Origin: a virus
Reading direction: 5' to 3' (one strand)
DNA: 43,349 bases
Virus record (IMG/VR): IMGVR_UViG_3300031999_000057
Location: 1-43,349 of that record
Shown: one piece after another, positions 1-43,349 of the stretch
Position numbering within the stretch: position 1 is the first letter of the stretch
Layout: every line of letters begins with the position of its first letter
Translations under genes and position numbers: made by a program
Notes under the pieces: model-generated
What the model was told of the DNA's origin: nothing
The model's database searches: none
What the model saw: only the letters and a program-made list of their open reading frames with translations

Positions 1-257
1 GAGCTGAGTTGTTTGTCAAGATATGGGACAAGGGGATATTCGGCCCGGACTTGGCAAGGGAAACTAAGATATTGGTTAAGAAATTTATGCGCGAATGGAA
101 GTTGATAAGGCTTGGGTTCTCGACCCCGGATGAGCGGAACGGAAACTTTATCGCCAGGCTTCTCGGGATGAAGAACGAAGGAACAATGGGGAAAGCATTT
201 AGGTTCGACGGGAAAAACCATACCAACTATTTATACCGTCGCATAATGGAGGTTTAA
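1..257 (+). CDS. GNAT-like acetyltransferase fold protein, C-terminal part
   Basis: The reading frame is open from the left edge, so the gene begins outside the window; about 84 residues remain. The end of the protein has the usual close of a GNAT domain: a stretch GFSTPDERNGNFIARLLGM, then NEGT, then a basic/aromatic strand and a tyrosine-rich tail. GNAT-fold proteins of the T7 gp13 type occur among tail and internal virion genes, and the neighbours downstream fit that setting. Without the N-terminal half the acetyl-CoA loop cannot be checked, so activity is unknown. The stop is followed within two bases by the next start, preceded by GGAGG. Confidence 0.55.
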   Translation, partial: AELFVKIWDKGIFGPDLARETKILVKKFMREWKLIRLGFSTPDERNGNFIARLLGMKNEGTMGKAFRFDGKNHTNYLYRRIMEV

Positions 258-258
258 T

Positions 259-834
259 ATGAGTGCAGCTATTCCTATTATAACGGCAGTCTTTCTTCAA
301 GATCAATATGTTGGGAACCAATTATCTATCTCCGAAATATCCGAGAAATATGGAATATCATCTGACCGATTATATAAAGCAATGAAGAGACTGGACATCC
401 CCAGGAGAAATCGCGGCCAGGCCGGTGTTGTAGCCCATCTTCATGGGCGTTTGATTGCTCCCCAAGGCGGAAAGATTGCCAAGCAACGAGGGACACAAAA
501 TTATAAAACTGGGGATAAACATTGTCGTTGGAGGGGCGGGAGAAGAAAAACCGGAGAGGGATATATTTATGTCTATATGCCAAATCATCCATTTGCGAAA
601 GATGGCAAATATATGTTGGAACATAGACTGATTATGGAAAAGATCATCGGGAGATATTTGGAAAAAGATGAGATTGTTCACCATAAAAATGGAATAAAGG
701 ATGATAATCATCCGGGAAATTTGATTTTAATGAAAAAGATAAAGCACAATAAAGAAAACGGATATGCCGCAGCTTATCAAGATGGATTTTCGGCTGGTCA
801 ACAATCCGTTCATTCTTTCGTAAGTTATCATTAA
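259..834 (+). CDS. HNH homing endonuclease with N-terminal helix-turn-helix
   Basis: A 191-residue protein. Residues 23-45 form a helix-turn-helix of the type that follows SISEISEKYGIS. The C-terminal half is a classic phage HNH_3 nuclease: EHRLIMEK around 121-128, then VHHKNGIKDD at 140-149, followed by GNLIL. It should nick or cut DNA at a homing site and is probably a selfish element. Its first residues (MSAAIPI...) match the start of the very next gene at 845, although most codons differ by synonymous changes. The element therefore seems to sit between two copies of its target's 5' end. It has a strong ribosome site (GGAGG) and is separated from the next gene by AAGGAGG. Confidence 0.9.
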   Translation: MSAAIPIITAVFLQDQYVGNQLSISEISEKYGISSDRLYKAMKRLDIPRRNRGQAGVVAHLHGRLIAPQGGKIAKQRGTQNYKTGDKHCRWRGGRRKTGEGYIYVYMPNHPFAKDGKYMLEHRLIMEKIIGRYLEKDEIVHHKNGIKDDNHPGNLILMKKIKHNKENGYAAAYQDGFSAGQQSVHSFVSYH

Positions 835-844
835 GGAGGAAGTT

Positions 845-1198
845 ATGAGTGCAGCAATACCAATTGCGTCGGCTGTTTTACCGGCCTTGATTACAGCGTT
901 GGCCGGGAATAAAAAACCGACTGAATACACATCGGGGTTATCATCGCAAGATCAGTCGTTCCAGAACTGGATACGACAACAGATTCAGGGGCAGGCCGCG
1001 AAGGGGCAATCACCGAATACAATGAACGCTCAGTCGTTGCTTTACAACCGGTTCTTTGGTGGGATGCCGCAGAACATGGGGGGTCAACCACAGGGTATGC
1101 CGCAAATGCAGCGACCTCAGCAACCGCAACAGCAGAATTTTGCGGGGGCGTTACCCGGCCTTCTTGGACAATTTAATCAAGAACCATATCCCAGATGA
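845..1198 (+). CDS. small Q/G-rich virion-associated protein
   Basis: A 117-residue protein with a hydrophobic N-terminus (MSAAIPIASAVLPALITALAG) and a C-terminal half made largely of Gln, Gly, Met and Pro. This composition is common in podovirus internal or tail-associated proteins. No enzyme motif is visible. It starts after AAGGAGG and its stop overlaps the next start as ATGA. Its 5' end is the sequence echoed at the start of the upstream homing nuclease, so it is probably the gene that the nuclease invaded. Confidence 0.75.
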   Translation: MSAAIPIASAVLPALITALAGNKKPTEYTSGLSSQDQSFQNWIRQQIQGQAAKGQSPNTMNAQSLLYNRFFGGMPQNMGGQPQGMPQMQRPQQPQQQNFAGALPGLLGQFNQEPYPR

Positions 1199-1380
1199 TA
1201 GATCGGCTCGGAATGGGGCGTTGGTGGAATAACCCCGTCCAGAACAAAACTCAGACGGACGCGGAGCGGTTCCTGAAGGGGCCGTTTACACCATTGACAT
1301 CGGGATTCACCAAGTCCGCCGATGAATGGAACGCATTTAAAAAGAATTGGGAAGATAAATTTAAACTCCCCGAAATTTAG
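1195..1380 (+). CDS. small conserved virion-region protein, unknown
   Basis: A 61-residue charged protein rich in Trp and Lys near its ends, with no recognisable domain. It is coupled to the previous gene by an ATGA overlap and is followed after eight bases by the next start, with GGAGGGG between. Position and composition suggest a minor virion or assembly protein; function is not inferred further. Confidence 0.6.
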   Translation: MIDRLGMGRWWNNPVQNKTQTDAERFLKGPFTPLTSGFTKSADEWNAFKKNWEDKFKLPEI

Positions 1381-1388
1381 GAGGGGCC

Positions 1389-1727
1389 ATGATTGATTTT
1401 AGCAAGTTCAGTGATCCGACTGGTGGATTTTCATATCCGGGTGCCACGACCAGGACCGAGGATGCGGCATCATCGTATCGGAGCGGATCCCCTAGTGGGG
1501 GTGGTGCTGCCGGTGCGAACTCGTACGCGGGGGCATTGGGTGGGAATATCACTATGCCCGACGCCTGGACGAAGGCCAAGCAATACTGGGAGGCGATGAT
1601 GGGCGGGTCTAATCTCGCTGGGGGCGGGTTGTCCGGCGAGGCGATGACCAGACTCCGCACACCGACCGATGTTTCCGGGTTATGGGGGAAATACGAACCG
1701 CTCACGCGGCGGATGATTGATGAGTAA
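1389..1727 (+). CDS. virion protein, N-terminal part ending at an in-frame TAA
   Basis: A 112-residue frame rich in Gly, Ser and Ala. It ends at TAA (1725-1727) after MIDE, and the same frame continues directly into the next entry. The joined text across the stop reads MIDE-stop-QKNAMEQAGMGG, a smooth helix-like continuation. No ribosome site precedes the ATG at 1740. The two frames are best read as one gene of about 296 codons interrupted by one stop, as a real nonsense mutation, a readthrough site or a sequence error. The start at 1389 has GGAGGGG seven bases upstream. Confidence 0.65.
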   Translation: MIDFSKFSDPTGGFSYPGATTRTEDAASSYRSGSPSGGGAAGANSYAGALGGNITMPDAWTKAKQYWEAMMGGSNLAGGGLSGEAMTRLRTPTDVSGLWGKYEPLTRRMIDE

Positions 1728-1739
1728 CAAAAGAACGCC

Positions 1740-2279
1740 ATGGAACAAGCGGGGATGGGCGGTATGCGTCAGTCCACGGTAGCCTCGACTCAACTTGGCG
1801 ACATCGCTAATAAGTACTGGCAACAGCAGGCGGCCAATATTATGCAACAGGAGATAGCGGCCAAGGAAGCGGCGGCCGGGCGTGACCTATCGGCGGAACT
1901 CGGGAGCGGGCAGATGGGGACACAGGCGAGTATCGCCAATATGCAGGGTCGAATGGGCGCGGCCGAGAGTTTGTTTGGTGCGGGATCGGCAGAGAATCAG
2001 CTTGCCATGGGACTTATCTCGATGCTCGGTGGATTCGGTCAGCAACAGGAGAACCCGGCATGGATGCAATGGGCTATGCAAGCCTATCCGCAGGGGATGT
2101 CTGGTATGCCCCAGACATATCAGCCGTCGTTCTGGGAACAGATGGCAGGCAGTATCCCAGGATTGATGAATCTATTTAGTGGACAAGGCGGTGGGGGAAT
2201 GAATCCCGGTCAGGGAAGAAATACAAGTAGTTGGCAACAACCATCTTCGACTTATGGCAATGAAAGATATTGGGGGTAA
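1740..2279 (+). CDS. virion protein, C-terminal part after the in-frame stop
   Basis: A 179-residue frame in the same phase as 1389-1727. The N-terminal part is helical and Gln/Ala-rich (MEQAGMGGMRQSTVAST, then repeated QQ and AA), and the C-terminal part is Gly/Met/Gln-rich with many aromatic residues. This fits the internal or adaptor-type virion proteins found in this position. If the stop at 1725 is read through, residues 1-179 are simply the second half of one protein. Independent initiation at 1740 looks poor because no purine-rich site lies upstream. The frame ends TAATG over an alternative start of the next gene. Confidence 0.65.
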   Translation: MEQAGMGGMRQSTVASTQLGDIANKYWQQQAANIMQQEIAAKEAAAGRDLSAELGSGQMGTQASIANMQGRMGAAESLFGAGSAENQLAMGLISMLGGFGQQQENPAWMQWAMQAYPQGMSGMPQTYQPSFWEQMAGSIPGLMNLFSGQGGGGMNPGQGRNTSSWQQPSSTYGNERYWG

Positions 2280-2284
2280 TGACT

Positions 2285-2953
2285 ATGCCACAAAGATATA
2301 GTCGATACGGATATGGGCCAAGTGAAGAAGAACTCCAAAATTTAGGGGGGCCATTTTTTAACCCTTATTCCAAGCGTGGCGATGTCGGATACGCACTCCG
2401 TCAGGCCGTAAATATGCTCCTGGCGAAGAAACGGGAAGAACAGGACACGGCGAAAGAACGGGCCAAGACAGATTGGGAACAGAAGTTTAAAGAGGCACAA
2501 CTGGCATTGGAGGAAAGAAGGACTGCGGTTGCGGAAAGGCCAGATATTCAGAAACCACCTATTCCAGAAAAACAATTTGCTCAACCGGATTTGTTGGTTA
2601 TGGCCGAGAAACTTGTTGAATCCGGGATGTTCGACGATACCCCTCCCAATAAACGACTCGGAATGGCATTTAATTATATCCTCTCGGGCCAACATCCTTC
2701 CAGTCAAAGACAACCAGCAAAAACAACCGCTTCCCAAGTAACCGCGTTCCCAACTGGTGGAACCACACAATTGGCAATTCCGCAACAAGGCGCACCTGCG
2801 CCAGGAGTCATGCCCCCGATGTCCCCCCATGTTAGACCGAATCAATTATCGGCCACCATCGAAGGTGACAACGTAGTTTTCAACGGCAAGAAATACAAAA
2901 TATCGAAAGATGGGATTGTCGTTATAGAGGGTAAACCTTACGCGATACGCTAA
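2285..2953 (+). CDS. virion-region protein with charged coiled-coil segment, unknown
   Basis: A 222-residue protein when started at 2285. Another ATG lies at 2279, overlapping the previous stop as TAATG, but the run GGGGG at 2272-2276 is spaced better for 2285. Residues about 45-90 are highly charged and likely coiled coil (KKREEQDTAKERAKTDWEQK). The middle is Pro/Gln-rich, and the end looks like a small beta domain (NVVFNGKKYKISKDGIVVI). Its gene order resembles internal virion proteins of podoviruses. It overlaps the next start by one base. Confidence 0.7.
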   Translation: MPQRYSRYGYGPSEEELQNLGGPFFNPYSKRGDVGYALRQAVNMLLAKKREEQDTAKERAKTDWEQKFKEAQLALEERRTAVAERPDIQKPPIPEKQFAQPDLLVMAEKLVESGMFDDTPPNKRLGMAFNYILSGQHPSSQRQPAKTTASQVTAFPTGGTTQLAIPQQGAPAPGVMPPMSPHVRPNQLSATIEGDNVVFNGKKYKISKDGIVVIEGKPYAIR

Positions 2954-5097
2954 TGCCACAACAAATAACCCTTATCCCGCTTGATGAGGCGGTAGAAGAA
3001 AAGAAACGGAAACCCACGACTGGGGAACTGGTCAAGGGAGCATGGGCCAAGGCTATGCCGTTCGGCCTACCGATTTCCGAGACAATCAGTCATTTGGCAA
3101 CCGGGGGAGTTGGGGCCGTAGGCGGCCTAGTCGGATTCGGGGCAAAACTCTTGGCGGATTTAGTTCCAGGTGGCGAGAAACCGTCTTTCGTAAGAGCGCG
3201 GGAAACTATGGGTGGCGTATCTGAGGCATTGACATATAAACCACAGACTCCCGAAGCCCAGAAAATGACAAGGGTTGCGCTTGTCCCATTGGAATTAGCG
3301 GCCAAAGGAATCAAGGGTGGATCGGAATTAATAACCAGCGATCCAGAAGTCCAGGCCGGGATACAGACGGCGGGGGACTTGGGGCTTTTCATGCTCATGG
3401 GCAAAGCGGCCAAGGGATTTAAACAACCCGAGATCGGTGCAAAGTTCAAACCGGTTACGGAAGCACCAACACCTAAATTTGTCGAAGAGCCGATTAATCC
3501 GACATTTGAGAAATTTGGGACACTGTTCAAGGAATTCCGCAAGGGACAAAAAGAACAGGCCGTGATTTATTCCAAGGAACGCGGGGCAAGACTCGGAGAA
3601 GGATTAGAAGCCGCCGAAGGAAAAGTAGGGCAGGAATATTTTGATACCATTAAGTCCAAAATGGGCGGAAAAATAGAGCGGGTTCCGTTTAAGCATGACT
3701 TCACACCTGGACAGACGACTGAATTATATGATGGAGTAAAGGGTGCGGTATTCTTAACGAATTGGGAAAAACTCCAAGCCGCCCGTGCCTTGGATGCGGT
3801 ATTCAAAGAGGGTACGGTTCCCGCTCCGGCAGATACGGCGTTGCTGGCTAGGGCTTATGGAAAATCATTCGTTAAATCTATGCCACGCAATATCATCAGC
3901 GAGATAGCGAACATCCCACGTTCCATGATGGCTTCCGGCGACTTGTCATTTGGGCTTCGCCAGGGTATGCCGCTTGGCGCAGGGTATCCCAAGGAATTTG
4001 CAAGGGCCATGGCCGAACAAGTTAAATACTCCGGGAGTGAGGGCGTTTATCAAGGGGCCATGAAGGAAATCGCTCAACGTCCGACATATCAACTCATGCG
4101 CGGTGGTCCAGGTCGTCGTGTTGAATTGGCATTGACGGAGATGGGGCCGATGACGGGATTGCGAGAGGAGAAATACCTATCCCCGATTGCCGAGAAAATT
4201 CCCGGTATCGGGCCAATCATCCGGGCTTCTGGTCGGGCATATACGGGTGGACTAGATATATTAAGGGCTGATGTATTCGACAGTATATTCCATGATGCTG
4301 AAGCCGCTGGTTTTAATCCCGCTCAAAATCCAATGCTCCTAGATGCCATGTGTGATTTTATCAACAAGGCAAGCGGTCGTGGTTCGGCCAAACCATTGGC
4401 TAACTCCACTCAGCTTTTGAACGCGCTCTTCTTTTCTCCTCGCCTAGTTTTGTCTCGACTTCAAATGATCGGGAAGGCAGTTAATCTCCCATTGGAAAAG
4501 ATAATCCATCTGGCAAACCCAGATTGGTGGACACAGACGCCAAAGCCGGTAAGAATCGCAACGCTACGGACACTACTCGGATTCGCCGGGATGTTGACCA
4601 CTACCGCCGGACTTCTCAAGTTGGCGGGGGCAGAAGTATCCCTGGATGCCCGAAGTTCTGATTTTCTAAAGCCAAAATTTGGGAATACTCGCATAGATTT
4701 AGGGGCTGGATTCCTGCAATATATTAGGACATTCGTTCAACTTCTAACCGGTCAGGTTGTTAGCACCAGAACTGGAAAAATAACGGAAGTCGGTGAAGGA
4801 TATAAACCGCTTACACGATGGGACATTGCAGAGCGGATGGTGGAATACAAGACCGCACCAATTCCGAGTTTTGTCATAAATCTACTTCGAGGAAAGTCGG
4901 TATTCGGGGAGAAATTGAATATCCCGAAGGAAGTCCTGCAAAGACTTACGCCGATGGTTTGGCAGGACCTTTATGATATCGCCAAGGACGACCCCAAACT
5001 ATTGCCGCTTGGTGTTCTCGGGGTTTTCGGGGCAGGATTACAAACTTATGAGCCGAGTCCCAAAAAGTCTGGGAGTCTATATTTTTATACGAAATAA
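2953..5097 (+). CDS. large internal virion / polyvalent-type protein (714 residues)
   Basis: The largest gene of the left arm. The N-terminal 100 residues are Gly/Ala-rich with a likely membrane-active helix (GGVGAVGGLVGFGAKLLADL). The middle holds the segment ADVFDSIFHDAEAAG followed by FINKASGRG and LLNALFFSPRLVLSRLQ. This pattern resembles a domain seen in large phage polyvalent and internal virion proteins (LPD38-like; the family name is from memory). No peptidoglycan hydrolase motif was recognised. The position just before the lysis and terminase genes matches ejected internal proteins of T7-like phages, so a role in DNA ejection or transport across the cell envelope is likely but inferred. 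Confidence 0.7.
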   Translation: MPQQITLIPLDEAVEEKKRKPTTGELVKGAWAKAMPFGLPISETISHLATGGVGAVGGLVGFGAKLLADLVPGGEKPSFVRARETMGGVSEALTYKPQTPEAQKMTRVALVPLELAAKGIKGGSELITSDPEVQAGIQTAGDLGLFMLMGKAAKGFKQPEIGAKFKPVTEAPTPKFVEEPINPTFEKFGTLFKEFRKGQKEQAVIYSKERGARLGEGLEAAEGKVGQEYFDTIKSKMGGKIERVPFKHDFTPGQTTELYDGVKGAVFLTNWEKLQAARALDAVFKEGTVPAPADTALLARAYGKSFVKSMPRNIISEIANIPRSMMASGDLSFGLRQGMPLGAGYPKEFARAMAEQVKYSGSEGVYQGAMKEIAQRPTYQLMRGGPGRRVELALTEMGPMTGLREEKYLSPIAEKIPGIGPIIRASGRAYTGGLDILRADVFDSIFHDAEAAGFNPAQNPMLLDAMCDFINKASGRGSAKPLANSTQLLNALFFSPRLVLSRLQMIGKAVNLPLEKIIHLANPDWWTQTPKPVRIATLRTLLGFAGMLTTTAGLLKLAGAEVSLDARSSDFLKPKFGNTRIDLGAGFLQYIRTFVQLLTGQVVSTRTGKITEVGEGYKPLTRWDIAERMVEYKTAPIPSFVINLLRGKSVFGEKLNIPKEVLQRLTPMVWQDLYDIAKDDPKLLPLGVLGVFGAGLQTYEPSPKKSGSLYFYTK

Positions 5098-5099
5098 CC

Positions 5100-5297
5100 A
5101 TGAATGAAAAGACTCGGTTCAAACTTGTCCTTCTCCTCATCGCCCTATTTCTCATTGAGGCGATATTGAAGACCATATTCAAGGGGTTCCCCCTGACCGA
5201 ACTTTATGCCGCACAGACATTGGTGAGCGGCGCATATACAGCCGCAAAGACATATTCAAATACACAGGAGTTGAAGAATGGGCAAAATAAGCCTTAA
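5100..5297 (+). CDS. small membrane protein, holin-like candidate
   Basis: A 65-residue protein with one strong N-terminal membrane helix (FKLVLLLIALFLIEAIL) and a short amphipathic tail. It sits in a cassette of three small membrane proteins directly before the terminase genes, the place where podoviruses keep holins and spanins. It overlaps the next gene by 20 bases. The single helix could make it a pinholin-like or accessory lysis protein; this is inferred from context only. Confidence 0.6.
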   Translation: MNEKTRFKLVLLLIALFLIEAILKTIFKGFPLTELYAAQTLVSGAYTAAKTYSNTQELKNGQNKP

Positions 5298-5910
5298 AAC
5301 AGCCGCAATAGGGGGTCTAATCGCGTCATGCGTGGTAGTGGCTACCCTGAGTAGGGCTTGCCGACTTACCACGAAAATAGGGCATCTAGAGGGCCAAATT
5401 CAGGAGATTTCGGCCATATCCGAGACCGATCGCAAGGCCGCAGAGAAGACTATCGCCGAACAGACCAAAATCATTGGTGACATGACCAAGAAGATTGAAG
5501 TCGCCAATACTGAAGTGTTCAAGAAGAATGAACAGATCAAAAGCGTGAACATGACGCTTGAGGAACTCGATAAACAATACAAAACCTTGACGGATTGTCC
5601 TTTACAGCGTGACAATTTGACGAAACAAGTGACGGCGTGGAAGGATAAATTCTCGCTGGCCGAAGGTATAATCGAAGACAAGGACGGGATCATATTCAGC
5701 CTTACGGATAAATACGAAGCTCAGGTCAAGATAACCGCCGCCGTCCAGGTTCAGTTGGATAATTGCACCACCATGCAAACTCTATTGGAGAAGGAAGTCA
5801 CGGCGTTGAAGTGGGAACTGAGAAAGTCCAGACTTGTCGGCTCAGTGAAGACGGGAATTGTCCTCGCAGCCGCAGGTTATGTCATATACGGTCTAGTGAA
5901 AGGAAAGTAA
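5278..5910 (+). CDS. membrane-anchored coiled-coil protein, spanin-like candidate
   Basis: A 210-residue protein. A hydrophobic segment at about residues 9-26 is followed by about 150 residues of charged heptad-like sequence (coiled coil), and a second hydrophobic helix lies at about 190-207 (VKTGIVLAAAGYVIYGLV). The topology resembles an inner-membrane spanin or a coiled-coil lysis or assembly protein. True i-spanins have only the N-terminal anchor, so the second helix is unusual. Two isolated Cys residues lie in the coil. It is followed after one base by the next start. Confidence 0.55.
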   Translation: MGKISLKTAAIGGLIASCVVVATLSRACRLTTKIGHLEGQIQEISAISETDRKAAEKTIAEQTKIIGDMTKKIEVANTEVFKKNEQIKSVNMTLEELDKQYKTLTDCPLQRDNLTKQVTAWKDKFSLAEGIIEDKDGIIFSLTDKYEAQVKITAAVQVQLDNCTTMQTLLEKEVTALKWELRKSRLVGSVKTGIVLAAAGYVIYGLVKGK

Positions 5911-5911
5911 A

Positions 5912-6139
5912 ATGCCGGAAACAAACGGGGGATTCAGGGACGACACGAAGGAATTTGTCGGCTACGTCAAGGCGTGTCTTGAGGGCAATCAGAGAAACAT
6001 GGACGAGATCAAGGGCGACCTGAAGGAGATCAAGCAGTCCGTGAGCAAGCTCAAGTTGCGGGTAGCCGCCATCGGCGGCACGGTATCGTTAATCGTGAGC
6101 TTGGTCATGTTCCTCTTGAAGTCCGTATTCATGCCATGA
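5912..6139 (+). CDS. holin-like protein (coiled coil plus C-terminal membrane helix, XhlA-like)
   Basis: A 75-residue protein. Residues 20-50 form a short charged helix (MDEIKGDLKEIKQSVSKL), followed by one membrane helix (VAAIGGTVSLIVSLVMFLL). This arrangement is that of XhlA/hemolysin-type and related phage holins that work with an endolysin. No endolysin was identified beside it. It overlaps the small terminase start by four bases (ATGA). Confidence 0.65.
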   Translation: MPETNGGFRDDTKEFVGYVKACLEGNQRNMDEIKGDLKEIKQSVSKLKLRVAAIGGTVSLIVSLVMFLLKSVFMP

Positions 6140-6444
6140 GTAAACCGAAATCTGAAGAGAAGGAACGCATAGCCGCGCTTACCGAACTCCGCAAGGAAAA
6201 ATGGAGGGCGGTGTTCAAGGCCAACCTGAGTGTCCTAAAGGGAATCCGGGACGACCCAGACGCCAAGGACAAGGACAGGATCGAGGCGGCCCGTGTAATG
6301 GGAAGAATGATGGATGTTCTCTCGCCGGAAAAAGTGACACAGACCCCTGGCGGGAAGTCACCAGACAAATGGTGGGAGGAAGATTTAAGTGAATCCGACA
6401 GAAACAGTATCGACACCACTATCGACAGCGTTAAGCCAAATTAG
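6136..6444 (+). CDS. probable terminase small subunit
   Basis: A 102-residue, highly charged, mostly helical protein (residues 1-70), including a segment DRIEAARVMGRMMD and an acidic, Trp-containing C-terminus (DKWWEEDLSES). The sequence is not conserved enough to name by motif. Length, charge and position directly upstream of and overlapping the large terminase gene (56 bases) support a DNA-recognition small subunit. It would bind the packaging site and load the large subunit. Confidence 0.6.
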   Translation: MSKPKSEEKERIAALTELRKEKWRAVFKANLSVLKGIRDDPDAKDKDRIEAARVMGRMMDVLSPEKVTQTPGGKSPDKWWEEDLSESDRNSIDTTIDSVKPN

Positions 6445-8077
6445 GAATTGGTCGATACGCCGGATTCGCGGACTCTGCGATAAATCTTTCTTCTGGTTTG
6501 TTCGTATAGTGGGCGGACCGTCGAGTGGACGGGACATCTGCCCGGAGCTTTTCATCCCCCTTTGTAACTTCGCGCAGGACAAGTCTATTCCGCGCAAATT
6601 CATCGCCATGCCCCGCGATTGGTTGAAGTCTACGGTTTTTACTAAATGGTTTGTGATATGGCTCTATCTCCAGAATCAAGAACTCCGCCAATTGATTGTC
6701 TCGGAGAATGAACGCATTGCCGCAAATTTCTTGCATTGGATAGAAAAAACCCTTCTAAATAACAAAAAACTCCGTACTCTTTATCCCGACAAATTGGGAC
6801 AGATTAACAACACCTGGGTTCAGAAGAACAGATGGAGTGGGACGGCCTGCGACTTGCCGCGCAAAGAGATTTATTCAGAACCATCGATTGTTGCCATCGG
6901 GGTAGGTGGGGCCAGCCAATCCTATCATTTCGATTATATCCATCCAGACGACCTTGTGGGTCAGGCGGCCATGGAGTCGCCAGTTATCCTCGGCGGCGTA
7001 TGTCAATGGTTCGACAATATCGAAGAACTCATGGTTGAGCCGGATGTCACTAAGCCTAACCCGAGTGGGCTATTAGGGGTCGGGACGCATTGGGGGCCAG
7101 GGGATTTCTTCTGTGAGATACAGTTAAAATATCTCAACAAATACCAATGGAAAATAGTCCCCTGTCAGAAAGACCCGGATTATATCGACACCTTCCCAGA
7201 CGGGACGCCGGGGATGGCCTGGACACAAAACGAAAAATCGGATCGGGCTGAAAGTAACTGGCCGGAATATAAGAATACCGAATACTATAGAAAAAAACAG
7301 GCCGAAGACGAAATCTTGTACTGGTCACAACACATGAACGACCCGCACCGGGCGTCGGGATTGACCAAGATCGACGGTGCGTGGTTCAGATTCTTCCATT
7401 TCGAGGATAGGAACGGCATCAAATTTGTCGTCTGTGATGATCCCGTTACCGACGAGAACAAGAAGAAAGGCTACCCGGAGTTTCGGTTATCGTCTATTCG
7501 GTTATTCGCAATGATCGACCCCGGCGGGTTTGCCGAGACGAAGATGATTAAGCGCGGTTCGAATAACGCCATTGTCATAGCCGGTCAAGCCCCGGATTCG
7601 ATCAAGAAGTTTGTCGTGTGGGCATGGGCGGGGAAAGAGAAAGACCCGGATAAGTTCATGGACATCATATTCAACGCTCATAAGGAATGGAATCCGGTAC
7701 TGTGGAGGATAGAAACGTTCGGCGGCCAGGACTATATCATGCGGCATATCATGTTGGAACGTAAGAAACGCGGATCGACGCTGAGGATTGCACCGCTTCC
7801 GAAAGATGTGACGAAGGATATAAAGGACAATGAAATCCAGGCACTCATCCCCCCGATAGCCAACGGAGAATATATCTTCCATAAACCGACACAGGGGATG
7901 CTGTTGTCGGAGTTAAAGAATTATCCCGGCGGGTTGACGAATGATCTTGCGGATTGCCTAGGAAAGTTGAATAAATATTGCGGGTTCACGCGAACGAAAA
8001 AGAAAGAATCGACGAATCGGAACACGATTGATTTTCGGAATATACTGGAAGGAAAAAACGAGTGGACTGGATACTAA
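6389..8077 (+). CDS. terL: terminase large subunit (packaging ATPase-nuclease)
   Basis: A 562-residue protein from a GTG start, preceded by GGGAGGA. The ATPase has a deviant Walker A, PRDWLKST, at residues 75-82 and a Walker B, YIHPDD, at about 183-188. The RNase H-like nuclease begins at LFAMIDPGG (Asp377), continues through a strand ending VLWRIETFGG, and closes with NDLADCLGKL near residue 535, which carries the last acidic residues. It pumps DNA into the prohead through the portal and cuts the concatemer. Length and motif order are normal for the family. It converges with the minus operon, and the two stop codons overlap. Confidence 0.95.
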   Translation: MNPTETVSTPLSTALSQIRNWSIRRIRGLCDKSFFWFVRIVGGPSSGRDICPELFIPLCNFAQDKSIPRKFIAMPRDWLKSTVFTKWFVIWLYLQNQELRQLIVSENERIAANFLHWIEKTLLNNKKLRTLYPDKLGQINNTWVQKNRWSGTACDLPRKEIYSEPSIVAIGVGGASQSYHFDYIHPDDLVGQAAMESPVILGGVCQWFDNIEELMVEPDVTKPNPSGLLGVGTHWGPGDFFCEIQLKYLNKYQWKIVPCQKDPDYIDTFPDGTPGMAWTQNEKSDRAESNWPEYKNTEYYRKKQAEDEILYWSQHMNDPHRASGLTKIDGAWFRFFHFEDRNGIKFVVCDDPVTDENKKKGYPEFRLSSIRLFAMIDPGGFAETKMIKRGSNNAIVIAGQAPDSIKKFVVWAWAGKEKDPDKFMDIIFNAHKEWNPVLWRIETFGGQDYIMRHIMLERKKRGSTLRIAPLPKDVTKDIKDNEIQALIPPIANGEYIFHKPTQGMLLSELKNYPGGLTNDLADCLGKLNKYCGFTRTKKKESTNRNTIDFRNILEGKNEWTGY

Positions 8078-8325
8078 GCCCTCCTCTCTATCCATCTTAG
8101 GGTTGACCATCGTTCTCTTACTTCCTCGTTTCGGCAATCGTCGCAAAAATAGGTATATTTCGGGTGTTGATATTTATGCGGCTTGAATAGATGGTGACAG
8201 ATATTGCACTGCCGTTCAATCCCGACCCGCGCAGATTCATCGCCACGGTGTTTTGGCGCACAGTCCTCGCAACGTCCCGCGCTCCCTTTACTAATCGGCT
8301 TCCCACAATCCAAACAAGTCTTCAT
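8074..8325 (-). CDS. double zinc-ribbon protein
   Basis: An 83-residue protein with four CxxC-type pairs: CLDC and CEDC in the first half, CNIC and CDDC in the second. This predicts two small zinc ribbons. The start at 8325 is chosen because GAGGTGAGG lies just upstream. It is the last gene of the minus operon, and its stop overlaps that of the terminase. Function is unknown; such proteins often bind DNA or host factors. Confidence 0.7.
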   Translation of the reverse strand: MKTCLDCGKPISKGSAGRCEDCAPKHRGDESARVGIERQCNICHHLFKPHKYQHPKYTYFCDDCRNEEVRERWSTLRWIERRA

Positions 8326-8332
8326 TTCCTCA

Positions 8333-8371
8333 CCTCCGCTTCGGCTTCTTAATCTCAATCCTTGGTTTCAT
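8333..8371 (-). CDS. possible 13-codon micro-ORF (basic peptide)
   Basis: Between two small genes an ATG at 8371 follows a strong site, GGGAGGGGAAG, and encodes MKPRIEIKKPKRR; the stop TGA lies at 8330-8332. It could be a translational coupling relay for the gene at 8325 or a real basic peptide, but it may simply be the remnant of a frameshifted gene end (see 8368-8535). Confidence 0.25.
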
Positions 8372-8535
8372 CTTCCCCTCCCGCTGAGGTCGGCTCTTTT
8401 TTTTGGCCTTGTATCTTTGACTTTAATTTCATCGGCAATAAGGACAATGTTGACCTGGGTATTGTCGTCACTCATTATTTGCATATAATCCTTATCGCCA
8501 TAACTTGTTTTACTTATAAGCACCTGTAAAATCAT
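8368..8535 (-). CDS. small protein beginning next to a G16 tract, possible frameshifted 3' end
   Basis: A 55-residue protein with a beta-like N-terminus (MILQVLISKTSYGDKDYMQI). The start at 8535 lies one base after a run of 16 G on the coding strand, which also serves as its ribosome site. The 3' end crosses a run of eight A (T8 at 8397-8404). In the current frame it ends KKRADLSGRGR. One base less in the A run would give an ending EPTSAGGEDETKD, the same tail seen on other genes of this operon. The present 3' end is therefore probably a slipped version. Confidence 0.55.
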   Translation of the reverse strand: MILQVLISKTSYGDKDYMQIMSDDNTQVNIVLIADEIKVKDTRPKKRADLSGRGR

Positions 8536-8785
8536 TCCCCCCCCCCCCCCCCTCCTGGGCAGTCTTCGGGTTGAGCCAAATGATCCTGAAATTTTCAAAG
8601 TCCTTGTATTCCGGCTTTATGTTAAGAGAGCCACAAAGTTCTTCAAAACTTCCATATCCCCTTTCTTGCGCCATTTTATCAAGCGCACCCTCGGCCGTCT
8701 CACCATCAAAAAGCCCACACAACAAACCGTTCGCGGTTTGGATTTGCCACTTTACTTTCGATCTACCAATCCATTGATTTGTCAT
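8510..8785 (-). CDS. small protein, unknown, crosses G16 tract at its 3' end
   Basis: A 91-residue protein started at 8785, where GGAGGGG lies just upstream. It contains KWQIQTANGLLCGLFDGETA and a short acidic/aromatic C-terminal half, with no known domain. Near its end the frame reads through the G16 tract (8537-8552) as a run of Gly, then NDFTGAYK. A one-base change in the tract would fuse it to the next gene, and its current end overlaps that gene by 26 bases. Confidence 0.65.
   Translation of the reverse strand: MTNQWIGRSKVKWQIQTANGLLCGLFDGETAEGALDKMAQERGYGSFEELCGSLNIKPEYKDFENFRIIWLNPKTAQEGGGGGNDFTGAYK
8537..8552 (-). repeat. homopolymer tract G16 (C16 on plus)
   Basis: Sixteen C in a row on the plus strand. 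It is both the end of one gene (frame of Gly codons) and the ribosome site of the next. Such tracts change length readily, so both spacing and frame can vary. Confidence 0.9.
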
Positions 8786-8964
8786 TTCCCCTCCTTCTCC
8801 CCTTCCCTGGCGACAAGCAAAATACAATCCTCTATTTTCTTGATGTTTTTTAGATGCTCGGCGGGTAGGTCGTCAACTCCCTCTAATCGGTATTGAGCGG
8901 CTTCAACCCGAAGAAAATCCAATGTATCAATCATGCTGGCTTTTTCTCTGTTGGTCAGTTTCAT
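8782..8964 (-). CDS. small helical protein with EGEKEG tail, unknown
   Basis: A 60-residue charged, helical protein. It ends REGEKEGK, and the DNA for this tail (AAGGGGAGAAGGAGGGG) is also the ribosome site of the next gene. The same tail type ends the genes at 20784 and 21624. The start at 8964 has GGAGGGG upstream. It is coupled downstream by ATGA. Confidence 0.65.
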   Translation of the reverse strand: MKLTNREKASMIDTLDFLRVEAAQYRLEGVDDLPAEHLKNIKKIEDCILLVAREGEKEGK

Positions 8965-9377
8965 TTCTTCCCCTCCAATTCAGCAATCAATCTTTGTGAC
9001 TCGTCCATCTCCTCGGCGGCCTTTCGTATCGGGGCCTCCTGGCGCACTTGTTCCCTAGTCTCCTCAAGGGTTTCCGGTAGTCCAGAAATTGTCGCCCGAA
9101 TCTGTTGCAGGGCCAGAATTATCTCGTCGGCCATCTGTGTATGGAAATCAATGAACCGATAGGCAAGTTTCAGTTTCTTTTGGGCCGATCCGAACCTTAG
9201 AGCATTTACCCATTTCTGGTTTTTATCCGACCACAACAACTCATACAGCCGAATTTTATTCCACGGCAGATACCCCTCTGCCGTCCCGACACTGTGGAAG
9301 ATGAATATCCCCCGCTTCGCTATTTCCCCGGTTACAAGCAACCCGTCGTTATCCTGAAAATGAATTTTCTGAATCAT
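8961..9377 (-). CDS. unknown protein with C-terminal coiled coil
   Basis: A 138-residue protein started at 9377, which overlaps the previous stop as ATGA; a GTG at 9389 is an alternative. The N-terminal 60 residues look like small beta sheets (GLLVTGEIAKRGIFIF). The C-terminal 60 are acidic and helical (LPETLEETREQVRQEAPI). No family was recognised. It lies in a translationally coupled block of unknown small genes. Confidence 0.65.
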   Translation of the reverse strand: MIQKIHFQDNDGLLVTGEIAKRGIFIFHSVGTAEGYLPWNKIRLYELLWSDKNQKWVNALRFGSAQKKLKLAYRFIDFHTQMADEIILALQQIRATISGLPETLEETREQVRQEAPIRKAAEEMDESQRLIAELEGKK

Positions 9378-9562
9378 TTCAACTCCCACTTCCTTACTTG
9401 ATCTTCATGGTCAAATCCCTGAAGCACCGACCGTATCTCATACCCCTCGTCATACAATCGCATAATCAAATCATCAATCAGTGTCATATCGACCCAATTG
9501 TGGATATTCCCGCGTTCCGGCAAAAGTCGATAGGAAAGTTCAATAGCCTGTTGTTTGGTCAT
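9374..9562 (-). CDS. small helical protein, unknown
   Basis: A 62-residue protein that looks all-helical (TKQQAIELSYRLLPERGNI, then DDLIMRLYDEGYEIRS). It is coupled by four-base overlaps to the genes on both sides. No motif assigns a function. Confidence 0.6.
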   Translation of the reverse strand: MTKQQAIELSYRLLPERGNIHNWVDMTLIDDLIMRLYDEGYEIRSVLQGFDHEDQVRKWELK

Positions 9563-9999
9563 AATGGGTTCGGCTCCTTGTCACAGTGGATGGTCTCGGC
9601 CAAAATATTAATCGGTTGGGTTATATAATCCTTCCAAAAGAGAAATTTGTGATGCAAGAACCTATTTTCGCAAAAGACATGTGTCGCCAAATTAAAATGG
9701 GCTGAGAGCTTTTTATCATGGGGGAGACTGCCGAAGTAGAGCCAATTCAGGGAGTCGTTAAATGTCGGGACGAAAATCCGTTCAATCTTCCCACTTCCAT
9801 TACTCGACTTGTCGATAACCCTGATCTGCTTACCCAAACTCAAAAAATACAACCATTCGTCCGGTACTCCCCACAACAACCGCGTGTAGTTCTTTTGCTC
9901 GACATCCGTTGATCGGAAATAGATAAACCGCTTACCTGTATCACCGTCAGCGCATTGAGTCAGGTTATAGTAGGTGATGATATCATTCGGGTTTGACAT
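9559..9999 (-). CDS. unknown 146-residue protein
   Basis: A protein rich in aromatic residues (many Tyr, Trp and Phe) with mixed alpha/beta character and no detectable catalytic motif. It begins inside the end of the upstream gene (17-base overlap) and ends overlapping the next start. The codon pattern and tight coupling support a real gene; no family was recognised. Confidence 0.65.
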   Translation of the reverse strand: MSNPNDIITYYNLTQCADGDTGKRFIYFRSTDVEQKNYTRLLWGVPDEWLYFLSLGKQIRVIDKSSNGSGKIERIFVPTFNDSLNWLYFGSLPHDKKLSAHFNLATHVFCENRFLHHKFLFWKDYITQPINILAETIHCDKEPNPL

Positions 10000-10201
10000 C
10001 GGGCGTCTCCACGTTTTTCAATAGTTCGTCTTTGTCTTTCTCCTTTAACGGGGGATTGTCTTCTGCATCTCCCACATAATATCCATGCTCATACATCCAG
10101 CGCACAAATTGAAAATGGGAGTCACTAGCACTGATGGATATCCCGCCCTCATAATACTGATTGACTAAATCCTGCGCCTCGATCTCCTCAAGTTGTTTCA
10201 T
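9983..10201 (-). CDS. small acidic protein, unknown
   Basis: A 72-residue acidic protein (LEEIEAQDLVNQYYEGG at the N-terminus, a Lys/Glu/Asp-rich C-terminus). The start at 10201 overlaps the end of the gene at 10188-10367 and has GAGGAGGTAAC upstream. Function is unknown. Confidence 0.6.
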   Translation of the reverse strand: MKQLEEIEAQDLVNQYYEGGISISASDSHFQFVRWMYEHGYYVGDAEDNPPLKEKDKDELLKNVETPDVKPE

Positions 10202-10367
10202 CTGTTACCTCCTCCTCGACAATGTGACATTTACTTCCATAGAGCCAGCTTATGAATAGTTCCGCCCCGCGCTCTTCGAGCCCATATGGTTCATGGACAT
10301 TCTCGATCATCCAATCAGTCCAATCTTCCAACATATTCTCCGCCTGTTCCTGGTCGAGTTTCCTCAT
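10188..10367 (-). CDS. small acidic protein, 59 residues
   Basis: A 59-residue gene that fills the gap between two neighbours: ATGA overlap with the gene at 10364-10564 and a 14-base overlap with the gene at 9983-10201. It begins MRKLDQEQAENMLEDW, is rich in Glu and Trp, and ends VEEEVTDETT. No function is known. It is easily missed because it is short. Confidence 0.6.
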   Translation of the reverse strand: MRKLDQEQAENMLEDWTDWMIENVHEPYGLEERGAELFISWLYGSKCHIVEEEVTDETT

Positions 10368-10564
10368 TTCTCATTCCCCCCGATGACATCGGCGTCAATG
10401 GCCGCATCATCCAACCTAATCGGTTCGGCCTTGTTCTCCTTGAGCATCCGTGCCTCAAGCTCATCGAGCTTCGCCATGCGGTCGTCGATCAGCGCGTTGA
10501 TCGCCCGCCTGAGTTCCGCCATATCAATTCGTTCCTGCGTGATGAATCTGTTGTCTCCGTTCAT
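10364..10564 (-). CDS. small helical protein, unknown
   Basis: A 66-residue helical protein (MAELRRAINALIDDRMAKLDEL) with an acidic C-terminus. Its ribosome site AAGGAGG overlaps the previous stop, and its own stop overlaps the next start as ATGA. The heptad-like spacing suggests a short coiled-coil oligomer. Confidence 0.6.
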   Translation of the reverse strand: MNGDNRFITQERIDMAELRRAINALIDDRMAKLDELEARMLKENKAEPIRLDDAAIDADVIGGNEK

Positions 10565-10768
10565 TTAATCCTCCTTTTTATGGAATTTAAATCGGGGTTC
10601 ATATTTCGGACACGGTTGGGAAACTCGGGAATCTTCGGGGACTAGTCCCAAATGTAAAAGCAGGTCCGACATTAGCCAATTCAAATCTTGAACAAATTGA
10701 TGAAGTTCTTCAAGATTTTCCCGCATTCCTTCTTTGCTTTTTCCATAATTCCAAAGATACATTCTCAT
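10565..10768 (-). CDS. small protein, unknown
   Basis: A 67-residue protein with a helix RENLEELHQFVQDLNWLM and a basic C-terminus. It is directly adjacent to the next start. No domain was recognised. Confidence 0.6.
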   Translation of the reverse strand: MRMYLWNYGKSKEGMRENLEELHQFVQDLNWLMSDLLLHLGLVPEDSRVSQPCPKYEPRFKFHKKED

Positions 10769-11044
10769 TTAATCCTCCAAATCCCGCCCACACCAGGGGC
10801 AGTAATCTATTACGGTCTCATACATCATCCATTTTCCGCTCGGCGGATAGAATGATATAATATTATCATTAAATGCTTGAAAAAAATCACGACAATGATA
10901 GTTCTCGGATGGAATGCAACAGTCTATCTTCGCCGGTTTCTTGCCCTTCGGCTTGAGCGACTCCATGGTTTCGATTATCTGTCTCGCCGTGTTCTCGACC
11001 CCAACGATCTCGGCCAATAATTCAGTCCGCTTTTTTTCGTCCAT
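10769..11044 (-). CDS. small zinc-binding protein, unknown
   Basis: A 91-residue protein started at 11044, inside the end of the upstream gene, with a GAGG site. The N-terminal half is helical and charged. The C-terminal half carries DCCIPSENYHCRDFF and CPWCGRDLED, so a Cys-rich zinc site is likely. Short phage proteins ending in CPWCG-type motifs are common in early regions; the role is unknown. Confidence 0.6.
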   Translation of the reverse strand: MDEKKRTELLAEIVGVENTARQIIETMESLKPKGKKPAKIDCCIPSENYHCRDFFQAFNDNIISFYPPSGKWMMYETVIDYCPWCGRDLED

Positions 11045-11219
11045 GTTTTTCCTCGATTTCCTCAAATACTTTATGTTGCGCGGCATCTGCAAGCAAGATA
11101 ATGTTGTCTATAGCACGAAGGATATGACAGCCGGAATTAATCCAGAGCATACAGTCCAAGAGACACCACCTTTGGCCAAGTGGACACCAATTCTCATCTG
11201 GAATTTGTTTGTTTATCAT
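11022..11219 (-). CDS. small Cys-containing protein, unknown
   Basis: A 65-residue protein. The first half has four Cys (WCPLGQRWCLLDCMLW...C), and the second half is a charged helix. It overlaps both neighbours by 23-26 bases. No family was recognised. Confidence 0.55.
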   Translation of the reverse strand: MINKQIPDENWCPLGQRWCLLDCMLWINSGCHILRAIDNIILLADAAQHKVFEEIEEKHGRKKAD

Positions 11220-11421
11220 TCCAATGCTCCTCTTGTGTTATCCAAATATTATCATATTGTCCATGGCATTTTAATATTGCTGCCGCTAGTGTTTTCAGCG
11301 AATGAATAGGCGACAGTCCATCATTGTTATCGTCGCCGGTTGATTCTATAACATAATAAGTCCCTCTGTTTATCCACGCCTTCGGCGGCCGACCCGGTTT
11401 TCCCGACTGCCATTTTCTCAT
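11194..11421 (-). CDS. short protein resembling the N-terminus of phage beta-helix proteins
   Basis: A 75-residue protein that begins with a basic stretch (KWQSGKPGRPPKAW) and then has YYVIESTGDDNNDGLSP, followed by SLKTLAAAI. This is the signature that opens many right-handed beta-helix/pectate-lyase-like appendage proteins, as in the gene at 37027 of this window (FFVDGTSGTDGFDGLKP). Here it stands alone, without the beta-helix, inside the early operon. It may be a broken tail-fibre fragment or a small protein that kept the capping motif. It overlaps the phosphoesterase start by four bases. Confidence 0.55.
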   Translation of the reverse strand: MRKWQSGKPGRPPKAWINRGTYYVIESTGDDNNDGLSPIHSLKTLAAAILKCHGQYDNIWITQEEHWNDKQTNSR

Positions 11422-12212
11422 GGTGTAATAATCTCATATATCTGTTTTCGGTTATCATATGTCCTATTAGCACCGCCACCGCTATAGGTGGCACCGACAA
11501 ATGTTATGTTTATATGTTCAACAACGGCCGGCTTTTTTGCTTTTTCCTCTGCATAACTACCGTCATATTCTAGGGCGGAACCAATAATATAATCGTATCC
11601 GGTCTTTTTAATTATCTTATTTCGCGCCGGTTCATACCATGTAACCGGTATCCTGGAAGTAATGTGGAAATGTCCACTGAATATGGCATCGGCGGTAGGG
11701 CAGATGAGCCGTAGTTGATCCGCCCGATTGATCTTTCCTCCCGCCGTATATCCCCCCCCATAATTGTGGTGGAAATAACAGTTGAATCCGTATGGTGTCC
11801 GGCATGACGGCAATTCAAATACGGCATAACAGGAGAACCCGGCATAGCGAATCCCAAGCCGTGTGGCGATGTGGGTTTCGGGGATTATCCCGGCCACCCG
11901 CATTGTCCTCTGCTCATGGTTCCCGGCGATGAGGAACAACCCCTTGTCTTTTATCGGGGTAAGGATATCTACGATGTAGTCCATTTGATCCTTCGGCGGG
12001 GCGGTTTGGGTATAGACATCGGACTTGCTGCCGACTATCGCGTTTTCCATGAGGTCACCAAGTCCAATCCAATATCCGTTTCTGTCATTCTTAACTTCGT
12101 TAATGACCTTCCCAATAAATTCCTCGTTGCACTGACTACTTCCGTAGTGCCAATCTCCAAGAAGATATAAGGTAAACGATTTCCCGCTAAATTGCTTTTT
12201 GAAAAATTCCAT
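11418..12212 (-). CDS. calcineurin-like metallophosphoesterase
   Basis: A 264-residue protein with the five metal-binding motifs of the family in order: GDWH (19-22), GDLMEN (52-57), GNHE (97-100), HH (148-149) and GHFH (180-183). It hydrolyses a phosphoester; in phages such enzymes act on nucleotides, DNA ends or RNA 2',3'-cyclic phosphates, and the substrate here is unknown. It starts as TAATG on the stop of the upstream endonuclease. A diverged copy of its first 12 codons lies on the far side of that endonuclease gene, so the endonuclease appears to have inserted at this gene's start. Confidence 0.9.
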   Translation of the reverse strand: MEFFKKQFSGKSFTLYLLGDWHYGSSQCNEEFIGKVINEVKNDRNGYWIGLGDLMENAIVGSKSDVYTQTAPPKDQMDYIVDILTPIKDKGLFLIAGNHEQRTMRVAGIIPETHIATRLGIRYAGFSCYAVFELPSCRTPYGFNCYFHHNYGGGYTAGGKINRADQLRLICPTADAIFSGHFHITSRIPVTWYEPARNKIIKKTGYDYIIGSALEYDGSYAEEKAKKPAVVEHINITFVGATYSGGGANRTYDNRKQIYEIITP

Positions 12213-12655
12213 TAATTACCTCCCAGATGTTGATCGAGATAATGTACCATGGCTTTAGATACCGCGAGGTTATCCCCCATGTATCCGAGGGCGAGATTAC
12301 AATTCATGCATAGAATTCCCCTAATGTTTCCCGCCTTGTGATCGTGGTCTACTATTGGCCCGTGTGACCCCCAAGAAGATGACCCGCAAATTGCACAGAC
12401 AGACCCTTGCCCGATCAGCATTGACTCAAACGCCTCTGGTGTTAATCCGTATTTTCTCTTTAACTGATAAGCCCTAATTTCTTTGCGATGTGTTTTAGTG
12501 CGAAGCCTCCCCCTGGCCCTCTCCTTTTCTATGTGATCCTTGCGATATTTCCTCATTGCGGCGAGTCTTTTTTCTCTATCTCGGGAATGTCGGTTACGAT
12601 CATTTGCCCTTTGTTTTTCTTGATCTTTATAGGCCATAAGCATATCTCGCAACAT
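12212..12655 (-). CDS. endonuclease VII-like HNH homing nuclease
   Basis: A 147-residue protein. An extremely basic helical N-terminus (to about residue 65) is followed by the recombination endonuclease VII domain: YGLTPEAFESML, CAIC (87-90), DHDH (103-106), CMNC (116-119). Free-standing copies of this domain act as homing or DNA-entry nucleases. The start is uncertain: 12655 and 12637 are both possible and neither has a good ribosome site. Translation may be carried in from the 26-codon frame at 12627-12707 that overlaps it. Its end reconstitutes a TAATG junction with the phosphoesterase. Confidence 0.85.
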   Translation of the reverse strand: MLRDMLMAYKDQEKQRANDRNRHSRDREKRLAAMRKYRKDHIEKERARGRLRTKTHRKEIRAYQLKRKYGLTPEAFESMLIGQGSVCAICGSSSWGSHGPIVDHDHKAGNIRGILCMNCNLALGYMGDNLAVSKAMVHYLDQHLGGN

Positions 12656-12707
12656 GACTATAGGACATCCACGATTTCCCCTTGAATTGTTTCTTATAAA
12701 ACTCCAT
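12627..12707 (-). pseudogene. 26-codon duplicate of the phosphoesterase 5' end
   Basis: An ATG at 12707 overlaps the stop of the Cas4-like gene as TAATG. It reads MEFYKKQFKGKSW and then drifts to a stop. The phosphoesterase at 12212 starts MEFFKKQFSGKSF, so 10 of the first 13 residues match, while several codons differ at third positions. It is best read as the original (or a donated) start of the phosphoesterase gene, separated from the body by insertion of the endonuclease gene. Confidence 0.7.
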
Positions 12708-13462
12708 TATTTCCTCACCATGGCATAACATTTAATCAGCCGATATACACAACCCGCACACATCCATTTCGGACGGCGTTCCTCGACCTCCGGCAATGCG
12801 ATAATCTCTTTTGTCTCCGGCCCGTAGAATTTTATGGCGTTGTCGATAATCCCTTTCCGCCGCAACATCGCCGCCCAATTCTCGCGTATCTCGACATCCG
12901 TAAACTCCATTGTCCACGCCTTGAGTCCGATCCCGTTATACTTATCCGGCCGCTGCTTGTTCATCTTCATCGACCAGGGCAGATAATCACTCATGTTCCC
13001 GGCGAGAAAAAAGACGATGATATGACCGACCCGCATTTGCATAACGTTCAAATAGCCTTTCATCCGCTCCATCCAATCCGGGTGCTTGGTATCGGGCCGG
13101 AACCACTCCATCCCCTCGGCGGTGCTTTTTATCTCCGGCACTCCGTCCATAATGATCTCATCGTCTATCGTACAGGTTATCCCATCGAGTTCCATGGGCG
13201 GTTGCTCCGTCCCTATCGCCCGCTCGAATACCCGCCCACGAAAGAACCGGAGCGCAGATGTTAGATCAATCGGCGGTATCTGTTCAGGCGGCAGGATATG
13301 GCGATAGACGGCGGGGAGTGGACAGAGCTGGAGGTCGGATAGGTGTATCCCCTCGCGCTTGTCGGGATACTTAATTCCCGCCATGCCGCGCTTCCCACTC
13401 ATAAAGTCAATTATCCGTTGACCATACAGGGCGGCAAGTTCTTTGTTCTCTTTGATCGTCAT
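12707..13462 (-). CDS. Cas4/RecB-like PD-(D/E)XK exonuclease with Fe-S type cysteines
   Basis: A 251-residue protein. The nuclease core has FRGRVFE (Glu80), then DGVPEIKST with Asp106, Glu110 and Lys112. One Cys lies before the core (Cys47 in LQLCPLP) and three follow near the C-terminus (Cys235, Cys238 and Cys245 in WMCAGCVYRLIKC). This one-plus-three layout is that of Cas4 and AddB type iron-sulfur nucleases. It probably processes DNA ends during phage recombination or replication. It lies between the helicase-linked genes and the phosphoesterase. Confidence 0.8.
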   Translation of the reverse strand: MTIKENKELAALYGQRIIDFMSGKRGMAGIKYPDKREGIHLSDLQLCPLPAVYRHILPPEQIPPIDLTSALRFFRGRVFERAIGTEQPPMELDGITCTIDDEIIMDGVPEIKSTAEGMEWFRPDTKHPDWMERMKGYLNVMQMRVGHIIVFFLAGNMSDYLPWSMKMNKQRPDKYNGIGLKAWTMEFTDVEIRENWAAMLRRKGIIDNAIKFYGPETKEIIALPEVEERRPKWMCAGCVYRLIKCYAMVRK

Positions 13463-13651
13463 TTAATCCCCACTCGAAACAAAATCCCAAATGACAATTA
13501 ACAAAAGAAGCGTCCCGATAATTGCCAACGCACAAATTGAGAATGGAAGATTTTCATTCGCCTTAAATTTAGAAATCTCGAAAAAGAATCCGGTAAGGCA
13601 AGAAGCCCCCATTGCCGAAAGTGCGATTTTCAAAAAGTTAGATTTAATCAT
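13463..13651 (-). CDS. small protein with two membrane helices
   Basis: A 62-residue protein with two hydrophobic segments (LKIALSAMGASCLTGFFF and SICALAIIGTLLLLIVIWDF) joined by a short basic/acidic loop. It overlaps the end of the helicase gene by four bases. Small membrane proteins inside early operons often act in superinfection exclusion or host membrane takeover; that role is only inferred. Confidence 0.65.
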   Translation of the reverse strand: MIKSNFLKIALSAMGASCLTGFFFEISKFKANENLPFSICALAIIGTLLLLIVIWDFVSSGD

Positions 13652-15807
13652 TTATTATCTCCTATATTTTTATACTTATGCACTTTGGAATATTTGGTCT
13701 TATCTGCGGCAATATCATCGGCTTCCGGTGTGCGCCAACCAAGTCCGTCTACTATGAATTTCCAGCCGCCTATCAACTTAAAGGTTTGTATCTTTCCATT
13801 CGGGTTATTCTCGCCGTCCGTCCAGTTCTTCGCCTTGACGATCTTGATAACACCGGGATTGATTGCGAGATACAATCTTGCCTTGTCCATGGTGGCCTGT
13901 CCGCCGCGTCCGAAGTCGGTCTGTTCGTTCTTCTGTATGGCGATGACCGCAACTCCCTTGTTGAGCTTGTTCCATATCCGGCTGATGTATGCCTTGACCT
14001 TGTATTCTTCGCCGGTTAAGCTCTCCAGGTAGTCTATGCAATTCACCGCATCCGGCCTTATAACGTCCTCGAAGTGTTCCGTTCTATCCCAGACATTGAT
14101 CTTCCACTCCTCGATTTTGATATCCTGGAATTGTGTGAGTCGCAACCGCGTCTCGCTGTCGCCCATCTCGCTCGAAAAATAATGCACCTCGAATTTGTCC
14201 ATGTTCATCTTTGCAAAGTTGAGCAAAAAGGCGGTATTGTGTGTAACGATAAAATCCTTTGCTATATATAAGCCCGATTCGGCAGAGGTCGATATACAAA
14301 TTGTTTCTTGAATACCAGCATTTTTTATTTCACATAAACTTTTGTGATCTGATTTTTTTTCTATTTTATATCTTCTGGCTTTTCTGGTCAATCTAAATGG
14401 ACAAAAATCCTTTGCTTTTAATCTAATTCTATAAGACAATCTTCCCGTTTTATATTGTCCCAAATAGCGATAATGCGTTAGTCTTGAGGTAACCGTGACT
14501 TTTATTCCCAATGATCTTGCCAGGAATACAAAATCTTCACACAATTTTTCCGATACAGTATTAAAAGATATTTGACCAGACTCAGAAATGTCTCCATCTG
14601 AGTCTAATAGCCCTGCCAAGAGGTCTTTTCTGATAGGAATACAATTTAATAAATATTCCTTGGGAATAAATTTCTCCCATGAACGACAACCGACAAGTCC
14701 GAATTTTTCGATTTGTCTTTTCAGGCCACGGAATGAAACGGTAAAACATCCAGTTCTTTTGTCTTGATATATGGAATTCTCGCCATAATAATTTCTGCAA
14801 TAATCTATTATTTCTTCATCTGCTGCCGAAATTGATATTGTTGTTTTACTTAACGATCCGTCTCCTAATAAAAGGCCGAGAAAATAAGGATCAAGACTGC
14901 TCGATATTTCCTTCTCTTCAAAATCTATCGCTTCATTTTTGGGCAATCTTAATCTAAGATGAGTTTTTATTTTTCCGAATCCACCTACCTCTGCCAATAT
15001 TTTATAGGCTGGAAGAACTTCATATTTTCCATATTTTAAGGAAGGATTTCCCCGGCCGGTTTTTTTCCAACATCTATTATATGCGGGTAAAACATTCCAC
15101 AAATGCTCAAAATCACAAATGAGGGAAGTCCTATCATTAAACACAAATTCAAAACATTGTTGTAGACCCCGCTTATATACTCCGGTAATTTTTTCTTGTT
15201 TCCCTTGTTCGGAAAAAATCATATCACCGACTTTTAATTTTTCTATTTTTGTCCATCCAGTTGGAGTTAATATTTTTGTTCCCATTGGATGACCCTTTCC
15301 CTCATTACTTTTTCCGGCCAGGACGACAATATTCTTCTCAAAAATATTGACCACGTTCTCCAATTCAAACGGCCACTTGAGAAATACGGGGTCGATGGGC
15401 GCATTGAGGAAATCGACCTTGACACATTCATCGACGACCTTCCGATACTCCCCGCTGTGTCGGCTGCCGGACTCGATGATCTTCTCTTTCTTGAGCCGCG
15501 CCAATGCGACCCTGACCGAATTCTTCGCCTCCTTGTCGCCCTGTCCGATAGCAAGGTCAAAGTAGATATCGGAGATTCGGAATGTTCCTTCACTTTGTGC
15601 GATCCATTCCCCGACTTCCTTGGTGATGTTCTGGTCTTTACTGGTTGCGACGGCGACGGATTCACGGACGATCTCCCCCACCCGTTCAAGCGGCAGATCA
15701 TATTCTTTGGCCAGGATATCGGCCATGGCGAGGATTTTCTCTGCCGGGATTCGTCCCCGAGCAAGCGCGAAACAGGATTCTCTGAGTTCATTTTCCTTCT
15801 TGGTCAT
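13648..15807 (-). CDS. RecA/DnaB-type ATPase (probable replicative helicase) with intein in the P-loop
   Basis: A 719-residue precursor. The N-extein (1-171) contains a winged-helix-like segment (SVRVALARLKKEKIIESGS) and ends at the P-loop VVLAGKSNEGK. Residues 172-524 are an intein. The C-extein (525-719) starts TAFLLNF, so splicing restores AGKSNEGKT, a complete Walker A. After it come FSSEMGDSETRLRL (DnaB-like), a Walker B-like NCIDYLE, and GQATMDKARLYLAINPG near a sensor strand. The spliced 366-residue product fits a phage RecA-fold replicative helicase or recombination ATPase. It begins on GGTTT-rich DNA with an internal promoter candidate upstream. Confidence 0.85.
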   Translation of the reverse strand: MTKKENELRESCFALARGRIPAEKILAMADILAKEYDLPLERVGEIVRESVAVATSKDQNITKEVGEWIAQSEGTFRISDIYFDLAIGQGDKEAKNSVRVALARLKKEKIIESGSRHSGEYRKVVDECVKVDFLNAPIDPVFLKWPFELENVVNIFEKNIVVLAGKSNEGKGHPMGTKILTPTGWTKIEKLKVGDMIFSEQGKQEKITGVYKRGLQQCFEFVFNDRTSLICDFEHLWNVLPAYNRCWKKTGRGNPSLKYGKYEVLPAYKILAEVGGFGKIKTHLRLRLPKNEAIDFEEKEISSSLDPYFLGLLLGDGSLSKTTISISAADEEIIDYCRNYYGENSIYQDKRTGCFTVSFRGLKRQIEKFGLVGCRSWEKFIPKEYLLNCIPIRKDLLAGLLDSDGDISESGQISFNTVSEKLCEDFVFLARSLGIKVTVTSRLTHYRYLGQYKTGRLSYRIRLKAKDFCPFRLTRKARRYKIEKKSDHKSLCEIKNAGIQETICISTSAESGLYIAKDFIVTHNTAFLLNFAKMNMDKFEVHYFSSEMGDSETRLRLTQFQDIKIEEWKINVWDRTEHFEDVIRPDAVNCIDYLESLTGEEYKVKAYISRIWNKLNKGVAVIAIQKNEQTDFGRGGQATMDKARLYLAINPGVIKIVKAKNWTDGENNPNGKIQTFKLIGGWKFIVDGLGWRTPEADDIAADKTKYSKVHKYKNIGDNK
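14236..15294 (-). mobile_element. LAGLIDADG intein, probable class 3 (WCT) type, inside the helicase P-loop
   Basis: A 353-residue insertion (precursor residues 172-524). Block A reads GHPMGTKIL, so position 1 is Gly instead of Cys or Ser. Block B is CDFEHLWNV, with His235 and Trp237 two apart. The block F region is ETICIST with Cys504. The end is FIVTHN followed by extein Thr. Trp, Cys and Thr at these places are the WCT marks of class 3 inteins, known from phage DnaB-type proteins. A LAGLIDADG homing endonuclease sits in the middle (GLLLGDGS at 311-318, LAGLLDSDG at 397-405). The DNA is visibly richer in A and T than the exteins, which suggests transfer. Confidence 0.85.
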
Positions 15808-16483
15808 GGTTTAGATTTTTCTCGAATAACACTAGAATGGAATCATATAAGAAAATCATACATTTGTCAAGATACAGGTCGATAAACATCCGGCGGTCTT
15901 CCTGGAACTCGCCATGGTGTTTCCGGCATAGCGGGATTGCCCAATGATCTTTTGCCCCCGCACCCTTTGTCAACGGGAAGTGGTGCGTATCGACAACATC
16001 CCCGACTTGCGGCGGGTTGCAGAGAATACACCCATGCCGCGTAAGGTATTCCAGGTACTTTTTGAGTACGTTCATACCCCTTTTTGACTCCATTACGGCG
16101 TCAACGACCGATTCCATGTGTTCCTTATGCGGCGGCAGTTCCTTCGATTTGTGCGGCAGATATTTCTGTTTTATATCGTTCCATGAGATTTCTTTGGAAA
16201 ACGGGGCGGCGGAGAGGTCGGGATAAGACTTACTAAATTCCACGCAGTAGTAAAGGGTACGTTCCGAGCATCGCAAATCGACCGCGAGTTGTTCTATCAG
16301 GTTAAAAGTCGATATACCCTGTCGCTCGGCAGCGTCCGAAACAATTATCCCTAGCTCATGCCGCCCCTCAATTAGACTCCATCGCATAGCGAATCCAGTC
16401 TCGACTAGGCACGACTTGGCATGGTCTATCAGATAGCCGTACCACTCGGCTCCGGTATCAATCAGTTTCGCCGGAAGATTCAT
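15788..16483 (-). CDS. replication-region protein with C-terminal HNH domain (DUF968/Ref-like)
   Basis: A 231-residue protein started at 16483, which overlaps the previous stop as ATGA. The N-terminal 140 residues are helical with a likely DNA-binding segment (AVDLRCSERTLYYCVEFSKS). The C-terminal part has CILCNPP, VDTHHFPLTKGAGAKDHWA, and PLCRKHHGEF, the zinc-containing HNH nuclease pattern of phage DUF968/Ref-type recombination nucleases. It overlaps the helicase start by 20 bases. Expected role: DNA nicking or replication organisation beside the helicase. Confidence 0.7.
   Translation of the reverse strand: MNLPAKLIDTGAEWYGYLIDHAKSCLVETGFAMRWSLIEGRHELGIIVSDAAERQGISTFNLIEQLAVDLRCSERTLYYCVEFSKSYPDLSAAPFSKEISWNDIKQKYLPHKSKELPPHKEHMESVVDAVMESKRGMNVLKKYLEYLTRHGCILCNPPQVGDVVDTHHFPLTKGAGAKDHWAIPLCRKHHGEFQEDRRMFIDLYLDKCMIFLYDSILVLFEKNLNHDQEGK
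15842..15870 (-). promoter_or_regulatory. internal promoter candidate before the helicase gene
   Basis: TTGACA (15870-15865), spacer of 17, TATGAT (15847-15842), inside the 3' end of the upstream gene and about 35 bases before the helicase start. It matches consensus well but lies in coding DNA. Confidence 0.45.
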
Positions 16484-16947
16484 TTCACTTTTTCCCAATC
16501 CCAATCATAGGCACTTTGTGCGTTTTCCTTAATCAGCCGCGAAATCTCGTTATATCCCATGTCGGTCTTCTTCTCTCCGTATTTCAGCATCAACTCCGTC
16601 GCCTCGATTCCACGTTGATACGACGATTGTGCCGTAATAAGCACATTCTTATCCGGCGCAACCAACGGCGGCTCGGGTGGTTCTGATCCCGTGCCTGAAT
16701 TATCAATGGTTGGCCCATGCACTTTTGTGCAATTATCAAGGTTATAGAATTGCCCGTTCTGGGTATATGCCACTTTTGCCGCATCCCCAGTTTTTACCGA
16801 CTCTACACCTTTCCCTATTTCCGGCTTAAATGTTCCGGCCCATATCTCAACGCCGTTATCATCCCCAAATTTGATTGACCACATTTTCTTGCCCGTCGTC
16901 TTTGTCGGGGCAATACGAACCGCTAAAATCGTCCGTTCAAGTTCCAT
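16480..16947 (-). CDS. possible OB-fold single-stranded DNA-binding protein
   Basis: A 155-residue protein. The first 75 residues have an alternating beta pattern (TILAVRIAPTKTTGKKMWSI, then VEIWAGTFK, AKVAYTQNGQFYNL) that fits an OB fold. A Pro/Glu-rich linker (about 85-98) leads to a helical C-terminal region. Position next to helicase and nuclease genes supports an SSB- or recombination-mediator-like role. No signature motif proves it. Confidence 0.45.
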   Translation of the reverse strand: MELERTILAVRIAPTKTTGKKMWSIKFGDDNGVEIWAGTFKPEIGKGVESVKTGDAAKVAYTQNGQFYNLDNCTKVHGPTIDNSGTGSEPPEPPLVAPDKNVLITAQSSYQRGIEATELMLKYGEKKTDMGYNEISRLIKENAQSAYDWDWEKVK

Positions 16948-17273
16948 TATTTTTTCTCCCTATATAATAAACGCCAGCCGCGACCATAACTGTCGTAATC
17001 CTTTTTAAATTCCACATTACAACCGGGGCTATTATCAATAACCGCGTCTCTTAGATCAAAGCTAATTTTTGAAGCACAGTTTCTCCCCTGGAATATATAC
17101 ATCTTTGCACTTGTGCAATAAGCATTTAAAAAGAACGCGGATTCAACCCCTAATCTCTTCCATTCGCTCGTTATCAATTCCGGCCACAATTCCTGGGCAA
17201 TAGTCTTGAACTGTTCACATTTCGCCATTACCGCCAACACCCGGTCTTTCTCGATCTTTAATTCTTCACTCAT
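16947..17273 (-). CDS. unknown 108-residue protein
   Basis: A mixed alpha/beta protein with a helical N-terminus (EELKIEKDRVLAVMAKCEQF) and a C-terminal beta part. It touches the next gene by a one-base overlap (TAATG) and overlaps the upstream gene by four bases. No family was recognised. Confidence 0.6.
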   Translation of the reverse strand: MSEELKIEKDRVLAVMAKCEQFKTIAQELWPELITSEWKRLGVESAFFLNAYCTSAKMYIFQGRNCASKISFDLRDAVIDNSPGCNVEFKKDYDSYGRGWRLLYREKK

Positions 17274-17509
17274 TTTATTTTCTCCTCCATAATAATCGGT
17301 TCGGGTAGGCCGTGCTTCAATATCCCATGGACTTCACCCATTGTAAACCCCTCGATCATCCCGGCCAAATACGACCGGTCAGAATGTTCAATCAGGAATT
17401 TGATCTGACTAATCATCAAATCCACGCGCCCATTCTCCCCGGTGCGGTATTTCATGCCGCGCAGGAAGTCGTCCAGCATATAGCCTAGTTCTTCTTTTGG
17501 AAATCCCAT
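17270..17509 (-). CDS. small helical protein, unknown
   Basis: A 79-residue mostly helical acidic protein (KEELGYMLDDFLRGMKYR, then SYLAGMIEGFTMGEVHGIL). The ribosome site GAGGAGG overlaps the previous stop. Function is unknown. Confidence 0.6.
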   Translation of the reverse strand: MGFPKEELGYMLDDFLRGMKYRTGENGRVDLMISQIKFLIEHSDRSYLAGMIEGFTMGEVHGILKHGLPEPIIMEEKIK

Positions 17510-17689
17510 TTAATCCTCCTCGTATTCTACGATTAATTTTATTTTCGCAGTTTTGACCAATTCATAGACTCCGATGATATTTCGATCTCTGGCGGCCAAT
17601 TCCGATGCATCTTCTTCGGCCAGGAAGAATTCTTCCTTTGTCCCCGCGTTTTCCCTGAAAACATAAAGCCTTCTCGGATACTTTTTCAT
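17510..17689 (-). CDS. small protein, 59 residues, unknown
   Basis: A short gene between two coupled neighbours: MKKYPRRLYVFRENAGTKEE at the start, an acidic helix, then a beta-like end KIKLIVEYEED. It starts right after TAA of the upstream gene, with GAGGAGAAT as ribosome site, and its stop overlaps the ribosome site of the next gene. Confidence 0.6.
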   Translation of the reverse strand: MKKYPRRLYVFRENAGTKEEFFLAEEDASELAARDRNIIGVYELVKTAKIKLIVEYEED

Positions 17690-17842
17690 TTATTCTCCTC
17701 GTTTTTCGACCGCAAGTGGACGATAATAAAGCCTCATCCGGTCCGGGAACGCCTTTTTGATTGCGTCTTTTGCCTCATCGCAGAATGCATCTGCCAGTTT
17801 TCTGATCCGATCATACGTCAGTTCGATTGTCTTGTCCATCAT
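17690..17842 (-). CDS. small basic helical protein, 50 residues, unknown
   Basis: It starts MMDKTIELTYDRIRKLADAF and continues as a charged helix to EKRGE. A GGAG site lies upstream and the stop TAA is immediately followed by the next ATG. Two Met codons in tandem make the exact start ambiguous by one codon. Confidence 0.55.
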   Translation of the reverse strand: MMDKTIELTYDRIRKLADAFCDEAKDAIKKAFPDRMRLYYRPLAVEKRGE

Positions 17843-17843
17843 T

Positions 17844-17927
17844 TTATTTCTCCTTTTTATGGAAATAGATTACCATGATCGCCGCTATCACCAGCCACGA
17901 AATGAACGATAAAACGGCGTTATTCAT
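17844..17927 (-). CDS. 27-residue single-pass membrane peptide
   Basis: A tiny frame, ATGA-coupled to the gene upstream, encoding MNNAVLSFISWLVIAAIMVI followed by YFHKKEK. This is one membrane helix with a positive inner end. The context of tight coupling, a GGGGGAAG site and a downstream ribosome site made from its own last codons makes translation plausible. Confidence 0.5.
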   Translation of the reverse strand: MNNAVLSFISWLVIAAIMVIYFHKKEK

Positions 17928-18253
17928 GCTTCCCCCTGCCCTACCCCCCGGCTCGGCTTAGATCGGGGCTGTTTTGCCCCCTTTTCGATACAGCCGTCAT
18001 GTTTTTCGACAAAGAAACGCCTCTCCAGCGACCTTGCTTCCTCTTTATAGCTAAATTTTCCATTCTCCTCAAAATTATCCGGATCAAATAATTCTTTATC
18101 GAATCTTTTTATGGCCGTATTGAGTCTCTTTCCGAATCTAAGATACCAGAGTTGACAGGTAGTCCCACTACAAAATTTGACTTCAATAGGATTATCCCCG
18201 GCACATTCGACACAGTGCCGCCGTATTTGTTTAAGCGGATCACATTTTCTCAT
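17924..18253 (-). CDS. Cys-rich phage protein (CxxC zinc-finger type)
   Basis: A 109-residue protein. Residues 8-45 carry KQIRRHCVECAGDN, then FCSGTTCQLWYLRFGKR. This is a common motif in small phage proteins with the form C-x2-C, C-x4-C, L-W, RFG, found near replication genes. The rest is basic. It is likely a zinc-binding DNA-associated protein; function is not established. It overlaps the glycosidase gene by four bases. Confidence 0.7.
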   Translation of the reverse strand: MRKCDPLKQIRRHCVECAGDNPIEVKFCSGTTCQLWYLRFGKRLNTAIKRFDKELFDPDNFEENGKFSYKEEARSLERRFFVEKHDGCIEKGAKQPRSKPSRGVGQGEA

Positions 18254-19269
18254 CCTTGCATTACCTCTTTATATGCCCTACCCATAGCTTGCATTTCTGC
18301 CGAGCCAAGCTCCATCTCTTGCTTCAAATTCGGCGTACTGAAGCCCCGAAAGGCACTCGCACTGAGATGATCGAAACCAACTGTGCGCCGCAAAAAGTAT
18401 TTGCACAGATGATAAAGCTGAGTCGGGGACGGCTTGCGCGTCTGCGGATTTGACCAGAAATCGTATCCGGTTGATTGTTTCTCCTGATCTTCTCCGTCAT
18501 CCGAGGGATATAAACCCAGCGACATAAGTTGTTGACATCCGGGCGATCCGGCCCACCATTTATCCATGGTCGCCTCACTTCCGCAACAATGGCAACATGA
18601 AATATACCCCCCGTCCTTCAGATATTGAGCATAGTCGCCGCTATCAATGAACGGAATGGAGATATACTTGGGAGTTATGCCTTCGTCTTCCAGGATCGAA
18701 ACGATATGCTTAACGCGGTCAAGATTCCTTTCCTCATTCGCCGGTTCAAAGATCACGTTTGGCTTGTAAATTTTCGCAGCCTGGATTAGCTTCCTCAAAA
18801 CATCGTCCTCCAACCAACCCTTATACGGCATGAGGGAAAGGATGAGCGTCAGGTCACGTTCCCTGATAAGCGATAGGACATAATGGAAGTGTTCATAATA
18901 ATCGGCATCGCGGCCAGGGACATAGCTTGACCATTCAGGTGACTCGTCCATGAACGCCGACAAACTCCGTAAACTATTTATCCCATTCTCGACTAGGCAA
19001 TCGAAATATGCGGGTAAATCGGCGGCTTTGAAATACTGCCCGTCCCTGGAACAGGTGATGGTCAAACATCCGCCGCTAAAACACGGGAGTTTGCCTGTCT
19101 TCCAATATGGGATATCGCATTTTTTGATTACGGGCGGTGGGGGCGGAGGAGGTGGAGGTTCGGGGGGCAATGGCGGTACAGTAGGTTCATATCTTTGACA
19201 GTCGCATAACTCATACCACCAACTACATTTCTTCGCGTTCTTACAAAATGCTTTGCGGAAATTAATCAT
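18250..19269 (-). CDS. TIM-barrel glycoside hydrolase-like protein with polyproline linker
   Basis: A 339-residue protein. The N-terminus is Cys/Trp-rich (about 1-27), followed by a proline linker (about 29-47, including nine Pro in a row). The catalytic part has the look of a GH5-type (beta/alpha)8 barrel: strand LTLILSLMPYKGWL, then VIFEPANEERN with the Asn-Glu pair of clan GH-A, later YISIPFIDSG and YISCCHCC. It may cleave a cell-surface or biofilm polysaccharide, or cell wall. An enzyme of this kind in the middle of the early operon is unexpected. No signal peptide is seen. Confidence 0.6.
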   Translation of the reverse strand: MINFRKAFCKNAKKCSWWYELCDCQRYEPTVPPLPPEPPPPPPPPPVIKKCDIPYWKTGKLPCFSGGCLTITCSRDGQYFKAADLPAYFDCLVENGINSLRSLSAFMDESPEWSSYVPGRDADYYEHFHYVLSLIRERDLTLILSLMPYKGWLEDDVLRKLIQAAKIYKPNVIFEPANEERNLDRVKHIVSILEDEGITPKYISIPFIDSGDYAQYLKDGGYISCCHCCGSEATMDKWWAGSPGCQQLMSLGLYPSDDGEDQEKQSTGYDFWSNPQTRKPSPTQLYHLCKYFLRRTVGFDHLSASAFRGFSTPNLKQEMELGSAEMQAMGRAYKEVMQG

Positions 19270-19411
19270 GGTTTTTCCTCTCTCTCACGAGTCGCCGGAG
19301 TTCGGCCAGGCATTCTCTTAAAAGAATTGGTCGATAACCCCTTTCCCCAGACCATTGCTCAAACATTTTAAGTTTCCAATAAAGTTCTCTCTTACTCGGC
19401 CTTTTTTTCAT
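19262..19411 (-). CDS. small basic protein, 49 residues (paralogue of the next-but-one gene)
   Basis: It starts MKKRPSKRELYWKLKMF and ends LAELRRLVRERKNHD. Start and end match the gene at 19572-19742 (MKNRPSKKKLF...LAELKRLVKARRRE), so the two are duplicates with different middles. It is ATGA-coupled on both sides or nearly so, overlapping the glycosidase start by eight bases. Confidence 0.6.
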   Translation of the reverse strand: MKKRPSKRELYWKLKMFEQWSGERGYRPILLRECLAELRRLVRERKNHD

Positions 19412-19575
19412 TTTCCTACCTCTGTAATTGGCCCACATTCAACCTCTACGGGATTGCCATCTTTTCCCATTTCGGCCCGACTGTGACTGAATAATTTTTT
19501 ATCAAATTCTCTCCCGCATCCTTCACACCGATATTGTTTAGGTTTTTCCTCTATCTCGAACCTCTTTTGTTTCAT
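19408..19575 (-). CDS. small zinc-ribbon protein, 55 residues
   Basis: It starts at 19575 after GGAGGAGGG. It carries YRCEGCGREFDKKLFSHS and a later Cys before a short tail. One treble-clef-like zinc site is likely. It is coupled by ATGA to both neighbours. Confidence 0.6.
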   Translation of the reverse strand: MKQKRFEIEEKPKQYRCEGCGREFDKKLFSHSRAEMGKDGNPVEVECGPITEVGK

Positions 19576-19742
19576 TCCCTCCTCCTTGCCTTTACAAGTC
19601 GCTTGAGTTCGGCTAGTAAGGGACAATGCTTACTATCAGCCGATAGATAACCCATGCAAGATGGATCACAACATAGACATCTCAATCTAGTTGCTTCACT
19701 CAAAAGCTGAAATAGTTTTTTCTTGCTCGGCCTATTTTTCAT
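19572..19742 (-). CDS. small Cys-rich protein, 56 residues
   Basis: It starts at 19742 after AGGAGGTATCCG. The middle has CLCCDPSCMGYLSADSKHC, a probable metal site. N- and C-terminal ends match the paralogue at 19262-19411. The start context (AGGAGGTATCCGATGAAAA) is identical to that of the plus-strand gene at 29610, an example of reused gene-start DNA. Confidence 0.6.
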   Translation of the reverse strand: MKNRPSKKKLFQLLSEATRLRCLCCDPSCMGYLSADSKHCPLLAELKRLVKARRRE

Positions 19743-19929
19743 CGGATACCTCCTGTTTGGCCTTCCCATACCCCTTGTCATAGCCCTCATCATAGTATTT
19801 TGCGAGGCACGTCTCGCATGGCTCGACCGTAAAAGAGGGGCGTCCGCGTCGGCTAGAATCCGAGGATTTATTACAAAGGCCCGCACCACATGAACAGAAA
19901 ATCTCAATGTCGATGCTTATTTCAGGCAT
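19732..19929 (-). CDS. small zinc-ribbon protein, 65 residues
   Basis: It starts at 19929 with a GAGGTGG site. The first half has IEIFCSCGAGLC and the second half CETCLAKYYDEGYDKGYG, so two Cys pairs could bind zinc. It ends in an acidic helix and overlaps the next gene by 11 bases. Confidence 0.6.
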   Translation of the reverse strand: MPEISIDIEIFCSCGAGLCNKSSDSSRRGRPSFTVEPCETCLAKYYDEGYDKGYGKAKQEVSDEK

Positions 19930-20188
19930 TGTCCACCTCATATCCGAGTTCCTTGAGCATGGTAGTTAATTTCCAAAGTATGTCAGTCCAATCATGTCTA
20001 TCCATTGTCTTCGCGATTTCTTTCAGTCGTTCCCTGCTCACCTTGCACTCTATGCGGGCGCGGATGGCCTGATAAATCTCTTTGTGTTTTCCCTCTATCG
20101 GCATACTTTTCGGCCCGTTGGAGAACCACTCAAAATACATGGCCTCTAAAGCCTGCAACATTTCTTCCATCGTCGGTTCGTCGGGCAT
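19922..20188 (-). CDS. helical protein, 88 residues, unknown
   Basis: A mostly helical acidic protein (MEEMLQALEAMYFEWF, then IYQAIRARIECKVSRERL). No domain was recognised. It overlaps the downstream gene by eight bases. The 16 bases upstream of its start are covered by the end of a possible ten-codon frame. Confidence 0.6.
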   Translation of the reverse strand: MPDEPTMEEMLQALEAMYFEWFSNGPKSMPIEGKHKEIYQAIRARIECKVSRERLKEIAKTMDRHDWTDILWKLTTMLKELGYEVDNA

Positions 20189-20191
20189 CTA

Positions 20192-20221
20192 GGACTCCTT
20201 GATCTCAGCTACCTTTTTCAT
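20192..20221 (-). CDS. possible 10-codon micro-ORF
   Basis: An ATG at 20221 follows GGGAGGGGAAG, the strong site created by the C-terminal coding sequence of the upstream gene, and encodes MKKVAEIKES before TAG (20189-20191). It may be a leftover of a removed gene, or a coupling relay. The same position relative to the module is used by real genes elsewhere. Confidence 0.2.
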
Positions 20222-20600
20222 CTTCCCCTCCCGCCTCATCGTAAATCCATTGTCTTGCAATTTCGCAAAGAGCTACGAAAACGGCGTCTTTGTCACGCTC
20301 TAATTGTCCCAAGTCAGCATATGGCACTAGGTCTGGATGGATTTTATTTTCCCGACTATATTCAGAACCGTATTTCCAACCCATCGAGAAATAAGATTGC
20401 ATCCAACTTCCATGTAGTTCTTCGGGGCTTCGGCTTCGTTGCTCTCCACATTGGCGCTCAATTACTTTGATAAATTGATTTCTAAAGGGTTCTTCCCTCT
20501 CGTCCCAGGAGGAGGGAACAATCGGGGCAAGGGAACCCGTTGCCGCTAACCTAGCCCCCTCATAGACAAACCTTGCTCTCCGCTCTGTCAAATTATTCAT
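20205..20600 (-). CDS. unknown 131-residue protein with AGGEDEKG tail
   Basis: A mixed protein with an aromatic centre (SWMQSYFSMGWKYGSEYS) and a helical end. The last residues AGGEDEKGS are encoded by the junction module shared with other genes here. No family was recognised. The start at 20600 follows GGGAGGGGAAG. Confidence 0.65.
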   Translation of the reverse strand: MNNLTERRARFVYEGARLAATGSLAPIVPSSWDEREEPFRNQFIKVIERQCGEQRSRSPEELHGSWMQSYFSMGWKYGSEYSRENKIHPDLVPYADLGQLERDKDAVFVALCEIARQWIYDEAGGEDEKGS

Positions 20601-20787
20601 CTTCCCCTCCCGCCGAGGGCGACTTGGCTAATAAATCTCTGATGTCCAAAAGAACCTCGATGGCAAGCCCCAGGTTCTGCATAACGCTTTCGAGATTCAG
20701 GTTCACCGCTAAATTAATGTCACCCGCATATGGCGATCCACTTCGGTTCCAAGTGATTCCGCTCTCTACCTCTTTTCGTGTTCTCAT
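20593..20787 (-). CDS. small protein with SAGGEDE tail, unknown
   Basis: A 64-residue protein with a helical C-terminal half (NLESVMQNLGLAIEVLLDIR) and the tail SPSAGGEDE. It overlaps the next gene by eight bases. Its start follows AAGGGGAGAAGGAGAAGGA, the other junction module. Confidence 0.6.
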   Translation of the reverse strand: MRTRKEVESGITWNRSGSPYAGDINLAVNLNLESVMQNLGLAIEVLLDIRDLLAKSPSAGGEDE

Positions 20788-21455
20788 TCCTTCTCCTTCT
20801 CCCCTTCCTGGGCGGCGTGGCCTTGCGGTTCAAGATACTTGATTTTCTTGCCTAGTTTTTTGGCATATTCTATTTCGTTCCTTGTTGATTCTCCTATGTA
20901 GCCGCCGACATTTAGAATAAAAACCTCGTCGGCCAAGTCGATTTTCCGTAGATGAAGTTCATCCATTTTTTCGGCAAGCCCCTCGGCCTCGGCTTGGTGG
21001 TCGTCTGCGGCCGGTCTATTCAACTCATCAAAATAAGATGGGGGCAACCAGTGAAGCCCAAGAGCAATGTTCCCCGCTTTTTCATATTCCCACATGAAAA
21101 TTCCAAACTGTTCTATAAACCTAGACGAACCGCAGAGGCAGACAATCTTAGGTCGTTTTACGCTCGGCCCCGAAAGCGCGGCCTCCTTATCTGAGACGAT
21201 TAACTCTCCGCCAAAGTGTCCTATCAAAAGTTCCCCGATTTCGGCGGCATCGACTCCGCTTATGTCCAGAAAGCTCTTACCGAGATGGAATCGGTATTTC
21301 GGCCCCGAAAGCGCGGCAAGGATGGCTTGCATCATTTCCATGTCTTTCCTTGCCTTTTTAATGTCTATCGAGCCCGGATATGCCTTAATAAATTTCTCAA
21401 TATGCTTAATCTTCTCTTCCAGCCACGCCCTCATTTCATCGATTGCCTTTTTCAT
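20784..21455 (-). CDS. nucleoside 2-deoxyribosyltransferase-like protein fused to a repeated helical domain
   Basis: A 223-residue protein. The first 70 residues are a helical domain with EMRAWLEEKIKHIEKF and MQAILAALSGP, shared with the gene at 21624. The C-terminal 120 residues match the NDT-like fold: KIVCLCGSSRFIEQF, then LHLRKIDLADEVFILNVGGY and IGESTRNEIEYAKKLGKKI. This family exchanges bases on deoxynucleosides or binds nucleotides; here a role in nucleotide salvage or modification is likely. It ends EGEKEKE over the next ribosome site. Confidence 0.75.
   Translation of the reverse strand: MKKAIDEMRAWLEEKIKHIEKFIKAYPGSIDIKKARKDMEMMQAILAALSGPKYRFHLGKSFLDISGVDAAEIGELLIGHFGGELIVSDKEAALSGPSVKRPKIVCLCGSSRFIEQFGIFMWEYEKAGNIALGLHWLPPSYFDELNRPAADDHQAEAEGLAEKMDELHLRKIDLADEVFILNVGGYIGESTRNEIEYAKKLGKKIKYLEPQGHAAQEGEKEKE
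21301..21329 (-). repeat. 29-bp exact repeat inside paralogous genes (other copy 21943-21971)
   Basis: Identical in the two genes sharing the QAILAALSGP domain. A partial third copy lies at 21163-21182. It shows recent duplication or gene conversion between them. Confidence 0.75.
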
Positions 21456-21624
21456 CTTCCCCTCCCGCCGAGGTCGGCTCTTTTGGTTCATCGGGCCAGC
21501 CATCTCTTTCCCAATGTGTCCATGAAATATTCATCGCCCTGGTTGCTTGCTCCATTGTGATAATGCCCATTTTAACCAACAACTTAGCCAAGCCGACAAG
21601 CTCATGGATGTCTCTATTTATCAT
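21436..21624 (-). CDS. small protein with SAGGEDEKG tail
   Basis: A 62-residue protein. Its helices (VGLAKLLVKMGIITMEQATR) are followed by an acidic tail EPTSAGGEDEKGNR. The DNA of the tail matches 8369-8400 at 31 of 32 positions and also serves as ribosome site for the gene at 21455. Function is unknown. Confidence 0.6.
   Translation of the reverse strand: MINRDIHELVGLAKLLVKMGIITMEQATRAMNISWTHWERDGWPDEPKEPTSAGGEDEKGNR
21453..21484 (-). repeat. 32-bp gene-junction module, copy (other copy 8369-8400)
   Basis: Matches 8369-8400 at 31 of 32 positions although the two sites are 13 kb apart. It codes the end of one gene (TSAGGEDE) and contains the ribosome site of the next (GGGAGGGGAAG before ATG). 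Shorter versions are found at 20219-20236 and 20598-20615. Confidence 0.75.
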
Positions 21625-22109
21625 TAGCCCTCCTTCTCCCCTTCCAAGGCGTGGCCGAGGATGAGGGCACGGATTTTGTCCAAGTCTTCAAATGCTTGTT
21701 TGACCTCAGCCTTTTCCCAATCAGCCATGTCTAACCGAAGCTGAACCAGATAATGAACCTCTAACTGAATCGCCAATCTTCTCCTCTCCTCCTCGCTTGG
21801 CCCAAGCGCGGAGTGACCGAGGATGAGGTCGCGGATTTTATCGTCCCTGGCCCTCCATGCCGGAAGCCTAAATTGAGTTTCCTCCGTATGCCGCACGAGG
21901 TCATTGAAATCACGAAGCGATAATTCCCTCTCCTCCCCACTCGGCCCCGAAAGCGCGGCAAGGATGGCTTGATATATCCCAATGTTGTATTTAGTTTCTG
22001 AATAACTCGGACTGGTCTCATCCACGTCAAGGGCATCTAGGTGCTTTAACCATTCCGTATCCCGCGTAATCTTCTCCTCCAGCCACGCCCTCATTTCGTT
22101 AGTCGCCAT
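21624..22109 (-). CDS. helical protein, 161 residues, paralogous to the NDT-like protein's N-terminus
   Basis: It starts at 22109 after GGGAGGT. The first 60 residues repeat the module of 20784-21455 (EMRAWLEEKI, then YQAILAALSGP). The rest has acidic helices with two copies of a LILGH motif (DLILGHSALGP and ALILGHALEGEKEG). Perfect 29-base DNA identity with the neighbouring copy shows a recent shared origin. No enzymatic part is present, so it may be a regulatory or oligomerising partner. Confidence 0.65.
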   Translation of the reverse strand: MATNEMRAWLEEKITRDTEWLKHLDALDVDETSPSYSETKYNIGIYQAILAALSGPSGEERELSLRDFNDLVRHTEETQFRLPAWRARDDKIRDLILGHSALGPSEEERRRLAIQLEVHYLVQLRLDMADWEKAEVKQAFEDLDKIRALILGHALEGEKEG

Positions 22110-22278
22110 CGCGGACCTCCCTTTGCTCAATCAAAAACCTAAATGGACAGGAACTACAGATTTTCCCGCCCCGCTTTCTGACATTTCGACAATTTTTATA
22201 CCATTGAGATTGTGGCCTTTCCATCGCTACCCCCAGGATCATCTCCAGTCTTTCCATACGATCATTTTTAGTCGCCAT
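22099..22278 (-). CDS. small Cys-containing protein, 59 residues
   Basis: It starts MATKNDRMERLEMILG at 22278 and contains WYKNCRNVRKRGGKICSSCP, a likely zinc site. It ends VRDGD, with the DNA GATGGCGACTAA overlapping the next start (MATN). The same junction occurs at its own start, where the upstream gene ends EDGD. Confidence 0.6.
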   Translation of the reverse strand: MATKNDRMERLEMILGVAMERPQSQWYKNCRNVRKRGGKICSSCPFRFLIEQREVRDGD

Positions 22279-22549
22279 CTTCAATCTCCACGCCAATGGA
22301 TTTGAGCCAATCGGCCAGAACATCCGTTGCTGATTCTTTTGTTGTCAGGTATCCCTTCTTGACAACTTCATAAATAGCAAGCATTTTAAGGGTGACATTC
22401 ATTACTTGATCTATCATCACAGACGGCAGCTTGGGCAGGGGGCAGGAGGCGGGAATATTTTTATCCAATGCGTCCTGACATTCTTTGCAGTCGGATTCAA
22501 TCGGACAATCTCTACAACAAGTAACCACGAGCATCCGCTTATCGGTCAT
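22268..22549 (-). CDS. Cys-rich small protein, 93 residues
   Basis: The N-terminal half has CCRDCPIESDCKECQDAL and a later Cys (SCPLP), a probable metal cluster. The C-terminal half is helical (VTLKMLAIYEVVKKGY). It is preceded by GGAGGTAGAGATAAC. It ends EDGD, sharing its last bases with the next gene's start. Confidence 0.6.
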   Translation of the reverse strand: MTDKRMLVVTCCRDCPIESDCKECQDALDKNIPASCPLPKLPSVMIDQVMNVTLKMLAIYEVVKKGYLTTKESATDVLADWLKSIGVEIEDGD

Positions 22550-22556
22550 GTTATCT

Positions 22557-23087
22557 CTACCTCCCCAAATGCAGATTTTTATGACAAGAAGAACAAAGCC
22601 ATTCTATTTTGAGCGGCCTGAAATAATCGGGATGATGAGCCTGAACTTTCCTATTTGCGCCACAGTTTGAACAGGTAGTAGGCCGAATAATTTTTTTCTT
22701 TTGATTTACGTTAATGAGTCTGTTAATTACATTTCGGGCGTGTTTAATAATTGGGTCTATTTTCTTATATGGTAAAGGATTTCTAATTTTCCACAATTTC
22801 GTTGCACGCTGTCTTTTTTCTATATTTTCTGGCCGATGATTATATTCTTTTACGTGCTCTTTATTTTTTAAATCCCAGTCTAATTTTAATTTTTTGCGGC
22901 TTTCCTTTATCTCTGGCCGAGAATAATATTCTTTTCTTTTGGCTTTTATTTCTGGCCTGGAATTATATTTCTTCATGCAGGCAGCCACTATTTCTAAGTG
23001 ATTCTCGCGCCAAGCTTTTTGATATGCACAAATCTTCTCCCTATTTTTCTGATAATATATTTTTCTTAGTTCTTTAGATTTCCACAT
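22557..23087 (-). CDS. HNH homing endonuclease with repeated basic N-terminal motif
   Basis: A 176-residue very basic protein. Residues 1-100 contain several copies of a short motif around YYSRPEIK or YNHRPEN, likely DNA-contacting repeats. The nuclease has CSNCG (139-143), VQAHHPDY (149-154), LKIEWLCSSCHKNLH (159-173). This is a common free-standing phage homing nuclease type. Its DNA is much richer in A and T than both neighbours. It overlaps the RusA gene end by 14 bases. Confidence 0.85.
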   Translation of the reverse strand: MWKSKELRKIYYQKNREKICAYQKAWRENHLEIVAACMKKYNSRPEIKAKRKEYYSRPEIKESRKKLKLDWDLKNKEHVKEYNHRPENIEKRQRATKLWKIRNPLPYKKIDPIIKHARNVINRLINVNQKKKIIRPTTCSNCGANRKVQAHHPDYFRPLKIEWLCSSCHKNLHLGR

Positions 23088-23436
23088 TTTCTATCACAAC
23101 CTCCGTTCTCTGATTCTTCCCGTCCACGGCCTGTTTAACTTCCAGGTTAATCCATTTGGGCGAGTCGTCCCATATCAGCCCCGCTTTCTTCAGCGCGTCT
23201 CCGAGGCACTTTGCTCCAGCGTATAGGTTGTCTTTATCGAGCAGCCGCTTGCGGTAGCTGGTGATGATGACTTTCTTTTTTTTCTTAATACGTACAGGAG
23301 ATAAAAAATTCCCGATATTCCACCATTGCGCCATAATGGCATAGAAATAATCCCTCTGTATCTTCGCCCGCTTGGCCCAGTGCATCCGCAAAAGTTTGTT
23401 TGCGCTTATGATCGGGAGGGAGATGGTGAGCTTCAT
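23074..23436 (-). CDS. rusA: RusA-like Holliday junction resolvase
   Basis: A 120-residue protein started at 23436. The family marks are an N-terminal strand (KLTISLPIISANKLLRMHW), a Lys-rich centre, then RLLDKDNLYAGAKCLGDALK and IWDDSPKW with the conserved acidic residues (Asp67, Asp69, Asp80, Asp90, Asp91). It cuts four-way DNA junctions formed during replication and recombination, helping packaging. A GTG at 23469 is a less likely start. Confidence 0.85.
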   Translation of the reverse strand: MKLTISLPIISANKLLRMHWAKRAKIQRDYFYAIMAQWWNIGNFLSPVRIKKKKKVIITSYRKRLLDKDNLYAGAKCLGDALKKAGLIWDDSPKWINLEVKQAVDGKNQRTEVVIENVEI

Positions 23437-23458
23437 TTTGCTATCTCTTTTTTGACCA

Positions 23459-23698
23459 TTAGGTTCCACAGTTTTTGTCTATATAAGCTGTTTTTGGGGC
23501 AGGAATAATTTTGATTTTGTCAATCCAATGCGGTCCATACCAGCAAAACTCTTTCCCATCATTACTTCGATAGCCTTCTCGCCAAATTTTCCATGCGTGT
23601 TCCCGACCTTTAAAGGGTGATGAAACTTCATAGGAAAAAACCTGACCCGATTTCAAATAAATTATAATGGTCGCCTTACTCGTATTTTTCATCTTCAT
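23459..23698 (-). CDS. small beta-rich protein, 79 residues
   Basis: It starts MKMKNTSKATIIIYLKSG, with ATGA overlap on the alanine-repeat gene, and contains WKIWREGYRSNDGKEF and KIKIIPAPK. The pattern of short strands suggests a small beta barrel. No family was recognised. The frame remains open far upstream only because of the GC-rich alanine repeats. Confidence 0.6.
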   Translation of the reverse strand: MKMKNTSKATIIIYLKSGQVFSYEVSSPFKGREHAWKIWREGYRSNDGKEFCWYGPHWIDKIKIIPAPKTAYIDKNCGT

Positions 23699-24351
23699 GC
23701 CCCTTCCCCCGCTTCTATGCCCAAGTAATATGCCAGACGTTCGATCTGCCGCTCCCTTTCCGCAGCCCACGCCGCAGCCCTCGCCGCATCCCACGCCGCA
23801 GCCCTCGCCGCATCCCTCGCCGCAGCCCTCGCCGCAGCCCTCGCCGCAGCCCCCGCCGCATCCCACGCCGCAGCCCTCGCCGCAGCCCTCGCCGCAGCCC
23901 TCGCCGCAGCCCTCGCCGCAGCCCCCGCCGCAGCCAGTTCTTCTTTCGTTATTTCTCCAAGGGTATATTTTCTGGCGGCATCAATCGCTTTTCGCGGTCT
24001 GTTGTCATCGGGATATTGTTTCTCATAAATTGGCAATACTCGTTCGGCGCAATCGGCGGCGAATAATCTCGCGGTTTTCTCGTTCCACCCGGAGAGTTGC
24101 CTTACTAACCGAGCCTTGCGGACAACTACCTTATCATTGCATACGATGGTTTCCGTTCCTGGCGCGGGTTCAACTTCCCATATTTCCTCGTTGAGCCAGG
24201 AAACCAGGTCTCCCGGGCGGCACAAATGCAGTCCATTACGACACGGAACGAGCGGTCCCTCAGCCTCCAACCAAGTTCCCGGTCTCGGCCACTTGCCCTT
24301 ACCGCTGTTGCAAGCCATCCGCCCCTTACCTAAAACTTTGTAATATTTCAT
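23695..24351 (-). CDS. alanine-repeat protein (AARAAA type) with N-terminal domain
   Basis: A 218-residue protein. Residues 1-80 form a small domain (YYKVLGKGRMACNSG, GLHLCRPGDLVSWL). Residues 85-130 have the motif VRQLSGWNEKTARLFAAD and later DDNRPRKAIDAARKY. Residues about 138-200 are alanine-rich repeats of the AARAAA kind, ending in an Arg/Glu helix. This layout is known from several phage and bacterial proteins of unknown role, in which the repeat makes long helices. It ends GEGA in the third junction module. Confidence 0.7.
   Translation of the reverse strand: MKYYKVLGKGRMACNSGKGKWPRPGTWLEAEGPLVPCRNGLHLCRPGDLVSWLNEEIWEVEPAPGTETIVCNDKVVVRKARLVRQLSGWNEKTARLFAADCAERVLPIYEKQYPDDNRPRKAIDAARKYTLGEITKEELAAAGAAARAAARAAARAAARAAAWDAAGAAARAAARAAARDAARAAAWDAARAAAWAAERERQIERLAYYLGIEAGEGA
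23755..23936 (-). repeat. tandem GC-rich repeat coding for alanine helices
   Basis: About 180 bases built from 6- and 12-base units (GCCGCAGCCCTC variants on the plus strand) with repeated Ala-Ala-Arg-Ala units on the coding strand. Neighbouring copies are nearly identical, so unit number can easily change by slippage or recombination. Confidence 0.85.
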
Positions 24352-24361
24352 TTGTCTCTCC

Positions 24362-24403
24362 TCATGCCCCTTCCCCCGGCGGGATGATGGATTGAGGTTT
24401 CAT
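24362..24403 (-). CDS. possible 13-codon micro-ORF ending PPGEGA
   Basis: It encodes MKPQSIIPPGEGA. Its last half is the same junction module as the gene at 24666, and it lies just before the alanine-repeat gene, whose site GAGGAGAGACAA follows. It could be the tail of a deleted gene left as a mini-cistron. Confidence 0.25.
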   Translation of the reverse strand: MKPQSIIPPGEGA

Positions 24404-24412
24404 GAATAGTCC

Positions 24413-24655
24413 TCAATTTTCTGTCTTTGACAATAGAGTAATTTGAACATGAACGGAACGATAACCGCTTGACCTTTCTTCTTTCCATTTTTTATCGCGT
24501 TCTTCTGGGGATAATCCCTTTCCGATAAAATCATCTATGGCCTCTTTTTTTGTCATAAATGTTCCGCAGAGTAATATGGGATGATTTTTCCCCGGATAAT
24601 CCCAATAAAATAAAATGGCCCACATCTTCGTGCTATATGGTTTATTCTTTCTCAT
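24413..24655 (-). CDS. small protein, 80 residues, unknown
   Basis: A protein with an aromatic beta-like N-terminus (MWAILFYWDYPGKNHPILL), a helical charged centre, and a final strand (YRSVHVQITLLS). This looks like the small phage domain that adjusts or displays a numeric field, but no family is certain. The start follows GAGGAGAAA at the end of the preceding junction module. Confidence 0.6.
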   Translation of the reverse strand: MRKNKPYSTKMWAILFYWDYPGKNHPILLCGTFMTKKEAIDDFIGKGLSPEERDKKWKEERSSGYRSVHVQITLLSKTEN

Positions 24656-24665
24656 TTTCTCCTCT

Positions 24666-24797
24666 TCATGCCCCTTCCCCCGGCGGGATGATATAAGCGG
24701 GCCTAGCCTCCTCGACGCAATTGGGGAGCGGTATAAGGCGGGGCGTCACTTCGCCTAATCGCCGGTATAAGCCGTAGGCCCGCATATTTTTATTCAT
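24666..24797 (-). CDS. small basic protein, 43 residues, ending PPGEGA
   Basis: It begins MNKNMRAYGLYRRLGEVTPR and ends with AYIIPPGEGA. An in-frame ATG at 24803 is an alternative start. The tail DNA matches the module at 24362. It is directly downstream of the gene ending at 24807. Confidence 0.45.
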   Translation of the reverse strand: MNKNMRAYGLYRRLGEVTPRLIPLPNCVEEARPAYIIPPGEGA

Positions 24798-24806
24798 GCC
24801 CATAAT

Positions 24807-24971
24807 CTAATCTGTTAAGCGTCGATTGATATAATCTTTTGCTTTTTCATCATCTTTATTCCATAGGAGAGAATCGCCCACAGATTGAATTAATGCCTTC
24901 CAATGAAATAATCTCCGCATTGCTTGATCCGCAGAATTCCTAGACTCCCATTCTTCTCCGGTTTTTTCCAT
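24807..24971 (-). CDS. small helical protein, 54 residues, unknown
   Basis: It starts at 24971 (MEKTGEEWESRNSADQAM) with GAGGAG upstream. Earlier ATG codons at 25004 and 24998 are at or before the predicted transcription start, so they are less likely. The rest is helical (MRRLFHWKALIQSVGDSL). First gene behind the promoter at 25005-25033. Confidence 0.55.
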   Translation of the reverse strand: MEKTGEEWESRNSADQAMRRLFHWKALIQSVGDSLLWNKDDEKAKDYINRRLTD

Positions 24972-25004
24972 TGGTTCATTCTCCTCATGTTCGCTCATGT
25001 CCAT

Positions 25005-25033
25005 AATCTAATCCCCATTTCCGGCTTTGTCAA
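25005..25033 (-). promoter_or_regulatory. sigma70-like promoter for the large minus operon
   Basis: On the minus strand TTGACA (25033-25028), a 17-base spacer and TAGATT (25010-25005). Nearly the same elements occur at 27.9, 29.13, 29.22 and 29.32 kb. Confidence 0.75.
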
Positions 25034-25057
25034 GCTTTATTTTAAAATCGTCTCCAT

Positions 25058-25076
25058 ATTTGCACGCTGTGCAAAT
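25058..25076. promoter_or_regulatory. palindromic operator ATTTGCAC-N3-GTGCAAAT
   Basis: Perfect 8-base arms around a 3-base centre, about 24 bases upstream of the -35 box at 25033. A matching site lies upstream of the 27.9 kb promoter, with a one-mismatch copy at 30512. The placement suits an activator site or an operator. Confidence 0.65.
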
Positions 25077-25086
25077 TCCCCCCGAG

Positions 25087-25123
25087 AATTAATTATAGTA
25101 ATTATCGTTAATTAAGTTAATTA
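25087..25123. repeat. 37-bp AT-rich iteron-like element, copy 1
   Basis: The perfect reverse complement of 30056-30092. It is made of four degenerate 9-base units of the TTAATTAAC kind. It lies in the loop between two inverted arms (25075-25087 and 25131-25143; C-rich and G-rich, about 13 bases) that could form a long hairpin after the VRR-NUC gene. It could be a terminator, a protein-binding array or an origin part. Confidence 0.7.
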
Positions 25124-25141
25124 TAAATCTTCTCGGGGGAA

Positions 25142-25477
25142 TTAATCGATCTCCACCGAAGTGGCTAGATAAGATTTATCGATTTCTTTAGTTCGTTTTT
25201 CTCGACATAAAAGCCAATCATTATCGGGGCTCCATTTATAGCATCTTAGGCCATGTCTTGCTGCTGTATTCATAAATTTACGCTGTCCCCTTTTCAGTCG
25301 ATGGTATTTTGTTTGCTTAACCTCCACCAACATAATGTCCCTTCCCTTATAACAAATAAAGTCTGGATATCCTTGTTTAGTTACTCTCCAGCCATCAAGT
25401 CGCGCCTTCTCGGCGAATATCTGTTCTGCCTTATTTTTGTATTGACGATGAAAATCAATGTCTATAAGTTTTTTCAT
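25142..25477 (-). CDS. VRR-NUC / PD-(D/E)XK nuclease
   Basis: A 111-residue protein with the compact family core: GWRVTKQGYPDFICYKGR (Asp39), IMLVEVKQTK (Glu52, Lys54), then LKRGQRKFMN with Gln65. Stand-alone VRR-NUC proteins of phages cut branched DNA such as Holliday junctions. The gene stands apart from the operon, between two control regions, and a promoter candidate (TTGACG, 17 bases, TACCAT) ends exactly at its ATG, so the mRNA could be leaderless. Confidence 0.8.
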   Translation of the reverse strand: MKKLIDIDFHRQYKNKAEQIFAEKARLDGWRVTKQGYPDFICYKGRDIMLVEVKQTKYHRLKRGQRKFMNTAARHGLRCYKWSPDNDWLLCREKRTKEIDKSYLATSVEID

Positions 25478-25483
25478 GATTCC

Positions 25484-25512
25484 ATGGTACCACCAAGCCC
25501 TTTCTACGTCAA
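25484..25512 (-). promoter_or_regulatory. promoter candidate for the VRR-NUC gene, possibly leaderless
   Basis: TTGACG (25512-25507), 17-base spacer, TACCAT (25489-25484). Transcription would start around 25477, the first base of the ATG. No ribosome site is present. Confidence 0.45.
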
Positions 25513-25871
25513 GACTTTTTTTAAAAAAAGTTGCCTGGTATACAAGATACTAAGATATACTAGGGTATCCCCTATATCTTGGCGAAGCAAAGAAACTAGG
25601 TATTACATAAATCTAGGGTTTAGCGTTAGTCTTACAGCTATAGCAGTAAAGCCCTATTTATCTCTAAGAGAAGAAAGAAAGATAAGAAAGACCTATAGTC
25701 TATTACTATCCCATGTTATAAATATGGTCGTTTATTTCCTGGGTAGGCGGTAGACTTATTTTTCAGCGAGAGTAAAATGCGCGGGAAGAAAAGAAAGGCC
25801 GCCGTCATCGCGTCTGAAAGGAGGTAAAAACGCGGCCATGATAGCCATGGACGACAACGGCGGCCTGATAG
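25513..25871. other. AT-rich non-coding region
   Basis: About 360 bases without a convincing gene. It holds an A/T tract near 25517-25529, an inverted repeat AGATATA (25553-25559) with TATATCT (25573-25579), and a purine-rich stretch near 25660-25700. Two mini-frames lie on the plus strand at its end: 25777-25827 (16 residues, basic, starts MRGKKRKAAV, its stop overlapping AGGAGG) and 25838-25882 (14 residues, starts MIAMDDNGG). They may be leader peptides but are unsupported by homology. Confidence 0.5.
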
Positions 25872-26468
25872 TCAATCCTTAACGGGCATGATTAGAGCAA
25901 TAACAGACTGCCCCGTTTCTTGATTTCGGGCCTTGATTCTGATTGCTTCATCCCCAGAAAAGAAATCCAACTTAACAAATGGTCGATGTTCTGAAAGAGT
26001 ATTTGAAATTGCGCGGAGAAGCTCTGATAAGATTTTGGCGTTGACTGAAATCGAAAAGACGGGCTTTTTGTGAGGAAAAATTCCCTTTAATTTCGGGGGC
26101 GTTCCCCTTTGAATAGGGCGAATCTCATTTATAGCTGATAAATCGGAGGCATAGAAAATTGGTTTTTCGTCCTCTTCTCCAGCAAATGCAATATTGGCCA
26201 ATATAGGCATATGCTTTATTTTGGGGATCATCTTTTTCATTTTCTCCCCGTCTTCTTTCGATACCATTATCTCCCTAGTTGGAAGACAGGCATTTCTTCC
26301 ATTGTGAGGGGGATATTCAGACGGATTGGATTCTCTTGAGCGAGTAACCAACATAAGCCTATGGCCGTCTGTTGCCCAAGTGGCGCGCGGACCAAAGACG
26401 ACCCTCCCGTCATCATATTTGTTCGATGCTGCAATCGCTGTTACTTCCAAGTTGTTTTTGTTATACAT
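25872..26468 (-). CDS. DNA polymerase sliding clamp-like protein (DnaN-like, short)
   Basis: A 198-residue protein. WATDGHRLMLVTRS (residues 31-44) matches the beta clamp motif ATDGHRL. The C-terminal part has FSISVNAKILSELLRAIS, PFVKLDFF, AIRIKA and ends with ALIMPVKD, matching the last clamp domain and its MPVRL-type end. Bacterial clamps have about 370 residues in three domains; this has room for about one and a half. It may be a reduced clamp, or a partner that mimics the host clamp. Confidence 0.6.
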   Translation of the reverse strand: MYNKNNLEVTAIAASNKYDDGRVVFGPRATWATDGHRLMLVTRSRESNPSEYPPHNGRNACLPTREIMVSKEDGEKMKKMIPKIKHMPILANIAFAGEEDEKPIFYASDLSAINEIRPIQRGTPPKLKGIFPHKKPVFSISVNAKILSELLRAISNTLSEHRPFVKLDFFSGDEAIRIKARNQETGQSVIALIMPVKD

Positions 26469-26518
26469 TCCATTCTCCCGAATCCATGCCTTCCATGGGG
26501 TAAGGGCTTATTGGATTT

Positions 26519-26824
26519 TTAATCCTCTTTCGGTGTATCGAAGAAATGGGCGATAGATTCCAACGTCTCCAACCGCGCTTTCTCTTTACGGGTTGTTTCA
26601 GCGAATATCTCAGGCATCATGATTCGCCCGTATATGACCCCGCAGCTCATGCATCGCGCTTCCAGGTCGGCTATGCGCATAAGAAACCTAGTGAACCGCC
26701 GACAGGTCGGGCAGAATAGAGTCATTTCGGTTTGCCGGTTGTCGAATGGGATACCGGACGATCCCCCGCTCATGTCGTCCGTAAACTCCCCAAGCTCGGC
26801 CCCATAATGTTTCTTGTCAATCAT
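26519..26824 (-). CDS. zinc-ribbon protein, 101 residues
   Basis: Contains TLFCPTCRRFTRFLMR and ARCMSCGVIYGR, one four-Cys zinc ribbon, with an acidic Ser/Gly-rich N-terminus and a helical end. Phage zinc ribbons of this kind bind DNA, RNA or transcription proteins. The start follows GGGGGATTA at the end of the upstream gene. Confidence 0.65.
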   Translation of the reverse strand: MIDKKHYGAELGEFTDDMSGGSSGIPFDNRQTEMTLFCPTCRRFTRFLMRIADLEARCMSCGVIYGRIMMPEIFAETTRKEKARLETLESIAHFFDTPKED

Positions 26825-26941
26825 TTAATCCCCCCTGTCCATCATGGCCTCAATAGCTGGAAGCCACTTGAAATAGTTTAGGGCGGCCATAATATATCTA
26901 TCCGCCCAAGCCCTGTAGATTATCCATTCGGCTTTAGTCAT
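26825..26941 (-). CDS. small aromatic helical protein, 38 residues
   Basis: It reads MTKAEWIIYRAWADRYIMAA at the start and ends AMMDRGD. It has a GGAGGAAA site upstream, and its stop directly precedes the zinc-ribbon gene start, sharing GGGGGATTA as ribosome site. Confidence 0.5.
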   Translation of the reverse strand: MTKAEWIIYRAWADRYIMAALNYFKWLPAIEAMMDRGD

Positions 26942-26950
26942 TTTTTCCTC

Positions 26951-27061
26951 CTATTTTCTCCGGTAAATATAATCAATCATCTTTTCGGCTATCCATGCCG
27001 CCGTAGAGAAGGCGACTAGACAAGCCCCCATGAGCCCGATAAATGCTAAGATTTGTTTCAT
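26951..27061 (-). CDS. 36-residue single-pass membrane protein
   Basis: MKQILAFIGLMGACLVAFST followed by AAWIAEKM and a basic tail YIYRRK. One membrane helix with positive C-terminus. It is coupled to the gene upstream by TAATG. Likely a small host-envelope-targeting protein; function unknown. Confidence 0.55.
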   Translation of the reverse strand: MKQILAFIGLMGACLVAFSTAAWIAEKMIDYIYRRK

Positions 27062-27354
27062 TATAGCCGCCTTCCATAATACTCGCCCCAGTACCATTCG
27101 TTGATAGTGTCAAGTGTCCCATATTTATGGCCGCGATGAATGACCCCATAGGCTTTGATACCATAGATTTCCCCAGTATCATTTACGATCATGTATTTTC
27201 CGCTTGTCCCTACATTTACCCTGGTATATTTCCGGCCTGGAATAATCTTGGTTTTACAATTATCCCTATTGGGTTGACAGGCTAAATTGTGTTTGACCAA
27301 ATCCTCAATTTGCTGTTTTTCTAAAAGCTCTGCAAATTCTTGTAACTTTGTCAT
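27061..27354 (-). CDS. unknown 97-residue basic protein
   Basis: A helical N-terminus (LQEFAELLEKQQIEDLVKH) followed by a beta-rich basic part (RKYTRVNVGTSGKYMIVND, GEIYGIKAYGVIHRGHKYG). The second part looks like a small beta domain seen in many phage early proteins. It is coupled to the membrane gene by a one-base overlap. Confidence 0.65.
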   Translation of the reverse strand: MTKLQEFAELLEKQQIEDLVKHNLACQPNRDNCKTKIIPGRKYTRVNVGTSGKYMIVNDTGEIYGIKAYGVIHRGHKYGTLDTINEWYWGEYYGRRL

Positions 27355-27389
27355 TATAGTTTACCTTTCCTTAATCGCCACTTAAACTA

Positions 27390-27554
27390 TTATTCTTCGT
27401 CGAATCCGTCAAACCAAATGGGCAGCCCCTTGTCGTTGAGTTTGTGAGTTTTGGGGTCCCGACAATGAGCTTGGGCGGCCTCTTTTGTTAATCCCCTGGC
27501 GATTGTCCGCCTGCGACCATTTTCCCAAAACCGGATGATTTTGTAGGTTGTCAT
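27390..27554 (-). CDS. small conserved phage protein (RGLTxEAAQAHCRDP type)
   Basis: A 54-residue protein started at 27554 after GGGAGG. MTTYKIIRFWENGRRRTIAR leads to GLTKEAAQAHCRDPKTH and a final WFDGFDEE. This short family occurs very widely in phages of Actinobacteria and Proteobacteria, function unknown. Confidence 0.75.
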   Translation of the reverse strand: MTTYKIIRFWENGRRRTIARGLTKEAAQAHCRDPKTHKLNDKGLPIWFDGFDEE

Positions 27555-27620
27555 TTTGTTTTTACCTCCCGACAACCGGCCTTCCGGTTGTTTCGTCCTT
27601 CCGGGCTCATCGGGGGAAGA

Positions 27621-27866
27621 CTAAACAGGATTGACACTGCCCAGATAGTCCTCAATAAAAGCATTAAATTCATTGCCGTCAATGTCGGGGCCTGATTTTC
27701 CGTCCATGGTAAAGTCAATCAAGTCTCCATTTTGGAATTCGGCGAAAAACCGATGATCACTAAGGGTTGAACAAGGCCAGCCGCCATTAGGCTTATGAGC
27801 CCAGTCATAAGTATCATTCGCCGACGCCCAGATTTTGACGTTTCCTTCATACCGTTTGATTTTCAT
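27621..27866 (-). CDS. unknown beta-rich protein, 81 residues
   Basis: Contains VKIWASANDTYDWAHKPNG and a strand FFAEFQNGDLIDFTMDGK, ending acidic. It resembles small phage ubiquitin- or barrel-like proteins without clear identity. First gene behind the 27.9 kb promoter; its ribosome site AGAGGTAAAAACAA is like that of the neighbouring gene. Confidence 0.65.
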   Translation of the reverse strand: MKIKRYEGNVKIWASANDTYDWAHKPNGGWPCSTLSDHRFFAEFQNGDLIDFTMDGKSGPDIDGNEFNAFIEDYLGSVNPV

Positions 27867-27886
27867 TTGTTTTTACCTCTGATATA

Positions 27887-27915
27887 GATATACAGCGGCC
27901 ATGGTCGTTTGTCAA
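27887..27915 (-). promoter_or_regulatory. sigma70-like promoter with upstream palindrome
   Basis: TTGACA (27915-27910), 17-base spacer, TATATC (27892-27887). The region upstream of -35 shares TTTTAAAATAAA and AATAAAGC with the 25.0 kb promoter. Confidence 0.7.
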
Positions 27916-27943
27916 GCTTTATTTTCATTTATTTTAAAATAAA

Positions 27944-27960
27944 TTTGCACGGCGTGCAAA
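27944..27960. promoter_or_regulatory. palindromic operator TTTGCAC-N3-GTGCAAA
   Basis: Seven-base perfect arms with GGC centre; second copy of the site at 25058. It lies about 28 bases upstream of the -35 box. Confidence 0.65.
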
Positions 27961-28611
27961 CTGCCCAAGTGCCCAGCAAGAATCGCGTCAGAATGCCCTA
28001 GGATCGCCCCTTATATGTCGCCGCTAAAGTAGTCCCTATTCCCCATAAGAGTATATCCCTCAACACTATCTCATTAATTGATCTGGTCATATATGCTATC
28101 TATATAGTCTTACTCTATCGAGGACTACCCGAGTGCGACCGCTAAGCTACCCGAGAGTGGGTAACGGATTACCCACCTGGATTTAGGCTCGAATTGTCGA
28201 TATTTGCATTTTTCGCCATGTGCCACTTTGTGCAAACTGTTGATTCTATTGACTAGAGGATCGACGCGCTAGGGGGTCGATGTTAACTTTTCTGCAAATA
28301 ATGACACGATCCCAGACCCCCAGATATAGTATCCAGGCCCGATTATCTTGTGTTCCCCCCCGTCCATAATCGCCAAACTGCGCTAACTCTATTATAATCA
28401 ACGTATCGCTAGTTGACATTATAGCTATTATGCGACGCAGCATGGCAGGAGCGGGCAGGGCGGCATGAAGGGAGGGTGACGCGCCAGCCCATGCCCATGC
28501 CCCGAGGGGGACCCATTGCCCCCTTTTAAGGTATTTCGGAGCGATAAACCGTTCTAGATTATAGATACTAAAAAACAAGCATATTGAGGGTAGGGGATGG
28601 AGTAGAATTGA
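27961..28611. other. 650-bp non-coding control region
   Basis: No convincing gene on either strand. It holds a direct repeat CTACCCGAG (28126-28134 and 28147-28155, 21 bases apart), a palindrome TGGGTAA-N4-TTACCCA (28158-28175), and half-copies of the TTTGCAC operator near 28222. The 110-residue minus frame within (28246-28578) lacks a ribosome site and reads as low-complexity. Candidate replication origin or early control region. Confidence 0.5.
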
Positions 28612-28908
28612 TTAGTTATGGGTATAGAGGATGTGTTTTACGGAGTGGATATGTACTTTGAGGAATTGATGGTAGTGTTCCAGGGCATACTTTTCGGCGG
28701 CTTCCATAGCGGTAAGAATGTTTAGGGAATGAATATTGATGGTTAAGGTATGGAATCCTTGGTCGGCGTAACCCATTTTTTTGAAAGTTATCTCCCACAC
28801 GGAACTCTCTGGGGAGGATGAACAATTCAGATATTGACGTTGTATTGAGTCGGCTAAGTCTTTGATATGGTCCCTGAGTTTTTCAAGCTCTTCATTTGTT
28901 AGGTTCAT
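28612..28908 (-). CDS. unknown 98-residue protein
   Basis: A helical charged N-terminus (NEELEKLRDHIKDLADSIQ), a beta part (ITFKKMG, FHTLTINIHSLN), then a helix and a His-rich end. No family was recognised. It is coupled to the upstream gene by a four-base overlap (ATGA) and has GGAGG upstream. Distal gene of the short operon behind the 29.1 kb promoter. Confidence 0.65.
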   Translation of the reverse strand: MNLTNEELEKLRDHIKDLADSIQRQYLNCSSSPESSVWEITFKKMGYADQGFHTLTINIHSLNILTAMEAAEKYALEHYHQFLKVHIHSVKHILYTHN

Positions 28909-29093
28909 TTATTTTCCTCCTTTTGGTTAAGGCATTTACGGCATCTTTTGAATCCTAGATTTTCCTTGAATGCTACCGGAGATTCGAAGGCGGCGCACCA
29001 ATCTACCAGTGCGCGCCATGGTTTTTGAAGGTGGCAGTCCCCACAATAATCTCCATCCGTCGATATTTGAATTTTTATTGTGTGTTCAGTCAT
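28905..29093 (-). CDS. small zinc-binding protein, 62 residues
   Basis: DYCGDCHLQKPWRALVDWC and a second pair in FKRCRKCLNQ make a four- to five-Cys zinc site, after a short N-terminal strand (HTIKIQIS). It is the first gene after the minus promoter at 29.13 kb. Confidence 0.65.
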   Translation of the reverse strand: MTEHTIKIQISTDGDYCGDCHLQKPWRALVDWCAAFESPVAFKENLGFKRCRKCLNQKEENK

Positions 29094-29112
29094 TTTTGAT
29101 TTTCCATGCTAT

Positions 29113-29141
29113 AATCTACCCCTATTTTGTGGGTTTGTCAA
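29113..29141 (-). promoter_or_regulatory. sigma70-like promoter (minus)
   Basis: TTGACA (29141-29136), 17-base spacer, TAGATT (29118-29113). It faces away from two plus promoters nearby, so this is the divergence point of transcription. Confidence 0.75.
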
Positions 29142-29216
29142 GTTATTTTTTGGGATGATTTGCGAGGCGATAGACTGCTCGGAATTATGGACAATAAATT
29201 TCAGGCATATTGGGAC

Positions 29217-29245
29217 TTGACAATGGGTGGTGATTGGGGTAGATT
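29217..29245 (+). promoter_or_regulatory. sigma70-like promoter, upstream copy (plus)
   Basis: TTGACA (29217-29222), spacer of 17, TAGATT (29240-29245). A second, very similar copy lies exactly 100 bases downstream. Confidence 0.65.
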
Positions 29246-29316
29246 GCATGGGGGTGCAATAAGGTAAACAGATATTGCTAAGTGATGACATATTTACACC
29301 GGCGCGAAGATTTAAC

Positions 29317-29345
29317 TTGACATGGGTGGATAATGGGAGTAGATT
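29317..29345 (+). promoter_or_regulatory. sigma70-like promoter, downstream copy (plus)
   Basis: TTGACA (29317-29322), spacer of 17, TAGATT followed by ATATA (29340-29350). The spacer resembles that of the copy at 29217. It precedes the gene at 29363, which has GCGAGGTGAG as ribosome site. Confidence 0.75.
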
Positions 29346-29362
29346 ATATAGCGAGGTGAGAT

Positions 29363-29599
29363 ATGTGGTGGTCGAGAAGGCGGACTACGTGCCGGGAATG
29401 TCGGCACATAGCGATTAGAAGATGGTGGGATAAAAAACATGACGTTAGACACCAAGAAACCAATTCTTTCTGTTGGGGAGGGGCAAGGTTGCTTTGGGGC
29501 GAGAGAACCCATTTCATAGCCGATAAATATTTACCCATAGGCCCGACGCGATATCATTTAAATGCTGATTCGCACTGCCCGTTTTTCGAGCCGAAATAG
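29363..29599 (+). CDS. small Cys/Trp-rich protein, 78 residues
   Basis: It starts MWWSRRRTTCRECRHIAIRR. CREC and two later Cys could bind zinc. The rest is rich in His, Trp and Arg. First gene of the plus-strand early block, directly behind the promoter. No family was recognised. Confidence 0.6.
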   Translation: MWWSRRRTTCRECRHIAIRRWWDKKHDVRHQETNSFCWGGARLLWGERTHFIADKYLPIGPTRYHLNADSHCPFFEPK

Positions 29600-29609
29600 G
29601 AGGTATCCG

Positions 29610-29795
29610 ATGAAAATGAAACAACTATTGGAACTGGCGATTGAACATATCCGGGCCGAGATCGGTGGGTTACAGTTTGTCCAACCTCATAGACCAAACC
29701 GCCCCCCAGACGCGATAAAGCGCACTAACGACATAATCCTTGCACTATATGAGGCAATATCGGTTTTGGAATTGGAAGTCAGTGGTGAAAAGTAA
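29610..29795 (+). CDS. small helical protein, 61 residues
   Basis: It starts at 29610 after AGGAGGTATCCG, with the same start context as the unrelated minus gene at 19742. Two helices (QLLELAIEHIRAEIGGL and NDIILALYEAISVLELEV) suggest a helical hairpin. Function is unknown. Confidence 0.6.
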   Translation: MKMKQLLELAIEHIRAEIGGLQFVQPHRPNRPPDAIKRTNDIILALYEAISVLELEVSGEK

Positions 29796-29829
29796 GCGAT
29801 ATTTCCTAAGTTTCATCGAGGAGTGCATT

Positions 29830-30042
29830 ATGAATCCGAAGTATGCCGGGTATATCGGCGGGAGGATGGAGATATTCGACAACGAAAGCGAGGGTTCATA
29901 TGCCATGGATGAGGATCGATATTTCACCAAGGACGTGGGATTCTATAAGTTTCGTGATAAATGGGACTTCAAGAATGTCGGGCCGAGAACACTTGATCGA
30001 ATCCGGTGCGAATTGAAAGAGAAATACCTAGACAGCATATAG
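29830..30042 (+). CDS. small acidic protein, 70 residues
   Basis: It starts at 29830 with CGAGGAG upstream. It reads MNPKYAGYIGGRMEIFDNES and contains TKDVGFYKFRDKWDFKNVG, ending in a helix. No family was recognised. Stop is 14 bases before the 37-bp AT-rich element. Confidence 0.6.
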   Translation: MNPKYAGYIGGRMEIFDNESEGSYAMDEDRYFTKDVGFYKFRDKWDFKNVGPRTLDRIRCELKEKYLDSI

Positions 30043-30055
30043 CAAAAGTGGTCTT

Positions 30056-30092
30056 TAATTAACTTAATTAACGATAATTACTATAATTAATT
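30056..30092. repeat. 37-bp AT-rich iteron-like element, copy 2 (inverted)
   Basis: Perfect reverse complement of 25087-25123. Read on this strand it is four 9-base units, TTAATTAAC twice (30055-30072), GATAATTAC, then TATAATTAA (to 30090). It is followed by a different cluster, TCCGGACA (30101-30108 and 30113-30120) and TGTCCGGA (30124-30131), the last two forming a palindrome with a 3-base centre. Confidence 0.75.
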
Positions 30093-30100
30093 CCCCCTGA

Positions 30101-30131
30101 TCCGGACAATAATCCGGACATCATGTCCGGA
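30101..30131. promoter_or_regulatory. TCCGGACA repeat cluster, operator-like
   Basis: Two direct copies of TCCGGACA 12 bases apart and one inverted copy, the inner pair forming a perfect 8+3+8 palindrome. It sits between the AT-rich element and the TATAAT (about 30224) upstream of the next gene. Confidence 0.5.
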
Positions 30132-30256
30132 TAAATCCTGTCAAGTCCTACCAAAAATAATTCTGCTCGGGGGGAAATCCAAAAAATTGAATCAGATCAT
30201 CCAATTATTTGGATCGAGCATGATATAATATCAGTAGAAGGACAATATAATAAAAA

Positions 30257-30484
30257 ATGGCCAGTACAGACGAAGATATCCGCGATGTTTACCGTTCTGA
30301 TATAGACAGGAGAACGTGGATTGTGGGCCACTCAAAAAGCGGGTGGATGCAGTTCTACGATGGCCTCAAGGGAATGTCAGTTGGTTCTATTTATCCAACC
30401 GCCTTTACAAGAGAAGAGGTCGAAGAATTACAAAAAATATGTGCCAAAGATATAAGGAAAGTGGGTGTGCTGCCTCAGAAATGA
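30257..30484 (+). CDS. unknown 75-residue protein
   Basis: An alpha/beta protein with DIRDVYRSDIDRRTWIVGH and later FTREEVEELQKICAKDI. Two TATAAT-like boxes lie upstream, but the ribosome site (GAAGGA) is far away. No family was recognised. Confidence 0.6.
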   Translation: MASTDEDIRDVYRSDIDRRTWIVGHSKSGWMQFYDGLKGMSVGSIYPTAFTREEVEELQKICAKDIRKVGVLPQK

Positions 30485-30716
30485 GGAAGGGATGAAGTGG
30501 GAAAAGGCACAATTTGAACGGCGTGCAAATTTTCGGGCGTTGCCGGAATAACCGTCGCTTCGCGGTAACGGGACCGGTGGCGGATAGAGGCCCGACTGGG
30601 TATCAGGGCCGCCATGCAGGTGCTGTCCGACGTTCCTATAACATGAAAGAAGAGCCGCCGGATATCGGGGATATGCAATAGTTCCTCGACGCCCGATTTT
30701 CAAATAAGGAGATAGA
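30485..30716. other. intergenic region with operator copy and GC-rich hairpins
   Basis: It holds the imperfect operator ATTTGAAC-N3-GTGCAAAT (30512-30530) and GC-rich inverted pairs (CGC-TTC-GCG near 30556-30564; GGCCC with GGGCC around 30589 and 30606, flanked by GGC and GCC). Two tiny frames (30492-30551 and one of 12 codons near 30642) are not convincing. A structured leader or terminator for the block is likely. Confidence 0.4.
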
Positions 30717-30902
30717 ATGTCATTTCATTGGGGAAGATTGAATCGTGGAAAAACCAGGGAAAATTTCGATGATCTTCACGAACGGCTGGAGAAGTTGGAA
30801 GATAAACTCAATGCGACCTGTGAATTGCTCGGTGTCGCATTCGGGGCCGATGCCTTTCCGACGGCATTTTATATCCAGAGAAAAAAACCCGAAGACAAAT
30901 GA
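30717..30902 (+). CDS. small helical protein, 61 residues
   Basis: A charged helix (ENFDDLHERLEKLEDKLN) likely forms a short coiled coil after a basic N-terminus. AAGGAGATAGA is the ribosome site. Function is unknown. Confidence 0.6.
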   Translation: MSFHWGRLNRGKTRENFDDLHERLEKLEDKLNATCELLGVAFGADAFPTAFYIQRKKPEDK

Positions 30903-30958
30903 CGGTCAGTACCGAATATGACACAACTCCAGGGAAGGAACTTCTAAGAGGTAGAAAC

Positions 30959-31132
30959 ATGTCTCCCTTCAAAAGTCGTAAGCAAATGAAATGGATGTTT
31001 TCCGCCGAAAATCGCGGGGAAGTGAAGAAAGGGACGGCGAAGCGATGGGCGCATGAAACGCCGGATATCTCGGAATTGCCGGAAAAGAAAAAGAAAAAAA
31101 CGGAATCTCATGGACGATATAGAAAGCGGTAA
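30959..31132 (+). CDS. small conserved phage protein (FKSRKQMKWMFS type)
   Basis: A 57-residue protein started at 30959 with AAGAGGTAG upstream; an ATG at 30899 overlapping the previous stop is possible but family members begin close to MPFKS. It shows FKSRKQMKWMFSAENRG and AKRWAHETPDISELPEK, a widespread tiny protein often just before the portal or terminase genes. Function is unknown. Confidence 0.7.
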   Translation: MSPFKSRKQMKWMFSAENRGEVKKGTAKRWAHETPDISELPEKKKKKTESHGRYRKR

Positions 31133-31155
31133 AGAACCTCCGCTTAGGATGGGAA

Positions 31156-31401
31156 ATGTTCTTCATTCTCGGAGTTCTCGCCGGACTTCTGCGGGAATTT
31201 TTGGTTATCTGCTGGTTTCAGTCTATCCAGCAACGGTTGGCCTTGCGGGGTTCGGGCATTTCCCTGGTGATCGGTTTGCTGGACTTTGGGGTAATCGCAA
31301 AATTGGCCTTAGATAGGAATATCTTGATGATGATTGGATATATCATCGGAGAAACAGTCGGTACTTTTGTAGGGATACAATGGTCGATAAAGAAAAAATA
31401 G
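31156..31401 (+). CDS. small integral membrane protein, 81 residues
   Basis: Several hydrophobic helices (MFFILGVLAGLLREFLVICW, GISLVIGLLDFGVIAKLAL, ILMMIGYIIGETVGTFVGI), similar to the small DUF5698-type membrane proteins; the name is a loose resemblance. AGGA is placed six bases before the start. Its end overlaps the portal start by 22 bases. Confidence 0.6.
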   Translation: MFFILGVLAGLLREFLVICWFQSIQQRLALRGSGISLVIGLLDFGVIAKLALDRNILMMIGYIIGETVGTFVGIQWSIKKK

Positions 31402-33404
31402 AAAGCAAAGAAGATGTTCGCGGGTATCGCGGCGGACTCAAAGTTGACCTTGATCGAGTTATGGAATCGAAACGAACACTCCGTGAGGAATTGTCGGAAT
31501 ATCTGGTCGATATTCTTGACACGGAGATAAAGAACCAGGAAGAGTATATCGGAAAAATCTCCGATTGGCAGAAATTATACAGTTGTAAGAAGGAAAAGAA
31601 AACATTTCCGTTCGTCGGATGTGCAAACGTCAAGAACCCGATTGCCCATTCTGGGGTGGATACGATTTTTGTTAGGGCCGCAGATAATCTTTTCAACAAG
31701 CAAAAGGTGTGGTTGGTGGGGGCCAAGAAGCCCGGTTATGAGGAAATTGCAAAGAACATCGAAGACGGCCTGGATTGGTTCCAACTCAATGTAATGAAAT
31801 TTCGCGAGAAACTTTTACCTGCGTTATTGCAGTCAATCAAGATCGGGACTGGGATCGGAGAGTTGGTTTATGAAGAGAAACGGAAACCCGTCTATCGGTA
31901 TGCAACCAAGGACGAAGAAAAAGACAAGAAGATCGTCAAATACACACTTCCAGGGACGAGATCGAAGGCGGTAAAGTCTATACGTTCAGTATATACCGGC
32001 CCGAATTTCTATCCAATTCCGAGAGAGGACTGGCTTCAGTCAAGCGATTCCCTGGACCTACAAGAATGTGCGGCTTGTGGATATAAATACAAACTTCGTC
32101 CGCAAAAGATTTTGACGAAAGTTCGGCAGAACTTATTCGATGAGGATGCCGTTGATAAGTTGATGTCGAAGGACGGACTCGGGTTTGTCATTCCAGAGGC
32201 TCCGGCAGACGCGACAAAAGATAATCGGGCGGCATTGGAAGGAAAGAAAATCCAGATTGTAGCCCGGAATAAACAGGCAACATTTTGGGAACTGTGGGCA
32301 AAATATGATGTTGACGAGGACGGTGAAGAAGACAGTATCGTCGTCACGATCAATAGGGAAACGGGGATCATCGTGGCCGCTATTTATAATCCGATATTCG
32401 GGAACTTCCGCCCGTTCGATAAGTTCATTTTTTACCCAGTTGAATATTCCATGGACGGGGAAGGGATTTGCCAGATTCTTGAGTCGATCTCGAATGAGTT
32501 CGATACTATCCATAATCAGAAACTTGACAGGGTCACGCAGATAAACAGTCCAATTGGATTTATCCAGCAGGGAAGCGGACTAGAGGGCCTTGCGGGGAAA
32601 CCGTTACAGCCCGGAATGATCCACATTTGCGATGTTGATCCGAATGTCGCGTTCAAGGAATATAACTTCAGCAATACCACGGTCAGTTCATTTCAAGAAG
32701 AAGATCGGCTTGTCGCCATGGGCGACCGCGCTATCGGTGTCGGGCCTATTTTCTACGGCCAATCGACCGCAGAACGCCCGGTTGCCAAAGAAACCATGGC
32801 CGTTATCGAAGAGACAAACAAGAAGTTCAAATACGGTCAGGACAATATCCGGGCGTCAGTTCAAGAATTGGGATATAAACTGATGGAAATGCTGGCACAG
32901 TATCAACCGACATTCAAATATTACGTGAAGGACAAGATGGGGATCGAGCAGGAGCGGACGGTGGATTTCCCCACCGAGAATATCCGGGACGTTCTTGAGG
33001 TGCGGTTGGTAACGTCGAGCGAGATGATGAACCAACTTGAGCGGCGGCAGACAAACCTGGAGCTTTATCAGATAATCAAGGATTTTGCGACGAGTTCCGG
33101 GAGCATGGCCCAGGTTCTTTCCAATCCGCAAGTCCCGAGCGGCATGAAAGAAATAATTCTTAGGGCTAACGATATCGGGGTTAAGGTTCTCACGAAAATA
33201 CTTGATGATTATCCAACCGTGACCGATTCAAAAGAGATGGTATTGGATTTAAGGACGGCTACGGATACGGATAAATTAGTCTTGGCATCGCCGGATAAGA
33301 TGGCCGAGATGCAACAAGGGGCCGGGGGGCAGCAACCACCGGGCCAAGGAATGCCACCGGAAGGCGGATTACCGCCGCAAGGAGGAGAATTTGGCGGAAT
33401 TTGA
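31380..33404 (+). CDS. portal protein
   Basis: A 674-residue protein, the size range of P22/crAss-type podovirus portals. Strong signals are NVKNPIAHSGVDTIFVRA near 85-102, GIGELVYEEKRKPV in the N-terminal half, FRPFDKFIFYPVEYSMDG and SISNEFDTIHNQKLDRVTQ in the stem, and a Gly/Pro/Gln-rich C-terminus. It forms the dodecameric ring through which DNA enters and leaves. Position before scaffold and capsid genes is usual. A CAACGYKY patch near residue 230 may bind metal. Confidence 0.9.
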   Translation: MVDKEKIESKEDVRGYRGGLKVDLDRVMESKRTLREELSEYLVDILDTEIKNQEEYIGKISDWQKLYSCKKEKKTFPFVGCANVKNPIAHSGVDTIFVRAADNLFNKQKVWLVGAKKPGYEEIAKNIEDGLDWFQLNVMKFREKLLPALLQSIKIGTGIGELVYEEKRKPVYRYATKDEEKDKKIVKYTLPGTRSKAVKSIRSVYTGPNFYPIPREDWLQSSDSLDLQECAACGYKYKLRPQKILTKVRQNLFDEDAVDKLMSKDGLGFVIPEAPADATKDNRAALEGKKIQIVARNKQATFWELWAKYDVDEDGEEDSIVVTINRETGIIVAAIYNPIFGNFRPFDKFIFYPVEYSMDGEGICQILESISNEFDTIHNQKLDRVTQINSPIGFIQQGSGLEGLAGKPLQPGMIHICDVDPNVAFKEYNFSNTTVSSFQEEDRLVAMGDRAIGVGPIFYGQSTAERPVAKETMAVIEETNKKFKYGQDNIRASVQELGYKLMEMLAQYQPTFKYYVKDKMGIEQERTVDFPTENIRDVLEVRLVTSSEMMNQLERRQTNLELYQIIKDFATSSGSMAQVLSNPQVPSGMKEIILRANDIGVKVLTKILDDYPTVTDSKEMVLDLRTATDTDKLVLASPDKMAEMQQGAGGQQPPGQGMPPEGGLPPQGGEFGGI

Positions 33405-33684
33405 ACCGATTAAGGACGTTATCAGGGAACAGGCAGAAACGTTTTTCAAGAGCCGGTTCTATGAACTCTGGATATCGGAGATCATAAAGAAACGGCGGGA
33501 AATGAGTTTCCTGCTTGAGACTTCTCCGCCGGATATGCTCGGCAGAACGCAGGGAATTGTCCAAGGATTAGTCATGGCGGTGCGAGTGATGCGTGATTTA
33601 TACGGACGAGAATTGCCGTATGTGAATAAGGAAAACTTTCCTCGGATGGGGGAGAGAATTAAGATTGAGGAGGAGAAAGAATAA
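33391..33684 (+). CDS. small helical protein between portal and scaffold
   Basis: A 97-residue protein from a TTG start (33391) with AAGGAGGAG upstream, overlapping the portal end by 14 bases. Helical segments AEFEPIKDVIREQAETFFKS and RTQGIVQGLVMAVRVMRDLY. Likely a head assembly or packaging factor, function inferred only from position. Confidence 0.6.
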   Translation: MAEFEPIKDVIREQAETFFKSRFYELWISEIIKKRREMSFLLETSPPDMLGRTQGIVQGLVMAVRVMRDLYGRELPYVNKENFPRMGERIKIEEEKE

Positions 33685-33992
33685 TGTCTGAAAACCTCGA
33701 TGGATTTTATGCTCAGTATTCCGCAAGTAATACTACGAGCGTAACAGGTGCTGGCGATCAAGTCTACACTAGTGGCGATCAGCGATATTGGTATGATACG
33801 ACAACCACTTGGCCCTATTATCCCTATGGTTACCCCTGTGGTTATTATTACTCATATCCCTGCTATACCGTCAGCAAAACTGAAACGGCGTTTAAATTGG
33901 TCAAGAAATTCGTTGAAATGAAACTCATCAAAGAGCCGAAAACATTCAAGGAATTTTGCGATCTGATCGAAGAAATATCTAAAATTTTATAG
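33684..33992 (+). CDS. Tyr/Pro-rich small protein, 102 residues
   Basis: Middle part very rich in Tyr and Pro with two Cys (PYYPYGYPCGYYYSYPCYT), then a helix (AFKLVKKFVEMKLIKEPKTF). Such low-complexity virion-region proteins are not assignable. The start overlaps the previous stop by one base and is preceded by GAGGAG. Confidence 0.6.
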   Translation: MSENLDGFYAQYSASNTTSVTGAGDQVYTSGDQRYWYDTTTTWPYYPYGYPCGYYYSYPCYTVSKTETAFKLVKKFVEMKLIKEPKTFKEFCDLIEEISKIL

Positions 33993-34005
33993 CGTGAATT
34001 ATATA

Positions 34006-34038
34006 AATCTCAATTAAGTAAATTAAAAAAGAGATTTT
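34006..34038. terminator. inverted repeat in AT-rich spacer
   Basis: AAATCTC (34006-34012) and GAGATTT (34032-34038) enclose an AT-rich loop of 19 bases. A weak terminator or processing hairpin between 33992 and the scaffold gene. Confidence 0.3.
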
Positions 34039-34090
34039 ACACAGAAGATGGTAAAGAACATTTTCTAATCAATTAATGGAGGAAAATATA

Positions 34091-34933
34091 ATGCCAGAAG
34101 AGAAACTTGGAGAACCGGGAATCGAAATTCCGGCCCAAGAACAGAAACCGACCCTGCCAAAGAAATTCGAAGGAAAATCGGTTGAAGAGGTTGTCGCATC
34201 TTATGAAGAATTAGAAAAGCATTTAGGGCGACAATCTTCGGAGTTGGACGAAGTAAAGCGGAGACTCACCGGCTTTGAGGAAACGCGGAAACGGGAAACC
34301 TGGGAAGACAAGTGGAAAGCGTTGACTTCCACTCCGACGGAACCGCCCGAACAGCGGTATCCTGAACGACCGCCCGAACAAAAGCCCGGACTTGGGGAAT
34401 TCGACTATTACAACCCCGTTGACAGCATTGATAGGATCGTATCAAAGAGACTAGAGAGTGAACTTAGTAAGCGCGAAAAGACGAATCAGGAATACAGCAA
34501 GAAGGTTTATTACGAGACTGGGAAATCAAATTTCGTGAGGGGCTATCAAGGCGCAATCAAATCGAATCCCGATTTGTTCAAGGGGATCGACGAAGCGATT
34601 GCAGGGGCAATCCTTGAGAGTTTCAATCAGGGCAAACTCGGCCCGAACGATGTTGGAAACCCCGAGATTTGGGAAAGTCTTGCGGTCGCCTATCGCTGGA
34701 AAAACGACAAGGATTTTTTCAAAGGGGGCGGTGGGATTCAGGGAATGGCGAATGTCGGCGGGACGGCTACTCCATCCCAGGTAAAATCACCGGAGGCAAA
34801 ACAAATTGTCTCCGATTCGGAGTTGGAATCGCCGGGACTGAAGGCTATCATCGATAACCTTCCCAGTGTCGGCGGTTCTTTGGAGAAGGCAAGAGAATTG
34901 ATCGAATACGAGAGAAAGCAGGGGCAAGGGTGA
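34091..34933 (+). CDS. scaffold-like protein
   Basis: A 280-residue acidic protein started at 34091 (GGAGGA seven bases upstream). The N-terminus has PKKFEGKSVEEVVASYEELE and KHLGRQSSELDEVKRRL, a typical opening of podovirus and siphovirus capsid scaffolds. A Pro/Glu-rich linker follows, then helical parts, and a basic/Gln end. It would guide assembly of the capsid protein and leave or be degraded afterwards. Sits between portal and capsid genes. Confidence 0.7.
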   Translation: MPEEKLGEPGIEIPAQEQKPTLPKKFEGKSVEEVVASYEELEKHLGRQSSELDEVKRRLTGFEETRKRETWEDKWKALTSTPTEPPEQRYPERPPEQKPGLGEFDYYNPVDSIDRIVSKRLESELSKREKTNQEYSKKVYYETGKSNFVRGYQGAIKSNPDLFKGIDEAIAGAILESFNQGKLGPNDVGNPEIWESLAVAYRWKNDKDFFKGGGGIQGMANVGGTATPSQVKSPEAKQIVSDSELESPGLKAIIDNLPSVGGSLEKARELIEYERKQGQG

Positions 34934-34937
34934 CGCG

Positions 34938-35438
34938 ATGGAACTATTACACATTTCGCACAAGATAGTCGATCTCAACAGGTCGGTTTGGGACAAGTCC
35001 AAATCGAAGCGCGAAACGGGAGAATATGTTTTCTCGTCAAAGCGGTATGTGAGCTATCGGGACAAGGCGAATCTACCGGCCTATTACTTTAAGTGGATAC
35101 ATTATTCACCGAGAGACAACTATATGGCCATAGATACAGCCAAGTGGGATGGTTTCACGTATGTCACAGTCGAAGACTCGTTCTGGCCGGAGCCGTTAAA
35201 ACCGGATTCGGGGGGTGGGTTTTATCGTTTCAAGGATGTAGTCCTTATGAAATGCCCGTTGGTTCAGGAATTGCGCCGGAGAATAGACTCGAAAAAGATG
35301 TCCGATGCGATGGCGATGTCAACCCGGATGAAGTTTCGAGATGAAGCAAAAGAGACAGGCGCGGCCATGACGGCACAAGATGAGGACGAATTGAACGAGA
35401 TGGCTAAATCTCTCGGACTTCAAAACGTTCAATATTAA
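34938..35438 (+). CDS. unknown head-region protein, 166 residues
   Basis: A mixed protein with an aromatic beta centre (YYFKWIHYSPRDNYMAID and FTYVTVEDSFWPEPL) and a charged helical end (RMKFRDEAKETGAAMTAQDE). Position between scaffold and decoration/capsid genes suggests a head protein. No family was recognised. Confidence 0.6.
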   Translation: MELLHISHKIVDLNRSVWDKSKSKRETGEYVFSSKRYVSYRDKANLPAYYFKWIHYSPRDNYMAIDTAKWDGFTYVTVEDSFWPEPLKPDSGGGFYRFKDVVLMKCPLVQELRRRIDSKKMSDAMAMSTRMKFRDEAKETGAAMTAQDEDELNEMAKSLGLQNVQY

Positions 35439-35442
35439 TATC

Positions 35443-35460
35443 GACCGCCGTTAAGCGGTC
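35443..35460 (+). terminator. hairpin before the decoration gene
   Basis: GACCGC-N6-GCGGTC followed by AACATTTCTTT. It may be a weak terminator or an mRNA stabiliser, giving different levels for upstream and downstream head genes. Confidence 0.4.
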
Positions 35461-35482
35461 AACATTTCTTTAGGAGAAAAAA

Positions 35483-35923
35483 ATGGCTTCAATTGAAGTA
35501 TATCAGTATGGCGCGGCTCCCCAAGTCATCGAAGCACTTGAGGGGACTGCTACACAGACCTTCGCCATAGGCGATCTCTTGATGTGGGAAGCGGCTGGTC
35601 GTGTTGTCGTGGCGACAACCGGAAACGAGGTTGCCATCGCTCGAAAAGCGGCAACTGGGACGGCTGATACCAAATTACAGATCGAATTACTTGATCCCGT
35701 AACGCTCTATGTTGCGAAAGCGGCTTCTGGGACGACTACCAATCAGACCAATGTTGGGGAGTTGGGTACTTTCACCTTTACGATTGGTGGGCATACTTTG
35801 GCCGCAAATACTACAAGTGGTGCAGATGCGAGTATCGTTCAGTTACATCCGGCGGACGGGGCGAAGGCCGGTGGTCGTTATATTATCAGATTCCTGGCAA
35901 GCGCGATTGATATGGGTGTTTGA
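35483..35923 (+). CDS. capsid decoration / head-stabilisation-like protein
   Basis: A 146-residue beta-rich protein, high in Ala, Thr and Gly (AIGDLLMWEAAGRVVVATTG, GTFTFTIGGHTLAANTTSG). Small proteins of this type directly before the major capsid gene are usually decoration proteins that clamp the outer capsid. AGGAG precedes the start. No fold signature gives a certain identity. Confidence 0.55.
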   Translation: MASIEVYQYGAAPQVIEALEGTATQTFAIGDLLMWEAAGRVVVATTGNEVAIARKAATGTADTKLQIELLDPVTLYVAKAASGTTTNQTNVGELGTFTFTIGGHTLAANTTSGADASIVQLHPADGAKAGGRYIIRFLASAIDMGV

Positions 35924-35935
35924 TAGGAGAATAAG

Positions 35936-36865
35936 ATGAGTACAGTTACAACCGGTTATGATTCCTCAACCCAGAGATGGTTACTGCGCGGCGGCTTGCG
36001 TAAACTCTATGACGACACCCTAGGCAAAACCAAGACTTATTACCAGGAGATTTCCAACACGATCACGACTAAAAACATGATCGAGACGGATTTGCAGAAA
36101 GGGACGCTTGATTTGCCCGTGGAGATCGTCGAAGGCCAGAACATCCCGATTCAGCGGCCTTATTTGGGCAACACGAAGAACTACACGCAGCGGGCGTTTG
36201 CGATGGGATTCCGCATGACCTTTATGATGGACTTCTTCAACAAGTATCACTTGTATGAGGACCTGTCCAAGAGTATGGCGAAGCGGATGAAAGAGGGGAA
36301 GGACGTAGAAATTGCTACTTTCTGGAACGGCCTAACCTCTCAGTCGCTCACCTGCGGAGTGCCGTTTGATACGGCTGCCGTTGCCAGCGCGTCGCACACG
36401 GGACTCAATCCGAACACCACGAACGACAGTTTCTCGAACTACCTAAACGCGAACCTCTCTCATGCGGCGTTGCTCTCGATGAGGTATTATTTCGCCACGA
36501 AGAAAGATTCCATGGGACAACTCAACCCCGGAAAAGCGACTCATTTGATCTATGAGTCGACGAACTGGGCGACGGTTAAAGAGTTCCTCGAATCCGAACT
36601 CAAGTCCGGCGAAGCCTCGAACACGAAGAATGTGTACGGCGACCTCGGCCTCAAACCTTTCGAGTATCCGCGTTTCACCTCGCCCACAAGTTGCGTTGCT
36701 ATCCAGAAGGACGAAGATTACGACTTCAACGTTCTCACCTCGCTCGAACCCAAGATGTTCTTCCCCGAAGCAAAAGACTACACGCTCGATAAGGTTGCGT
36801 TGAGCTTCCAGATGTTCACGTATGGCGCAGGAGATGTTCGGAACATCTACATTTTGGACACGTAA
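35936..36865 (+). CDS. major capsid protein (HK97-fold expected)
   Basis: A 309-residue protein, well within the size of HK97-fold capsids. It has an N-terminal arm (GLRKLYDDTLGKTKTYYQE), a long helix (MAKRMKEGKDVEIATFWNG), a loop SASHTGLNPNTTNDSF, and later strands (ATHLIYESTNWATVKEFLE). No protease lies upstream, so maturation cleavage is not predicted. Codons look optimised, with many C-ending codons compared with neighbours, as usual for a highly expressed protein. Confidence 0.8.
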   Translation: MSTVTTGYDSSTQRWLLRGGLRKLYDDTLGKTKTYYQEISNTITTKNMIETDLQKGTLDLPVEIVEGQNIPIQRPYLGNTKNYTQRAFAMGFRMTFMMDFFNKYHLYEDLSKSMAKRMKEGKDVEIATFWNGLTSQSLTCGVPFDTAAVASASHTGLNPNTTNDSFSNYLNANLSHAALLSMRYYFATKKDSMGQLNPGKATHLIYESTNWATVKEFLESELKSGEASNTKNVYGDLGLKPFEYPRFTSPTSCVAIQKDEDYDFNVLTSLEPKMFFPEAKDYTLDKVALSFQMFTYGAGDVRNIYILDT

Positions 36866-36942
36866 AAATCAATAACTAACTGAAAATAGTATAGTTAGTT
36901 GGACATAAGCACTCGGACGCTTTCGAGTATAAACGTTTATAA

Positions 36943-36966
36943 CCGGCCCTGGCCGAGCGGGGCCGG
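36943..36966 (+). terminator. GC-rich hairpin after the capsid gene
   Basis: CCGGCCC (36943-36949) and GGGCCGG (36960-36966) around a 10-base loop, with AAATCTTT following. Probable terminator or 3' mRNA stabiliser for the capsid transcript. A further weak pair (ACTCGGA/TTTCGAGT) lies just before it. Confidence 0.55.
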
Positions 36967-37026
36967 AAATCTTTAGAAGTGAGTGAGGATCAACGATGAT
37001 CGTATTCACCACTTAGGAGAACTAAA

Positions 37027-37956
37027 ATCTCAATATTTCCAGATGGTTTATTTCAGTACGGCGGCCAGCCGGTAGGTGCAGGGCAATTTTCAAGTCCTTG
37101 GGCGAAGGCTTTTTTTGTTGATGGGACGAGTGGGACTGATGGATTTGATGGCCTAAAGCCGACTCAGGCGAAAGCGACAATCCAGGCGGCAGTAACGGCT
37201 GCTGGGCGTGGTGATGTTATTTATGTAAGGCCACTTACATATACCACAGATGCTTCGGATGTCAATCGATACGGCGAGGCCGTGACGGTTCCCTATGCAA
37301 CAGCAGACCTCTCATTAATCGGTGTTTCCAATACCATGCCCGGAAACTGTAACTATGGGGCGAAATTACAGTACACTACGGCGAGTGGTACGGCATTGAC
37401 GGTAAACGCGCCAGCCTTCCACCTTGAGAATATGTGCGTCCGTTCCGAAGGTGCTGCCAACGGCGTTTATTTTCAAGGATTGGGTACGGATGACTATGCC
37501 ACCTACGGCGGGACGTGCGGCCCGACGGTTAATAGCTGCGTATTCCGTGGTGGTCAGTTTGCCCTGAATCTTTCCGATGGGGGGTATGGTGCTTACATCG
37601 CCAACAGTCGTTTCGAGGGCGGGAGTGGGCAGGATGATTCCATTCGGTTGAATGGGAACGGAAGTCCGATGCGGAGAAATACCATCCGCGACTGCCACTT
37701 CTGTGGATTCAATGGCGTGGCTATTGATAATGCCTATATCCGTATTTACAGCAACACCGATTTACTCATTTTCAGATGCACGTTTGAGATTAAACCAACC
37801 GACGGTTATTACATTAACGCCACGGGGACAAACCTCGGGTTGATTGCACACTGTTGGTTTGCCGAAGGCGATCTTGATACGGACGCGGAAATTGTCCAGG
37901 GTGGTCTTACTGTTGTTGATTGTATGGACGTTGCCGGTCACGCCGCAACGACATAA
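37027..37956 (+). CDS. right-handed beta-helix appendage protein with apparent ATC start
   Basis: The frame is open from 37000. From the ATC at 37027 it is 309 residues, and the first normal ATG is only at 37282. The part before that ATG includes FFVDGTSGTDGFDGLKP and AAGRGDVIYVRPLTYT, the family opening motif of beta-helix appendage proteins, so it must be translated. AGGAG lies seven bases before ATC. Later parts show beta-helix rungs (NTIRDCHFCGFNGVAI, NSRFEGGSGQDDSIRL). Likely a tailspike or fibre that binds or degrades surface sugars. Confidence 0.7.
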   Translation: MSIFPDGLFQYGGQPVGAGQFSSPWAKAFFVDGTSGTDGFDGLKPTQAKATIQAAVTAAGRGDVIYVRPLTYTTDASDVNRYGEAVTVPYATADLSLIGVSNTMPGNCNYGAKLQYTTASGTALTVNAPAFHLENMCVRSEGAANGVYFQGLGTDDYATYGGTCGPTVNSCVFRGGQFALNLSDGGYGAYIANSRFEGGSGQDDSIRLNGNGSPMRRNTIRDCHFCGFNGVAIDNAYIRIYSNTDLLIFRCTFEIKPTDGYYINATGTNLGLIAHCWFAEGDLDTDAEIVQGGLTVVDCMDVAGHAATT

Positions 37957-38014
37957 CGGTTGAAGTTGAAATTCATGGATGGGGTCGGGCAACCGGCCCC
38001 TCCATTCTAATCGC

Positions 38015-38230
38015 ATGGAAATCATTATCAGGGGCAAATCTAGGTTTGGCAGAAATCGGTCTGAACAGGAAGAAAATCTCCGCAAAGAAGGGATGCGCTC
38101 TCTCAGCGATGAACAACTCGACGCCTGTAAATATATCGAGAAGAAACAGAAAGATAAATTCGGGTTGAAGGAAAGTTTCATCGGGCAACATACTCTGGGA
38201 GGAAATAGCGGAATAAAGACCGAAGAATAA
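38015..38230 (+). CDS. small basic/charged protein, 71 residues
   Basis: Start uncertain (38015 or 37979); neither has a good ribosome site. It reads MEIIIRGKSRFGRNRSEQEE, then a helical part SLSDEQLDACKYIEKKQKDK. No family was recognised. Confidence 0.45.
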   Translation: MEIIIRGKSRFGRNRSEQEENLRKEGMRSLSDEQLDACKYIEKKQKDKFGLKESFIGQHTLGGNSGIKTEE

Positions 38231-38259
38231 ACCGGTCATATTTTTTGGAGGAAACAAAG

Positions 38260-38667
38260 ATGGCCGATGGATATAAAATATGGCAGATATGTCCCAGTTG
38301 TTCGGGGACTGGTAAGAATATCCGGTGGGGTGGAGATGAACATGGAGTTGGCGGATTAATTGAGGATAATTGCTCGAGATGTTTGGGTGAGAAATATATA
38401 TTTCTGGGGTGGTGTTCAGTAAATACGAGTATTCTCCCAGATGGGACGGAATTAACTCAGACTGTTTTTCCCACTTACAAAATAGTTGAAGCAACAGTTA
38501 CCTCAGAATATTCTGCATTATCTACCGCAAATAAGACCGCCTATGGAATGATAGTCTCTTTGGGGACGGTTGACCTTTCAGACGGAACGGCCACAAAAGA
38601 TAAACTCTGGGATATGTTTGGCGCGGAAACCACGACCAGGGCCAATTTGGAGACCTTAGTTGCCTGA
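38260..38667 (+). CDS. zinc-ribbon containing virion-region protein, 135 residues
   Basis: It starts at 38260 with GGAGGA upstream. Residues 11-47 have CPSCSGTGKNIRWGG and CSRCLGEKY, a DnaJ-like zinc site. The second half (GTELTQTVFPTYKIVEAT, SLGTVDLSDGTATKDKLWDM) looks like a small structural domain. It overlaps the collagen-like gene by eight bases. Confidence 0.6.
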   Translation: MADGYKIWQICPSCSGTGKNIRWGGDEHGVGGLIEDNCSRCLGEKYIFLGWCSVNTSILPDGTELTQTVFPTYKIVEATVTSEYSALSTANKTAYGMIVSLGTVDLSDGTATKDKLWDMFGAETTTRANLETLVA

Positions 38668-39532
38668 CAACATCTATGATGTTCTCATTGGCGGCGCGGG
38701 AACGCCTGGGGCTACGGGGCCGCAAGGCCCACAGGGGGACCAGGGGCTACCCGGAACGCAGGGTTCGGTGGGGCCGAAGGGTGACCAAGGGGATACTGGA
38801 TTACAGGGCGAAATTGGCCTCCAGGGGCTACAGGGGGAAGCTGGAGCAGATTCTACGGTTCCCGGCCCGAAGGGTGATACCGGGGAACAAGGTCAAGTCG
38901 GAGTACAGGGTGAGCAGGGGATTCAGGGGATAGCTGGCTCCAAGGGAGATACGGGTGATATTGGCTCTACGGGAGCCAAGGGCGACCAAGGCGATCCCGG
39001 CCCACAGGGTTATCAGGGTGTACAAGGGGAGACCGGTTCCCAAGGGATACAGGGCGAAACCGGTGCAACGGGATCACAGGGAATCCAAGGGATACAAGGG
39101 ATTCAGGGTGAAACCGGGGCGCAGGGGGCAGCGGGGGTATCGAATTACACGATTGCCGTTCAAGCCTTAACATCAAGCCCGACCGATGCTCAGACAGTCT
39201 ATTTCGGGATGCTTCCGAAAGCACCGACAACGACGGCAAATATCAGCAAGGTCTATATCCGGGCGGCGGGGACAATCAAGCGGGCTGAGATTTACTGTTA
39301 TTCGGGGACAGCCGGGACGAATGAGGCGTGGTCGCTCTACATTCGCAAGAACAACACAACCGATACTCTCATAGCGACCGTGAGCGCGGCTGCAGGTGAA
39401 CGTGTGTTCAGCAATACGGCCCTGAATATCTCGATGGCCGCTAACGATTATTTTGAGATCAAGGGAATCCAGCCGACGTGGGCCACGAATCCCCTGACCA
39501 CGATTTATGGCGGATATATTTATTTGGAATAA
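38660..39532 (+). CDS. collagen-like fibre protein
   Basis: A 290-residue protein from a TTG start (38660) overlapping the previous stop. Residues about 12-158 are Gly-X-Y repeats rich in Gln and Pro (GPQGPQGDQGLPG, GIQGIQGIQGETG) with one break near ADSTVPG. The C-terminal 130 residues form a separate head domain (IAVQALTSSPTDAQTVYFGM, ANISKVYIRAAGTIKRAEIY, LTTIYGGYIYLE) probably a trimerising beta domain. Together a thin triple-helical fibre with a globular tip is predicted. Confidence 0.85.
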   Translation: MPDNIYDVLIGGAGTPGATGPQGPQGDQGLPGTQGSVGPKGDQGDTGLQGEIGLQGLQGEAGADSTVPGPKGDTGEQGQVGVQGEQGIQGIAGSKGDTGDIGSTGAKGDQGDPGPQGYQGVQGETGSQGIQGETGATGSQGIQGIQGIQGETGAQGAAGVSNYTIAVQALTSSPTDAQTVYFGMLPKAPTTTANISKVYIRAAGTIKRAEIYCYSGTAGTNEAWSLYIRKNNTTDTLIATVSAAAGERVFSNTALNISMAANDYFEIKGIQPTWATNPLTTIYGGYIYLE

Positions 39533-39537
39533 TGGAA

Positions 39538-40146
39538 TTATCGGCCATGTTTTTTAAGATATTCAATCGCCTTTTCGAAAAACGAAATGTTATCACCGAC
39601 CAGGCCAATGGCGCGATTACAATTGTTGCACAGAATTCCCCGGACGCGACCAGTGATGTGATCGTGGTCAACGGCAATCATAACGCGATGATTATTAATC
39701 ATCTTTGTCTCGGCCTTTCCGCATATGCCACACTTTCCATCAAGTTCATGCACCAATTTTTCATAATCCCCGAGGCTAATTTTATATTTCTGGCGAAGGC
39801 GAAAGCGAAGAGAAAAATAACGACTTTTCTCACGGTTGTTTTTTCTCCAGTTTACCTGTTGTTCGCGAGTACATTTTTTACACCTTCCTTGCAGGCCACC
39901 AGGATTTCTGGAATGCTTGTAAAATTCGCTAAGAGGATAAATCTTTTTACATCTACCACACCATTTTTGTCCGATGGGAACAGCGGGGCCACCACGCCAT
40001 CTAGGATTATGACCAACTACATATTTAAGGGGTTGACCTTTAATCCAACCCGTGTCTTTCCTATTGCGCGAAGCTATTTCAGTTTTCTGTCCACATCCAC
40101 AAGCACAATATCCGTCGGGGACTGCCGGTAATGGTATTTGAATCAT
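39538..40146 (-). CDS. endonuclease VII-like homing nuclease with zinc fingers
   Basis: A 202-residue protein on the strand opposite to all structural genes. It has a Cys-rich N-terminus (YCACGCG at 13-19), a zinc ribbon (CGRC 63-66, CKKC 89-92), then endonuclease VII residues: YKISLGDYEKLVHEL, CGIC (139-142), VDHDH (159-163), CNNC (173-176). It has its own promoter (TTGACA, 17 bases, TATCAT) that ends at its ATG. It is inserted between two appendage genes and is probably mobile. Confidence 0.85.
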   Translation of the reverse strand: MIQIPLPAVPDGYCACGCGQKTEIASRNRKDTGWIKGQPLKYVVGHNPRWRGGPAVPIGQKWCGRCKKIYPLSEFYKHSRNPGGLQGRCKKCTREQQVNWRKNNREKSRYFSLRFRLRQKYKISLGDYEKLVHELDGKCGICGKAETKMINNHRVMIAVDHDHITGRVRGILCNNCNRAIGLVGDNISFFEKAIEYLKKHGR

Positions 40147-40152
40147 TTAAAT

Positions 40153-40181
40153 ATGATAACACAATTCTTTGTATTTGTCAA
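40153..40181 (-). promoter_or_regulatory. promoter of the minus-strand endonuclease, possibly leaderless
   Basis: TTGACA (40181-40176), spacer of 17, TATCAT (40158-40153). Start of transcription is expected near 40146, the A of the ATG. No ribosome site. Confidence 0.6.
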
Positions 40182-40198
40182 TATGGGAGAATAAATAA

Positions 40199-40606
40199 AT
40201 GAGCGACTCACTTTACGACTTCGGCAGGGAAAATTTCCTTGAGGGAAGCATAGATTGGGATGCGAACGATATCAAATTGACGTTCATAGATGAAGCAGAC
40301 GATACGATAAGTTTGACGGCGGATGAGGATATGGCGGATCGGGCGGGAGCCTCCAAGGTCGCCGAATCCGGCGCGTTTGCGAATAAGACAACTACGGCGG
40401 GCGTAGCCGACGCCGACGATGTTGCCGTTACGACCGTGAGCGGAGATCAGTTCGAGAGTATTGACATTTTCAAGGATACCGGCACGGATGCGAATGATTT
40501 ATTGCTCTGCAATATCGACGCGGCAACCGGACTTCCATGTACCCCGAACGGCGGAACCATCACGGTAGCCTGGGCGGCAACGGCGAACCGCATTTTTAAA
40601 TTGTAA
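40199..40606 (+). CDS. conserved phage virion protein (YDFGRENFLEGSIDW type)
   Basis: A 135-residue protein. LYDFGRENFLEGSIDWDAN, later SGDQFESIDIFKDTG and GLPCTPNGGTITVAWAAT follow the pattern of a widespread phage family with KDTG and ATGLPVTPNGGDITV segments. These proteins lie among tail/appendage genes; the role is not known. GGGAGAATAA upstream is the ribosome site. Confidence 0.75.
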   Translation: MSDSLYDFGRENFLEGSIDWDANDIKLTFIDEADDTISLTADEDMADRAGASKVAESGAFANKTTTAGVADADDVAVTTVSGDQFESIDIFKDTGTDANDLLLCNIDAATGLPCTPNGGTITVAWAATANRIFKL

Positions 40607-40983
40607 TGGGTTTACTCAAAATTCCGAAAATCCGACAGATATCCGTCCGGCAGGATGATGAGAATGTTGTTCTAGTCGAAAACGGGCAAGTAATTTTATC
40701 ACTACCGGCAGACGCGGCCAAGGAACTGTCGATAGCGATAAAGATACAATCATCGCGGGCAAGTGAGATTCAGAAAGTGACGCGGCTGATAGACGATCAG
40801 GCGTTTTGCATACGGGCGGGAATCCCGCTGGCATTGACGAGTAATCCCGAGATTTTCGGTGAGGCCAAGAAAGAATCCATGTGGAACCGGGTGCTTCGGC
40901 GGTATATCCCGAAGGTTAAGCCGGTCGCAAAATTCGGGCGGGCCAGGATAATCCAAAGCCCTGCGCCGCAAAATGGGAGATAA
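40606..40983 (+). CDS. unknown tail-region protein, 125 residues
   Basis: An N-terminal beta part (ISVRQDDENVVLVENGQVIL), a helical middle (AKELSIAIKIQSSRASEI), and a basic C-terminus. The start overlaps the previous stop by one base, without a clear ribosome site, so coupling is likely. Confidence 0.6.
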   Translation: MGLLKIPKIRQISVRQDDENVVLVENGQVILSLPADAAKELSIAIKIQSSRASEIQKVTRLIDDQAFCIRAGIPLALTSNPEIFGEAKKESMWNRVLRRYIPKVKPVAKFGRARIIQSPAPQNGR

Positions 40984-40984
40984 C

Positions 40985-41308
40985 ATGAGCGAATATGAAA
41001 ATATGACGGTCGAGGAATTGACACAACTTATCCGAGACTTAGATAAGGAGCGGATGGCGGCCAGGAACAAGGCACTTGAAGTCATCAGGGTGCGCGATGC
41101 GAAACGGGTTGCATTAGGGCAGATCAAGGCGGCTACTGCGGCAGATCAGACTGTTGCGCCGGTCGGGATTAAATCCGGCGAATCGTTCGGGGCTTCCCAA
41201 AAGCCGGTCCAAATGGTCATTGTCAACCTCGAAGACCTGAAGAAAGAATACGGGGACAAGGGGTTGTTCAAGCGGATCATCTCGGCGGTCAAAAACAAAA
41301 TATCATAA
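40985..41308 (+). CDS. helical virion-region protein, 107 residues
   Basis: It starts at 40985 after GGGAGA; an in-frame ATG at 40973 is another possibility. Helical and charged first half (LTQLIRDLDKERMAARNKAL), then a linker and a basic end. No family was recognised. Confidence 0.6.
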   Translation: MSEYENMTVEELTQLIRDLDKERMAARNKALEVIRVRDAKRVALGQIKAATAADQTVAPVGIKSGESFGASQKPVQMVIVNLEDLKKEYGDKGLFKRIISAVKNKIS

Positions 41309-42108
41309 TGTGCGAAATTCTAGTCCGGGCCGTTGATGGGATTTGCGACGATCCGACCGCGAATCCGAGACGCGGTTATCTTGTCGTAGTCCAGCCGGAC
41401 GGCCATATTTGGGGGAACCAAGAATGTCCGCCGGAGTATTTCATCGTCAAGATTCCGGGGCTTTCCGCTGAATTGACGCGCCTGAAAACTTGTCTATGGA
41501 ATATGAAGATTCAATTTGTTGTCCTATCCAGCGTTCCCTTGACAGATACGCACGCGATAAAAATATCTGCTACCGAGTTCAATTCTCTTGGAGAGGGAAA
41601 AATCACGGCGGCCAAGGTTCGCACGTTCCTCGAAAATTGGGCGGCGACAAACATCATCGGCGCGGATAATTCCGTGACCTTCACGGTCAAGATATTGGAT
41701 GCTATCCAGACAAGTAGATTCTGGGGCGGATTGAGAATCGACGATCTTTTCTTTACTGAAAAATCCTACACTCCGGCGACGGGAAACCATCGGATAGAGA
41801 TTAATTATTCGCTGAAAACTTTCCAAAATCAACAGGAGAAGGATCAATTTATCCGGGCGGTTCAGGAAAACGCAACATTGGTTTCCCACGATGCCGTCCA
41901 AAAATTAATCGTTCTCGATATTTTGCGTTCTAAGGTTCAGCAAAATTTCATGGACGAGGTGCGGCAACGGGTAGAATCTATCATTTTGCGGCGGCGGAGA
42001 TTTAGATTGTCCGAGTCGGCGATGCTGGAGATCGGAAACGCGGGCGGGATGCTGACGGTTGATTCTACAAAACTTAATGCTTCGGTGATAGACGCGGTGA
42101 CGGAATAA
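41308..42108 (+). CDS. tail-region protein, 266 residues, unknown
   Basis: The N-terminal 60 residues hold RAVDGICDDPTANPRRGYLV and a PDGHIWGNQECPPEYFIV stretch, a pattern common in phage proteins that begin with a small Cys-containing cap. The rest is mixed with a Gln-rich helix (LKTFQNQQEKDQFIRAVQEN) and a basic patch of four Arg. No enzyme motif. It overlaps the previous stop by one base. Confidence 0.65.
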   Translation: MCEILVRAVDGICDDPTANPRRGYLVVVQPDGHIWGNQECPPEYFIVKIPGLSAELTRLKTCLWNMKIQFVVLSSVPLTDTHAIKISATEFNSLGEGKITAAKVRTFLENWAATNIIGADNSVTFTVKILDAIQTSRFWGGLRIDDLFFTEKSYTPATGNHRIEINYSLKTFQNQQEKDQFIRAVQENATLVSHDAVQKLIVLDILRSKVQQNFMDEVRQRVESIILRRRRFRLSESAMLEIGNAGGMLTVDSTKLNASVIDAVTE

Positions 42109-42109
42109 A

Positions 42110-43349
42110 ATGGCTGCTTTACTTGAACATACGGTCATGCCTTCGGGTGGCGACTATACTTCGCTCGATGCGGCGATAGACCATCTTGTTGCTACTCACC
42201 CCAACCTTGTTACTGCCGATGTCTATGCCGAAGTAAAGATTGACGGCACTTGGTCAAGTGCGGATACGGCTGCGGTGACGATTAACGGACTTACCACGGA
42301 TGCAACACATTATCTTCTTGTCTACACAACGGCCGCGGCGCGACAAGATCCGCATAGCGTGGCTTGGGATACCGGAGCATATAGTCTTACCGGTCCCTCG
42401 GGCGGCTCTGGCATTAGAAACTACGAAGATTATTTCCGTATGGACGGCATTCAAATTTCTGTTCCTGATGCGGCAAATAGCTACGGGTTTTTTATGATTG
42501 ATACCCTCGGTGCTTCAAATAAAATTATTATTTCGAACGTCATTATTAAAGGGGCGGGAACAAATAACTCTGATGCATCAGGCTTTTATTGCAATGCTAC
42601 AAATGCCATCCTGTATATGTATAACGTCCTAATATACGGAATTTCTACGGCTTCGGGGGCCAGGGCCCTAGTAGCCATTCAAACAACGACGGCGTATAGT
42701 TGTACGGTAATCGGCGGTGAATATGCATGGAGAATGACTGCTGGTACACCAGTTTTGAAAAACTGTTATGGTGGCGGTTCTTCAGTGGGCGATTTTTCCG
42801 GCACAATAACCGAAACAAACTGCGCGTCAGAGGATGATACCGCCGGAGGAACAAATCACACTCATGCCAATGTTGATACGGATACTTTTGTCAACGTTAT
42901 CCATGCCACGGCAGATTATCATCTTGCCGCCGATGGGCTTTCGCCACTTCAAGGAGCGGGAGTAGATACGAGCGGCGATGCCGCACCCATGAATTTCACG
43001 ACGGATATTGACGGCGATACGCGGGATGCGACATGGGATATCGGGGCGGATGCGTATACATCAGGAGCAGGTCCACAAACGCTTACCTGTACCGCCATCG
43101 CCGGGGCGGAGGCATTCGGAACCGCGCAACTCAACCTGACGATCCTTAGTGCGGGGGCAATAGCGACCGGCGAAGCGTTCGGCGTAGCGCGGTTGGATTT
43201 CACGATACTCAGCGCGGGCGGAATAGCGTCGGCGGAGGCATTCGGCTCGGGCCGGATCGACCTGACGGTTATCGCGGCAAGTATCGCAACCGCCGAGGCG
43301 TTTGGAACGGCGCAACTCAATCTTACCCTCTATGCCTCAAGCATCGGAA
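42110..43349 (+). CDS. beta-helix repeat protein, open at the right edge
   Basis: At least 413 codons from ATG at 42110 without a stop. The opening MAALLEHTVMPSGGDYTSLD and AAIDHLVATHP is that of phage right-handed beta-helix proteins. Middle rungs follow (NKIIISNVIIKGAGTNNS). Around residues 275-315 stands the close ADGLSPLQGAGVDTSGD and DIGADAYTSG, the usual end of such a domain. Four repeats of about 20-21 residues follow (AEAFGTAQLNLT and variants). It is probably a long tail fibre or surface-bound protein. Confidence 0.75.
   Translation, partial: MAALLEHTVMPSGGDYTSLDAAIDHLVATHPNLVTADVYAEVKIDGTWSSADTAAVTINGLTTDATHYLLVYTTAAARQDPHSVAWDTGAYSLTGPSGGSGIRNYEDYFRMDGIQISVPDAANSYGFFMIDTLGASNKIIISNVIIKGAGTNNSDASGFYCNATNAILYMYNVLIYGISTASGARALVAIQTTTAYSCTVIGGEYAWRMTAGTPVLKNCYGGGSSVGDFSGTITETNCASEDDTAGGTNHTHANVDTDTFVNVIHATADYHLAADGLSPLQGAGVDTSGDAAPMNFTTDIDGDTRDATWDIGADAYTSGAGPQTLTCTAIAGAEAFGTAQLNLTILSAGAIATGEAFGVARLDFTILSAGGIASAEAFGSGRIDLTVIAASIATAEAFGTAQLNLTLYASSIG
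43080..43349 (+). repeat. 60-63 bp tandem repeat coding for AEAFG units
   Basis: Copies begin with the codons for Glu-Ala-Phe-Gly at about 43109, 43172, 43235 and 43295, giving periods of 63, 63 and 60. The array continues past the edge, so the copy number is unknown. Confidence 0.75.

Follow-up and report, generated by a model that had tools for sequence, protein, structure and literature searches.

What kind of element interrupts the Walker A motif of a helicase gene in an uncultivated phage, and which class of intein does it represent if its first residue is glycine? The stretch of DNA analysed here (hereafter the window; 43,349 nucleotides, positions 1 to 43,349 of IMG/VR record IMGVR_UViG_3300031999_000057) had been given a preliminary description from its letters, which proposed a class 3 intein at this locus. 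Class 3 inteins are defined by the lack of a nucleophile at position 1 together with Trp at B:12, Cys at F:4, and Thr at G:5 (the WCT set), and their +1 residue is Ser or Thr in all known cases except one (PMC5222942; PMC7664689). The features of the locus are as follows, with residues counted both within the intein and within the precursor protein.

13648..15807, minus: precursor of the DnaB-like (RecA-fold) helicase with its intein, 719 aa (366 aa once spliced)
15295..15807, minus: N-extein, 171 aa, whose C-terminal ...AGKSNEGK is the first part of Walker A
14236..15294, minus: predicted class 3 intein, 353 aa, Gly1 to Asn353 (precursor residues 172-524)
15292..15294, minus: intein residue 1, Gly, without a Cys/Ser/Thr nucleophile
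15103..15105, minus: block B:10 His, intein His64, protein His235 (invariant in 76/76)
15097..15099, minus: block B:12 Trp, intein Trp66, protein Trp237, the W of WCT (invariant in 76/76)
14857..14880, minus: first LAGLIDADG motif, LGLLLGDG, intein Asp145 kept
14593..14619, minus: second LAGLIDADG motif, LAGLLDSDG, Asp231 and Asp233 kept
14407..14667, minus: stretch of the LAGLIDADG homing endonuclease domain covered by the Pfam Hom_end models (PF05204, E 4e-13; PF14528, E 2e-10)
14296..14298, minus: block F:4 Cys, intein Cys333, protein Cys504, the C of WCT and predicted first nucleophile (invariant in 76/76)
14236..14244, minus: block G Thr351-His352-Asn353, Thr351 being the T of WCT (G:5)
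13648..14235, minus: C-extein, 195 aa and stop, whose +1 Thr completes Walker A (GKSNEGK-T)

The precursor frame (13648..15807, minus strand) is open over all 719 aa, with no stop or frameshift. The intein (N-terminal GHPMGT, C-terminal VTHN) lies between the flanks ...VVLAGKSNEGK and TAFLLNFA..., that is, between the Lys and the Thr of Walker A (AGKSNEGK|TAFLL). Helicase relatives from a Methanosarcina virus, from prokaryote assemblies, and from contigs of IMG/VR were recovered when the protein or the joined extein served as the query. In 28/28 of the relatives examined the site is empty at the identical bond, and the P-loop is whole and ends GK[TS]. The joined 366-aa extein aligned with these relatives in one piece, gapless across the junction, at 32-44% identity, a comparison that fixes the two splice junctions. 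A wrong junction call that would hide a nucleophile at position 1 was considered and rejected, as the relatives stop at GK and restart at T/S with zero gap. The preliminary description had placed the intein at 14236..15294 and held that its excision would restore Walker A; our re-derivation gave the same coordinates and 353 aa, and the exact empty site in 28 relatives confirms both junctions. The 366-residue product that it mentioned is the spliced helicase (719 - 353), not the intein.

The identity of the host protein becomes apparent once the exteins are joined. The joined extein scored 27.6 bits against Pfam DnaB_C (cut-off 27) and also matched PHROG 243 (DnaB-like helicases), in agreement with the earlier view that the host is a phage helicase, and the conserved helicase motifs are retained. 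The unspliced protein gave only the Hint and endonuclease matches in Pfam, plus one spurious match. The extein resembles the Prim-Pol/helicase of the Methanosarcina virus MetMV (37% identity over 353 columns, E 6e-62), which is intein-free and carries an unbroken GESNAGKS at the insertion site; MetMV has an N-terminal Prim-Pol domain, whereas the helicase ORF in the window is without it. The gene upstream of the helicase (15788..16504, minus) matches DUF968. Downstream lies a gene for an Endonuclease VII-like protein (12212..12655, minus; PF02945, E 5e-19), followed by a metallophosphatase/repair exonuclease gene (11418..12212).

With regard to the class of the intein, the NCBIfam models intein_Nterm and intein_Cterm did not match the precursor protein, and class was therefore examined via alignment and structure; the Pfam Hint match in the precursor was below threshold. 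Residue columns were compared across the window intein and 75 distinct viral homologues found by scanning (76 sequences). His at B:10, Trp at B:12, and Cys at F:4 were each invariant in 76/76, as was the terminal Asn, while G:5 was Thr in 73/76 (Ser in 3) and G:6 was His in 75/76. The +1 residue was Thr in 60 of the 75 homologues and Ser in the other 15; in the window it is Thr. Judging from the sequences compared, Gly at position 1 is not odd: it occurs in 7/66 of the P-loop class 3 homologues, among them L015 and L026, which are close relatives, and also in the intein of Erythrobacter phage vB_EliS-L02 from the phage collection. Three of the homologues (L055, L057, L081) carry WCT-type inteins with an SHN or SKN end and Ser at G:5 (L081 also with Lys at G:6), and these ends are natural variants of the class 3 signature.

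The same columns could be read against inteins of known class. Reference sequences were checked against the PDB (gp41-1 via its engineered copy), with BAKA and Drazdys as phage relatives. Cys333 of the window falls in the same column as the F:4 Cys of the class 3 Mch DnaB1 and Msm DnaB1 inteins, with Trp66 at B:12 and Thr351 at G:5, and the block residues also align with those of BAKA TerL1-b and of a cluster C mycobacteriophage intein. Gly1, His235/Trp237, Cys504, Thr522, and the THN end all stand where the preliminary description had put them, and for Cys504, which it had assigned to F:4, alignment with the 75 homologues and Mch/Msm DnaB1 gives no other residue for that position. Thus, the window intein has no Cys/Ser/Thr at position 1, Trp at B:12, Cys at F:4, Thr at G:5 with His-Asn, and Thr at +1, as in class 3. 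Chance can be excluded because 75 homologues keep the same residues in the same columns and the site is empty in 28/28 relatives. Since a WCT set grafted onto a class 1 intein gave no splicing (PMC7664689), the motif by itself is no proof of activity. From the sequence comparison, the insert in the Walker A motif of this phage DnaB-like helicase is very probably a full-length class 3 intein that includes a LAGLIDADG endonuclease, and splicing is predicted.

Structure prediction is in line with this reading. The AlphaFold2 model (input alignment of 58 rows) had a mean pLDDT of 95.2 and a pTM of 0.93 and showed a Hint domain and a LAGLIDADG endonuclease. Over its whole length the best PDB match was the intein endonuclease PI-SceI; together with PF05204 and PF14528, both above cut-off, this fold match upholds the LAGLIDADG domain that had been noticed earlier. 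The splicing part superposed on the class 3 Mch DnaB1 and Msm DnaB1 structures mostly at 1.1-1.4 A over ~69 columns, and gp41-1 structures were also among its best PDB matches. The best viral structure matches included terminases, helicases, and proteins named for the DOD-type homing endonuclease.

The preliminary description had also called for a tree, and here the outcome was mixed. We used 107 splicing-domain columns, from which position 1 and the three WCT columns had been removed. The window intein fell among the class 3 rows, with a 99/99 split from the GyrA, SspDnaB, RecA, PolC, and KlbA inteins, and L015 was its sister (support 100/98); L015 was again the nearest in a tree of full-length inteins. 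However, an AU test on the 107 columns did not reject a grouping of the window with all class 1/2 rows, gp41-1 included (p 0.09). The class 1 gp41-1 intein itself falls on the class 3 side, so that the tree alone cannot define class and the residues do. Given the position of gp41-1 and the AU result, our class call therefore leans on the residues and close relatives over the deep branch.

We considered three other readings of the insert. A position 1 without a nucleophile is also found in KlbA inteins, and a class 2 (KlbA-type) intein would account for it. The class 2 reference Mja KlbA, however, carries Asp at F:4, lacks Trp at B:12, and ends in Ser-Asn, where the window has Cys, Trp, and Thr-His-Asn, and KlbA lies far from the window in the tree. 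The known class 2 inteins are KlbA orthologues that use Cys+1 (PMC4031507), whereas the window has Thr at +1 and a DnaB-like host instead of KlbA. A class 2 assignment is thus extremely improbable. The insert could alternatively be a decayed intein that no longer splices, as in Arth_1007 (PMC3196547), leaving the helicase dead; its AT-rich, foreign-looking composition would agree with this, and splicing is a prediction. Arth_1007 has lost both Cys F:4 and His B:10 (PMC3196547). In the window, by contrast, the intein retains all catalytic residues and both LAGLIDADG aspartates, the reading frame is uninterrupted, and the conserved extein motifs are kept, and we regard decay as very unlikely.

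It might also be argued that the gene encodes a helicase with a permanently fused homing endonuclease domain and no intein, as the LAGLIDADG domain is the strongest family match of the precursor. Yet Walker A is broken by the insert at the Lys-Thr bond, the endonuclease is embedded in a full Hint fold that has blocks A, B, F, and G, and the P-loop of the relatives is unbroken; a permanent fusion has next to no probability on this evidence.

For a class 3 intein, the order of splicing steps is taken from the literature (PMC5222942; PMC4031507). In the window, Cys333 (F:4), aided by His64 and Thr351 and with Trp66 packed nearby, would attack the Lys-Gly1 bond and form a block F branched thioester. 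The N-extein would then be transferred to the +1 Thr, cyclisation of Asn353 would release the 353-aa intein, and an acyl shift would give the 366-aa helicase, whose GKSNEGKT P-loop would be intact. Since the Lys and Thr of Walker A are kept apart by the insert, the unspliced precursor should be inactive as an ATPase.

The endonuclease would cut intein-free helicase alleles, into which the intein would then be copied. Two LAGLIDADG motifs with acidic residues are present in the window intein, as in LAGLIDADG (DOD) endonucleases, and Asp occurs at intein position 145 in 72/76 and at 233 in 76/76 of the sequences compared. The BAKA TerL1-b intein, which splices and cuts its empty allele (PMC5050341), shows GHLW, TRCI, and THN as its WCT set and can be aligned to the window intein. 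By analogy with homologues, we infer splicing, its step order, and DNA cleavage by the window intein; for cutting of the intein-free allele, the models are the BAKA and Bethlehem TerL inteins.

The composition of the locus also bears on mobility. The intein has a GC of 0.343 and a GC3 of 0.249, the lowest GC3 among the coding segments measured in the window, against a GC3 of 0.637 and 0.633 in the exteins, which substantiates the AT-rich DNA noted earlier. Since the splicing and endonuclease parts are AT-rich to a similar degree, the whole element, beyond the endonuclease alone, looks foreign. The low GC3 fits a foreign, mobile element; of the earlier proposal of a mobile and maybe recent arrival, the first part gains from this composition, while "recent" is a reading of composition only. 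Two other genes in the window are AT-rich: an HNH_3 endonuclease gene (259..834, plus; PF13392, PHROG 20891, GC3 0.33, AT-rich for the window), which is probably a free-standing mobile gene, and an endonuclease-like gene (22557..23087, minus; PHROG 2340, E 6e-18, GC 0.343, GC3 0.322, near the intein composition), which is likely another mobile gene.

Related inteins were found at the P-loops of unrelated proteins (host kinds judged from sequence), namely an SF2-type helicase (L015), an SNF2-type helicase (L026), a RecA-like protein (L013), and a terminase (L019). This distribution fits intein transfer between non-homologous P-loop genes. The intein of L015 (IMG/VR 3300027917_000024) is the closest found, with 43% identity over the full length, and shares with the window the Gly-His start, ETICIS...AKDFIVTHN, and the GK|T site; it differs in host, with its SF2-type helicase set against the DnaB-like helicase of the window.

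Among described systems, the MP-Be DnaB, MP-Catera Gp206, and BAKA TerL1-b inteins share with the window a position 1 without a nucleophile, the WCT set, and a LAGLIDADG endonuclease. BAKA TerL1-b, like the window intein, sits in a P-loop (~30% identity). The window intein differs from these three in its host, a DnaB-like helicase of an uncultivated phage, and in its Gly-His-Pro start. The splicing fold and WCT residues are common to the Mch and Msm DnaB1 inteins (PDB 6rix, 6bs8), but these are mini-inteins without an endonuclease in mycobacterial DnaB, whereas the window intein has one. Matches to the window intein occurred in 416/50,697 phage records, and 568/600 of the pattern-matched stretches retained from a scan of viral contigs encode a relative. 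Many of the public phage relatives lie in genes annotated as terminase, DarB-like antirestriction, RNA ligase, HNH endonuclease, or hypothetical protein, and the names shown for those relatives (hits H1-H60) mention no intein. One PhoH-annotated gene (529..3351 of MK557849.1, Caudovirales GX15bay) contains an intein of the WCT type (NHRW, AVCI, THN) whose insertion site lies outside a P-loop (RAHLIGGS upstream, TNFIVV downstream); its host protein may be portal-like. Among the papers searched, none surveyed viral metagenomes for class 3 inteins.

As to the phage itself, terminase large subunit and portal matches (6389..8077 and 31380..33404, both plus) mark the window as the genome of a tailed phage or a fragment of one; ten records with a related intein or helicase gave no match to the window terminase. 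Helicase relatives occur in Deltaproteobacteria, Nitrospirae, Chloroflexi, Planctomycetota, and archaeal assemblies. Since some of them come from a Methanosarcina virus and from assemblies of Methanoperedens and Euryarchaeota, the phage might infect an archaeon, and its class 3 intein would then belong to an archaeal virus; we consider this improbable. To our knowledge, the described class 3 inteins are from phages and bacteria.

The window intein adds a member to a kind that has been described well and is widespread among phages, and both the observation and its earlier interpretation hold. It opens no new mechanism. Common intein models stay below threshold on it, and phage class 3 inteins can thus escape annotation. 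What the locus offers is a clean class 3 example with an exact empty site and a sister intein in an unrelated helicase, the latter of which supports movement between non-homologous P-loop genes of phages.
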